Source: Sphagnum magellanicum (taxonomy: Eukaryota > Streptophyta > Sphagnopsida > Sphagnales > Sphagnaceae). Taken from it: a stretch of DNA of 64,000 nt. A program made the position numbers and the translations under genes. How positions within the stretch are numbered: the stretch's first letter is position 1; every line of letters begins with the position of its first letter. The notes beneath the pieces were generated by a model. The model was not told the origin of the DNA. It searched no databases and was given only the letters and a program-made list of their open reading frames with translations. Below, one piece after another: positions 1 to 64,000 of the stretch. The stretch spans positions 11,314,146 through 11,378,145 of the forward strand of contig CM038921.1 in NCBI GenBank assembly GCA_021904315.1. The letters are read 5' to 3'.

Positions 1-2574
1 GCATGACAATATATCATGAATCGCCGATTATCTTGCGACATCTGGTAATTGGTGCCTTTCTTGGGTCGCTGTTCTGGCACATACTCATTTGGTTCCGGAG
101 CCTCTCTATTGCCCAGAGAAAAGAAGCCAAGGTAGTCTGTTGGATTCTCATTCAGACGGTTTGTGTCTTTCAGAGCTTTGGCAATCATCCCATACATCAT
201 CTCCAGTGTCTTGCGATGCCACAGACAAATATCTTGACCTGAAGTGCTTGTTGGTGACCCATGAGGCCACAAAGGATTCACTATATACACACTGAATGGC
301 TCACCCGCATGAATTTTGCTCACAATCTTGAGTGCAATTTCTAGGGGTATCAGCTGCACAGCCGAATCATCCTTGATGCTTGAATCCCATGCATGAGAAC
401 TTCCCAGAAAATATTGATTCTCAATGTAGAGAAACCGTTTTGCTCGTCGTATTGCTTGGATGTAAGCATCCTGGACACTACGCTCTGTCACATTTCCAGC
501 TGCTTGACGAATGAGGCCTAGCTTTAGAATATCAGCTGGTTCCTGGGGAAACCCAACAACTGAGGTATCATCAATCGAGCGGAACAACTGAACGTTCCAT
601 GCTTCAGTGTCATCTTCATCTGTAACTGCTGATGGTGGACAAAAGATTGCAGTGTCATCAATGGGCACCAAAAACGATAACCTCTCCTCACCAGCTTGCT
701 TCAACCACCGCTGTGTGAAATTGGTATGCACATCCCAAGCTATGGATCCTTCAAGCTTTGAGTAACCATCATGCCAAGGTTCTCGTGGTCCACCCAGCTT
801 CAGACTGGCACCTGGAATACTGCCTTGGCAAAAATCATTTTTGAAAAGAGTAGTGAGGTGCTTGAAGAGCGGGTGCGAGGGTGTATCATACCTACCATCA
901 CAAAGATCTATACCTCCTTGAAATGCAACCAACCGGCGTTGATTTGAATCAGGAACGAGATCTGGGTAATCCATGACCACTACCTTTTGATGATGTGTGA
1001 AGATAAACCCTTCAGCCAACTGGAACTCTTTAGCATCTGGGTTCCGAGGACAGAGTAGAAACTTCACCTTGGTATTCCTGAAATATGCAGCCGTGTCTTC
1101 ATCATGGGAGTGCATTATGCCTGGTCGATGTTTATCTAGGTTATCTGTTTTGTCATCCCAGACAAGACACAATACGCTGACACCCTGATTTGCTTTCCGA
1201 ATCAATAAGCTGCCCAAAGTTTCACCCAAGTTTCCAGGTAGCTCTCTCCCTTCAGGATCCCGAACAAGAGAAATTCGCGCATTGACAGACCAGCCAGCAA
1301 TGTAGATGAAGTGTTTGGCATGGTCGAGAGCCCAGTAGAGATCTTCCCAAGCTTTCCCAGGTTGGTAAAGCTTACCAGTTTCAAGCATGATGTTGGGAGA
1401 GAAAGAATCATCAATGTGTGCATTGTGGTAGGGTGTAACTTTGCATCCCTTTCTCAGGGGAAAGAAGGTATGTGACACACCTTCAAATGCGCCACCTGCC
1501 AAACCTGCATTCCAATACTTGTCCAATTTTGCCGCCTGAAACTGCATGATGAGATGTATCTTTGCTGTTCCCTCATGATCAGCTTCAAGATTGAACCACC
1601 CATCCAGTTTCTCTCCACTGAGGAGGCTCTCAGAGACTGCAACCTTAGCTCTCCCCTTGTACAATACCCCAGAGTGCACAAGCACGTCAATGGATGCAAC
1701 TTCATGTGCACAGAAAACTCTGAAGGACTCATGCCAGCTGACTGTCTTCGCTCTACTTGCAGACAGAGTGCGTGCCACTTTCACTGGCGGTAGCTCCACA
1801 GTAGCAATCACACCCCCTAGATTATTTTGAACAGCCTGCAAAAAAAGAAAAAAGAATGGTGGAATCAAACCCCCTCTCTCTCTCTCGCTCTATACACGAG
1901 CTTCATGTACTAGCTGGTCATAATTTGGGGGAGAGAGAGAAGGGGGGGGCGGGGGGATGCAAAGCAAAAATGGGAAATGGGTGAGATTGAGGTTTCATGT
2001 TTGAGACATAAGGAGCTCTTGGATGATTCCCTTGTGGGAAAATTGTCTAACTTCAACTCCAAGAATAGACTAAAAACAGGGAATTGTTCAACACAGGGAG
2101 TTTTGCAACATTCCTTCCCCGGGAGCCAGCCTCACAGGGAAAGTTCAATTATGCCATCTACAAGGGTACTGTGAACCATTGTCAAAGGCCCAGAAGTTGG
2201 TGATTATTTCCCTGGTTGGAAAGCACCTATTCAAGCGGGAAACCGAATGACATTGATCCCTTTGACATTGGTTCTAAGATGGATTTCTAACAGGGATAAC
2301 TGAGACGCTTTCTCACAGTCAAGCACACAGGGAGTTTTTGTACCAAAACTCCTTGTGAGACCAGAAACCAAACCTGGAGGAACTTGGGAAGACGCGATGT
2401 GTCCATTTCCGCTATGGTGATCTCGAGAACACCGTGCAACAACACTGGGGTTGGTGCTTCAGCTGGCAATGTCCCAATGTGAGGAGCAGCTGCAGTTCCT
2501 GCATGATGAAGATGATGCGGACGGGGCAAACACTTGCAACATGCCCCCATAGATTTCCCATTGCTATTCCCCAT
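1..2574 (-). CDS. PLD: C2-type phospholipase D, 3' end outside window
   Basis: Hydrolyses membrane phospholipids to phosphatidic acid. Exon 1 is 2574-2374 (67 codons, phase 0) and exon 2 is 1835-1 (611 codons in the window, frame open throughout). The intron has GT at 2373-2372 and AG at 1837-1836. The exon 1 end and exon 2 start form a C2 domain (VLLHGVLEITI, then WHESFRVFCAHEV). The catalytic part shows GRYDTP, GGPREPWHD, a complete first HKD motif HHQKVVVMD near residue 347 (about 970-996), the ENQYFLGSS block and the FMIYCH block. The window ends just after the H of the second HKD motif. Plant C2-PLDs run to about 800-870 aa, so roughly 150 residues are missing. The first ATG opens MGNSNGKSMGACCKC, which fits an N-myristoylation site followed by cysteines; this recalls beta/gamma/delta-class PLDs rather than alpha. 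The subclass is not settled. Confidence 0.95.
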
Positions 2575-3610
2575 CGCTCTTATTTTATTGTATTTTTAAA
2601 TCCAGCTGAAGAAAGAAATAAAGAAATAAAAAAAACACAGATCCGAATTCACTCTGCAATTCAAACCACTGCTGAATTTTTTTGTAAACTTCAACTATTC
2701 CCGTCAAGAAAACCTCTTTTTCACGCACTTGAAACAAGCAGATAGATGATGCCTCCTCAGTCCTTCTTCACTACTACTACTGCAAATAAGGGGAAAAAAA
2801 AATGCTGCAACTTCGATTTGCTAAAGAATGAGTATAAGCAAAATGTCATCGAGCAGCAAACCAGGTCTTCTAAATCCGACAGCTGCATGCACACCAACCA
2901 CAAAAATCACGCCAACAACAACGATCACTAGAGCAGCGAGAACGAGAACGGAACACGAAGCAGGGAAGCAAGGGAAGGCAAGTCATCAAGGGCTCAGTCT
3001 GGGCGGGCAGTTTTGACGGGCAGCAATTGGGGGTACGGTGTGCGCCGATGTGACGGCAATTCGGACTCTGTCAGTGTGAACGCCAACTGTTTCCCACATG
3101 CATTGGGCTTTAGGGACTGGAGATGCACGTGTCAGTCTGTGATTGATCCACGTGTAGTCAATACGGATCCGGATATGCTTTGTCAGCCCGAAAGCAGCTC
3201 CGTTAACGGTTATATGGTTTTTGGAGTTTGTCCTATGCCCTGATTGCTTTTTTATTATTTATTTATTTATTTATATTTTTTTGGGTGACCAATTATTGGA
3301 GGAGTTTCCAAGAAAACGTAAGTCTAATTTTTGGAGAGACCCAAGTCTTTTTTGATTTTTTTAATAAATTTATTTTAACTAGTGGTAACCCTTGCCTGCA
3401 AGGCACAGACGATTTTCAAGTGTGGCACATTTCAAGTGGTCGTAAGGTTATTTCAAACTTGGAACACCCACTAAGTCGGAGCTAAAATAAAAGCCCAGTT
3501 AAAATATGGAGGAAGGAGGCATCCATCCATTCATCCACTCATTCATCCATTCATCCCAAGGTTGAGGGACCCTATAAACCTAATAAGAGACCTTACAAAC
3601 CCAAACCCTC
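2575..3610. other. PLD upstream region
   Basis: No convincing coding sequence. This is the 5' flank of the phospholipase D gene. The part nearest the gene is purine-rich and moderately GC-rich (about 2930-3010). Then come two G-boxes (listed separately), an ATTT-type microsatellite near 3255-3275, and an imperfect CATCCATT repeat at about 3519-3557. Confidence 0.6.
3126..3154. promoter_or_regulatory. Paired G-box / ABRE-like motifs
   Basis: Two CACGTG palindromes lie at 3126-3131 and 3149-3154, 23 bp apart (about two helical turns). The first sits in ACGTGTC, the usual core of an abscisic-acid response element. They are about 550-580 bp upstream of the PLD start codon. G-boxes are bound by bZIP and bHLH factors. 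Control of PLD by abscisic acid or stress is an inference from the motif alone. Confidence 0.4.
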
Positions 3611-4260
3611 CCTTGCTAGTATGCCTTATCTCCAAATTTTTCATCACTCCTTGAAACAAATATTTGCTGGAGAAAGAAAACCCCCAAAAGAAAAAGAAGG
3701 ACGCTCAGAGCAGCCAGAGGGCCCCATTTCTCAGTGTGAAAAAATATGTCTCCACCAACGGACCCCTCCCTGTCCGCCCCCCCCCCAAAGCAACGTCCTT
3801 TAGAGTCGGACGGGCTCGGCACCGAGCACACGGCAATATTGTTTATTCTCTGTCCAATGGTCTCTCGCCTCGTCACCCACCGGTTTCCCCCCTAACGGTC
3901 CATCCCACCCCATGTGTAACTTCCCAGCTCACCACTTTTACCCCAACACGATACTTACCCTTAAAAAACATCATTCCACCCGTCCGATTCCCGATCCAAC
4001 GCTCCTAACTCACTTTATCACATCTTTATTCCTCTCCCCCCCAGGGTAACTTAAAGTAACTTAAAGTAAGATAAAGACACACAGACTGACAGACTAATAG
4101 ACGGTGGTGACGACGTGATCGATGGCTGGCGTGTGTCTCTCCGCCACCACGACCCGCAGCGCCAAAATTATACAGAGGCCGATTCTGCCATAGAAAATGC
4201 AGAGGCCGGTTCTGCCATAGAATGCTTTTGCAGCAGAATTGTCGTGTCACAGACAGACAA
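3611..4260. other. GC-rich block of unknown nature
   Basis: A block clearly richer in G and C than the AT-rich DNA to its right. It has a C-run at about 3777-3788, pyrimidine-rich stretches, a doubled AACTTAAAGT motif near 4049-4070 and a 27-bp tandem duplication at 4173-4222. Open frames here have no recognisable domain and look compositional. It could be the remains of a promoter and first exon, or of an LTR. I cannot decide. Confidence 0.4.
4173..4222. repeat. 27-bp tandem duplication
   Basis: Two copies of a unit containing CAGAGGCCG and TTCTGCCATAGAA, starting at 4173 and 4200 and differing at one position in that core. No coding meaning is seen. Confidence 0.75.
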
Positions 4261-5385
4261 GTGAATTTACATATAAGATTATGTTTTTCTTTATTTTTTT
4301 TCTTTTGAGAATAATTTTCTGAGTTAGTTTCTTAGTGACCTATGTTACACATGGCGTGTTTTTTTCACCCAATTTTGTGATATCGAAAATTTTGGCTAAT
4401 TTTCTTTAAAATTAGCAAAACTAATCAATTTCCCACTAGAAAAAACAAAATTTTCAAAAAAAAGTATTAATCTCCTATTTCTGTCCAGAAAATGAAAAAA
4501 AATTTGTTGAAAAAAAATCACCCATTGCTAATTTGCTAAACCTATATTTTCAATAACAATTTCAGCAAAAAGTGCCAATAAATGTTAGTTGTAGCTAGGT
4601 AAGGTAAATAGGTCAGAAATTCATATTTAGCATTGAGTTTTACAATTTCTAAAATTTCATTTTTTGGAAAACATTTCCAAATCTTTTGGCAAGCTGAGTG
4701 AAATTGTACAAGGTTTTTTGAAACAATTAAAAGAAAGACATCCACTTTTGGAATGTTTTGTATAATTCATTTTCCTCTTTTGCTGATGAAGTTGTTTATC
4801 TGTTTGCAATAATAGTACAACTTTCAATGAAATACCATTAAAAAATCATTTTTATTTTCTTTTCTAGTTTTTTGTATGCTAACATTGGCAAGTTCTTTTG
4901 ACATTTTTCACTTCATTTAATTCACACCTATTGCATTTCTATATATATTTATTTATTATTATTATTATTATTATTTCTTTGCAAACCTTTTGTCAAGTTT
5001 TTGAAAAGTGTTTTTGAGGATTCATATTTTTGAAGCTTTGAAATATTAAACCATTTGCAATTATCAAAATGGCAGTTAGCAAATAACAAAAAGGATTGAT
5101 TCCATGTTTCACTGAATGGACAAGAAAAGAAAATGATGAAACCCTGGCAAACTCCATTACCCAAAGCACCCAGCAAAGGGTGGGGGGAAAAGAAGGAACA
5201 AAGAGAGAGGACCCCAAGTCCAAGCCAAAAGAATAAAACCCAAAGTGAGTCACAAAAGAGCACCGCAACAAATCGTGTTCTAAAGCCCCCACCATCGCAA
5301 GAAGCATATCAGAAAGAGAAAGAAATGAAAAAGGAGTACACTTAGAAGAGCCCTCACTTGCAACAACATCATGCCTCAAAATAAA
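4261..5385. other. AT-rich spacer
   Basis: AT-rich DNA with long A and T runs and an ATT microsatellite near 4955-4975. A 156-codon minus-strand frame overlaps the tandem repeat to the right but has no recognisable domain. I see no gene. Confidence 0.6.
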
Positions 5386-5640
5386 GATGACCTCAGCTCT
5401 CTGCAAAGCTACCTCAGCTCTTTGCAAAGCTGTTGACATCCTCTGCTTAGAAAAAGCACACAAAATAGATGACCTCAGCTCTCTGCAAAGCTAGCTAGCT
5501 CAGCTCTCTGCAAAGCTGTTGACATCCTCTGCTTAGAAAAAAGCACACAAAATAGATGACCTCAGCTCTCTGCAAAGCTAGCTCAGCTCTAGGCAAAGCT
5601 ATCGACATCCTCTACTTATACAAAGCTCTAGGCATAGCTA
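5386..5640. repeat. Tandem array of 82-87 bp units
   Basis: Three units start at 5386, 5468 and 5555, each opening GATGACCTCAGCTCTCTGC. Each contains an inner duplication of CAGCTCTCTGCAAAGCT; units 1 and 2 end in an A-rich AAGCACACAAAATA block. The third unit is the most diverged and degenerates past about 5640. AGCT-rich subrepeats suggest slippage or unequal exchange. Confidence 0.85.
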
Positions 5641-7860
5641 GAGCACATTCACAGCTCATGTTTAACATTAGGTCTAACTGTGATTGAACTATTTGTTAAG
5701 AGTTCAAGAGCTACAAACACTCTCAAAGGAAGTCCAAGGAAACAAAGTTAAAGCAATTTTGGTTTTACCAAAGAAGATTACACAAGAAGATATTGAAGAT
5801 GATGTTCCAAATTCTAGGAAACAAAGAGACAAGTTATATGCACAAATTATTTTGAACATATCTTTGGTCTCTTGTCTTTGCAACCATGAAGGAACATGGT
5901 GATGCCACAAGAACATTCCAAAGTTTGAGACCTTTAACAAAACCCCAAGAGGAAATAATGGTTCATATGAGAAATTGAGTAAACTCTATGAATGGTTCAC
6001 TTGAAGAAGAAAGAAAAACCACAAGTGAAAGCTATAATAAAAAAAAAGTGATTTATTCTATGGTTACAAAAATATGTTTTTCAATTATTAAAATAGTCAT
6101 GTTAAAAAAATTTAACACAATTTATTTAAACATAATTTAGATAAATTAGGTGTTAAAAAAATATGTGAGCTATTGAATGAGGTCTTTTTGCACTTGTCGG
6201 ACAACCAACGGTTTAAAGGATAGTTAAATGTTGAACACTTGACCATTTAAGGACACCATAAAACAAGGAGGATCAAAAGTGATTTTGCCTCATTGGGACA
6301 TAAGGAATGAACATTTTCTTTTGTCAATTTTTGATGTAGCTAAATTGACGATCTTCCATAAAAAGATTTAGCCAAATTTGATATAAACTATATATGAAAA
6401 GAAAAAAGCTTAAACATATTTTTATATTTTGATTACCTATTTTGAACCATGTATAGAAATCTAGCCACTTTTATTTAAAAAGTTGGCACTTAGAAAAACT
6501 AAAAAATCACTTTTTGGGAGAATTTTGCTAACAAAAAAAAACTACAAGGGGTATATCAAAACAAACACCATGAGAGACCAAATGAATTGTCCTACTAATG
6601 TTTGTGAGGTAAAAGTATTCCAATTATTGGTTTAAATGAAGAGTTATGTTTGTGTCAACTAAAGTTTTTAATGAAAATAGGTTATTATTATTATTTATTA
6701 AAATAAAATGAAAATGTTAAGTTTCATAAATAATAAAGGTTGAAGGGTCTATGAGAATTTAAGTTCAAGTAATGTTTTGCAAAAAAATTTAAAACTTTGA
6801 AAATTAATGATTGGGAGCTTATAAAGGACCAATAATTGGTTTAATGATAGTTGGACCTCGTGATTTATTTTTTTTAAAAGATGATTAAGACCAATTTAGG
6901 TTAATTTATAATCCCCCATTTCATCTATTGAACATGCCAACTTCTTTGTTATTACCTAATCAAATTTCAAGTCTAACCTAAAATATTAATTTAATGTAAA
7001 ATGCAAGTCTAAGAAATCACTTTAGCAAATTAATTATAATTATTTACTTAAATATAAATAGGGTGCTTAAAATTGTGTATAAGAATATACCTACATTATT
7101 TTCAATTTTAATAATTTTATATTTATTTGTTCATAATATATTTTTAAAACATTCACTATGACAAAATTGTGTCCATTGCAACTCATTCAATGCAATTAAA
7201 AAGTGTTTGATAGAACTAGATTACAACTAGACAAACAAGTTACAACAAACATGATTTTCTTATATTTATTTTATATTTCATGCGTTTCATAATATGTACA
7301 AAGAGTATTTTTTTCAAACTCATTACATTCCACCAAAAATGTTTTTGGGTATTCTATAGGCATTAAATTCATCTCATAATTTTTTAAATATTTTTAAAAC
7401 ACATTTAAAATATTTTTGTACAAGTTCATTAAAAAAAATCAATTTCAATTTAATTTACCACTTAACACAATGAAAATTTCAAGTAGATGTTACAATGGAT
7501 GTGCCTTTTTTTGGGCAAAAATGTACTTAATCCAATTCTGATTCAAATAACAAGTTGACTCAATGATTTGATTATTTCAATTTAACAAAAGCTAGTTCCA
7601 AGTTCAGTTTTTCTTTCCAAAATTGAGCCCTTGCAATATGTGTGAACAAAAACTTGATCCAAAACCAACTCAAATCAATATTGGTGTGTACTAGTCAAAA
7701 GGATTTTTCTATGGACAAATTTTTTTGAACAATCATTTTAATTCAATGTTAGTTAATTGTTACAATTCAAGGTTCAATTATTACCAACATGGCAACAAGA
7801 AGGTATGCATATGGCACATAGGTATCTTGTTTTCAACTAATGAATCAATGGGTCAAATCA
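5641..7860. other. AT-rich decayed intergenic DNA
   Basis: No supportable gene. A 72-codon plus-strand frame at 5684-5902 is slightly more complex than its surroundings but gives no secure match. The rest is low-complexity A/T-rich sequence. Confidence 0.6.
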
Positions 7861-8230
7861 TGTAATTGAAAATCGTGGTAATCATAACAAGTTGAGATGA
7901 ATGGTTCAATTGAATTTTATGATATTCAAATTTTAAATTCTTTTAATCCAGCTTGAGGTTTGGGTTCTAGATAAGGACTTTTCAAAGTGAACTATAGTTG
8001 TATCAATTAAGGACAATTTTGCAAAATTGATGAATTTTTTTTTAAAAAACAATAAGAACTTATTAGGTGCTTTCAAAAAGCAATCACTATCTTTACAATC
8101 TGAAATTTGATTTGATTTTTTTGAAATTCAACATATATTTCAAAACCTTAAAATTTCAAGAGTCCTTTGAGAATCTTTTATTACATGTAAATGAGGTATA
8201 CATACATGATATATAAAGAAAAATTGCCAC
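7861..8230 (+). repeat. Dispersed repeat family B, copy 1
   Basis: Aligns by eye with 19071-19440 and 48890-49265, all in the same orientation. Shared landmarks in order: a TGGTAATCA-like block, AAGTTG, a TTCAATTGAATTTT/ATTCAAA block, TTTAATCCA, a GGACTTTTCAAAGTG block, ACAATTTTGCAAA, then a CTTTGA...TAAATGAGGTAT block. Divergence is high, so the family is old. The class is unknown. Confidence 0.6.
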
Positions 8231-8897
8231 ATGTAAAGGACTTTCAAAAGACATGATTTCAAAGTTTATAATCAACACCTTGTGGCAAGCCTCCAAAACA
8301 CCTAATTCCAACCTTGTAAATGCATTGAGCTATAATCAATTCCCCCATTTGTCATTTGTCTTAAAATTGGTTTGATCAACATGCATAAATGTGTCTTTAG
8401 GGTCCAATATGACCAAATCATGATTAAGCAATTCATATATTTTCTTTTTTTAACAGAAAAATACACAAATGAAGCAAAATTAATTGCCCACCAAAATTTC
8501 ACATGGTCATATCATCAATGGGACTTCTCGCGTTTGCAATGAAATAGGTGCGATTGGTTTATTAAACATCACACCTTTTAACAAATGTAATGAACTTTTG
8601 AATTTTATGTTTTATATTTGAAAACATTTCCTTTGACAAAATTTCCCATCTACAATTCCAAGGATCTTACAAAAATGTAAGGTGCTTTTCTTCGAAAAAA
8701 ATGTACTTACATTTTTGTAAGATTCCTAAACTTGAAAATGTTCATTATGTTTTTTTTGGCCTTGGCTAGTCCCTCAAATCCAAAAAGACACTTAATGAGG
8801 TTTTTTACCCTCTACAAACTATGTCCAAAACTTGGTACATAATATGGCTATGAGAAATCACAAGATGGGAACATCAAATCCCAAACCTAACTTGCAT

Positions 8898-9026
8898 GAA
8901 ACCTTATAATTGCCAAGATACAACGAATGAAGCATATGATGAAACCTTATAATTGTCAAGATACAATGAATGAAGCATATGATGAAACCTTATAATTGTC
9001 AAGATACAATGAATGAAGCATATGAT
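8898..9026. repeat. Three tandem copies of a 43-bp unit
   Basis: Units at 8898-8940, 8941-8983 and 8984-9026. Copies 2 and 3 are identical; copy 1 differs at two positions, both C where the others have T. The unit begins GAAACCTTATAATTG and ends GAAGCATATGAT. The near-identity points to a young duplication inside old DNA. Confidence 0.95.
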
Positions 9027-11330
9027 CTCCAATGAAGTGTCATAAAATGAACTTTCTTAGGGTTTGGTTGTTGACATCCATCTAGTTCATGGATAGGCTT
9101 GTTGAAGTCTTTTGGATTAACAAATTTGTATCTCCAAACTTCTTAGTTGTAATCAAAACAACACACTAAACCAAGTTGCAATAATCTACATTAACTAGGT
9201 AGACTCACAACTAATGTGAGACTCTTCTACACTTAAAATGGTTATTTGGTCGTAGCTATGTATTTTGAGTGTATAGAAGCTAATTATGAAATTACACAAT
9301 TACAAGAATTCACTTGATTGAACTTGAATGATTTAATGCAAATGCCCAAACTAATAGAAAGTCCATTTTGTAGGCCAATTCTAGAAAAGTTGTGATCATG
9401 ACACCATAGTCAACTATGTCAATAACATTGCTCTTGGCAATTAGCGAGTGATTTGGTCTAGCCCATTGTTCTTTGTTGAAAGAAGTTTGAAATTCAATAT
9501 CACATGTCTTGTAATATGAGTCTCTACACATAATGGATGTTTCATGGACAATATGGCATCTGTATGATTGGCCCACCACCAAATGAGGTAGGCCGAACAA
9601 GCATCAACTCACCTCATTCTAGTATTGAAGTTTTTGAAATTATTTACATGCCTTACAAAAGGCCTTTGTCCACAATGTGACTTGCTTTGTTGCTATTGCT
9701 TCCAAAGAAAAATAATTAAACTTCAAATTGGGCAACAATAAATGAAGTAGACTCATCCGGTGTTTCTACAATTAGGTTTCTAAACGCTTGATGTTACCAC
9801 AGGGTTACATCTTCTAAACACTTGGTGATGCCATAGAATTACATCACATATGAATGTTTTGTTGGCTTAATTATTTTGTGTTAGAGTACTAATTATGCTT
9901 TCAAAGTTCCCCAAAGATTAACTTGTTATGTTTTCATTCATGCCAATGAAGTCCCCACTGCTAATGCAACTGGTAATTTACATGCAACTTCAAAACTCCC
10001 AAAGCATGGTGCCATGATACATACATTAACTTTATATAAAGATTGCCTCGTTAAGTTTATACATAACAAGCTGTATTCCTTAACATAAAATCAAGAACAC
10101 AATTAAACCAAAATTGCTCAAAAACAGAAGAAATCAAAATGCATAACAATGGAGTAAGTCTTTGAAATATATGGTATATCAAATCATTTTCCTCCCCTAA
10201 TCCTAAAGTTCTTCATCCAGTACTAAGTTACTAGGAGTGTGGTTGGAGATTAGCAATTTCTCACCTTAAAAGTCCAAGCTACCAATCACTGTGTTTTGGG
10301 TTCTGGTAATTTTGACTTGGAATGGACCGTTGTTTGAAAAGTTTACTGGCTTTGCTTGGCCTTCCACAGCTGCCTAAACAAGCCTGAGTAATAGCCACTA
10401 ATGGATTTGGGTAACCAAAATTATATAAGTAGCAAGTGCCAAATTAAAAGACGGGTAAAAAAGAACAAATACTCATTGAGTACTATGTTGACATATGGGT
10501 ACACTACTGTATCAATCACTATTTCAGCATAAGTGTCTTTCGACTTCATTTTCAAGCAGCTGCACTATGAAATCTGACAAGTTGGAAGGCCATCATGCAC
10601 ATAATAGATCAGTCATGTGATCCAGCAAATAATTCTACACAACAACTCAAGCCCATATCACTAGCGAAATTGCCTTTCACATGGACAAATGGCCATGGCT
10701 TCAGCAAAGACCTGTCATCAAAAAGACAAAAAGTATATAGTCCCCTACAGCCAAGGTCAGTCTTTATGTATTATAATAAGACCTTGATAACAGTGTTAAA
10801 AGTAGCAGTTAGGATTACATCCTTTTGACCGAGACCTTGTAGTAGTTCTCCTTCACAAGTATAAGAACGACAAAATACCAAATGGAAAACATGGACAGAA
10901 CAATGCAAATTGACCATAATGTATGACAGTTTTTCCTGAGCTGTAGTGGGAGAGTCAAGTCACTCAGCCAGTAATTCAACAAAACCAGAAAGCTGTCACC
11001 CCAGTGCAGAAAATAGCAAAGCTGAGCGAATCTTATAACCCCGGGATTATGTGAGAAGGATGGACACAGATGAAGGCATTAGGACACTATATCCTCAACC
11101 CCGAGACTGACAAAGACCATGACTACTTAACCTCAAGTACACATCAGCACCCTAAATATATGTTGGAACTTCAAACCATCATTCACTAAGCCAATGACTG
11201 GAGCCAGATTAATGCTTCATTTCTCCACCAATGACCTTTGGGGTGCAACAATCATCATCGCCACCTCCCCTACAAGAACTCAAGTGCAGCACATTGTGCA
11301 TGTCCTGTTATGTTCTGCAACTCGAGCAAC
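9027..11330. other. Intergenic and 3' flank of the E2 gene
   Basis: No supportable gene. AT-rich up to about 10.1 kb, then more complex as it approaches the ubiquitin-conjugating enzyme gene; the last few hundred bases probably include its 3' UTR. The 96-codon minus-strand frame at 9310-9600 has no recognisable domain. Confidence 0.55.
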
Positions 11331-14366
<3,036 letters not shown>

Positions 14367-14640
14367 GTGGGGGCAACGTCCTCCTCCCTCTCTTCCTCCC
14401 TCCTTCCCTCCCTCCCTCCTCCTCCTCCTCCTCGTCCTCCTCCTGAGCCGATCTGCCAGAGACGGGATCAGTGCTCCCCGTCCGTCGCCCACTCTCTTCT
14501 CTGTTGCAAAGATTCTTCTCCCTGCGAAGCTCGCACAACCCCCGCCGCAGCCCCACCCGGCTTTCGTGGCTGCCCGTCCCGACGCCTGCCCGTTCGCCCA
14601 TGACCGACCCCACATCACTTATTATTGGTACTCCTGCTTT
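14367..14640 (-). promoter_or_regulatory. E2 gene leader, pyrimidine/purine-asymmetric
   Basis: Immediately upstream of the E2 start codon the + strand is a CCT/CTCC-rich tract (about 14385-14450), so the transcript leader would be GA-rich (GAGGAGG). It is GC-rich out to about 14630. Such tracts are common in plant 5' leaders and core promoters. Long frames called across it are compositional. Confidence 0.45.
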
Positions 14641-15170
14641 TCAGATCCACTGTCAAGATTTCTGGGGAAAAAAGAAAAAGAAAAAGAAAAAGAACAAGAA
14701 AAAGTAGTTTTATATTATATTATATTATATTATATTGTATCAATAATTTTATATAAAGTATGATGTTTCAAATTCAGGGTGTGTTTTTTTCCCCTTCAAT
14801 TTTGTGATATTAAAAAAAAATTGGCGAATTTATATCCCTAAATTAGAAACTTTGGTTGAATTTACTACACTTAGAAAAAAAAAAAAACAATTCCCAATTT
14901 TTTTTTTGGTCTAAACAAACACAATATTTTTCAGCAAAAAATAGAATTCAGATATTATATTATATTCAGTATATAGCTTTTTTTTGTTAATCAATAGGTG
15001 GTGGTGTTTTCTTCTTTTTATAATTATTTTATTTTTCAAAAGTGACCCCCAAAAATAAGATAAAAATTGCTGAAAGAACAATTTTTTTTCCAACTTTTTT
15101 CTCACTAAATAATAGCCAAAATTTGCCACCACAAAAAAAAAGTTTTGTGGTACAAGCTTCATTCTTAGGG
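14641..15170. other. Microsatellite-rich spacer
   Basis: Contains an AAAAAG-type repeat at about 14666-14703, an ATATT repeat at about 14710-14740, and several long A or T runs. No gene seen. Confidence 0.6.
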
Positions 15171-15263
15171 TTAGTAAACCCTAACTTGTTTTGTACCCCT
15201 AACTTGTTGTACAAAACAAGTTAGGGTCTTGTGACTATCCTAACACAAGTTAGGGTTTACTAA
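15171..15263. repeat. Nested inverted repeats with telobox motifs
   Basis: Outer arms 15171-15189 and 15245-15263 are perfect 19-bp reverse complements. Inner arms 15178-15196 and 15209-15227 are also perfect over 19 bp with a 12-nt loop. The arms share ACCCTAACTTGT, so alternative pairings are possible. AAACCCTAA (telobox) lies in the left arm and its complement in the right. Confidence 0.9.
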
Positions 15264-17908
15264 ACTATGGTAGGGTCTTTTTGTTGCATTGATTTTAATC
15301 TCTTCAAAACTTCAGTTTATTAATTTGTATTATCATCATTTATTATAGGTATAAAATTGACACATAAATACAAGTTTATGTGTTGTGTATATGTTGGATA
15401 AACTTGGTCCAATTTTTTTTTTTAATCTGAATTTTATTTCACAAAAGACAAAAAAAAATAGTTCTAATTTCAAGGAAAAAAGGGTTCCACTTATGCTAGC
15501 TATTATGAGCATCAATGAAATATTGATAGTTAAATTCCTTTTCACCTATATATATATATCCCTTGACCTAACAAGATGATGGTTCAATATGATTTGTTGC
15601 ATGTGAAACAAATCCAATACCATATAGCCTAGGATCAATTTCCACATTGACAAAACAAATATTTATTTATTTTCAAAAACTGAATTCACTTTTCTTTTTT
15701 AAATTATTATATATATTTTTTCCATCATCTACTATAATATTGTGATATGAGTAGTGAAATTATGCATAGTTATAGCCTATGATCATTATGATGATTTTCA
15801 ACATGTCAACTTCATATTTTTCACAAAATTTCATTTCATTATTCGGAGAATTATTTAATGATGAAATTTGACCTTAGGGTAAGGTACGCATGCAAGATTA
15901 TTGTTATGAACACATCATCACACATTCGTGTGGTGGATGTGCATAATGAATTATATTGGAAGTATTCATGATTATTATCATCACTTGAGATGGACATTAC
16001 ATTCTTTTTCTTTTTTCTTTTTCTTTTTTGGTAGATATTAAAGTTATTCGTAAAGTCTCGCGATTAGGGGGTGAGTTCGGCCAGTTTGATCCTGATAGGT
16101 CATGAAATCGAATAACAAAGGGCTGAATTTTAATCAAAATGAAATTAAAGGGCGCAAAACTGGATTTTTCACTGATTTTTTTGGTGCAAAAACTAGTTTC
16201 GTCCCCTATTTTTTTCCTTTTTCCCTGCTTTGACATGTATTATTGTCATAATTACTCTCAAACCTTGTGCATTTAATCCTGAGTTTTAACAATTGATGCC
16301 TTGACTTGAGAAATTTTCATTGTTAAAAGAGGGGTTAAGGGATGAAAAAGGGCCTGGAAGCGAAATGACTTTACGGCTTTCTTTATTGATTATGAATGAT
16401 TCATGTACGATGATGATTTGATGGATTGTCTTTTTAGTATGCAACTTTTAAGGTTTAACAATTGTATCTATCAATTAAAAGTTATGAAAATGTTTTGAGA
16501 CTAATGTTGCCTAATTCTTTCTTTTGGAAAGAATGTTTGGTCTTTGCTTTTGACATTTTAAAAAGTTTCAGCCAATTTTTTGAGTCTAGGTTTGAGTTCA
16601 ATTTTTCAATTTTTAATATTTTGCAATTTTATTTTCAACAATTTTTTTCAAATTAAAAAACCTTTGGGTTCAATTTCAAAATAAGGTCTAATTCCATTTA
16701 CATAGTACACACTCTCCAAAGGTTGAAAATTTTATACCAATGGAGTTTTACAACAAGTTAAAACTGAAATTTTTGAAGGAATTAGGTTTTAAAACAAGTT
16801 AAAACAAAAAATTGTTTTACATCAAATTATAATCAATCATTTTAGCTTTAAATGTGTGTCCTTATTAACTTTTCAAAATTTTCAATGTGTCTACCTTAAA
16901 AGTTTAGCCTACTTGTTGATTTTTCAAAAAAAATCCATTATAAGCACCTTAGAAACCTAAACATGTTTTCAAGAGTTTACTTCCAAAGTTTCAAAAATTA
17001 TTTTTGGTTCTAGCAAAAGACTAGTCCCATTGTCCAAATCCCTTCTCCAATTTGACCAAATAGGTGTTGGGTCAAATTCAAGTCACAAAAACCTAATTCT
17101 TAGGTTTAACACTCTAAACTAAAAAAATCTTTCAACATTGGTCGAGACCATGGAAAATGTATCCTATTTTAACTTTTCATTGGATTAAAAAAATGTCCAA
17201 CTGAAAGTGCATAACTAATTGAAAGTGAGTTGTGTGTTGGATTAAAATTAGACTATTTGTGCCAAGTTAAAATTGAAATGTTTAATGGGTAGTCTTAAAG
17301 TCATAATATGAAATATTTGTCATGTAAGAAATCTAAATTGTTCATCATAAAGTTTTTTTTTTGTGAAGAAAATGTAATGCTTTCCACATATTTCGTTTTT
17401 TTGGGTAGGATTAGTTGTAGTACTTGTAGATCAAAGCCTACCAAAAAAAATCACATTTTCATGGTTCAAAACCTTCCTAAAATGTTCCAATACCTTCCAA
17501 CTTTCTTCTCAACTTTCATTATGACTTGACAAAAAATGAATATAATAGCAACATACAACATTTTTATATTGCCCAAACCCAAAAAAAATTGTTCACACTA
17601 CAAGGTTGTTTTGTTCATTGATTACCATAATATTTTTACTATTATGACATCTTCACAAAAAAGAATTTCATTTCTTCACTTCAACAATAAAAATAAACAT
17701 ATATTAAAACTCCTACAATTAAGGTGGGGGGAAGAATGCCAAGTAATTTTGCACTACTTGTGCACATTACACCACCAATTTTGAGGCAAGCAATCAATAA
17801 TAACATCAAACAAATTTCTAGAAATTTTGACATCGCAAATAATTGTCTTTGAAAACAAAACATGTAATGAAAATAATTTAATGACTATTATAATGGTAAA
17901 AGTACTAT

Positions 17909-17957
<49 letters not shown>

Positions 17958-19070
17958 CTAACCACATTCACACTAATGAATGAATATCATTCCTCAAAAG
18001 GCATGTTGATTTTCATTGATATAGTGTACCCTTCATACTTAAGGTCCATCCACACCAAGGGGTACATCGACCAATTCAAGCTAACCCCACTAACACCATA
18101 TACTTCCTTAATCTAATGGTAAAAAATGGGAACCCTACCTACCTTTGTGTGATAATTAAAATGATGTCGATTTGACATTTTTTGTCATCAACATATCCAC
18201 ACTTGTTGTCAATGGTTTGTGTGACATCATGTCATTCATGAAGTTTTTCCCAATGTTCCACATTTGCACACCATGGTAAATTAATTTTTGTTACACTTTT
18301 TTTCTAATCAATATTTCTATTTATTTTAACTTTGTTCTTCCTCATTAAAAAAAAACTCATTGTCTCTCCCAATTCTTCCACTTTGTTCTTCCTAAATTTG
18401 TCTATGTCTTAACTTTTTTTTCTTTTTCTCACATCAAGTTGTTTTTTGTTCTCACATGTCTTTACTTTAGATCTTTTGCTTTTGTTTTGTCACGTCTATA
18501 ACTCCTAGCTCAATTACATTTACATTTCATTTGCTTGTTTGCTTGACTACTTGATTTTCACTTATGGCAGATGTTCATGATATGCTTGTTGTTTGTTCAT
18601 GTTTACATCTACCCATTTGTTCATTGTTTATGTACATTTACAACTTGTTCATCTACATTTGGACATTGTTGTGTTTGCATCTATAGCTTGCTACTCATCT
18701 ACATCCATAACTTGTTCGTTCATTGTGTTTTTGTTGTCACTTTTGTTTTATTGTATCTAGATAACACTTTCAAATATATGTTTTATCCTACTATGTTTAT
18801 AACACATCCCTTTATATAAAGGCATCAAAGACCATGTTCATCTCATAATAAGCTCGTTTGTCTTATTAATCAATACATTGATAACATTATGTAATACATG
18901 TTAAATCATTTGTTTCTTGTTGTAGATGTTAATGAATTTTTTTTAATAAAAACTAACATTCACATATTTCTTTATGCTACAATTTGTATAGGAGGACAAA
19001 AACACACTCAAAGAAGCTAGAAAGAGTGTTGGGTCATAATCACAATTGCATTTATTATTAATAAATAAAT
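15264..19070. other. AT-rich decayed intergenic DNA
   Basis: No supportable gene on either strand. Only short frames with low-complexity translations. A (TA)n microsatellite lies at 17911-17953. A degenerate stretch at about 18560-18760 repeats TTGTTCAT/ACATCTACAT-type wording. Confidence 0.6.
17911..17953. repeat. (TA)n microsatellite
   Basis: About 21 uninterrupted TA dinucleotides. Confidence 0.97.
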
Positions 19071-19440
19071 AAATCCATTCGAAAACCATGGTAATAAAGG
19101 CAAGTTGTGTTAAATGATTCAATTGAATTTTAACCTATTCAAATTCAAAATTCATTTAATCCAAACTTAAGTTTTGGTTTTAATTAAAGACTTTTGAAAA
19201 TGAAAATATGTGTATCCAATAAAAACAATTTTGTAAAGGACTTTCTTATTTTTCATCTTGCAAAAGCATTTAGATGATTAAAATATTTTACATTTCAAGA
19301 ACCTATTAATCATACTAAAAAAAACATTCACAAATTTCAAATTTTGGAATTTAAATTTTTTAAGAATTCAAAATATGAAACATGATATCAAATTTTTAGT
19401 AGTCCTTTACCACACTTGGACTTCACACTACCAATGATGA
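19071..19440 (+). repeat. Dispersed repeat family B, copy 2
   Basis: Same series of landmarks as the copies at 7861 and 48890: an ACCATGGTAATA block, AAGTTG, TTCAATTGAATTTT, ATTCAAATTCAAAATTC, TTTAATCCA, GACTTTTGAAAATG, then ACAATTTTGTAAAGGA. Same orientation as the other copies. Old and heavily diverged. Confidence 0.6.
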
Positions 19441-22400
19441 TCAATTGATATAAGGTCAAAAGAGTAATATACTTAAATTTTATTTAAATAAATTATTCAA
19501 AATATATAATTACCAGACATTGGTAATCCATGATCATATTTGAATTGTCCATGAAATCATTTTCACTTCCATTAATTTTAAAATATTAGATTTAATTTTC
19601 ATCTACATAAAACAATAACATTTATAACACCCATGATGTTCTTTTCAACACCCCTCATTACCTCAAAGCAATTTTTTTTGGGGCCTTTCCAACATCCCCA
19701 ACATCCTTCCTACCATACTTTCTATTGATCCCTAGTTCAAAAATATATAAAATATAAAACATTTTCAACCTTGGTGCCCACAATGGCCCCGATGTACTTA
19801 ATGTCCAACCTCATGCCATTGGTTTTTTTTTAGTGTCTTTTTTCAACACCCTTAATATTATTTGTTGTCATTTTGTCATTCCTTGTTGACGTTGCCATCT
19901 TTTTGTTATTCCCCATCCTTCATTGTCCTTGAAGTGGTATGGATGTGTTTTTGTTGTTGACTAAACTTAGGTCATCCCCAAACCAAAACATTCCATCAAT
20001 TTGAATTTTGATTAAAGATATTTGGATTTGTTAAGTTAACATTTCATATTGGGATTTTTTTTAGAACCTTGGCCTAACAATAATCATAATGGGTTAAAGC
20101 CTCAAGAAACTTTTGAAATGTTAAACATGCCAAATCTTCACAAATTCTAAAAAAAGACCAAAGTTGAAAGGGAAAATATATTATATTGAATTGAAGAAAA
20201 AAAAATTAAAAGAAGGGGAAAAAAAAAAAAAAAAAAACCCCCATTCCAAGGAGAAGATGGTTAGAAGTGACAAATTAAAATTTTCACCTTCGAGTCTTGT
20301 GTTAAGGTGATATTAAAAATTTATTAATTGCCACTTCTCATTGAATATTAATGAATTTGATTTTTAAAATGAAAATTTCAAGTCTAATTAATTTCATAAA
20401 CATAACATTGATCAAAATACTATAAACTTGTCAACTTTGATAAAATGTTGTGATAGATATTACATCTTCAATGTTGATATAAATATATTTTAAATTTTGA
20501 TTAAAAGATGTCCATGAAAATAATACCAAAAAATTTAATTTGAGATTTAATGGTTAATGGTTTTATATTTGATTTAATGAATAAAATATGACTAATGTAA
20601 ATTAATTGTCATATTCTTAAGTTTGAAATATTATTTAATCTTGAATTCTTTTTTTTTGTTTAAAATTTGGAACTACAACGGAATTTATTTATTTATTTGT
20701 GAATTTGATTTTCAATACCAATTAACAGTTACAATCATGTTAAATTAAGTGTTACAACTTGTTGGAATTATGTAATTTATGAGAATTAGTCAATATTGAA
20801 TCCATTCAAAATGTCTAGATATAAAATGTGATTTAATGGTTTAAAATATATCAATACATATTTTTTCATATAAAACAAAATATTGAAATTTATAACACAA
20901 TTTGCAATCATGATGTGTGGGTCAAAAAATGTAATTGTAATTTAACATTCATCTTTTAAAGCATAAATAATGTATTATTTGATAAGCTAGTAAGTTTTAA
21001 ACTATAGTTGTTAAATGAAAAAGTGAAACACAAATGCATTTGAAAGCAAATCATGCATGTTTAAATAACAACATGCACAAAACAAATTCAAAGTTTCAAA
21101 ACCTTGTTGTGATACATAGTTCTAGTAGGTCGACAAACATACAATTTATAGTTAATATGGAATCGATATAGCCAAAATATTAAATCTTTGAATGATGTAA
21201 AATTTGAAATCAAGAGTTAAACTTTGAACATGTTTCAACTATTTTTAAAATGAGAATTTTTTATAATTAAAAAATTAAAAAAAAATTGATCAAGTTTTAT
21301 GGTTTAAAAAGTTTTGCCCTTGTCAAGTTACACTCAATTTGCAAGCATTGGTATATTGCCCACAAATTAGATCCTTTTTTTCTAATCTTATTTTTTCTCA
21401 CCTTTTTATTTTCTTTTTTCCTTCTTGTAAATCTTTTTTGGAAACAAGTCATCCATCCTCCTACATGCATATAATTCAATTAATGACACACATTGAAAGA
21501 AAGTTGCAACCCTTACAACATATTCATGGGATGTAAGAAACGCACATGATTTAATACAATCATAAAAAATTTAATTTTGCCTAAATATTTTTTATTAATG
21601 TAATAAACCAACTTTAACACGTTTTTGTAAAATAATTAATGAATTTCGAAATTTTTATGTCACAAAATTTTTTAATCTTGAATATTCCAAGAGAATATGC
21701 ATTTTCCTTCACAATTTTTTGTTCTTTGAAAAAGTAAATATGAAAATTACAATTTTTTCACAAATAATATAATAAGTGTAAAAAATTCCAAATTATTACA
21801 AAAATAAAATAAAATGTAAATATGAAAATGATATCCATACATAATAGATTATGCAACAAACAAAATGGTTTGTTTTCTTCTATTATGTTATATTTGTAAA
21901 AGATACAAAGATCACCAAATGAGTTTAAAAAGACATACAATCCATTTGATTTCATCAAGTCTTGTTTTATAGCAACATTTTCACCTTTTATCCCATTCGA
22001 CAATGTCAATAATAATTTTAAAGGCTTTCATAAGTTAGAAGCATATTTAGATTCATATAATAAGAAATTGTTATTTTTATATTATAAGTTTATTAGGTTT
22101 ATTTTTAATCCATTAATTTTTTCAATTTTTTTTTTTCACATAATGCACACATAATGAGCTGAGCATCACTTATTATGTAACATTTTAAATAAGTACAGAT
22201 CATAGTGAAAGAGAAAAAATATGTAGACACCCAAACATACAAAATTCACCAAAAAAATGTTCCATTAGAAATCACAATCAACAAGATAAAAACACAACTT
22301 TACACAATTTTAATATCTTTAATTTTATGGTTAACCTTCATTCTTGTTATGTGTTTGAACTACATTTTCATGGAATCATTACATGATTTGACATTTGCTC

Positions 22401-22890
22401 CCTCTTGCCTTGTGCGCATACAACTTTCACATGATATTTACATAATTATAAAAAATCACAATAATTTGTATAATTATGACTTATGAAACAAAAAAAGAAG
22501 TAAACAAGAGATTATGTACCATGCATAATATCAAAATGACTCCATCATTGTTGTTTTCACATGCTAAAGATATTTTTCCATTTTTGCCTTTTGCATTAAC
22601 ATCAGTTGTTAACAATCTTTTGAATAATATCAACATATCCACATGAAGTTTAATTAGACAACACATATTCATACGTCAATGACATGACATGTTGAAATAA
22701 CTTTGATGTAAATGAATTTCAGTCAAAGGTTAACAATGATATGATGCAATGTGTAACATCCAATAAATCCTCCTTATTGCATCAAGACTAAAACCATTGG
22801 AAAAACAAGGATAAAACAAATATCCTTATGGAGAAAGATTTTGTTTAAATGCTCTTGAAATGAGAAACACTAATTCATTCTTATATGAAG
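19441..22890. other. AT-rich decayed intergenic DNA
   Basis: No supportable gene. Frames of 60-93 codons are all A/T-driven. A G/A-rich homopolymer patch lies at about 20205-20240. Confidence 0.6.
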
Positions 22891-23235
22891 TTGAAGTATG
22901 GACAACATCACAATGTATTTTGAATTGAATTTAGATTTCATTGAATTGAAGTCAAATACATTGAATGGAATTTGAATTCAATTCAATTCAAATTCAATTG
23001 ACGACAAATGATATGCGAATTGAAGGAGAAAGTATTCAAAATCTTCTTGTGAATATGGAGTTGGGAAAAAAACTTTAAAAAGACACAACTCTAAAAAGAC
23101 ACCTTTTCATGCCTCTTCACTAGGGAATGGGCTAAACAAACTCTAGTTTATAAATGTCCAACGTACAATAACTTATGAACCTAAAATCCTCCTCCTTAAA
23201 CCAATTCCAATGTTCATCATCACAAAAATGTAATT
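22891..23235 (+). repeat. Dispersed repeat family A, copy 1
   Basis: Aligns by eye with about 37370-37690. Shared order: GAATTGAATT, a TTGAATGGAATT block, AATTCAATTGA, then CTCTTCACTAGGGAAT (copy 2 CTCTTTACTTGGGAAT), CTAAA, TTTAGTTT-like, TCCAA.GGACAA.G-like, AAACCAATTCCAATG-like and CATCATCA. Copy 2 lies inside a candidate TIR element, which suggests this copy is a degenerate remnant of the same family. Confidence 0.5.
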
Positions 23236-23667
23236 AAGTAATGTACATGATGTATAAAAAAAATTTGTAACTTATAATAGAACCTGAACTCTCAAATAGT
23301 GAACATATTTTGGTATGATTTGAAATTGTGATAAAATTTCAAAACAAAATACAAAATCTACACATTTTTAAAAATTCATATTTATACAACAAGTATTAGT
23401 AATGCACAACATGTGATATATTGGAGCAACTATAAGCATATTTAATTCCTAATTGTAGAATAATTCATTTAATTTTTCCTTTTTATGAAAATGTTATTTT
23501 TGGGCTACAAGACGCACAATCTTTATATAAAATAATTTCATAGGCTCCCTTGAGTGCATTTGGACCTGTATACACAATAGCTTGCAACTCATGTTTTAAA
23601 AAATTATTGGGCTCAAACATTGGGTGAAACTAAAGAACATTGTTTCATTATCCATTTTATTTGTACC

Positions 23668-24040
23668 TAGGGGTGAAAACACACTACAAGGAGGGCCACT
23701 TTAAGTAAGAAAATGTATTTTTTTTCAATGGATTTTGTATTATTTGGGGGTCAAATTTTCTTTGATTTCATCTAGTGTTTTGATAGACATGTAAAATAGA
23801 TTTTTATACAAAGGATTTCAATATAATTCTTGTTATCTTTCGAATGAAAGTGATTTTTCAACAATTTGTTTTTCAACATAGTTATGTTTGTTTGAATGAA
23901 AAACCTTGTCCAAATGTTTTTGTGAAATCACATGAATAAAACTTTTCATATGAAATTGAAATGGTACAATCAACTCATATTCAATATATGACTAAATATT
24001 TCATAAAGTTTTTGGCTACCATAATGTGCTTTCACCCCTA
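23668..24040. mobile_element. hAT-like MITE
   Basis: A 373-bp segment bounded by terminal inverted repeats: TAGGGGTGAAAACACA on the left and the complement of TAGGGGTGAAAGCACA on the right, with weaker matching further in. TAGGGGTG ends are typical of hAT elements. No clear 8-bp target duplication is visible, so the class is inferred from the ends only. No coding capacity. Confidence 0.55.
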
Positions 24041-24060
24041 AATAAAATAATCAACACTAG

Positions 24061-24691
24061 TGGGACCCGTGACCTTCGGACACCCGTGGCTATGCCACTC
24101 CAGCCACCCCGAACGCGCAGTGGTCCCGATCGACGTTGTGCGGGTATCAGAACCAGCCGTGTGTACCCTCATGTTATCAGTCCGGGTATTTACTCTCTTA
24201 CCCAATGTGAGAAAACCCAAAACCCCGGTTTTGACACTTTGAACCTTAGTTCCCAAAAGTTTTGGAAATTTCCGAAAACACGTTCCTCTATATAATCGTC
24301 AGTTCTTTCGGTAGTGGGGGGGGGGGGGGGGGGGGGGAGGGAAGGTTTTTATATCCGCCTCTGGTGCGGTGGGAGAGGGATGCGATCCGACCATCATTCC
24401 TACCCTTCGAACAGCTGCAATGTTTTGTGGAGACGGTTTGTACACGGAAACCGTGGTGGTCCAACCCCCGTCACATACTGACACCGGTCACCTGCTGCTT
24501 CACTGGCCTCTCCCTCCCCCACCCCCCAAAACCCCATCATAGACTGACAGACCCACAGTTGGACTCTATCATCTGGGTCTTGTTCACACTTGTGCTGACT
24601 GACTGACTGACTAACTGACTGACGTAGTGAATTAATATATAGGATTGGCACCATAATTTTTGGATGATTAAACCATCATTTGACATTGCAA
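24061..24691. mobile_element. Candidate solo LTR (fossil)
   Basis: A GC-rich 631-bp island in AT-rich DNA. It starts TGGGACCC and is flanked on both sides by ACTAG (24056-24060 and 24692-24696), the size of duplication expected for an LTR element. A TATA-like CTATATAA lies near 24290, followed by a G-run of about 20 bases and a TGAC/CTGA microsatellite near 24592-24622. The right end is not a clean CA, so the assignment is tentative. No internal retroelement genes flank it. Confidence 0.35.
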
Positions 24692-27600
24692 ACTAGTTGA
24701 AGCCTTTGAAAGCAAAGTGCAAAGTACAAGCTTGATATTTTAGTCAAGGTCATAGTCGCATATGTGTTATTTAAAAGTTAATGGAAAATGTTAATTTGTT
24801 GATGTCCAATGATTTTTTTATAATAATAAGATCTACAATATTACCCTCGTCTTTTTCAAGATTCACAACAATAATCTAACGTTGTTTTCATTAAAAGTAA
24901 TTACATGGTTTTTTAGTGCTAAAATGGAGGCAATAATCATGTTTTAATTCTCACGAGATTTAGTAATCTTCCATTTATTTAATTTAGTTGTTGTTGGTAT
25001 TCATTTTGCCATCATTAAACCTATGCACTCATTTAATGAAAATAACTACTACTACATAAAACTAGAGGTTACAACATTGTTTGTTGAAAGTTGTTCATGT
25101 TTGGAATTTTTGATTCACTTGGTCACGGGATTTCTTGGGAAGTCAATGATGTATACAATCATGTCTTCCAAAGATTTGGTAAGTCATGGCCTTAGTTTTG
25201 AATTCAAGTGACCAAAGCGAGGGCAAGATAAGGGCAGTCTACGAGAAAGGTCCAAAGCAAGGAAAGATTTTAAACAAAAAAGGGTAGAAAAAACAAAACA
25301 AATTAAATTAAAAAGATAGAAAAAAGGCCACAAAATAAAAGAAAAATTGGGAGAAGAAAACAAAAAAGAACAAAAGAACAACCAAACAACATTTTTTAAA
25401 GCAAATACTTCAATCCCTATAATATGGATGGGTAGGGCTCACATGTCCATGATGCCCTATTTACTTTTGAAGTTCAATTGTTCTTAATTATTTGGAAGGT
25501 CATAAAATTATAAACTCAATAGAGCGCATGGATGGGTTTTCACCATACTTCCACCCAATTGGATGTTACTTTATTGATTTTATACAAGAATTATATAAAT
25601 TTTTAGTGGAGATACCTATTCTTTCCCCCCTACTTTCCCATGCTTCTTCTTTGCAACTTATTGCAACATGGATGAAACACAATAAAAGTGAAAAAAAAAA
25701 ATCATATTTTCAAGTTGGAGATAGTTGTCAAGAATCCACAAGATAGTATTGAAATTGCAACATAGATCAAAATCAAGGCAAATGTATTCATGAACGTGAT
25801 GAAAGGATTTACCATGATTGAAAGACAAGTGAGATTTGGAGCATTACAAAATGTAGTTTTGGAATCTATTTAGGTTTAAATAAACATGTTATGAATGAAA
25901 CCTGTACATGTTTGCTCACAATGTTCCTTATTAATTGAAATTGGTTGTAGTTCAAATGGAAATTGCAATGTAAAATCATTGAAAAGTTGCATAATCTTAA
26001 TCATCAAAGTTTTTTTTTTAAAAAAATTCACAACTCAGATGCCTCGTAACAATTGTATGTAGTGTTCCAAATTGTATCCATATGTGTTGTCATACACATT
26101 GAACTAGCATATAGATATGTTGGACGATTTGATGGATTGTCTTTCTTGAGCATCATCCCAATAACATGAATAGGGCCCAAAATGACATCAACCATGCAAT
26201 TCTATGTTTGGTTGATTTATGCATTTGTCATCTTAGTGCACTCATGTTGTTGTGTTTGAACTTTTTCCTATGCCTATGACATGTGCTATTCAATCTCAAG
26301 GTTTATTAAATGGATTTTATTGATTGATTCTTCCAACACTTTATTCACTCTTTTGGTGACTTCCACCATATAGTTGTATGTAATAGATGTTTTCCTTTTG
26401 ACATCTATTTCCATAATGTAATTGTTATACCAAACATAAAAAGAGTTTTGCTAATGGTTATCACAAATTCATCATAGTTTTTTTTTGAGTCAAATCTTCA
26501 TTAAAAATGCTATTGTATAAATGTATTGGTTGCTTTAAATAATCAATTGGCAATGTGCAAACTTAGTTGGAATTCTTAAGGGGGGTTCATGTGGTTTCAC
26601 TGACATTTCATCTTGGGGTACAAATGGCAAGGGGGATGCTGAATTAGCCATCTTGCATTACTAGTTCTTGGAAAAAATAAAATTCCATGTTTTCTTCAAG
26701 ATGGTCTTTTTCACCATTGTCTCCTACATATCTATTGGAATTTGTTTTGGAGTTAAACATCAAGAGACATAGACACATCATCACAAACATGAGGAGGTCT
26801 TACCATGGTTTTATTGTCCATGAATAAATCAATCAACTTGTAAATATTTTGTTTTAACATGTTGTGGAAGATTCAAAGCTCCCTTTTGATCATGGGGTAT
26901 TGAATCATGCAATATTTTGTGTTGTGTCTAGTTTGATTCATATAATCAAAGTATTTGAAATCCGCATACATAGGCATCCAAATTTGTCTTTTCAAACAAT
27001 TTTGTTACTTTGCAAATGTGAGTGATATCTTGAAGTTATTACACATGAAGTCTTTTTTCAATTGGATGTTGTAGACTCAAATGGTTTTAAGGATCTATTG
27101 TATCCAACTACAATGAATTCATGTCTCTTTGCTCAAAAGAATGCTATTGCTTCCTAGTTTCCCGATCAAGTAAAAATCGCTTGCTTTGGATGTCACAAGT
27201 GGAATTTGACAATGTTTAGATTTTAACTTGTCTTTTTTTCCTTTTAAAATTCAAGTTGATGAACGCCTTTTCACGATCCTAGGTGTGATTAGAAGAAGTA
27301 CATGGTTTCTTAGATGTTTGGCATCTTAATTCTTTTGGAATCTTAATTCTTTTGGAATTAAGAAAACATGAAAGACTACATAATTAAGTTGAATATCAAT
27401 TTTTTGTCAATTCTAAGGAAATATGAATGAGAAAAATGAACTCACTTAGATTGATGTTTTCTTGTTGTGCTTGTTGTGTAGGTTCATGTTTGAAGATTCT
27501 TCATGTCTTTCCAAAAAAAATTAATAAGAAGTTTTATGTAGATAATTTTAGTAGAGTAGAGTTGTGACACACAAAATCTTGATGCAAAAGAAAATTCATA

Positions 27601-28155
27601 GCAAATAGTGGTAGATGTAAAAGTTGCAAGAATGTTGTAGAACGTATTTAACTTGTACACAAAAGTGCAAGGAAATAAGGGTGAGGAGGAACAAAGTTGT
27701 GGTGGTTGTAATGGATGATAAAAATTAAACTTTTGACTTACCACAAACTCATTTATTCATTTTTTATGTTGTTAGTTTAACATTGACATTTGTGTTAGAA
27801 TTCTCAAAAATAGAATGTTATTCTACCATGTCACAAATATATATGTAAAACTACATTAACATATATGTAACTTTTTTGTCGCATAAAATTTCATGTAAGA
27901 TTTTTATGTTAGTGTTTTCATTAGGTGGACACTTGTGTTGTTCTTTTATCTCAAACTTAACATTAAGTTTAAGCATGAATTGGCATGTAAGCATTGTTAA
28001 TAATACATTCACTGCATTATGATGATGGCAAATGGTAGAACAAGTAAAAGGTTCCAAAGGTGAAATTAACAATTTATTTTGAAGTAACATTTTTTGAACT
28101 CAAATATTTACCATCATGGCAAGGTGAAAAACATAAGTTTAAAATATTAACTAGT
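24692..28155. other. AT-rich decayed intergenic DNA
   Basis: No supportable gene. The stretch from about 25.9 to 27.3 kb is slightly more complex on the minus strand and may be an old transposon, but no motif could be placed. A 19-bp tandem duplication (TCTTAATTCTTTTGGAA type) lies near 27328-27362. Confidence 0.5.
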
Positions 28156-28564
28156 TTAAGGTGGGTTCACGCTTGGTGTTAAGGCCCCTGGTATTACCTA
28201 CCTTAACATTGAATAACATTTCAAATGATACAAAAAAAAATCATGATGCTGCCATCAACTATGATGGTAGTTATCATTAAACTAGGTTGTCCACACCCAC
28301 TTGTTATTGGCCACCAAAGATGTTAGTACCTTGGTACCTTTGTGGCATGAATCGGCATGGTGTTCACACATGGTGGTATTTAGAACTTTTGCAAACTCGC
28401 CATAATGTACGTGCAATTAAAATAAATAATGGTTTTTTCTTAACATCATTACCTTTTTACTCATCCTCACACTTCCCTTGGACCTTCCTACTTCTCCTTC
28501 ATCCTCACACTTCCCTCTCATTCCCTTTTCTTGTTGCATTGTTAGCTTCCCCTCTTGCACCTTT

Positions 28565-29280
28565 GTTTGCTATAACGAATGTGGGTTTTTCGAAGTAATG
28601 TTTTAAATTGCAACAATATCATCTTCATTTTTTATGCTTTTAACTTTTACATTTTATTTCTTTATTTCTTTTGGCTTTTTGTGTTTGTTGCTTTCATGAC
28701 CATGAAAAATGCTTTCATGCTTTCATCCCAATTTTTCACTACTCATGCCTTCATCCAATTTTTCATTATAGAATGTTTTAACGTGTAAGAAGATTATTTC
28801 AAATTTGATTATTTCAACTCCTTTTACATTATTTTTTGTTAAAGTAGATGTTTTCAACATGACGCTCTAAAATGCAACAAGACCATCTTCAATTTTGATT
28901 TGGCTGAAACCTAAAACCTTTTTTACACATATTGATAATTTTTAGTTTATGTGTTGTTTGTTGTAACGAATGCAAGTTTTTCCATTATGACGGTATGAAG
29001 TGTGATGAGATCATCTTCAATGTCCATACTTTTGATTACTTTTACAATATCATTTTTAATGTCATTTTTTTTCAATTAGTTGTGCATCTTGTTTTTCACT
29101 TTTAGTTGTTCATTTGTTGTAACAAGTGCAAGTTTTTCCAACGTGACACTAAAACCTGACAATTAGATCATCTTCAATATTGTTTATGCTTTTAATTCTT
29201 TGATCAAATTTTTAATTTTTGGTTTTGGGACATGCTTGTTTGCAGTGTGAGTGTGTTTTTCCATTGCGGTGCCTAGTTTC
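28565..29280. repeat. Degenerate subterminal tandem repeats
   Basis: Roughly five diverged units near the left end of the Harbinger element, spaced about 100-150 bp. Recurring pieces are a GTTGTAACGAATGCAAG block, TTTTTCCA, a TGACG/ATGCAACAAGA block and ATCATCTTCAAT. Subterminal repeats of this type often bind transposase or the Myb-like partner. Confidence 0.55.
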
Positions 29281-29425
29281 AATTATTTTGTTTTTCTTTT
29301 GGCTTTTAATGTTTGTTGCTATGAGTGTAGGTATAAGATCATGTTCAATTGCACCAACTTCCTTGTTATATTCGAGCTTGCACTAAACTATTCAACTTTT
29401 ATGGTGTTCACCTTTCATAACTTGC

Positions 29426-30730
29426 ATGGCAATTATCGTAAAAATGCTTATTAAACTTTGTGAATTTTTTCAATCAATGGATGAGATCCAAGAGAAGATT
29501 GCCTTCATAATGGGTTGTATGTTGTTGTTTCAAGTTCTTGATCATTTTTTAATCTTTCCTACTCATCCAATTTTTCTGGATCCCAATTCTTACATGTTGA
29601 ATCAAAGCTTTATTCAAGAAAATGTGTAGTTTTTTTGGAGAAAACATGCAATTTTTTCTCACTATGCACAATGTTCAAGCTTTAGATTTTCTTTATGCCA
29701 TGTTGCATGACTTAAATGATTAGGTTAAGCCAAGAAACACAACTTGGTTTTTTAGATTTTTATTCATTGAATATGAAGAGGATTGATGGGTGGAATTTTT
29801 TCGTATGTCCACATCCACCTTGTTCAAGATTGTCACAAAATTGAAGCATATTCTCTTGAAACAAAATAGTAGTTGGTATTGCAAATATGCCATTCCTATT
29901 GAAATCAAAGTATGTTGTTTTATATACAAACTTACACATGGTGTAAGTTTATTTGTTTATAATGAGTTATTTGCTTGATAAAGAAGTCCATTATTTCTTT
30001 TGTGTTGCATAAATTCATTGATGTAGTGAACATTACCTATAGAAAATCAATAACTTGGCTAATAGGAATATAAATGAAATCTACGATGGGAGATGTTAAA
30101 CAATGGTGCAATTTGCTTTAGTTCAAGGTGTGATTGATGGCACCCATATCTATATTTCAAAACCTACATCTTTTCCAAAAGGTTAATTTTATTTCAAAAT
30201 TGGTGGATCTTTATAAATTTTCAATGTGTGATAGATTGTAAAAAAATATTTATTGATGTTTTTGTAGGTTTGACAAATAGTGCTAATGATTGAAAAATCT
30301 TGTGTTAATTTGGGTTGAATAAAGATGTTCAACATCATGGCTTGTTTGATGTCAATAAAGGTCGTGAACTCCACCTTACCTACTTGGTGGTAAAGGTTGC
30401 CCTTTGATAAGCTAAATCATGACACCATTTAAAGAAAAGGGAAGTCATAGCATTTAAAAATTGTTTACAATAGAAAACATAAGAAGGGACATTTTATAGT
30501 TGAAAATGCATATAGGATTAAAAAAAATCTTTAAGGAGCTTTTAAGCAAGTCAAATTTGCCTTTTAATTTTATCCCTAATGTGTTCACATGTTGTGTCCT
30601 TCACAATTTATTAAAGAATGAAGATGAGGCCATCATCAAAAGATTACTATACATCATTAAATCAAAATAAGAAATGAGGCAATCACCTACTTTAGGAGGT
30701 TGAGATTTCAAGAATCAACCCTACCCATGA
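29426..30730 (+). pseudogene. Harbinger DDE transposase relic
   Basis: Read across frames, the segment follows a plant Harbinger transposase in order: an N-terminal piece (MDEIQEKIAFIMG), the FFRMSTSTLFKIVTKLKH helix block at about 29790, AIPIEIKVCC and YKLTHGVSLF, then VIDGTHIYISKP (first catalytic D, about 30131), VGLTNSAND (second D, about 30270), YLLGGKGCPL and MTPF, and finally VENAYR (catalytic E, about 30500) with FTCCVLHNLLKNEDEA. Several internal stops and frame changes make it non-functional. A plain DNA-transposon gene, well inside its TIRs. Confidence 0.8.
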
Positions 30731-33400
30731 TGATTTAAGTACAACTCAACAAACCCAAATCCAAAGGTAAGTAAAGGTTTGGAAAAGACTTGAGGAGGTA
30801 GCTCATTCATTGTCTTGGTAGACAAAAAAAATTCATTGTTTGGATTCTAACCTTCAAATACCATTTGTCCTTAAAAAATCTATGCATTCCTTTGAACCTT
30901 CAAATTGCAATTTTTTCCTTAAAAAATATCTATGCATAAAACCAAATCACAAAACCATTTAGTAAGTATTCATGGACAATTTTTGTATCTTTAAAAGCTT
31001 GCATCAAGTTGTTATTGTGGTTGTTGTTGTTTTGTGTAGTTTTAGCGAATGTCTTTAACCAAGTTGGTTATAACTTTCACCATATTCTCTTGGTTTCATT
31101 TGATATCTTTGTTTCATGCTTTGAAATATTTTAATTGTTTATCAAACAAGAGTTCCTACATGTGCATTTGATTATATTCTATATGTAGATTACTAGCATG
31201 GATGTAGTTAATTGAGTCTATAAGTAATTTACTCCTTTTCTATCATTTTTGCCATTGCTTTATGAGCTTAAGAGTTGCTTTGGTTCATTCGTATACCCTT
31301 TGTTGATCTATTTCCTATTCTTTTGTTGGGTTTTGTTTTATTAACAAAGGTTGAGGTTAAAGAATTAGACCTTGGAATTTGTAATCAAATAATTATTGGC
31401 ATTTGCAAAGGGCCAATTGCATATATGTAGTTTTTAGCACATGGTGGCTAGGGTGTAGCTATAGGTTCATAATTTTTAAACCATGTTTCATTAATGTTTG
31501 TAGTACTTTGGTTAATGTCAATTTCAAAGTTAATGAAATTGTCACAATTTGCTTACATTTATGGAATGGGTGATGAGTCACTATTCAGGTTGATGGGTTT
31601 TGAAGGTTGTTAGCATGCATGAAAAAAAAAGGTGTTTTGCAACTGCCCTTGCAACTCAATTTTTGAGCTGTAAAGGACACTTGTAACTCACTATATTTAT
31701 ATGATTTTTAACAAACAAGTTGCATGAATTGCAAAGTTGCAACTCACCATATATACGATGCAACTCATTACAATTCAATTGTAACTCAGTTAAAACAACT
31801 CATTTTCAACTATTATTCAACTCCATTATAACTACATCCATGATGTCATGTTGACGTCATTAATCGTCATCCATCTATTAAAATATGACACGTGGCATTA
31901 TGAAATTTTTTGAGATAATTTTATTTTGTAGAATATTGATATCTATCATCCATCATGATTGTTAATGATGGTCTAAGATTGTGACATGTGGCACAATAAA
32001 AAATTGCCACATGGCATATTAATTGTATTTTGGAAAAAAAATAAAAATAAAAATATTTATTTTAGCAATTAGGTAGGTCGTACATAACCATAGGTAGGTA
32101 GAAAAGTAAGAACTACTTACTTACGTAGGTTGGTAAGTAAGTAGGAAAACACAAGATTAAGTGCACTAAAAAATAACGATGAAATTTTATTTTTATTTTA
32201 TGTTTTACCTTTAAATTAAGTTTTTTTCAACTCATCCCAGAATGGCATATGTATTTTAATGTGAAAACATAAGAGAACAAGTTTTTTTTATACAATTTGT
32301 AACATGGGGTTCAAAGACAAAACATGTGGGTTAAATTTTTTAGTTGTTCATTAGTTGCAATTGAGTTGCAATTGTAACATCTAAGCGTTCAAGGCAAGCC
32401 ATATCCAAGGGGAGGGTTCCATTGTTTTTGATGTCTAAACAAAACTTGAACCTTTCCTATTAACGCACCTAGTGCACTAAATTTTTTCCAAAATGGAATA
32501 GAATTGAGAAAGTTATGGCCCCTCAAAATAGAAGGGTCAAATTTTTTAAAAATAAACCACCAAATGCTACAAAGGCTAATTCCCAAACACCCATAAAATT
32601 CCTTGTATGTTGTTTTTTTGTTGTTAGAGTTCAAAAATAATTTGTACAACTTTAGGTGGCGCCCCTATAACACTTTACATTGTTTAAAATGAATAAGAAA
32701 TAAGAAAGTTACGAGGTTTGAAAGTAGGAGGGGTCTAAAGAAAAAAAAAAGAGAATAAAAACATGTTTTGTAAGTCAAAAAGCTTATTTATCTTCTTGTT
32801 ATTTTTTCATTACTCATTTTCCTTTGCATTTTAAAAATGAGATAGCATTCCCATAACATTTTAAATCATTCAAAATGAAACACATATGATGAAGATATAA
32901 ATAACTGATGAATATGTATCCCTATTAAGTTATAAGAAATTGTTTTATAATCATAACATAGTTGAATAGTAGTACTTTAATAGTGGTGCACTAATGACCA
33001 TATTAATTGTATAAATGGAAATCATAATCGAAACTAGTTGCAAATGTATCCCATGCAATGGATGGTGGAGATGTGGACACGTGGCATAATTGCATGTATG
33101 TACATTGTACACTAGTTACAACATAGTTGTTGTTTTAATGACACATTTATAATAGTTCTAAAGTACATGCCACATGCAACTACAATGCAATTCCTAAAGA
33201 ATTCAAACATGGTTTATTACATGTGTATATATGATGTGTATAAATTATCATATAGAAGACTCATTTTCAACTCACTTGTAACTATAATACAACTAACTAA
33301 TTTTATGATGTGGCAATTTATTTATTAATACACTATATTTTTAAGGGGATAATTGCACAATAATTATAATATCCAAATGATAATTGCATAATAGTTATAT
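30731..33400. other. Interior of the Harbinger element, non-coding
   Basis: No coding relic recognised between the two gene remains. At 31630-31830 the CAACTCA wording recurs many times. A perfect 12-bp inverted repeat (CTACTTACTTAC, 32113-32124 and 32133-32144, 8-nt loop) is present. The stretch may include younger insertions, but no ends could be fixed. Confidence 0.45.
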
Positions 33401-33509
33401 ACGAGTTGTTTTTTGAGTTTTAGTTGTAAGGTAATGTGGTTTCGACGAACATGATTTCTCATAGTGATATATTGAGGAGGTTGTTTCTGTCATTTATTAA
33501 ATCTATCTT

Positions 33510-33853
33510 GCATGTGGTTCAAATATGGGTTTAATATTAAAAAATTCTTGAATCATGTCATATAATGTATGCCCAAAGTTATGTGGAAGACCAAGTCTAA
33601 TTTTAATTTGAATGTTCAGGTTCCAATAATGTGCATTGTGCCCTATCTAACATTGTAATCATATATATTGTTGAAATCTCCAATTGTGGCGTCCCACTTA
33701 TTTTTTACAAGTTGGGCCATTCCTTGGGTGTATGCAACATCCTACCTTCATGACTGGCATTGTAATATGTTTCCACTTGGTCACTAAAGTCTTGAATTGG
33801 TCTCTACCATCTATCTTTTCCAACTTTTCAATTTGTTCCTCCCTTTTGGTCAT
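33510..33853 (-). pseudogene. Harbinger Myb/SANT-like DNA-binding protein relic
   Basis: The minus strand reads MTKREEQIEKLEKIDGRDQF, then FKTLVTKWKHITMPVMK, then after a frame change VKNKWDATIGDFNNIYDYN, and after another IRLGLPHNFGHTLYDMIQEF with a KPIFEPHA end. KNKWD...DFKKIYDY and the LP.NF...YDMI blocks are characteristic of the trihelix/Myb-like second protein of plant Harbinger elements, which helps the transposase reach the nucleus and bind the ends. It lies convergent to the transposase. The match is from memory of the family and the frame is broken. Confidence 0.55.
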
Positions 33854-34040
33854 CACTAAAGCTAGCACTTCAACACACTCTTAATTAGGTTGTCGTAGTT
33901 TTATGGCCTAAATTTCCACACTACTTAAAATTTGGTTGACAATTAATTTCTTCCATTTGATTTTTTTCCTTGGTGGCCCATATGCTTCATCAATGGATTG
34001 TGTTGGATTTGTTGTGGAAAATATAAACATTAATGATAAT

Positions 34041-34425
34041 TGGGTTCTTGTGTTTGCATAAAATCAAAATCCAATAAGAGGTATTATGTTTTTTGCTTCC
34101 AATTTGTTCAATGTCAACATATTTGTCTTTGTTGCAAACTTTTTAAAGTTTGAAAGGCAAGTATTAATCATTGGGTATTTGTGTTTGTAGATTCTCAAAA
34201 TCCAAGAATAGATACTGTGTTTTTTGCTTCCAATTCATTCAATGTCAACATATTTGTCTTTGTTGCAAATTCTTTAAAGTTTGATAGGCAAGTTTAATCA
34301 TTGGGTATTTTTGTTTGCAAATATTCAAAATCCAAGAATAGGTACTACGTTTTTTGCTTCCAATTAATTTTATGTCAGTTGTTTATCTTTGTTCCAAAAT
34401 CTTTGAAAATTGAAAAACAAGTACA
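34041..34425. repeat. Three ~130-bp subterminal tandem repeats
   Basis: GCTTCCAAT anchors at about 34095, 34226 and 34356 give a 130-131 bp period. Each unit contains TTGGGTATTTGTGTTTG-like, CAAAATCCAA.AA-like and TTTTTTGCTTCCAATT blocks. The array lies about 0.6-1 kb inside the right end of the Harbinger element. Confidence 0.85.
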
Positions 34426-35220
34426 AGTGATTCTTTGATTTAATGATTTTATTACAAATTTCTTGAAGAATAAATTATTACTAATGTTTCCAGATGAATT
34501 CAAGAAAAGAAAACTTCAACAAAAGTATGTTTATATTGATTACATTCATGCATCTGGCAATCATAACTTGACATTGGGTGCCAAATATGTTCATATGCTT
34601 CCTTGTAGAACTTTTGTGTTGGTTTTTTGTTGCAACCAAGAACCTTTGATGTTGTAGGAGACATGCAAAGAAAGAGGGAGTGACCTTCTGGTGCTAGTGA
34701 TGGAGAAGAGCTACATGGAACAAGGAAACATATTTAGGGCATAGGAACGTTGTTTTCAATTCTAACATTGATTTACATGGCCCTTCCATGGGTTGTTACA
34801 TAACATTGTGTTTTCAATTCAAAAATTTCCTTTTTTAAAGATTTGGTGTGAAGTTAAATGACTAAACATTTTCTTAACATTGATTTATCACTAGCTACTA
34901 CATAGGGAACCATAATAGATTTGGTGTTAACTAACATTATACATGTTAATTCCTCAAAAGTTTCAAAGTTCATAACATTGAGTTATGGCCTACTTACCAT
35001 AGGTGTGAACCTACCTTTATTAGAACACCATAATACCCAAATGAATTCAACAACAAATTCTCGAATGATTAATTAAATTTCAAATCTTTACTTCAACAAT
35101 TGGTTTTTGTAATTCTGAAATTTTCAGCAGGTCATGTTTATAAAAAACAATTAACACAACTTTATTGTCTTTGTGGGATAGTCTAAGTGTGTCTAAGTTA
35201 TCACATTCTTCTATTCAAGG

Positions 35221-35430
35221 ATTGGTAGACCTAAAGTTCAAACCTGACAGTTGATTATTACAGAATTTAATCTTATAATAATTCTTAAAATTTTGGCACA
35301 AGTGATAAATATTTTTGAACAATCTTATATTAAAAGATTGGCAGGTCTGAAGTTCAAACCCGGCAAGTGACTACCTAGGAATTTAATTTTATAATAATTA
35401 TGAAAATTTTGACACAAATGATAAATAAAA
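35221..35430. repeat. Diverged ~116-bp tandem duplication
   Basis: Copy 1 begins at 35221 and copy 2 at 35337. They share ATTGG.AG, AAGTTCAAACC, GAATTTAAT.TTATAATAAT, AAAATTTTG.CACAA.TGATAAAT. The GTTCAAACC piece resembles a tRNA T-loop, but no cloverleaf can be built. Confidence 0.75.
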
Positions 35431-36772
35431 TTTCAAAAATTTGACAAAATAAGAAATAATTTAATTTATGCCGAAACCTTTATACTATGGTAGTAAAGAG
35501 GCCCTACTAGAATAAGACTTTTACCAAGAAGAGTAGACAATTAGCCTTATAGATCTGGGTAAATGGCTTAACTGCCCAACATTGATTCTTACATCTGATA
35601 TCAACCATCAATCCACTGCACATCTCCCAAATCAACATATTTTAAAATTCCAACTTAAATAACTAGAAGGCTCGGCCCCACCTATCTCTAAAGTAAGACA
35701 TAAAGTGAAACCCTAATTAATGAATGAATGGCAGAGAGAGGCAATACAATCCTGGGCACAAGAGAATTTCACACAAGTTGGTGTACTTGGAGGTTGGAGG
35801 TTGGAGGTTGGATCCAGTCCCAACACACCTCCTCTTCAAACAACACTTGGGCTCAACTAGATTTTTTCTTTTCCCAAAGCCAAACATGGTTCACAAAAAT
35901 AAAGGGCTAACCTCCCCTTTTTCTCACCCAAGTTGGTCCTTCTCTTGTCTTACTTGCACTTTTCATTAAATATTATAAAAATCAACTCCTTGAATCTTGT
36001 AAAGTGATGATGATGCCTAGTTTCTGAATGGTACCCAATTTTGCTCAATCTTCCATTTTCATCCTGCTGACTTGGGCTTAAGAATGGTAATTTGAGGGTC
36101 AAACTGAGGCTCAAAGACAAGGTGACTTCAAGGATAATTTTTTTAATGTATTGGAATCACACATTTTGCCGAATTTTGAAAATTTCAACTTTCGTTACGA
36201 CCGTTCAACTTTTTAAAACTATTAAAATTCTATATGTATCAAAATAAAATATTTCCTAAAATTTAAGACTTTCTACCTTTCGACTCTTCCATTGATCAAC
36301 CATTTTATGCGGGTATTTGGGGGAAGGAAGGGGGGGAGGGGGTGTGGAGAAAAAAAATTACCTTATTGTCAGATTTTGTCATTAAATAATCCTTTAAATA
36401 TTGAAATGAAAATTTGTGAAAATATGAAGCTAAGGTGTTAAAAGCTCTCATAGGCTATGATATGAATAATTGACAATATCAAGTACATAAATTATTGTAG
36501 ATCATGAAAAATAATAATTTCAAAAAATTGAAAAACTCAATTAATTTTTTTTGAAAATAATAATATTTTTTTGGGTCAATGTGGAAGTTGACCCTAGGCC
36601 ATGCATGGTATACCATAGTGTAACCAAAGGTAGCATGCAGCCTGATTTCAACGGCAAAATAGTACCCACTAGGTAAGGTCCCACTACAGGTATGTTGCGG
36701 AAATGAAAGTATTTTTGGAACACCTCGATCCAAGGATTTAATTTGGAATACAAAATTGAATAAGGATATTAC
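35431..36772. other. Intergenic spacer
   Basis: No supportable gene. It starts moderately complex (35.5-35.95 kb) and becomes AT-rich. A short G-rich tract lies near 36322-36345. The 119-codon minus-strand frame at 36479-36838 has no recognisable domain and runs into the element to the right. Confidence 0.5.
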
Positions 36773-37036
36773 CAATGTTGTGCATGTAAGTGCAAATCGC
36801 GGTATATATTGTGTTTGAATTGTATAAGTGTAAATCATTTACACTTTTATTGTCCATTATTGTATATATATTATTTATTTATTTATTTATTTATATTTTT
36901 TACATTTGCATGGTGTAGTGTAAATGTTTTGGGGGCACATATGTGTATGCATTGCATACCTTTAATGAATATACCTATTTGCAATCCATATTAATTAGTT
37001 ATGCATGCATCTAAAAGCTCAATGGTTTTTTTTTTT

Positions 37037-37770
37037 GTGATGGGCCAATTTGATTGGCCTTTCATAGAATCTTATACTACCCATATGGCACTAGAGAAGT
37101 CCTTCCCTTTAGGCAACAAATATATGACAATTGTATTGCTATTGGAGAATTTCCTAAGTTGAACATTCTTAAGTGCATGGTGCCATCGCTCACATAGAAT
37201 TTCCATTCCTAACTTTGTTCATCACCATTTTTGGCTTATGTTCTACAAGAGCTCATGCACCTATTGTGATTCATATTAACTTGGGCTTCATGTTGTTGCA
37301 CATTATTAATGATGATCAAAAGAATTGATTTTGTGAAAATTAAGTTCCATTCAAATGAACATATTGAATGACATTGCATGCAACTTGAATTGAATTAAAT
37401 TCAAATTAAGTTCAAATATGTTGAATGGAATTCAAATTCAATTGAAAAGAAATTGGATGCAAATTGGCACATAAAATATTGAAAATTTGCTTGTGTTAAT
37501 TTTTCAAATATCGAGCAGTTTTTCTTAGAATTGGTGTTAAAAATAAATAAATATACATTTAAAAAAAATTCCATTCCTCTTTACTTGGGAATCAACTAAA
37601 TAGATTTTAGTTTGAAACTATCCAAAGGACAACGTTTGGAACTTAAATTTGTCCTACCTAAACTAGTTTCAATGAATCATCATCATTGAAATTAATTTAA
37701 TTGATTGTTGTGCATCTCAAAACTCTTTTTGTTTTTTGGTTCCAATGAACCACTTTGATTGGTCCATCAC
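37037..37770. mobile_element. Candidate TIR element (GTGATGGGCCAAT ends), nested
   Basis: A 734-bp segment bounded by GTGATGGGCCAATTTGATTG on the left and the complement of GTGATGGACCAATCAAAGTG on the right. Its right half is family A sequence, also found at 22891-23235. No coding capacity. The same GATGGGCCAATCAAATTGGC wording recurs in the repeat block at 60-61 kb. Flanking homopolymers hide any target duplication, so the class is open. Confidence 0.4.
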
Positions 37771-37820
37771 AAAAAGATTCTAAAACTTTGAATTGTTCCC
37801 CCAACAAAAATGACATGTTT

Positions 37821-37856
37821 TTACACTATTTTACATGGCCATGTAAAATAGTGTAA
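37821..37856. repeat. Perfect 36-bp palindrome
   Basis: TTACACTATTTTACATGG is followed at once by its exact reverse complement with no spacer. A shorter imperfect version (TTTTACATGGCTATGTAAAA, about 52438-52457) lies inside the complete MITE at 52330-52975, which ties this palindrome to that family. Confidence 0.95.
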
Positions 37857-38010
37857 GTGTATTTGTTTTACACTTAAAAATGATTTTAAATGAGATAATA
37901 TGGACTTACATGATTTTACATTTACACATCCCTTGTTTTATATTTACATTTACATGGAATGTAAATAAATTCCATTATGCCATTTGCACTTACATAATGT
38001 GCAAGTTGTA

Positions 38011-38750
38011 AATCATATATACACACACTAATACTTGTTATTATAGTACCTTCGTGGTAGCTTCAACATTAATAATATAATTTGTAAAAAATGTTGAAAA
38101 TTCAAAAATATGTTTTTTAAACCAAAACAAATTGTGTTTAAGAAAATATAAAACCTTTTCAAAAATACAGAAATATTCAGTATTTTTTCACATGGAATTT
38201 CAACATAAATTTTAGTGATGATGATTTCATCGAAGTTGGTTTAGGTGGGATGGGCTATAGTTGTAGGTCATATAAAAAGGCAATTCCAAATTGCAAGTTT
38301 ATTAGAGGTCTATTCCAAACTAGAATTTTCAAAAAATAAATATTTTACAAGTTGTAATGTTTCAAAATGTTCTTATGGATCTTCCAATATTGAAAAAGAA
38401 ACAAATCTTTTTTTTTTTTTCAATGTCTTTTGGAATCTTTGTGTCCTTCCAATTTCATACAAATGTAAATATGTGTTATTTCATTTGAATATGTTGATAT
38501 TATTTCAAGAGATTAACATTTTTTCTATGAAATTAAAATAATTTTCAATAAAAATTTTCTCCCTTAAATATCTAATTCAAAGAATTAATAAAGTTTTCAA
38601 GTGTAAACCCTTTTTTTTTTTTTTTTGTCATTTCATTGTCACTTGTAGTGCGTAGCAACCTGGAGCCCAAATAAATAAATAAATTGATGATATTAGAGGG
38701 AGTGGGTTGCTGAGTCTCTTGAAACTTTTTAAACTCTATAACGAATCTTT
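38011..38750. other. AT-rich spacer
   Basis: No supportable gene. T-runs at about 38408-38420 and 38611-38626. The 98-codon frame at 38245-38541 has no recognisable domain. Confidence 0.5.
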
Positions 38751-40150
38751 GGGTTGCCATGAGGGAGGCAAGAACCCTTTAGATGAGAAGTAATTGCCAC
38801 CTGGCAGGCAAAAGCCTTGTCTGTGAATCAATTCCCACCTGGCAGTGACGTGTTAGGAGCCTACAGCGTATTGCCGGTGTGAAGGAGAACCTTTGACTGC
38901 CAGCTGTCTATCTATTCCAAATCTTCAAGTTCGGAGGGGTTATTTTTATACCTTAGTTAAAAGGCTGTTGTCCGTAAAAAGTGGCGCCGGGGGGCCACCC
39001 TTCAGAACAGTGGGCTATGAACATTAGAAAAATCGGTGGGTCTGTAACCAACCCTTAAATATTGGTGTACGTAATTCACTAAGATTAGCCTTTCATGGAA
39101 ATGTGCCTTAAACAGGAGACACGTAGGCCCTCAAGTTCCGGAACCTTAATAAACTATTCTTTGGAATGGGCCCAGTAGCTGGATGCGTTCCACCCCGGAA
39201 TGCAGGTGGCAAGGGTGGCTCTTCCAGGGCCTGTTCCAAAGTGTAATCGGTTGTTAAAATCAACAACAATTCACATTCCAATCACATTACGCTAGCAGTT
39301 GTCGCTTGAAAAAAAAAAAAAAAAAAAAAAAAAAAACAAACAAAGGGACATTGACAACACAAAAAAGAAGTAGAGCTAGCAGAGGGTTGCGTGCACCACC
39401 CTCGGAAAAGCCTGAAAATGTGCATAAATAAATTGGTAATGTACTATGGAGCAGCCTGTTCCATGTAGTAATGCCATCAAGATTGGTAAGTGAGACACTG
39501 TTCTGTCATGTGAGAACCGGTTCTATCTACTGGTGCCTATTCCGAATCATGTAACCGATCAGTCCCTATTGACTGACCATTCACCCAACACTAGTGTTCC
39601 CCACTATTGAATCACATTACAAAGTGGAATTGACAAAACCAAAAGTGTAATCAGCAGTCGAACGCCGTGTTCATCCATCCATCCATCCATCCACCTAGGA
39701 AAAAGCCCAAAATGGCACCTAAATAACACACCAAAACCCGTTACAAACTGCATAATGGTCATGGGGTGAACCCAGCAGCCAAGCAGCAGGTTGCAGCGAG
39801 CTCAATGGGTCTCACCAATCACCAATTATCGGACGTAATTGTCCCTGGAGTTAGATTCTGCCTCATGAGTAGGAACTTGATTTGCTAGACCTCTTCTGAG
39901 CAGCCTCTCTCCACCTTCTTCTATGTGCCAGTTATATCTATGCATTTGAAAGAGCAACTGACCCTAAGAAACTTGGGGTGAAAGGGCAGAATCTCACCTC
40001 ACCCCCAGTGACAAATTACACATAATCATTATAAAACTGCCATAATCATAATAATAATCTTCATGACACTGGCTGCTGCATTTTACCTCAAATGGAGGCC
40101 AGGATTCATTCTATCTATGGTGAAGAAAATTTAGGGTTTAGGGTCTTTTA
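38751..40150. other. GC-richer non-coding block with A(28) tract
   Basis: The composition changes sharply at about 38.75 kb, but no frame of useful length or domain is seen. It contains two CCACCTGGCAG copies 37 bp apart (near 38797 and 38834) and a GGCGCCGGGGGGCC patch near 38983. A pair of facing inverted motifs is present (TTTGGAATGGGCCC near 39166-39179, GGGCCTGTTCCAAAG near 39227-39241). A run of 28 A lies at 39309-39336. A CATC microsatellite lies at about 39673-39694. It could be a distal promoter of the phosphatase gene, an unannotated non-coding RNA, or an A-tailed retroposed copy. Confidence 0.4.
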
Positions 40151-40634
40151 ATGAATGAATGCTTTTTTTTTGGGAGGGGGTTTTTTTCAGAAACTACCTA
40201 CGTCCTCTCCACCCAGACATGAATGAAGCAAGTGATGAGAATGAGAAAACTAGGTCCATGTGGTCTAATAACTTCATTTACCCCTTGAGGAGGCCATGAA
40301 CAAAAGAAATGAGAATTGGGATGTGTTTTTTTTTTTGGGGTGGGGGGTGGGTACATGTGGTTTATATATCACTGTAGTTTATTAGCCTCCTACCATTCAG
40401 ATAGAAAGAGGCTCAAAATCAAACACACACAATCACTTACAGAGGACATTGAAAAAAAAAAGTATCAACAAAATAACAACACCAACAAAGAAAGGAAGAA
40501 GCTTGAATTTTGTTGTTTTTGTTGTTGTTTACATTTTGGTGGTGGTGCTGGTGTTGTTCTCCACACTGTGTTTGTTCTTGCACTTGTTGTTAGGATGGGA
40601 GATATAAATATGAGAACTTGACACATTCGTGTGT

Positions 40635-40636
<2 letters not shown>

Positions 40637-40673
<37 letters not shown>

Positions 40674-40682
40674 CTCTCTCTC
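40637..40682 (+). promoter_or_regulatory. CT microsatellite in the phosphatase 5' leader region
   Basis: A TC repeat of about 16 units (40637-40669), interrupted by GTG, then continuing to 40682, about 290 bp upstream of the phosphatase ATG. A second CTT-rich tract follows at 40926-40955. Such Y-patch sequences are common around plant transcription starts. No clear TATA box is seen. Confidence 0.4.
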
Positions 40683-40971
40683 TATTCGCTTCTATGAGTG
40701 CGGAGGAGTTTTGGGAGTGGTGAGAAATTGGGAATTGGTTGATAATCCGGAAAAACAAGAGAGTTTGAATTTGTGTGCTCGAAATTTGTGAAGGTGCGGT
40801 GGAAGAAGGAGGTGTGTGCGGGTTGTGGTGCGAAAACCTTTTTCTTTCAACTGAATGAAGTCTCTTATAGCTCCATTTCCTCTTGGAATGCTCATGCTGT
40901 GAATAGAGGCAGGCCGAAGTTTTTTTCTTCTTCTTCTTCTTCTTTCATCTTCTTTCTGCGTCTGTCCGGTG

Positions 40972-42522
40972 ATGATGATGGCCGCATCTATCGGAGCACC
41001 AGTTGCACAAATGTCGTCATGTGCTCATCATCATTCGTGTGTGGCGGTTTTGTCCAACTCTTCTTCTTCTTCTTCTTCTTCTTCTTTTCTCCACTCGCAA
41101 TCTTCTTCTTCATCTCCTAGCGTTTCGTATCTCGGGAATCTGAACGAGCAGCAGTCGCCTCTTCTCTTCAGCTCGAAACTGTTCGCATTTACGCCATTTT
41201 CTTCACCGTTCTCGTCTTTGTTGGCCTGCTGCTCCGTCTCGATGAATCCTGCTGGTGCGGGGAAGATGTCGTCGACTAGGTCACCACCGCCGAGGTATGT
41301 AGGAAATTTTTCGTATATCACACCAGGCACACCCACGAATCCTGTTACCGATTTCCTTGCTTCAGATGTTCGGTCAAGAGCAAGTGTGGTGGCTTGCAGC
41401 AGCAACAGCGCTCATAATCACACAAGTAGTGTGAATCCCATGAGCGAGGCTGAGAAAGAGGGATGGGAGAAACGGCAGAGTGAGGCGGCAGCGGAAGACA
41501 AAAACGATCCTGGTCCTTTTACATGGGAATGGACTCTTAACTGGGATGCAATCACTGACAAGATTCTTGTAGGCTCTTGCCCTCGAAGCCCTGATGACAT
41601 CAATAGAATGGTGGACGAGACTGGCATTGATGCTGTCCTTAATCTCCAGAGCGATCTCTGCTTCGAGGCCCTCAAGATTCCCTTTCTCTCCATTCGGAAC
41701 AGAGCGGTACTTCTTTCTTGCTCATCTTGTTCTCCCTTCTTTTCCTTTCTTCTTCTACCATTTTCTTTCATATCGCCGAGCATCTGGAAGCTGGGAAGTA
41801 TGAAGATCTACTCTGTCCTTCACAAGACCCATCATCTCTGCCATGAGCTCCCAAATTCCTTCCCACTAGCTATATCTCTTTGCAATCGAACAGTAACCCT
41901 AGCTTTTTCATTTCCTTGCTCCTGTTTAACAATGCCTTGATAGGTTCTGAAATTTGCATCTCACAAAAATCAGGTGGAGAAAGGGATCTTGCTTGAAAGA
42001 GTGGCAATCCGGGACTTTGACCATGGAGATCAAGTCTTGATGCTTCCTGTTGCTGTCCGTGTCCTCAACATGCTACTCTCCAGAGGGATGAAGGTCTATG
42101 TTCATTGCACTGCAGGCATTAACAGGGCAACACTTACTGTTGTCGCCTACCTCACTTTCATCCAGGGTATGGAGCTTGAAGATGCAGTGCAACAAGTCAA
42201 ATCTGCCCGCAAAGTTGCACATCCATATCTAGATTGCTGGACAGAAGTGAGGAGAAGGATACTAGATGGGAGACAAGAGGAAATTACAGCTATTTCGGCC
42301 AATCTCTATGAAACACGGCTTGATGCAGGTACTCATGGGACTTCACACGCTGATTGGGTACAAGCAGAGAAGGTTGCCATCTCTCGGACTTTTCAGAGAT
42401 GGCTTGAAACAGATATTGGTGTCATAGAAATGGAAACAGCTTTGTTGAAGAGAGAATTCAAGCTAAAATCTCAGAATCACACAGCAGCAGCAGATGGAAA
42501 CAACAATAGCTACCCACACTAG
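40972..42522 (+). CDS. Dual-specificity phosphatase, laforin/SEX4/LSF2-like, plastid-targeted (predicted)
   Basis: Two exons, 40972-41706 and 41974-42522, with a 267-bp GT-AG intron in phase 0; joined product 427 aa. Residues 1 to about 60 are serine-rich and basic/hydroxylated with almost no acidic residues, as in chloroplast transit peptides. The phosphatase domain starts near residue 183 (WDAITDKILVGSCPRSPDDI), a layout shared with the plant glucan phosphatases. The general-acid loop is RDFDHGDQ (D259/D261). The P-loop is HCTAGINR, with catalytic C290 and R296. A helical tail follows, with no CBM48, so it resembles LSF2 more than SEX4. Starch-phosphoglucan dephosphorylation is inferred. 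The first ATG of a run of three is used as the start. Confidence 0.88.
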
Positions 42523-44076
42523 CATCTTGGGCCCATCTTCCATCAATGCCCAAAACGCAGTGCACATGTTGTGTTTACTAACCTGTACCCACTGTTGGAA
42601 GCTAATGAATTCAGTGGGAAAATTGTAGTAGGGGCTTCTCACTATCATGTATTTTCCTGTTGATTGCCACTGCACTTGTGAGAACCTCTCATTATGTGCA
42701 TACTTCATCTCTTTGTGGTCTACTTGAAAGGGAGCTACTTCTCTACTTCACTGAATTTCTCTTTCTCCTTTCTTTCTCAGTGTTGTTTTCTTTTCAGCCT
42801 CTCTCTCTCTCAGGTTTTTTGGTTCTATTTGTGCCGAGTTTTTTATACTGTCTGTACAGAGTTTGAACCTGAGTATCAGGACATGACAGTTCAGATTTAC
42901 AAACTAATTTAAATTGTCTGCATCACAAGTTGATATTGGTAGTTGTGTTGGTACCTACGTCTTGGGCCAAACTGTTGCAAAAACCTTATGCTACACTTGT
43001 GCAAGTAACATCCTATTCCTTTGCAATTGCATTTGTATGTTGCCTCATCTTCGGTTTCAAATTTGTCCTCCTGTAATACATTCAGCAATGTACATCTTCC
43101 AATCTGGGTTCTTTCTGACTGTGACCTTGCAGTCGAATTCTTCTGACATCAATTTTATGCTTATGACATCTTTCAACTTTTAATCTGGTTTCAGTTTCTT
43201 AGAAATCTCGGACATGCTCTGTGTAAGTAACTGGTCCCAGGGCCTGGGGATGGTTTTGCAGGGATCTTATCACATAGACAGTGTTGTCTATCTACGATCT
43301 ATGGCCCAAATGCATTGGAAGTGCATTGAGGGTTTGCTGTTGACTCTCCTGTTGTAAGATGTCAGATCTAGCTAACTTGCTAGGCTAATGGCTACTGCAC
43401 AGAAATCACACTGTTTAAGCCAAGGATCATTGTTCAAAATGTTACAAAAGGTGTAAAGGAACTTACTGTTGTGTACATTGCTCAACACAGGTAGGTGGGT
43501 CACCGATTAGGGTCATGCAACGTTGTGGTGACCACTATGTCTCTGAAACTAGGTGTGACAGTGCAAAGTTGCCTACAATAGGCCACCCGCAGAATATTTT
43601 GCATGGAGGTGTGAGAGTGCAAAGCTGCTGCCTCCAAATGTTTTGCATCTATTTTGTGAGACATAGGGACTTGATAGTTTTATATTTCAAAACCCTGGAT
43701 TGAGGAATGTCAACAACAATTTCAGGGAAACATCTGGAGTTGAACTGTCTTAGGGAAGAGGCACTGATGCTCAACCCTTTTCAACAGAAACCTAATAACA
43801 AGGTTAATAGTTGCAACTACCAACCTACATTATTCATGTCAGAATTGAGTAAAGGGACTATGGGTACACATTTTTTGAGCTGAAATTGATTGCATGAATG
43901 AAACAGCCATCATGAGTCCTTAGGGCTTTTTCAGTGCACCATTGTCATCATGAAATCTGAAGATAATAATTGTTGCAAAAACACAGATAAGTCCATTTCC
44001 AAAAAGGAGCACTTTGTTATGTGATGATGCTAGGGGAAAAGGTTCTTGGTTATCCTTGCTTTCTGACCAATAAAAG
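42523..44076. other. Convergent 3' region of phosphatase and small-protein genes
   Basis: No supportable gene. It probably contains the 3' UTR of the phosphatase gene on the left and that of the small membrane-protein gene on the right. The frames of 62-98 codons have no recognisable domain. Confidence 0.5.
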
Positions 44077-44646
44077 TTAGTTGATGAGATTGCATGCCTG
44101 TTTAGACATATGCATCTGCACACAACAAAAGTAAGGAAATGTAGCAATACAAATCCACTAGCAAAGGTTTGTTCAAAGTGAGACATGACATTGGATGTTT
44201 CTATGGGACTTATCATGCGTTATCAAACAGCTTTTTCAAAACAATTTGGAGTTCTTTGAGATGGCATGATTGAATCTCCACTCCATTTGAACCAAATTGC
44301 ACAAGCTCCCAAACAAAAACAATGAACATTTTCAGGAGGTAAACTAAACAATTCAGGAGGCTAAGTTGAATAGAACAGAATCAGTCCCTTTTGACTGTGC
44401 AAGAATTGATGTCAGAAACATCATGCTTTTTACCTTAGGTACGGATTCCCAAGGATACATGGCAATGGAAAGCATGATGATTACTCCACATCCAGAGAAG
44501 TATAGCAGAGTTTCAACAAAGCTTGGAGAGTCATGGTGACCCATGTGATACTCCTTGGAATCCATGGGACTTGTGAATTTAGCAGCAACAAGGTATTCAC
44601 TTTTCCTTCTAGCAGGGTTTCCTATATCAAGGGCACTTGGTGCCAT
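44077..44646 (-). CDS. Small single-pass membrane protein
   Basis: Exon 44646-44434 (71 codons, phase 0) with a good donor AAG|GTAAAA. A tentative last exon 44115-44077 (acceptor TTGTGTGCAG) adds 12 residues and a stop, giving 83 aa. The sequence begins MAPSALDIGNPARRKSEY. It has a charged middle, one hydrophobic segment at about 46-66 (LLYFSGCGVIIMLSIAMYPW), then WESVPK. Order and size resemble small mitochondrial inner-membrane accessory subunits, but I do not recognise the family and assign no function. It starts 234 bp after the YqgF stop, on the same strand. An acceptor at 44679-44678 leads in frame into this ATG (see YqgF). The last exon is the weakest part. Confidence 0.6.
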
Positions 44647-44879
44647 TTTCCAGTTGTGTGAGACTATCCAAGCAACCCTGCATAACCAATAACCAAGGTA
44701 AGCAAAAGACCATGCATAGTTATCAATTGAAGCAGAAGTCCATACCTATTACAATTTTGAACAACAGCATACAGCATGAAATTCTTTGCAAGTATTCTGA
44801 TCAAGAGACAACCAACAGTACAAAGTTCTGGACAAAATAACATAGAATTTCAAGTGCAAACCTGCAAGATGCAGAGTGC

Positions 44880-46249
44880 TCACATTTTGTCAATAATGCT
44901 CTTCCTACGCCATCCACTTATGTCCATTGACCCAATCACATTTGTAACTGCCTGTCAAAATCAAGTAAATACCAGTGGTCAGGACACAACCACCAGAAGG
45001 ACACAGACTTTTACCAATCATGGTCCATGATTACAGGTGATTATCACTGTAATGTGTCAGTGTCAAAATCTCTAAACCCATCCATACTTTTGTCTACATT
45101 TCACTACCACAAATCATCATCTTGTCAAAACCACAACAAAGTCACTGGCATAAAAAGCACCAGACTAGAGCAGAAGCCATACCCAGAGAAGTAAGCTGCT
45201 CATCCCAGTAGATGTAGGAAATCTTTGGAAACTGTTCACTCAGCTGAAGCTCTCTAACAAACAACTTCATTTGTGCCACCTGCATTTGCATTCCATCTCA
45301 CACACCATGTATGCTATCAACAGAATTCACCAAAGTCATTATCCAGTGGTTGAACATGACATTTTGGGGCATCATCACAGCTGAAATTTGCTACAAGGGA
45401 AGGAAAATCAAGAAAAGCGAGATAGGGAAAACAACCTGGGTTGTAACGTCAACAAACATAGACAAGAAGGAAACATCCAAAGCACTACTGAGTGTGATAT
45501 GCATCAAATTGCAAAAGGAGAAAACAACCTGCTTGCCTTGAAACCCAGTTAACTCAAGAGGGTATCCTATCACAAACCCAGTGATTGAAAGCTCCTGTAC
45601 CTGTCCACCATCAAAATCATTCTCCCATATCTATGAGATTGCAGAGGAGAATCCACAAGAAGACTCTTATTCTTCTGTCATTATGAATAAGGATGTCTGT
45701 CTTACAAGGCTTTCTAACCAACTGATGTTTTTCAGCACTGTGGATTGAGTCCAGTAAAGAACACTGCACCCCACAGAATGCACAATCTTCAGTCCCCATC
45801 TGATATATGATTGTCATGGATGGAGAGACTCTACATTAGTTGAGAAGCTTGCAGACACTGTCTTCATGCAATTGTGAACAGTTTCCATACATCACACCTG
45901 GAGACTCCAGACATCATCAACCTCTCGATTTGGAACCTGGCAGACAAGACCGATATACATTCAACAGAAAGGGCTTTCTATCACAAAGGATTGGTGAAAA
46001 ATCTAGAGTTTGCAACAAATTATGTACAAGTGCTGGCAATTCTTAGAGATTTATGAAAAGCCTTCTTCAGGCAGGGACATGTTTGCAACGTGTTTGGCAA
46101 GGGATGTATTTTGCAGACCTGTGAGGTGAGGCGATGCTGCAATGGGGATCTGAGACAGCAACACCGATGTTGCGGCTCCCCACGTCAAGGCCCAACAGAC
46201 GGCCTCCATTCCGTCTCTGGAACAATTGCTTCAAGGTAACCAGCTCCAT
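44880..46249 (-). CDS. YqgF: YqgF/RuvC-like RNase H-fold nuclease homologue
   Basis: Five exons: 46249-46119, 45763-45706, 45600-45529, 45279-45183, 44947-44880. All are bounded by GT-AG and phase-compatible; 141 aa, against 138 for the E. coli protein. Exon 1 has the RNase H strand GRLLGLDVGSRNIGVAVSD (D22). Exon 3 has TGFVIGYPLEL (the VVGxP block). Exon 4 has YIYWDEQLTS (the DER-type block, E114). Exon 5 ends SIIDKM (third acidic residue D139). In bacteria the family acts in 16S rRNA 3' processing; organellar relatives exist in plants. The frame meets TGA right after DKM, yet the next codons (ALCILQ) still resemble the lost terminal helix. That suggests a recent stop. A GTGAGC donor overlaps it. 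Confidence 0.8.
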
Positions 46250-47280
46250 AGCTTCTGCTGACGAATGTAAAGCCTAAACCGCTGCATTCAAGGGAAATCC
46301 AACAACTGTGGAGTATGTTGTTCTTCTACAGCCGTGCTAGAAGTCATTCGCTTCTCTAAAGCGTGCGTTTCCAGCTCTCAATTCCTGATTTGCCATCGAC
46401 CTGCAACACGACGTCTCTCTCTCCTCAACAAGTTAAGGGTATGAGAACCTTGCCCTCCATGGTTTCTAATTTCCAACTGTTGGTCAGCAGCAACCTCAGC
46501 GCACCCAAAAGTCGAGAACCAGTTCGATCCCGCCAGCTGCAGAGTGCTCCATGCAATCCCTCCACTGATAAGAGAACTACCTCTTGGGTATGAGCTGTTT
46601 GGACGGATCAGCCCAAAAACCCTGCAATCAATGAGGGTTTTGAGCTTCCTTAAACCCCGAATGCCGATGGGGCCCGGATCCATAGTATCTAACGAGCGAT
46701 GCCTTCATCGATCTTCTTCTGGGCGTGTTGGGTTTCTGTTTCTCGGAACCGTAAAGTCTGGCAAGCTGGTCATTTTTCTCTGGATCATGCAGGGTTGTTG
46801 CAGTCCGGCTTGGAGCTCTGAAGCTGCACGACTTGACTCGATACCACGTCTGGATTGTTGCAAGCTTCATTGGGTTTTCTTTTTTCTCGATCCCCTGGCT
46901 CTGCAACAGCTTGAATATGACTCTCATAAGTTCTTCTGCTACTTGACTCACCATCACTCAGTGTATCATGACTAGGTAACCCCCTTCTGCATCAACAACA
47001 GCAACACCTTCCTTGAACAAGAACAGGTGTGTCGGTGGTGGTGGTGGTGCTGTATGCTGGAGCTGATTCCTGTTACGGGTCAACTCGTATTCATTCCCTG
47101 CCAGATTCTGCGGCAAAACATCTGGATCCTAGAATTTGAGTAAAGCTCTCCAACCATTTCATTCTTCAGCTGCTTGTCAGAGAAATGCCTGTCAGGTTGG
47201 TCACCTGAGCGCGTGGTGGCGGTCCCCGGGCTAGGGTTGCTGTTTGTGTTTCTTCTTCGCAATGGATTCTTTCAATGGTG
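46250..47280. other. GC-rich region 5' of the YqgF gene
   Basis: Several overlapping frames of 60-143 codons occur on both strands, none with a recognisable domain. The minus strand could be the leader of the YqgF transcript or an upstream exon; the plus strand could be a divergent transcript. I cannot assign a gene. Confidence 0.45.
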
Positions 47281-48889
47281 CCCAAAATGCAAAATTAAAA
47301 TGGGGATTGCCGATTGATTAACCTACATTGACACAACATTGAGGTTGCAAACTTTCACTTCCAATTCGGGATGCTCCTGAGGTCCGAGGTCCTTGAAAGT
47401 CTGCATGATAATGGTAGAAGGGTCTGTTTGCTTGATAATCACATCGTTTGAAGCTCATATTTATATGTAAAAGCTACTCTAATTTGAGAGACCTTACCAA
47501 AATGGAAGATGTCTTTTTTTGGGCGGATCTTCTGCCTTTGTAAGGTACCTCTAAATTTCAAGTGAAATTCTGCTGGGGAGGTGGCTTTCAAATACAAAGA
47601 TCAAATTTGCAAAGCTTTTTTAGTGTAGGACAAAAGCCCTATGATGAGAGACACTCCTCAAATAAGGGGGCCTGCCATGAGGTGCTAGGTAATGAGATCG
47701 ACCTTGCATTTTGAAAGTGTTTTGTATGTGGTGAAGTTCATATGAAGAAGTTTAGCTTTGCACTATCGGCCCAAAAATTTAAGACTCTCTAAATATTTTT
47801 CTCTGTTGGGCAAGATAATCCCTTTGTTATCCATTAATTATAAAGTTTACATGCTCAAAGCATGACATAAATCAAATTTTTTTTTGCATATTCAAAGCAC
47901 TCAAACCTCGAGAGTGGGTAATCCTTATTTTTTTAAAACATCTTTTTTTAACCAAATGTGCACTGTTCCTTTTAAAAATTGAAGAGGGTTTAACATTGAT
48001 AGTAACTTGGCGGCCCCCATTTAATCCTTTTCTCTTTTAAGGAAAGTCCCATTCTCTTTAATGAAGTTGCCTCCTAAGGCAACTTGGTTGGGACCTCCAA
48101 ATCCCTTTTTTCCTTGAACAACTTGGTGAGTATCCCAAGTTCTCTTCTCTCCCCTGGGGCAACTTGGTTGGGGTTGCCACTTAATCCCCTTCTCCCTAAG
48201 GAAGGAAGTTATTCCTTGTGGGTAATTAACTTGAAAAAGTTACTTAACAATTATATTTTTTTCATCCATTTTTATCCATGGAAGAAAAGAGAATTTGGGA
48301 AAAGGATTGAACCTTAGACCTTAAAGGGTTAAAAGGTCAGATTCTAATGATTTTATCACAATTTTTTCCTTGAAAATATTGCACAAGAAAAATAATTATA
48401 ATATTAGTCCTAATTTGGGAGCAAAAATTCAAAAATATTTTTTCCTACTAGGCATTATCCTACAATTATGTTGAACATAATATCACATTTAATTCATTGC
48501 ACATGTTAATTTTTGCCTTATATAAACTTGGTTTTAATGATTGTAAAACTTTGTACTTATATGATATTTAATATTGGGGAGCGTGTATATTTTAAAATTG
48601 AAAGAATGGATGTCAAACCTATACCCACAAAACTTCCATTTTTTTAAATAGTCAAAATGGAGATTGGAGGTCCTTTCAAAAAGGAAAAACTACACAATAG
48701 TGGTCAATACATCATGACTAATGTAATTTGATTATAGCTTTTGGATAGAACCTTGGGTGCATGTTCCAACTTTTTTTGGTTTGATAGAACCTTTCATTTC
48801 CCATTGTGGGTGCAATCACAATCCAACAAGTCAAAAAGGGTGTTAGATTGCAAAGAAAAACAATCAAAATTGGATAGATATTTATGTTT
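47281..48889. other. Intergenic, pyrimidine-rich then AT-rich
   Basis: No supportable gene. The GGCAACTTGGTTGGG motif occurs twice (about 48078 and 48159) within a loose repeat with TTAATCC..CTTCTC wording. Confidence 0.5.
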
Positions 48890-49620
48890 TGCCATTTAAA
48901 GCCATGGCAATCATGGTAAGTTGTTTTTTCATTCATATGAATGTCAAGGAATTCAAACCAAAAATCCATTTAATAAAATTTTAAGTGTAAGTTTTGATTT
49001 AGGACTTCTGAAAGTGGATACCTATGACATTAGATAAGAGTCAATTTTGGAAAGGATTATAAAAAGGATTCATTTAATAAAACACATTCGATGGAAAAAA
49101 ATAAAGAAGATAATACATATTAGCCACATTGAAAAAACACTCATACCTTAAAATATGTGGAATTTTAAACTTTACAAATTCAAAAAACTTTCCAAAATTG
49201 ATTTAGAAGTTTAAAACTTTGAAAGTCCTCTACCAAATATAAATGAGGTATAATCTACATTATGTGTTTAAAAAAAAATGTAGCTTATTTAAAAAGAAAA
49301 CATAAAAATGTAAAAAATGAATATTTGGTAATGATTTGAAATTTTTATTCTTTTTATGAATAGAACATTTAATTTACAAGGAATCTAAAAAATTAATATT
49401 TATTCAAAAATGATAAACAAAAAAACATGTCATGTATTGGGACAACTATAAGCATTTATTATAACAAATTAAATTGTTCCAAAAATCATTTGTGTGAAAA
49501 GTGTTTTGGGGGGAAGAAGGACATGTAATGATTTTTTAAAGTAATCATGTTGGGTCATTGTATCTTGTATGCACCCTTGTAGCTAATTTTATATGTGAAG
49601 GAAACTTAGGTCTAGTTTCA
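48890..49620 (+). repeat. Dispersed repeat family B, copy 3 (longest)
   Basis: Matches copies 1 and 2 through about 49265. Its right part (about 49265-49620) also resembles 23235-23560, with the anchor CAACTATAAGCAT (49443 here, about 23428 there). Same orientation throughout. The right-hand similarity is weaker and could partly reflect A/T composition. Confidence 0.5.
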
Positions 49621-50599
49621 AAGTCTTAATGTTTTTTTTCGGTGATTTTTGACATTTTGGCGATTGAAATTTCTGGGTATTTGATGTAAATTTGAAAATG
49701 ATTATTAAAAACATGAAAAGAAAAAAAATTAAATAAATATCTCAATCAAATTAATAATTGTAGTCATATTGCTAGGGTGTAAATGGTGACATGTTTTTAT
49801 AATAGTGGACACAAATGAATGTTTGAAAAAAAAAACCTACATTGGTCTAACACATATAACACAAAAACAAAAAAATGCCACTTAAAATTAGCAAAGCTCA
49901 AAGCATAACAAAGTAGTAATGTTTATTTGTGCATTTTGCACACAACAAATTAAAAGAATGAACTCGAAAATCATGGTTTGTCTCTGGAACTACAAAATAA
50001 ATGTAAGAAAGAGGACAAACTACCATGGATGATCACTTAAACTAACAAAACAAAAATAAAAGGATAGGAATTAGTCTTTTTTTTCCTATGGTATAGGCAT
50101 GGCAAAACATTTTAACAACAAAATGCACATGGTTCATTTTTGCGATTTGGAAGAAGAGGTAATGGGAAATGAAAACCATCAAATGGATTTGAAAAAACAA
50201 GAGTAAAAGAAATAAGAGGACCACAATGGTTCAAGTTTAAAACTACCATTTAATTCATTTTTGCCATTTACAAAAACATAGGTAAATTTGTTGGAACCAT
50301 CATGCTTCATTTCTAGGATTTAGAATATAAAGGTAATGGGAAAAGAGCACCATTCAATCAATTTGAAAAAAAAAAAAACACACAACAAAAAGAGGACCAT
50401 TTAATGGTTCAAGTCTATAACTACATAACAAAGGTAAAATCATTCGCCTTTGACACTTGGGTTGTAGTGTAATCAACTTGCATCATTACAAGCAAAGGGA
50501 AATATTCCTCCATGATTTTGATCCTCAAAGGCGTGAGTATGGACATCTATCTTGTCTTCACATTCTTGTAGATTTGATTTCCCTTTGTCTCCAAGGTTC
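49621..50599. other. AT-rich spacer
   Basis: No supportable gene. Near 50220-50420 the motif TGGTTCAAGT...AACTACA recurs (about 50227, 50414), hinting at an old duplication. Confidence 0.45.
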
Positions 50600-51530
50600 G
50601 AACAAGTTTTTGGAATTATAGATGCCTTTTCAATGAGTGGTTGAAATATCGTACATGTTCAACACAAAAATCTCAATCTTGGCTATGAAAGTTAAATCCC
50701 CCAAAGATTGGATTGCCAAGTCTGTGTGATGAACAACACAATGAACATTCAATGAAAATGATGCCCAAAAATCCTTAATTTTCTTTATCACTTTAATTTT
50801 GCCACCTGGAAACACATTCATTCTATCACCCCTAAATCACAATAGCTTCTTGGACAACTCCCTATTCAACACCCCACCTTTCATCATAAAATCCACAATC
50901 ACTTTACTAAAGTTGTTAGAATTTGATTCATGAACAATTCAATCGACACACCTTAAAATTGGAATTCTAGTCTAACCATCAACCAAATATGCATGGACAC
51001 ATATCCAAGAATCATTATCAATGGTTGTAACATTGTCACAAGAACAAGCCAAAAACTAGGTAGATTGTATGGCATGGATAATGGCTAGCTTTTGGACTCC
51101 TTGGAACATAAATTTAATAAAGGTTTAGCCTACATACTCAAACTAGTGCATGGTTGGATTATGTGGGAACTTCAAGCTAACAAACAATTCATATGTCATC
51201 TCATATGGAACATAAGATGGCCACGTGTAAGAATGCAATACAAAGACTAGAATTGAACTTTCTAATTCCCCTTTCCAAGGGGTTTGTTGACTTGTTGCAA
51301 AATATAAATTGAACCCCTTTAGGCCCATAACCTCATGTTTTCAAATGGATATTGTCTTTTGCAATGTATTTCTCCCCCACCTTTCTTCACCCCAAGTCAT
51401 AATAAATCATAAACCACAATCCTATGACCAAGATGTTTTGTTAGTGTATCCCATTTGCACTTAACAATTTTGTCCTTGTTTTGAATCAAATAATAAACCT
51501 TACACCTCACACTATGGATAACCCCTCCTT
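50600..51530 (-). pseudogene. hAT-superfamily (DUF4371-type) transposase relic
   Basis: Read on the minus strand across frames, the order matches plant DUF4371/zinc-finger MYM-like transposases: KDKIVKCKWDTLTKHLGHR (about 51485), LGVKKGG, FATSQQTPW, YELFVSLKFPHNPTMH (about 51150), VTTIDNDSWICVHAYLV (about 51000), NSNNFSKVIVDF, then SLNVHCVVHHTDLAIQSLGD (about 50750-50690) and IAKIEIFVLNMY. Multiple stops and frame changes are present, so it is inactive. A plain DNA transposon. Its ends could not be found, so the extent given is only the coding relic. Confidence 0.65.
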
Positions 51531-52329
51531 TGGCCATTAAACTTTCTACCAATGGCAACAAAGTTGCCCATTATGCTTAGAACTTTATCATATGATCTTT
51601 TGCTCTTCTTTACATTGCCCTCCACACTAAGCTTTTGTTTCTTCCTTCGAGGCTCAAATTGGGGATTTGATAAATCCACAATTTCCTAAAATCTATGGCA
51701 ACATTATGGACTTTAAAAAGGATTTCAAGAATCACAAAGTTAGAATCAAGGTTCTAGACCTTTACAAACTCGATTACTTCCATTCACTATAAGGAGATGG
51801 TGCTTAGTTCATTAGCTATTTCAATAACATTACTAAAGGCCAAATTTGGTGAATCACTATGCCCCGTATTAAATCGGGATAATTGTTATGGGCATAGTGA
51901 ATTTGTTAAATTGGGCCAAATAATAACTTGCAATGTGGCATTGATTTTTGAATTTATTTAACTTTTTTATATCTCTATGGGTTGGATCATTCATTTGAAT
52001 CTCACTATTTAATATATTCAACAATGATGTTTTGAAGATTTTTTTTCACATAACATGATTGTAAATAAGCCTATTTAAAATCAACATTGAAAGCCCCCAA
52101 ATGAAAGTTTTTCTTTAATTTTCCAACTTCCAAATGGTCAATTGTTAATGCTAGAATTTTCAAAAGTTCAAAATTAATCAAATACATGATCCATTTGCAT
52201 TCATAGTTTGTAGTAATGTTCAAACAAACCACAATTCTACAAACCCAGAAAAAGAAAACTTGATTGTAGAAAATATCAATATTCAAGAAACCAAAAAAAC
52301 ATACGAAAACATTATGGAGGGGTTTGGAC
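51531..52329. other. AT-rich spacer between hAT relic and MITE
   Basis: No supportable gene. It may contain undetected parts of the hAT relic to its left. Confidence 0.4.
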
Positions 52330-52975
52330 CAGTGTTGTGCGTGTAAATGGTTTGGGACTTACACTCCATGGAATTGTATGTGTAAAAATAAATATATTTA
52401 TATAGATTTATGTGGTCCAATTATATATATATATATGATTTTACATGGCTATGTAAAACAATGTAAATATATGACAATGTAAAAAATGTGATTTTTACTT
52501 GAGGTGGGGAGATTTCATAATGTTTTTGAAGATAAACCAACTACATGGCCCATTGCAAAAAAACACCATCAAAATATACACCCACAACTAATTCATATGA
52601 CTTCGCAAAAAGGTCTAGTCATTAAAGATATATAATAAAATTATCTATAAAGTGAGGAAAACAACACTAAAACCCTAAATTTGATAATAAATAGGGTGAG
52701 AATTGGTTTTGAAACTTGTGCATTAAATGCTGATTTTCAGCATTTCATTCCCAAATTTAATAAAATTTCTTTACTTTATAGATACCCCTAAAAGAAGGGT
52801 TTGAAGTGAAAGGAGGCCCAAGGACAAGGTGATTTTACAAATAATTTTAATATTTACACTTACACTTACATGCCCCAAAACATTTACATGGGGTCGTGTA
52901 AGTCTAAATCTTTTACACTTACACTATATTTACATGTTGTATATAAGGCTATTAGCACTTACACGCACAACATTG
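52330..52975. mobile_element. hAT-type MITE with intact 8-bp target duplication
   Basis: A 646-bp element. The left end CAGTGTTGTGCGTGTAAATG and the inverted right end CAATGTTGTGCGTGTAAGTG match at 18 of 20 bases. It is flanked by perfect 8-bp direct repeats GTTTGGAC (52322-52329, 52976-52983), the duplication length of hAT elements. There is no coding capacity. The interior is rich in TTTACA/TGTAAA motifs. A second, degraded copy lies at 36773. Confidence 0.88.
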
Positions 52976-53256
52976 GTTTGGACCTCCATTAGACCTTAAA
53001 CTTAAACAAGAAGCCTAGAAATGAACTCTAAAACAAGGTGTGATTATGGCAAAATGAACTTACTTTGAATTTGACTCTATAAATCCAAAACCTTTTAGAT
53101 TCATGATCCCACCATTATTCAACATTGAAATGACCATAGTCCCCATTATTTTGTGCAAGTTCACAAGCACATAGATTATAATACAATATTCACAAGCTTC
53201 ACAAAACTTCAACAAAACAAACAGTAACCATAAATTGGAATGCATTTGAATGGGAC

Positions 53257-53460
53257 TTGGGACTTGAAAGTGGTTGTTTCAAATTTCAAGCACAACATAA
53301 AGTGATGTATACCTGTTGCATTCTCCGTAAGTTATTGAATGCAAATGAAGAAGAAGATTTAAAGAATCCCAACTATAAGAGGAGCATATCCAAACAATTT
53401 GCACTGAGGAAACTTGACACTAGTTTGGTGAAAAGATTACACTATAGGGCATTGATTTAG
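53257..53460 (+). pseudogene. Possible Harbinger transposase C-terminal fragment
   Basis: A short frame contains HKVMYTCCILRKLLNANEEED, which resembles the FTCCVLHNLLKNEDEA block at the end of the Harbinger transposase at 30.6 kb. No catalytic blocks are found upstream. It may be a chance frame. Confidence 0.25.
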
Positions 53461-54972
53461 GTAATGACAACCTTGTGAGAATGAATTGGCTTCTCTCAAG
53501 AGCACTTAAAGCTTTTAGGGGCAATTAGGGTTAGGGTTTCAATAATGAATGGGGGATGGATTCCAAACCTTGCTAGTTACAAGGATGAACATTTTGGCTA
53601 TTTGAGTGTATTTGGTCAATGTAAAATAGCAACCTACAAGTTCATCCAACAACAATCATGGCAAAACACATATTATAAATCCTTTTAGGCCCATCACATG
53701 ACACTATCAAGAATCAAAATTTGGTCACAAATTGCCATGAAAAATATAAGGATTCACACATGCCCTATATTAATCATAAATTGAATTTGAAAAAAAAGAT
53801 AACCCTATTATGGAACTAATTAAATTATAATTTTTTCTCAACAACCAATATATTGGCACCTTATATATTTTAATTCATATATTTCTAAAACTTAAAGAAA
53901 AGTGGCCTCCCTTAGGAAAAGGATATGTTTAGGTAATGGTCACTAGTTAGCACACTGTCCACTCAAAATTTGATATGACATAGTTGAACATGAACTTTCA
54001 CTTGAATTGATCACATTAGGATTCACCTTGGTGGCCTATCTTATAAAAGAAAGGTCTTGTAGGTATGTAGGTATGTAAATAAGTGACTACTAAGTAAATA
54101 TACGCATGCATGGCTCGAATTAGTTCATGGCACTTATAGGTAAAAACTAGTTGGTTATTATATGGAGGGTGAAAAATAAAATTGAAGTAACCAATGTGGT
54201 TAGCTATTGAATTTGAGCTTTGTGGTTCAAAGTTTTATCCTATCATCCAGTGTCCATGCGTCCCTCATGTTGCACAAGCATTGTTATGTTGGTTCATGGT
54301 TTTAGGCCTGATAATGTGGGTGGAGATAAAGGCCTTTGAGGATGAAAACAATAAAATATAATCATTAAAAAAAAGTACAACCAATCTAAACACTTCAAAA
54401 TTTTGTTCCTTTTGGCAATATTCTTGCAAGTTTCATTGCATGTGGTTCTTCTTGATGAAGTTCCATCTAAGGAAGTTGGCTTACTAATTGAAGATGGCTT
54501 AATTTTAAAGAAAGTTGTTATGACACACGAACAAATGTTCTATTTCATGTCAATCTTACATATTACAAGTGGAGTCCTATAATATGTATTAGTGACCCTT
54601 CTTGTAAGTTCAACCGCAAAATGATGTTTATGAAGAATGACATCGTTTTGTACATATTTCAATTGCTTTGAATAGAAATTCCAATCCTAATACACCAAGA
54701 AAAATATGGGGCACACATCTATATGTGTTTTGTTTTGTATAATTTTTTTTAAAATGTTATTACAAATAACTAGACCAAGTAGTTGAAGGTTTTATTGCCC
54801 AATTCATAATGATGTTTTTGCCTACATAATTTTTTTATATATGTTGTACTTGCCCTTCAAGTTTGACTATTTAATAATCTCCAAGAAGATTGGAAACAAA
54901 AAATTAAAAACATTCATTTATTCAAGTAAAATGTAATTAAGATTAAACCTTTTAACATCATCAAATACAAGA
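53461..54972. other. AT-rich spacer
   Basis: No supportable gene. The text near 54061-54080 holds a short GTAGGTAT repeat. Confidence 0.5.
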
Positions 54973-55616
54973 GGGCAAACCTATCCTTGGGGTGGTACCA
55001 TTATGAATGTCACACCTTGATTTTACTAAACCCATTGAACTTTTTTAAAATCATAAAAAACATTTAAATAAATATTTTCATAAAATTTTATAATGAATAC
55101 ATTTATTAGGTTCCATTTATTTTGAAATTTTAATAATATCCAAAATATTGTGTATATTGATGTTCTTAATCATTGCATTTGGAAAAAGTTTCAAGATTGT
55201 AATGTTGGGTTTTTTGCTTGAACTTTTTGTTCAAAACCACAAATTCGAAATATGATTTGAAAATTTTCTTGGGAATATTTTTCCTAAGGTAATTTTGAAG
55301 TCATTTTTTTTTCTTATTAAGAAAAAATTTGAATAACTATAATTTTGTTATCAATTTCCAAAGTCAAGGAATGTGATTCCAGAAATGGTCATCATTATTA
55401 GGAATATAAATTTAAATTTTTTTCAAAATTTTAAACTAAAAAAAAAACTTCAAGCCATATATTATGGCATGTAATGGATAGACGTGAAAAAAAAAAACTT
55501 TATAGTTGTGAAAACATTTAAAGGAAAAGGCCTAGGAAAATGATTTGGCCACTTTTAAATTTTTAACCATTCCTTGATGTGGTTCATAGTGGTACCACCC
55601 AAGGATGGGTTTACCC
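54973..55616. mobile_element. Non-autonomous TIR element
   Basis: A 644-bp segment. The left end GGGCAAACCTATCCTTGGGG and the inverted right end GGGTAAACCCATCCTTGGG continue together through GTGGTACCA and TATGAA, about 34 bp with few mismatches and one gap. AAGA lies directly outside both ends (54969-54972, 55617-55620). That is short for a target duplication, so the superfamily is undecided. No coding capacity. It ends about 140 bp from the P450 stop codon, so it may overlap the P450 3' UTR. Confidence 0.65.
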
Positions 55617-55754
55617 AAGAATGACCATTTCCTTGGTACTACCAACAAAATGTGAAATCTAATTAAGATTTTGGGAATATCCAATTTACATAAACTATTA
55701 ATTATCAATGAGAGTTTCAATAATCACAAACTCTCCAACAACATGATCTAGTAA

Positions 55755-58590
55755 TCACAAACATTCCAATATCATTGGCACTCCATACTTGGGTTTCACT
55801 GTCACCTTATCATACGGTGCATGACGATAATTTGGTGAGAGATGAAAGCGAAATCGTTGAAGTATCACAACTAACACTAATTTTGCTTCCTCCAAAGCAA
55901 ATCCTTGTCCCACACAAAACCTTGGCCCAAATGAAAAAGGCATAAAAGCTAATGGGTTTTTGCTTGCTTTAGCAATACCATCAACAAATCTTTCTGGTTT
56001 GAACTCATGTACATCGGGTCCCCACAATTCAGGATCATGGTGAATGGCGAGCCTAGGAAAATATAAATTCAATCCTTTTGGGATGTGTAGGTCCCCCAAT
56101 TTCATGTCCATTGATGCTTCTCTGTTTTGATCTGAAATTGGTGAAAATAGACGAAGAGTCTCATTCAAAATCATAATCAACTGCACCCACATCCAACCAC
56201 ATTATAAATAATCAAGTTTGTGCCATAATGTGAACTAAATGAAACTTCAAATGAGTTGACAAAAGACTTAAAGTACCGTCTTCAATTTGTTAAGCATGTT
56301 GGCATCAATTGGATGATCACCATGTCCACATACTTCTATGACCTCTTCACGAGCACGTTCTTGCCAAATTGTATGGGATCCCAACAACATCATGGCCCAT
56401 GTGAGAAGAGTTGAGGTTGTTTCATGTCCTGCTATGAAAAAGGTCTTGCAATTATCTATTAATGCTTGCATGCCAAAATGGACCTTTCCACCCTTGATAG
56501 CAGTTTCTTCTATTGTTGCACTGAGCATGAGACCCAACAAATCATTTCCATATGAGATGTTGGCCCCTTTCACCATATCCTTTCGTGATTGTATAATTTC
56601 TTTCAAAGATTTTGAAATTGCAATTTGGGTCAAAATTATTTTGATGTTCAATGGAATTGGAAGAAAACTGTAAACACACAAAACAACAAAGTTAGAAATG
56701 TTAGAAATGTAACTACATGAGAAAACAAAAAAATATTTTACATTTAAATATAATAAAAACAACTTTTTAGATTCACATGGTGTCCAACACATCAACATTA
56801 TCATTATATTGATGCATCTAAATGAAACATTCAAAGATCCATAGAATCAACTAGAAAAAAATGCAATTAAACACTACACCCTACTCTAAATTAGATTAAT
56901 CATGAATGCAAGGGATTTAGGGAATGAGATTAAAATGACTAGAAAGGAACCTATATCCTGGTATTGCACTAAATTGTTGTTTATATCTTTGATCTGTAAG
57001 ATTGATGAGTGCAACTTGTTGTTCAAACACTTTCTTTCCCTTTTCATAGTTACTCCCAAATGCAGTAAGTGCAATTATATCAGCTGTCACACGTGTCATG
57101 TAATCACCCACTTCAAGCTCCACATTGCCCCCACCATCCCTCACTTTCTTTTCCCATTCATCTGCCATTGATGATGCACTCTTCTCCATTGGTATTACCA
57201 TTGCCTACAAATAGTAATATCCATACCAATCTTAGAATGCACAAAAACATCATGTCTATATTACTAGTATCTCCATCTAGACTAGTTTTAAATATACATT
57301 AAATGCCAAAAAGAAAAAACCCTTTACTACACTATAGCCCTATCTAGTTCAATTAAAGTTTGGGCTTGGGTGGATGGATAACTTCAAGGATTCTCATCAA
57401 TGTTTTCAACATCATCAAATGACACAATTTAAATACTTATGAAATAGATTAGAATAGGCGTTTAACATTCTGCAACATGCTGATTTTTTTGGATTATTAA
57501 TTGTTTTTCTAGGCTTTAATTCACAATAGTTTTGAAACATTTTTTCAAGAGATTTGTCAAAGACATTCATACTGTTGTTTTTGTTTGTACCTTGAGCTTT
57601 TCATGATGGAAGGCAGGGTTCACAATTCGACGATGGAGAGCCCATTCCTCTCCATCAGTTGTCACCAACCCTTTTCCAATAACTGGCATTATAAATTTAA
57701 GCATCATTTGAGACTTTGTGAATGCATGATCCTTGTTTGGCAAAACTTGTTTAATGAGATCGAGGTCTGTTATGGTGATCCTTGGCTCCCATCCAAACCA
57801 CCACAAGTAGCTTTTTCCTGGAATGCGAAACATACAATATTTTTTTTTGTTGATGACTTATAACCTACATGCTTCATGATGAAGAGATGTCTAGATTCAA
57901 AAGCTGAAACACACTATTGGCCCCCATACAATCACAAAAATTTGATGGAAAGACACATTTAAGAATCCTTACCAAGAAGTTATTGTACAACAAAGACTTC
58001 ACAAAACCTCCACTACTCTCAAAACTCCAATCTTACTGTGATACAATTTGGTTTGGGTGAAATTGTAACTTCTAAGTTTCTTGTAGGAAATTCTCAACAT
58101 AACCATTGACCTCTGGTGGATGCTCACCCCTCTTTCCAAAAACTATCAAAACCTAATTCTAGAGATTGATCATGAGTATTGCAATCCTTAGTCATAATTG
58201 CAAGATAAGAAGAAAATGAAAATGCCTAGTAGAATTGAGAGGGATGAGAATTTGGAGCTTAAAGAAAAACACACCATAAGCTTGGCAGTTCTGGACATGA
58301 AAAGGTAGAACACGAGATACAATATCATAGTCACCGGTCTTCATGTCGTTCTTTGTTGCCGCCTCCTTAAGCATAGTCATTTCAGGCAAGTTTCCCAGGA
58401 GCAAATGAGAAGAGGGTCCTTTCACACCCTGGCTATTCATGATTCTCTTGATCCTCATGGGAGTAATCACAAACTTATTCACCGTCCCCAGAACAATGTA
58501 AGCAACCCACATCAACAGCGCTGTGAGTAGAGATGTGCACAGTGCAGACCATATCTTGCGGTCCCCAAAATAAATATCCACTGAATTCAT
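55755..58590 (-). CDS. Cytochrome P450, CYP72 clan, complete
   Basis: A heme monooxygenase, probably anchored in the endoplasmic reticulum. Five exons: 58590-58275, 57817-57591, 57204-56951, 56667-56277, 56180-55755. All introns are GT-AG and phase-consistent; 537 aa. An N-terminal membrane segment lies at about residues 15-40, followed by a basic stretch and GPSSHLLLGNLPEM. C-helix: WALHRR. I-helix oxygen site: AGHETTST. K-helix: ETLR (403-406). PERF at 458-461. Heme loop: FSFGPRFCVG with C485. The tail with HAPYDKVTVKPKYG resembles CYP734/CYP735/CYP709 enzymes, which act on brassinosteroids, cytokinins or fatty acids. The substrate here is unknown. No frame break. The upstream ATG-less extension was not used. 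Confidence 0.95.
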
Positions 58591-59008
58591 GAGTGGCAAC
58601 TATGTTGATTACTTTGATACTTTCAACTTTCACTCTGCTGCAAAAAAACTATGACGCCCTGGGTCTAATATTCTCTCTGATCCTGAAATGGGTCTCCAAA
58701 CTAAAACCAAGGCAGAAAGAAATCAATGAAAATAGCAAATGGGGGAACGAAATTATAGTCACAAAATCAATCAACCCAAAGACACAATCCCAAGTACCCA
58801 AGTAACTGAAATTGAAATAGAAACAGAAGTGTTTGCAGTGGAATTCTTTGATTCCTGGAACTGACTATCTTGCTGTTGCGACAGAAGTCACTAAGACTTT
58901 TAAAAAAGAAGTAGAGCTGAAAAAATTCTCTTCGGAAGGTGCGCTGAGCAAAAAAGAATTGTGAGCTAAGAAAAACTTTGACAGTTGAGATTGAATGAAG
59001 AAACCAGG

Positions 59009-59150
59009 GACTTTTATACGTAGAACTTGGACAAATACCAAAATCTGTGGAACGCCAGGAGCTTTCAGATGGAACTCAATGCTCTGCAAAAGAAAAGTTC
59101 GAAAACGATGGCAGTGCAAAATGCCCGGAGGCTCTTCTTCCTTTTATAGC
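59009..59150 (-). promoter_or_regulatory. Candidate P450 promoter TATA boxes
   Basis: On the minus strand TATAAAAG occurs at about 59011-59018 (in CGTATAAAAGTCC) and again at 59141-59148 (in GCTATAAAAGG), 420-560 bp upstream of the P450 ATG. Both fit the plant TATA consensus. The nearer one would give a leader of roughly 390 nt. Confidence 0.4.
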
Positions 59151-59580
59151 TGCTGCTCATGTGTAATATAATATAGAAGCAAGCTTCTTCTTGGAAGCCA
59201 TTAGTTCTGGAAGAGAGAAGAGACCCACCACGTTTGTGAGGAAGCAAAGTGTAGGCCTGCGGCGCCCAATGGCCAGCCGGGAAAACGTCAGTTCAGCCTT
59301 TGTGGGCATTTTTGAGGTAAAGTTGAAGCGTTCGTTCTTTGATGGTCCCTGGGTGGCTGCTTCGTGGCTTCCAACTACCCAATTTTCACTCTTTGCAGAT
59401 CTTCTAACAAGAGCTTCTCCATCCACATCCCCCAGACAACTTTTAATTATTCTCTTCCCCCCAACCCCACCAAAAAAACAAAAGAAAAGCTGCAAAAGCT
59501 GCACCGAGTCATCAAGTGAAATGTAAAGTGCAAGGTGGGTCTCTGGTGATGTTCGTTGTTCGTTCCGGTGCAGTTCCAAG

Positions 59581-59997
59581 GTGCCTCCCTTTTTTTTTCT
59601 TGTGGGTGTTGTTGGGGGGGGGGGGGGGGGGGGGGGGAAGGGAGAGGGGGGGTCAAAGCAAAGAGTTCCCAATAGTACTGCACTTTATCCCATATGCTTT
59701 GGCAAATGTTGTCCTCCTTTCACCTATATAGCTGCCTCCCTTTATTTTCCTTGTGGGCGTTGTGCGGTGGGAAGGGAGAGGGGGCTCAAAGCGAAGAGTT
59801 CTCAATAGTACTGCACTTTATCCCATATGCTTTGGCAAATGTTGTCCTGCTTTCACCTATATAGGTGCCTCCCTTTTTTTTCCTTGTGGGTGTTGTGCGG
59901 TGGGGAGGGAGAGGGGGCTCAAAGCAAAGAGTTCCCAATAGTACTGCACTTTATCCCATATGCTTTGGCAAATGTTGTCCTCCTTTCAACTATATAG
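59581..59997 (+). repeat. Triplicated ~133-bp unit with TATA-like core
   Basis: Copies at 59581-59731, 59732-59864 and 59865-59997. Copies 2 and 3 are 133 bp; copy 1 is longer because of a run of about 24 G. Each contains GTGCCTCCCTTT, CTTGTGGG, GGGAGAGGGGG, CTCAAAGC.AAGAGTT, ATAGTACTGCACTTTATCCC, ATATGCTTTGGCAAATG and ends CACCTATATAG. Mismatches are few, so the triplication is recent. In-frame peptide repeats seen here follow from the DNA repeat. Confidence 0.93.
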
Positions 59998-61225
59998 GTG
60001 GGCCAAAGGGGAGGAGCTCTGTACTTCATAATAGAACCTTCTATTTCTGAGAGCCTCCATAGTTGCATTTAGTTTCGAGTGATGGGCCAATCAAATTGGC
60101 TCATTGCAAAAACGAAAAAAAGAAAAAAGAAAATGGAACTTTGGAGGTAACTTATCTAATTAATGTGAGGGACAATTAGGTATCCCAGCTCTGAAGAAGG
60201 GGTATTAGCCCAGGCGAAAAATGGTGAGAAACAGTTTAGGAAACAAAAGTTGCATGCAGCCAACGAAAGGCTCAGTATGCACTAATGAGGTGTCCAGTTT
60301 TTTTCTTTTTGAGAAGGAGGGGGTGGGGGGGGGGGGGAGGATTTTTCTTTTCTTCCTTGTTCCCATCTTGTTCCCTATGTGTTTCCATTAGGTTCCCAAA
60401 GGTTCTTTAAATTTTCCAGTTGTTCTCCAAAAAGTTCCCAATAGCAGCTCACTTTCATTCCATATAGTTTGCCCAAAGTTCAACTCTCATATATATATAC
60501 TGAAAAGCTGAGCCCCAGAGAGCACATTTGTTTTTCTATTTTGCAATTAGGGCTCAAAACAGATGCTTCTATTGGGGCATGCCCAATGTTCCCAAAATTT
60601 GCTGATGGGCCAATCAATATGGCTCCTTTAAAAAAAGAGAAAATGTTATCAGTGCACCTATGAACTAATTATTAATATGAATCACAATAGGTACCCCCAG
60701 TTTTTAATGGGGGTACAAAATAGGTACCCATGCTCTTAAGAAGGGGGTATTAGTTCAGGCCTAAAACTGAAATAATAAGTACCCCCAGTTTATAATGGGG
60801 GTATTAGCCCAGCCCAAAAATGGTGACGAACAGTTTTGGAACATAGAAATTTCATGCTGCCAATGGGAAGGCTCAGCATGCCCTCAAAGTGCCTTGATTT
60901 TTTTTCTTTTGAGTTTTGGGGTTGCGGGGGAGGGGGTTTTTTTTTTCATTTTTTCTTTGTTCCCTTCAAGTTCCCAATGGATTCCCCCCCCATCAAGTTC
61001 TCAATATGTTCCCTAAGTTCCCAATGTGTTCCCCAAAGTTGTTCCCAATAGAACCTCGCCTTAATCCCATATGTTTTGCCCAAAGTCCACCCCTTCTCAT
61101 CTATATAGGTGGGCGAGAGGGCAAGGCACTCCATTCCATAGAACAGTCTATTTTGGGGAGCCTATCTCGTTTCTTTTTCTTTTGCTATGGGCCAATCAAA
61201 TTGGCTCATTGCAACCCAAAAAAAA
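59998..61225 (+). repeat. Direct repeats of a 525-583 bp unit
   Basis: The block GATGGGCCAATCAAATTGGC recurs at about 60078, 60603 (diverged) and 61185. Between these, units share an AACT.AT.TAATTAAT start, GGGGTATTAGCCCAG, AAAATGGTGA, AACAGTTT, GGCTCAG.ATGC, a G-rich run, AAGTTCCCAAT subrepeats, TCCCATAT.TTTGCCCAAAGT and a TATATA core (near 60490 and 61098). The triplicated block to the left is the amplified core of the same unit. Class unknown; possibly LTR-derived or a satellite. Confidence 0.7.
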
Positions 61226-61437
61226 AAAAAAAAGTTGACCTTGTGAGGCACCCCCAATTAATTGATATGAAACAGAATATGGGGAGGACTTTGTGCAAAA
61301 CATATGGGATTACAACAAGGTGCTATTGGAAACACCCTTGGGGAACACATTGGGAACCTAGGGAGGACATTCGGAACCTGATAGGAACCAATTGGGAACT
61401 TGAAGGGAACATGTTGGGAACAAAGGAAAACTATCTC
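60950..61437. repeat. Inverted repeat arms, ~140 bp each
   Basis: The sequence at about 60950-61087 (TTGTTCCCTTCAAGTTCCC through TATGTTTTGCCCAAAGTCC) reappears inverted at about 61284-61437 (GGACTTTGTGCAAAACATATGG through GGGAACAAAGGAAAA). The loop is about 195 nt and includes a TATA-like CTATATAG. A transcript across it could fold into a long hairpin. Confidence 0.75.
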
Positions 61438-61699
61438 AGATTCTGCTCTAAAGACTTCAGGGTTTAGGGTTTCTGCAGGCTTTAGCGCAGTTGCAGCCTG
61501 ATGAATCCTCAGGATGACGTTGAAGGTAGAATTGTCAGGATGAAAAATGCATAACTGGTGGTCGTGGTATTGGGAGAGAGATTGGGTCCATTTCGGATTC
61601 TCGAAAGGGGTTGGCATTTGGGTCTAGTTCGGATGCTCTTCTCGCGTCTGGGATTGTGATGAGTGAAAGCAAATTGCCCATGTTTGTTGTTGTGAACAA

Positions 61700-63200
61700 A
61701 TGTTTTCATCATCACCAGTGCAGCAAGTGCAGTTGCTGTCTGCAGCAGCAGCAACAGGACGTCACTGTTTTCTAGACCACCAAAACAGCAGCTCCACCAC
61801 CACATGGGGGAAGAGGGAGGCGACCAAGAGGAGCTTGTTGTTACGTGTCTTCTGTGTGCACCGGCAATTGCACTATACCCATCAACAACTTTTGCAGTAC
61901 ACCGCACTTCTTCTTCCCAGAGCTCACCGGATAGGAACAGAAGCGGCACTCACAGATCATGGCAGATGTAAGCTTTCTTGTGTTCTTCCTCTCTATTTCT
62001 ACTGCCTTGTTCTCACAGTACCTGTGTCTTGTTTTGCCTAAAATTCTTGACCTGATGATCATAGTGATATTTTTTTAAGCAAATCCAAAGATTGGACACA
62101 GTCTATGCAAAATGAAATACCTCACGGTGGCTTCTGTCTGATCAAAGTACATGATTTGATAGGAAGTTTTTCTGCAGTTCCTGGAGTTCAGAGAGAGAAA
62201 CTGTGGTGGGAGTTCTTTTTAGATCCTTCCCAATGGTGGGATCACAGATCGGAGAAGGTAACTGAACATCAATTCTGACGGAGTTCACATGTCATTGGAA
62301 CCATAGGTCTTTTTGGTGTCAATCTTGTTCCTCTCTCTTTGGTTTCTATCCGGCCATGGTCTTAGCTTTGGCAGAAATTGTTTTCAGATCCTTTGCTATG
62401 GTGGAATAATAGTAGTAGGCTGGAGAAGGTAAGTAAATGCAATATGCTGTGACAAAATTCTCTTGCTAATGGAGAAGGTCAGTGTGGCTTTATCTGTTGT
62501 CATGATACCATTTTTATGCCTGGGATGTGGAGAATGCATGGCTGATCAGCTTGACCTGGATTTCTAGTTGTGGACCAATGAAGGTACCAAAATTTCAAAC
62601 ATAATAAGAAAGGGGAAGATCTGTGGCTTGAGGACTGATGAAACCTGCCATGGGTGGCAGCAGAGATGGCTGCAATGGCACCAGGCACAGTGCAATTGAA
62701 CATTTTTGCATAGAATAAGAAGCTTACAAAAAATGTGAAGGATGGGCAATATGAGAAGGTGATGCAGCTTTTCCAACAAATGCAACAAGAAGGAATGAGT
62801 CCTGGCAAATTCAGGTTTGTTCAGGTGATTAATGCATGTGGTGATTTAGAAGCACTTGCAAACAGCAGGCTTGTTCATGAACAGCTCATTCAAAGTGGTT
62901 TTGAGTCTGATGTCTTTGTGGGGAATAGCTTGGTTGACATGTATGCAAAATGTGGGAGCATTGAGGCTGCTTGGCAAGTGTTGACTAAGAGGCCATCATG
63001 AAATGTGGTCACTTGGGATGCCATGATATTGGGACACATGAAATGTGGGCAAGGACAGAAGGCACTGGACCTGTTTTGAAATGTGACAGGAGGGTGTGCG
63101 CCTGACCTCTGTAACCTTTGTAGCAGTGCTGGATGCAAGTGCCGGTGTGGTTGCCCTTGAAGAGTGCAGGTGTGCTCATGAGCAGGTCAGGCTGTACCTA
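61700..63200 (+). pseudogene. PPR gene with N-terminal OSB-type PDF motifs, decayed
   Basis: The PDF part is two spliced-looking exons. Exon 62178-62257 encodes REKLWWEFFLDPSQWWDHR; exon 62366-62428 encodes LWQKLFSDPLLWWNN. Both have AG/GT borders and join in phase. At about 62590-62640 comes RYQNFKHNKKGEDLWLED, the second half of a PDF motif, then LPWVAAEMAAMAPGTVQLN. From 62735 PLS-type PPR repeats follow: VMQLFQQMQQEG, LIQSGFESDVFVGNSLVDMY, AKCGSIEAAW, WDAMILGHMKCGQGQKAL, and after a frame change SVTFVAVLDASAG. Stops occur at 62608-62640, 62721 and 62999, among others. The 5' part (an open frame from 61700) is uncertain. OSB proteins bind single-stranded organelle DNA; PPRs bind organelle RNA. 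No E/DYW tail follows. Confidence 0.7.
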
Positions 63201-64000
63201 AAGAAGAATCATGCCACATGTAATTGATTGGAATAACCTGATTGAATCTCAAGGGTCAGAAAAAAATAAGAGATTACTTAAAACATCTGCACCTTGTGAA
63301 CAACCACTAGATTGCTATGGTGTATCAGCACAATGTGTGGTGAACATAATACAGTAATAAAATACAATTTCAGCACATGAGAACAAACATAACAAGTGAA
63401 TCAAGCAATCTACAGCTGTCCAAAGGAGGATATGGAGCTTAGAAAGGGTAAGGTAGAAGAGGGCATCCACCTCCAAGACTAGCTATGCCCTAAAATCTTC
63501 CCAACAAAATCCTTGTCAGCAGTCAATTGTGTCTCTTGTTCTACAAGTCCCTCCTGATATCAACTTGCAAAGTGAACTTGTCAAAGCACCGAGATTTTAA
63601 GACCATGGTTGAGCAAGAGGCTCACACAGCAATCCAACATAGGGATCCAATAGAAAATCCAGAAAATTAAAACATTTTCCACCATTACAAGTAACGTGAA
63701 TGAAAAATCCAATGCTCAAAGGTGATCAGAGATAGCAGAGGCCTATGAATTATCAAAACCTACTATTTCACTGAGGTGTAGCACAAAGAACCTTTGGCTC
63801 TGCTGTGTGACAAGTTCATGAGTGATGTCACTCATAGTAAAAGGGTCTAGATGTACAGTACGTTGGCAACTATCAGCCTTGCATACAATAGCCTTTAGCT
63901 AAAAGTATCCACCAAGTACTGAAAGATTCAGCTGCAAGCTCCACAGCAAGTATCTTTGAGCTCTTTCAAAGTAGACAAAACTTTTTTCACATGAGCTCAT
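63201..64000. other. Unassigned 3' end of window
   Basis: Moderately GC-rich, gene-like composition with no open frame of useful length. It could be UTR or intron of a gene beyond the window edge. The missing PPR tail is not found here. Confidence 0.4.

Follow-up and report, generated by a model that had tools for sequence, protein, structure and literature searches.

The window, that is, the whole stretch of 64,000 nt analysed here (G000:C15:11314146-11378145), belongs to a moss genome of 438,994,042 bases in 31 contigs. Gene remains on its + strand, between positions 61700 and 63189, are identified from their sequence as a truncated pseudogene of a family that carries the PDF motif of OSB proteins ahead of PPR repeats (Table 1). 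An open exon 1, missed in the original prediction, encodes a Ser/Arg-rich, presequence-like N-terminus (MFSSSPVQQ...HGR) and joins exon A in frame in the window DNA; as assessed by eye, its open frame and GT donor are kept in eight of nine aligned relatives, the exception being L011. Exon A translates into (F)PGVQREKLWWEFFLDPSQWWDHRSEK, which matches the first half of the OSB PDF. Two exons with good borders, each encoding a WWDxR motif, had been proposed at this locus; exon A proved to be one of them, but the second did not hold. In 30 copies aligned by DNA similarity, the stretch concerned (62366-62428) reads well in few, and many carry frameshifts or stops. Its variability at codon positions 1, 2, and 3 (0.25, 0.32, and 0.24, respectively, versus 0.13, 0.09, and 0.19 in exon A) lacks the third-position excess of exon A, and the stretch is absent from the joined PDF motif in five intronless copies. 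Two working PDF exons were thus rejected, the second looking like an intronic relic that probably arose by exon duplication and is probably not a working exon of the family.

The PDF second half and linker that had been placed ahead of the PPR repeats were indeed found, starting at 62574 instead of around 62557, frameshifted and with the acceptor lost. By eye, AG is kept at this exon-B acceptor in 24 of 30 aligned copies. The window and its two closest copies (3/3) all carry a one-base deletion just after the acceptor. Relatives carry the intact form TNERYPDFKHKKTGEALWL..PWVAAEMAAMAPG, and the window has RYQNFKH where the intact motif reads RYPDFKH. Additional stops map to 62636-62641, 62711-62713, and 62999-63001. 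The linker AEMAAMAPGTVQLN precedes a PPR segment (62714-63001) that is recognized by Pfam PPR_2 (E=3.7e-9), the window copy having two PPR stretches. Likeness to the relatives stops near 63189 (DNA matches end at query position ~1060), and the window copy has no E/DYW region. Identity to the window locus is 96% and 93% in the two closest copies, which reside on the - strand of C15 (11451655-11452690 and 11471506-11472561, respectively), ~75 and ~95 kb from it, and make up a small pseudogene cluster with it. Since all three share the lost acceptor and the frameshift, both lesions probably predate the duplications behind these chromosome-15 copies. Just 5' of the pseudogene, positions 60950-61430 hold a large imperfect inverted repeat, foldback/MITE-like, with 105-nt arms (83% complementary) and outer arms of 26-28 nt. 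A tRNA scan returned no tRNA genes.

Table 1. Parts of the PDF-PPR pseudogene in the window (positions of the 64,000-nt stretch)
Feature	Position	Strand	Remarks
Exon 1	61700..61967	+	89 codons plus 1 base, open frame; phase-1 donor GTAAGC
Exon A, first half of the PDF motif (REKLWWEFFLDPSQWWDHRSEK)	62178..62257	+	acceptor CTGCAG; phase-0 donor GTAACT
Probable decayed exon-A duplicate within the intron	62366..62428	+	reads LWQKLFSDPLLWWNNSSRLEK, then GTAAGT
Lost splice acceptor of exon B	62568..62573	+	TTGTGG; common to the two closest copies
Exon B start: second half of the PDF motif (RYQNFKHNKKGEDLWLED..NLPWV) and linker AEMAAMAPGTVQLNIFA	62574..62713	+	frameshifted, with stops
PLS-type PPR repeats	62714..63189	+	stop at 62999-63001, and frameshifts

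Searches of the same 439-Mb genome revealed at least 178 loci in which an OSB-type PDF motif runs into PPR repeats. This number is the union of two peptide searches, one with the PDF second half plus the first repeat and the other with a diverged version of it, each returning at least 150 matches; 3 of the 300 rows, which start late in the query, were left out. Stop-free frames reach at least 450 aa in 82 of these loci and at least 600 aa in 66, both figures being lower bounds, and a stop interrupts the match in 50 of the 178 listed. A query of 1.1 kb from the window recovered 128 matching stretches in the genome, derived from 40 scored candidates, and the 26-residue exon-A peptide yielded at least 150 matches, the weakest among those listed at E 1.4e-4. 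Among the 150 listed loci with the PDF second half and first repeat, 85 have an exon-A match upstream, at a spacing of 3-6 bp (9 loci, intronless), 86-208 bp (36), or 237-351 bp (40), and 65 of the 150 listed exon-A matches are without a partner among the listed second-half loci. A query with the 61-residue OSB PDF (148 rows in this genome) ranked the two OSB genes at the top, ahead of PPR-linked frames; in 45 of these rows, the match is stop-free over 49 or more residues, and 26 of the 45 belong to open frames of at least 400 aa.

All seven single-exon loci examined (L076-L082) combine an unbroken N-terminal stretch, the full PDF motif, the linker, and PPR repeats. Four of them also encode a DYW-type C-terminus in the same ORF (DYW in L078, L079, and L081; DCW in L082), and the frames of L076, L077, and L080 end before it, with a DYW match just downstream in another frame. 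In L078 (1023 aa) and L082 (715 aa), the DYW model PF14432 was matched over 93/93 positions (E=4.6e-42 for L082) and the E motif over 63/63. PLS-class PPR proteins are built of tandem P-L-S repeats of ~35, 35, and 31 residues. Assignment to this class follows from P and S repeats collected from 20 copies, from the P-L-S order readable in intact ORFs, and from the Pfam PPR families matched. The complete DYW deaminase is thus present in intact relatives, not in the window copy. As judged from these open frames, the PDF-PPR fusion is real. The anticipated module order, with an OSB-type PDF ahead of a PLS-type PPR array, was confirmed within single uninterrupted ORFs, and copies with introns split the PDF at the OSB intron position; also confirmed was the proposal that the decayed window copy has intact relatives elsewhere in the genome, namely, single open ORFs with both parts. 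The converse, that no intact protein carries both domains, is contradicted at the open-reading-frame level in the genome searched. Likewise, the idea of an organelle factor combining PDF and PPR stands, with one PDF motif instead of two and with a DYW domain that had been overlooked; given the E and DYW domains of the intact genes, the family belongs to the RNA-editing type, with predicted editing activity.

We then asked how the PDF of these genes relates to that of true OSB genes. An OSB gene on C19, which encodes an SSB domain, splits its PDF between WWDNRGKK and QNPRYPDFKHK by an intron gtcagt...cag. Eighteen PPR-linked PDF copies with an open frame of at least 300 aa were extracted by motif patterns. 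In all 13 intron-bearing copies of this set, a phase-0 GT..AG intron directly follows the EK after WWD, and all 5 intronless copies are joined exactly at the OSB splice point. Within this small set, the OSB PDF is 52-62% identical to each PPR-linked PDF over 49-56 aa (E 3e-28 to 7e-24), and it scores 86 bits against the profile of the 18, the best of 1000 shuffles reaching 14.9. OSB agrees with the PPR copies at 24 of the 27 PDF columns that are at least 94% conserved among the latter, versus 8 of 27 other columns. Since the split falls at the residue and in the phase found in the true OSB gene, the motif, together with its intron, was probably captured from an OSB gene. Excerpts of a review (PMC4166229) place OSB proteins with a PDF in Physcomitrium and in the alga Klebsormidium, which makes the direction from OSB to PPR the likelier one, and the AMAPGTVQL-like linker common to the 18 copies points to one capture. 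The family shares the PDF motif with OSB proteins, and the SSB-like OB fold (PF00436), which is matched by the true OSB gene L072, was not found in L076, L016, L078, or L082; in the absence of this fold, we file the proteins as a domain variant of PPR-DYW proteins and not as OSB proteins.

The PDF proved frequent among open DYW frames. From 150 DYW-domain matches listed, we picked by eye at least 54 frames that are stop-free over at least 450 aa. A PDF-half match lies up to 4.5 kb upstream on the same strand in 42 of these 54; 39 are clean (37 with an identical open-frame length) and 3 are weak, that is, L083 and C6:19333293, which lack the YPDFK part, and C4:3079859, which has a stop. The other 12 have no PDF in the main overlay, but two of them (C15:13677918 and C2:27297015) have, by eye, a PDF match nearby in the OSB-query search, so that the combined PDF peptide searches detected none for 10 of the 54 listed frames. 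PDF-less DYW genes were rejected as a clear separate class, since the supposed controls, L083 and L084, both carry a PDF half, degenerate in the former and intact in the latter. L083 (G000 C10:13150700-13153760), an 865-aa DYW frame in which the PDF half reads TTQEFLWLNSKLNTPWV, exemplifies natural PDF decay on an otherwise open gene. Among the PPR matches listed, 68 lie in open frames of 400 aa or longer; a PDF or WWD match was located upstream in 39 of these frames and no PDF match in the other 29, as counted before a wider PDF search added matches. Among the matches listed, most examined open DYW frames of one moss carry a motif of organelle DNA maintenance that was probably captured with its intron and is kept under constraint.

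As a whole, we consider reasonably likely an explanation in which a large nuclear family encodes organelle-type proteins with a presequence, one OSB-captured PDF, a PLS-type PPR array, and, in many of them, E and DYW domains, an architecture seen in intact open frames, and in which these proteins edit RNA with help from the PDF. Weighing against it are the listed DYW and PPR frames without a PDF match, the three weak PDF matches, the three single-exon frames that end ahead of the DYW domain, and the loci with a stop within the match. A role in RNA editing is the firmer part of this proposal and quite probable. PLS-DYW proteins choose their RNA by residue 5 and the last residue of each repeat and deaminate C. 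The PPR array would pick sites in organelle RNA, and the DYW domain would deaminate cytidine at these sites. Among 64 P repeats taken from 20 copies, 63 have T, N, or S at position 5 and 59 have D or N at position 35, each position showing two common states; a point against the proposal is that these code positions rank only 7th and 8th of the 35 in variability. These two common states suggest that paralogues should read different RNAs. In known PPR proteins, the side of the first repeat faces the RNA 5' end. Placed before this repeat, the PDF could hold single-stranded nucleic acid irrespective of its sequence and so strengthen or position binding, a role that we propose tentatively, as somewhat short of an even chance, and narrowly prefer to docking at nucleoids. 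The family offers a direct test of how an extra single-strand-binding module alters the target affinity and specificity of a programmable RNA editor.

Alternatively, the PDF could serve as an address or docking tag through which the editing factors reach nucleoids or a partner protein, with editing taking place beside transcription. Most aromatic and basic residues common with OSB are retained, which would fit kept ssDNA binding, and the PDF of Arabidopsis OSB1 alone suffices to bind ssDNA according to the available part of a review (PMC6963530). On the other hand, the short conserved linker sets the PDF directly against the first repeat, so that it looks built into the array, and we regard a docking tag as rather unlikely. 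The term DNA-binding module, as applied to the fused PDF, is carried over from the OSB literature. OSB1 and OSB2 prefer ssDNA over dsDNA or RNA, as stated in the portion of PMC4166229 at hand, and this preference argues against a simple transfer of the motif to RNA. If the fused PDF retained OSB-like ssDNA binding, the proteins might link organelle DNA to nascent RNA at nucleoids, R-loops being one example, and edit while transcription proceeds, which we deem improbable; in the extreme form of this scenario, cytidines of single-stranded organelle DNA might come within reach of the PPR-guided deaminase as well.

Pooled over the 18 copies, pN/pS is 0.225 in the PDF versus 0.45-0.50 in the PPR region, and pS is 0.555 versus 0.43-0.49; as these copies were chosen by motif patterns, the PDF value is biased low. 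The contrast in codon-position variability between exon A and its intronic duplicate, drawn from the 30 DNA-similar copies, provides a test of constraint free of such patterns. From these substitution patterns, we conclude that the PDF module is under constraint. A PDF that is a neutral passenger, kept only through the copying of genes, would be in line with the broken copies (a stop inside the match in 50 of the 178 listed loci) and with the degenerate PDF on the otherwise open DYW frame of L083. However, in the motif-picked set the PPR part has roughly twice the pN/pS of the PDF, the pS of the PDF being somewhat higher, and exon A keeps a codon-position bias that the intronic duplicate does not, in copies that were not motif-picked, rendering this explanation very improbable. 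The window copy alone, in which the frame is broken between the parts, could be taken for an OSB-like gene fragment that lies next to a separate PPR gene and is fused to it in appearance only. But single uninterrupted ORFs cover PDF and PPR at many loci, the halves are paired at 3-351 bp in 85 loci among the matches listed, and in 5 intronless copies the junction falls exactly on the splice site, so that we reject this two-gene reading as of negligible probability. As for age, excerpts of PMC9946827 report two genome-duplication dS peaks for S. divinum, the higher at 0.643. This value is exceeded in 110 of the 153 pairs of the 18 copies, in a dS distribution near saturation (at least one pair is infinite), from which no more can be concluded than a great age of much of the family.

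The usual picture of a plant DYW editing factor consists of a presequence, a PPR array, and a deaminase. The proteins described here resemble PPR-DYW editing factors of the PLS class, e.g., PpPPR_56 of Physcomitrium, in their PLS array, E motif, complete DYW domain, and presequence-like N-terminus, and differ from them in the PDF motif ahead of the first PPR. With OSB proteins they share a PDF that is 52-62% identical and split at the same intron position and phase, but they have no OB fold, the PDF is near the N-terminus instead of C-terminal as in OSB, and PPR/E/DYW follow it. Maize PPR4 likewise has an additional nucleic-acid-binding domain, an N-terminal RRM, ahead of its repeats (PMC9459714, in the text available); however, PPR4 combines its RRM with a P-type array, whereas the moss family combines a PDF with PLS-DYW. 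A table footnote of the same review, which covers 107 Physcomitrium PPR proteins, names RRM, LAGLIDADG, SMR, NYN, CBS, and SAP as extra domains, the PDF not being among those in the available part. The motif has no Pfam model, and searches of Pfam and NCBIfam left the PDF stretch unmatched, a possible reason why it could escape notice, for instance in that Physcomitrium survey. Excerpts of the survey also count 10 DYW proteins in Physcomitrium (PMC9459714), far below the at least 54 open DYW frames found here, raising the question of why one moss has dozens of DYW genes and another ten.

In the literature searched, no title or abstract start names a PDF-PPR fusion; subscription literature lay largely outside this search, and an earlier description is possible. 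The terms "PDF motif", "pentatricopeptide", and "organellar single-stranded DNA" all occur in PMC6963530, the available part of which draws no link between them. Literature hits to "WWD motif" were discarded, as they refer to an unrelated haem motif, and the literature searched gave no count of editing sites in Sphagnum, as far as the texts were accessible. A sequence search of the PDB gave no convincing relative of the PDF among solved structures. Pattern searches for the PDF returned 78 stretches in prokaryote genomes and 21 in IMG/VR, none of which was confirmed. Separately, the N-terminus of L082 produced weak matches in IMG/VR (37-39% identity) on two ~44 kb contigs, L085 and L086, which cover query residues 75-114, outside the PDF core.
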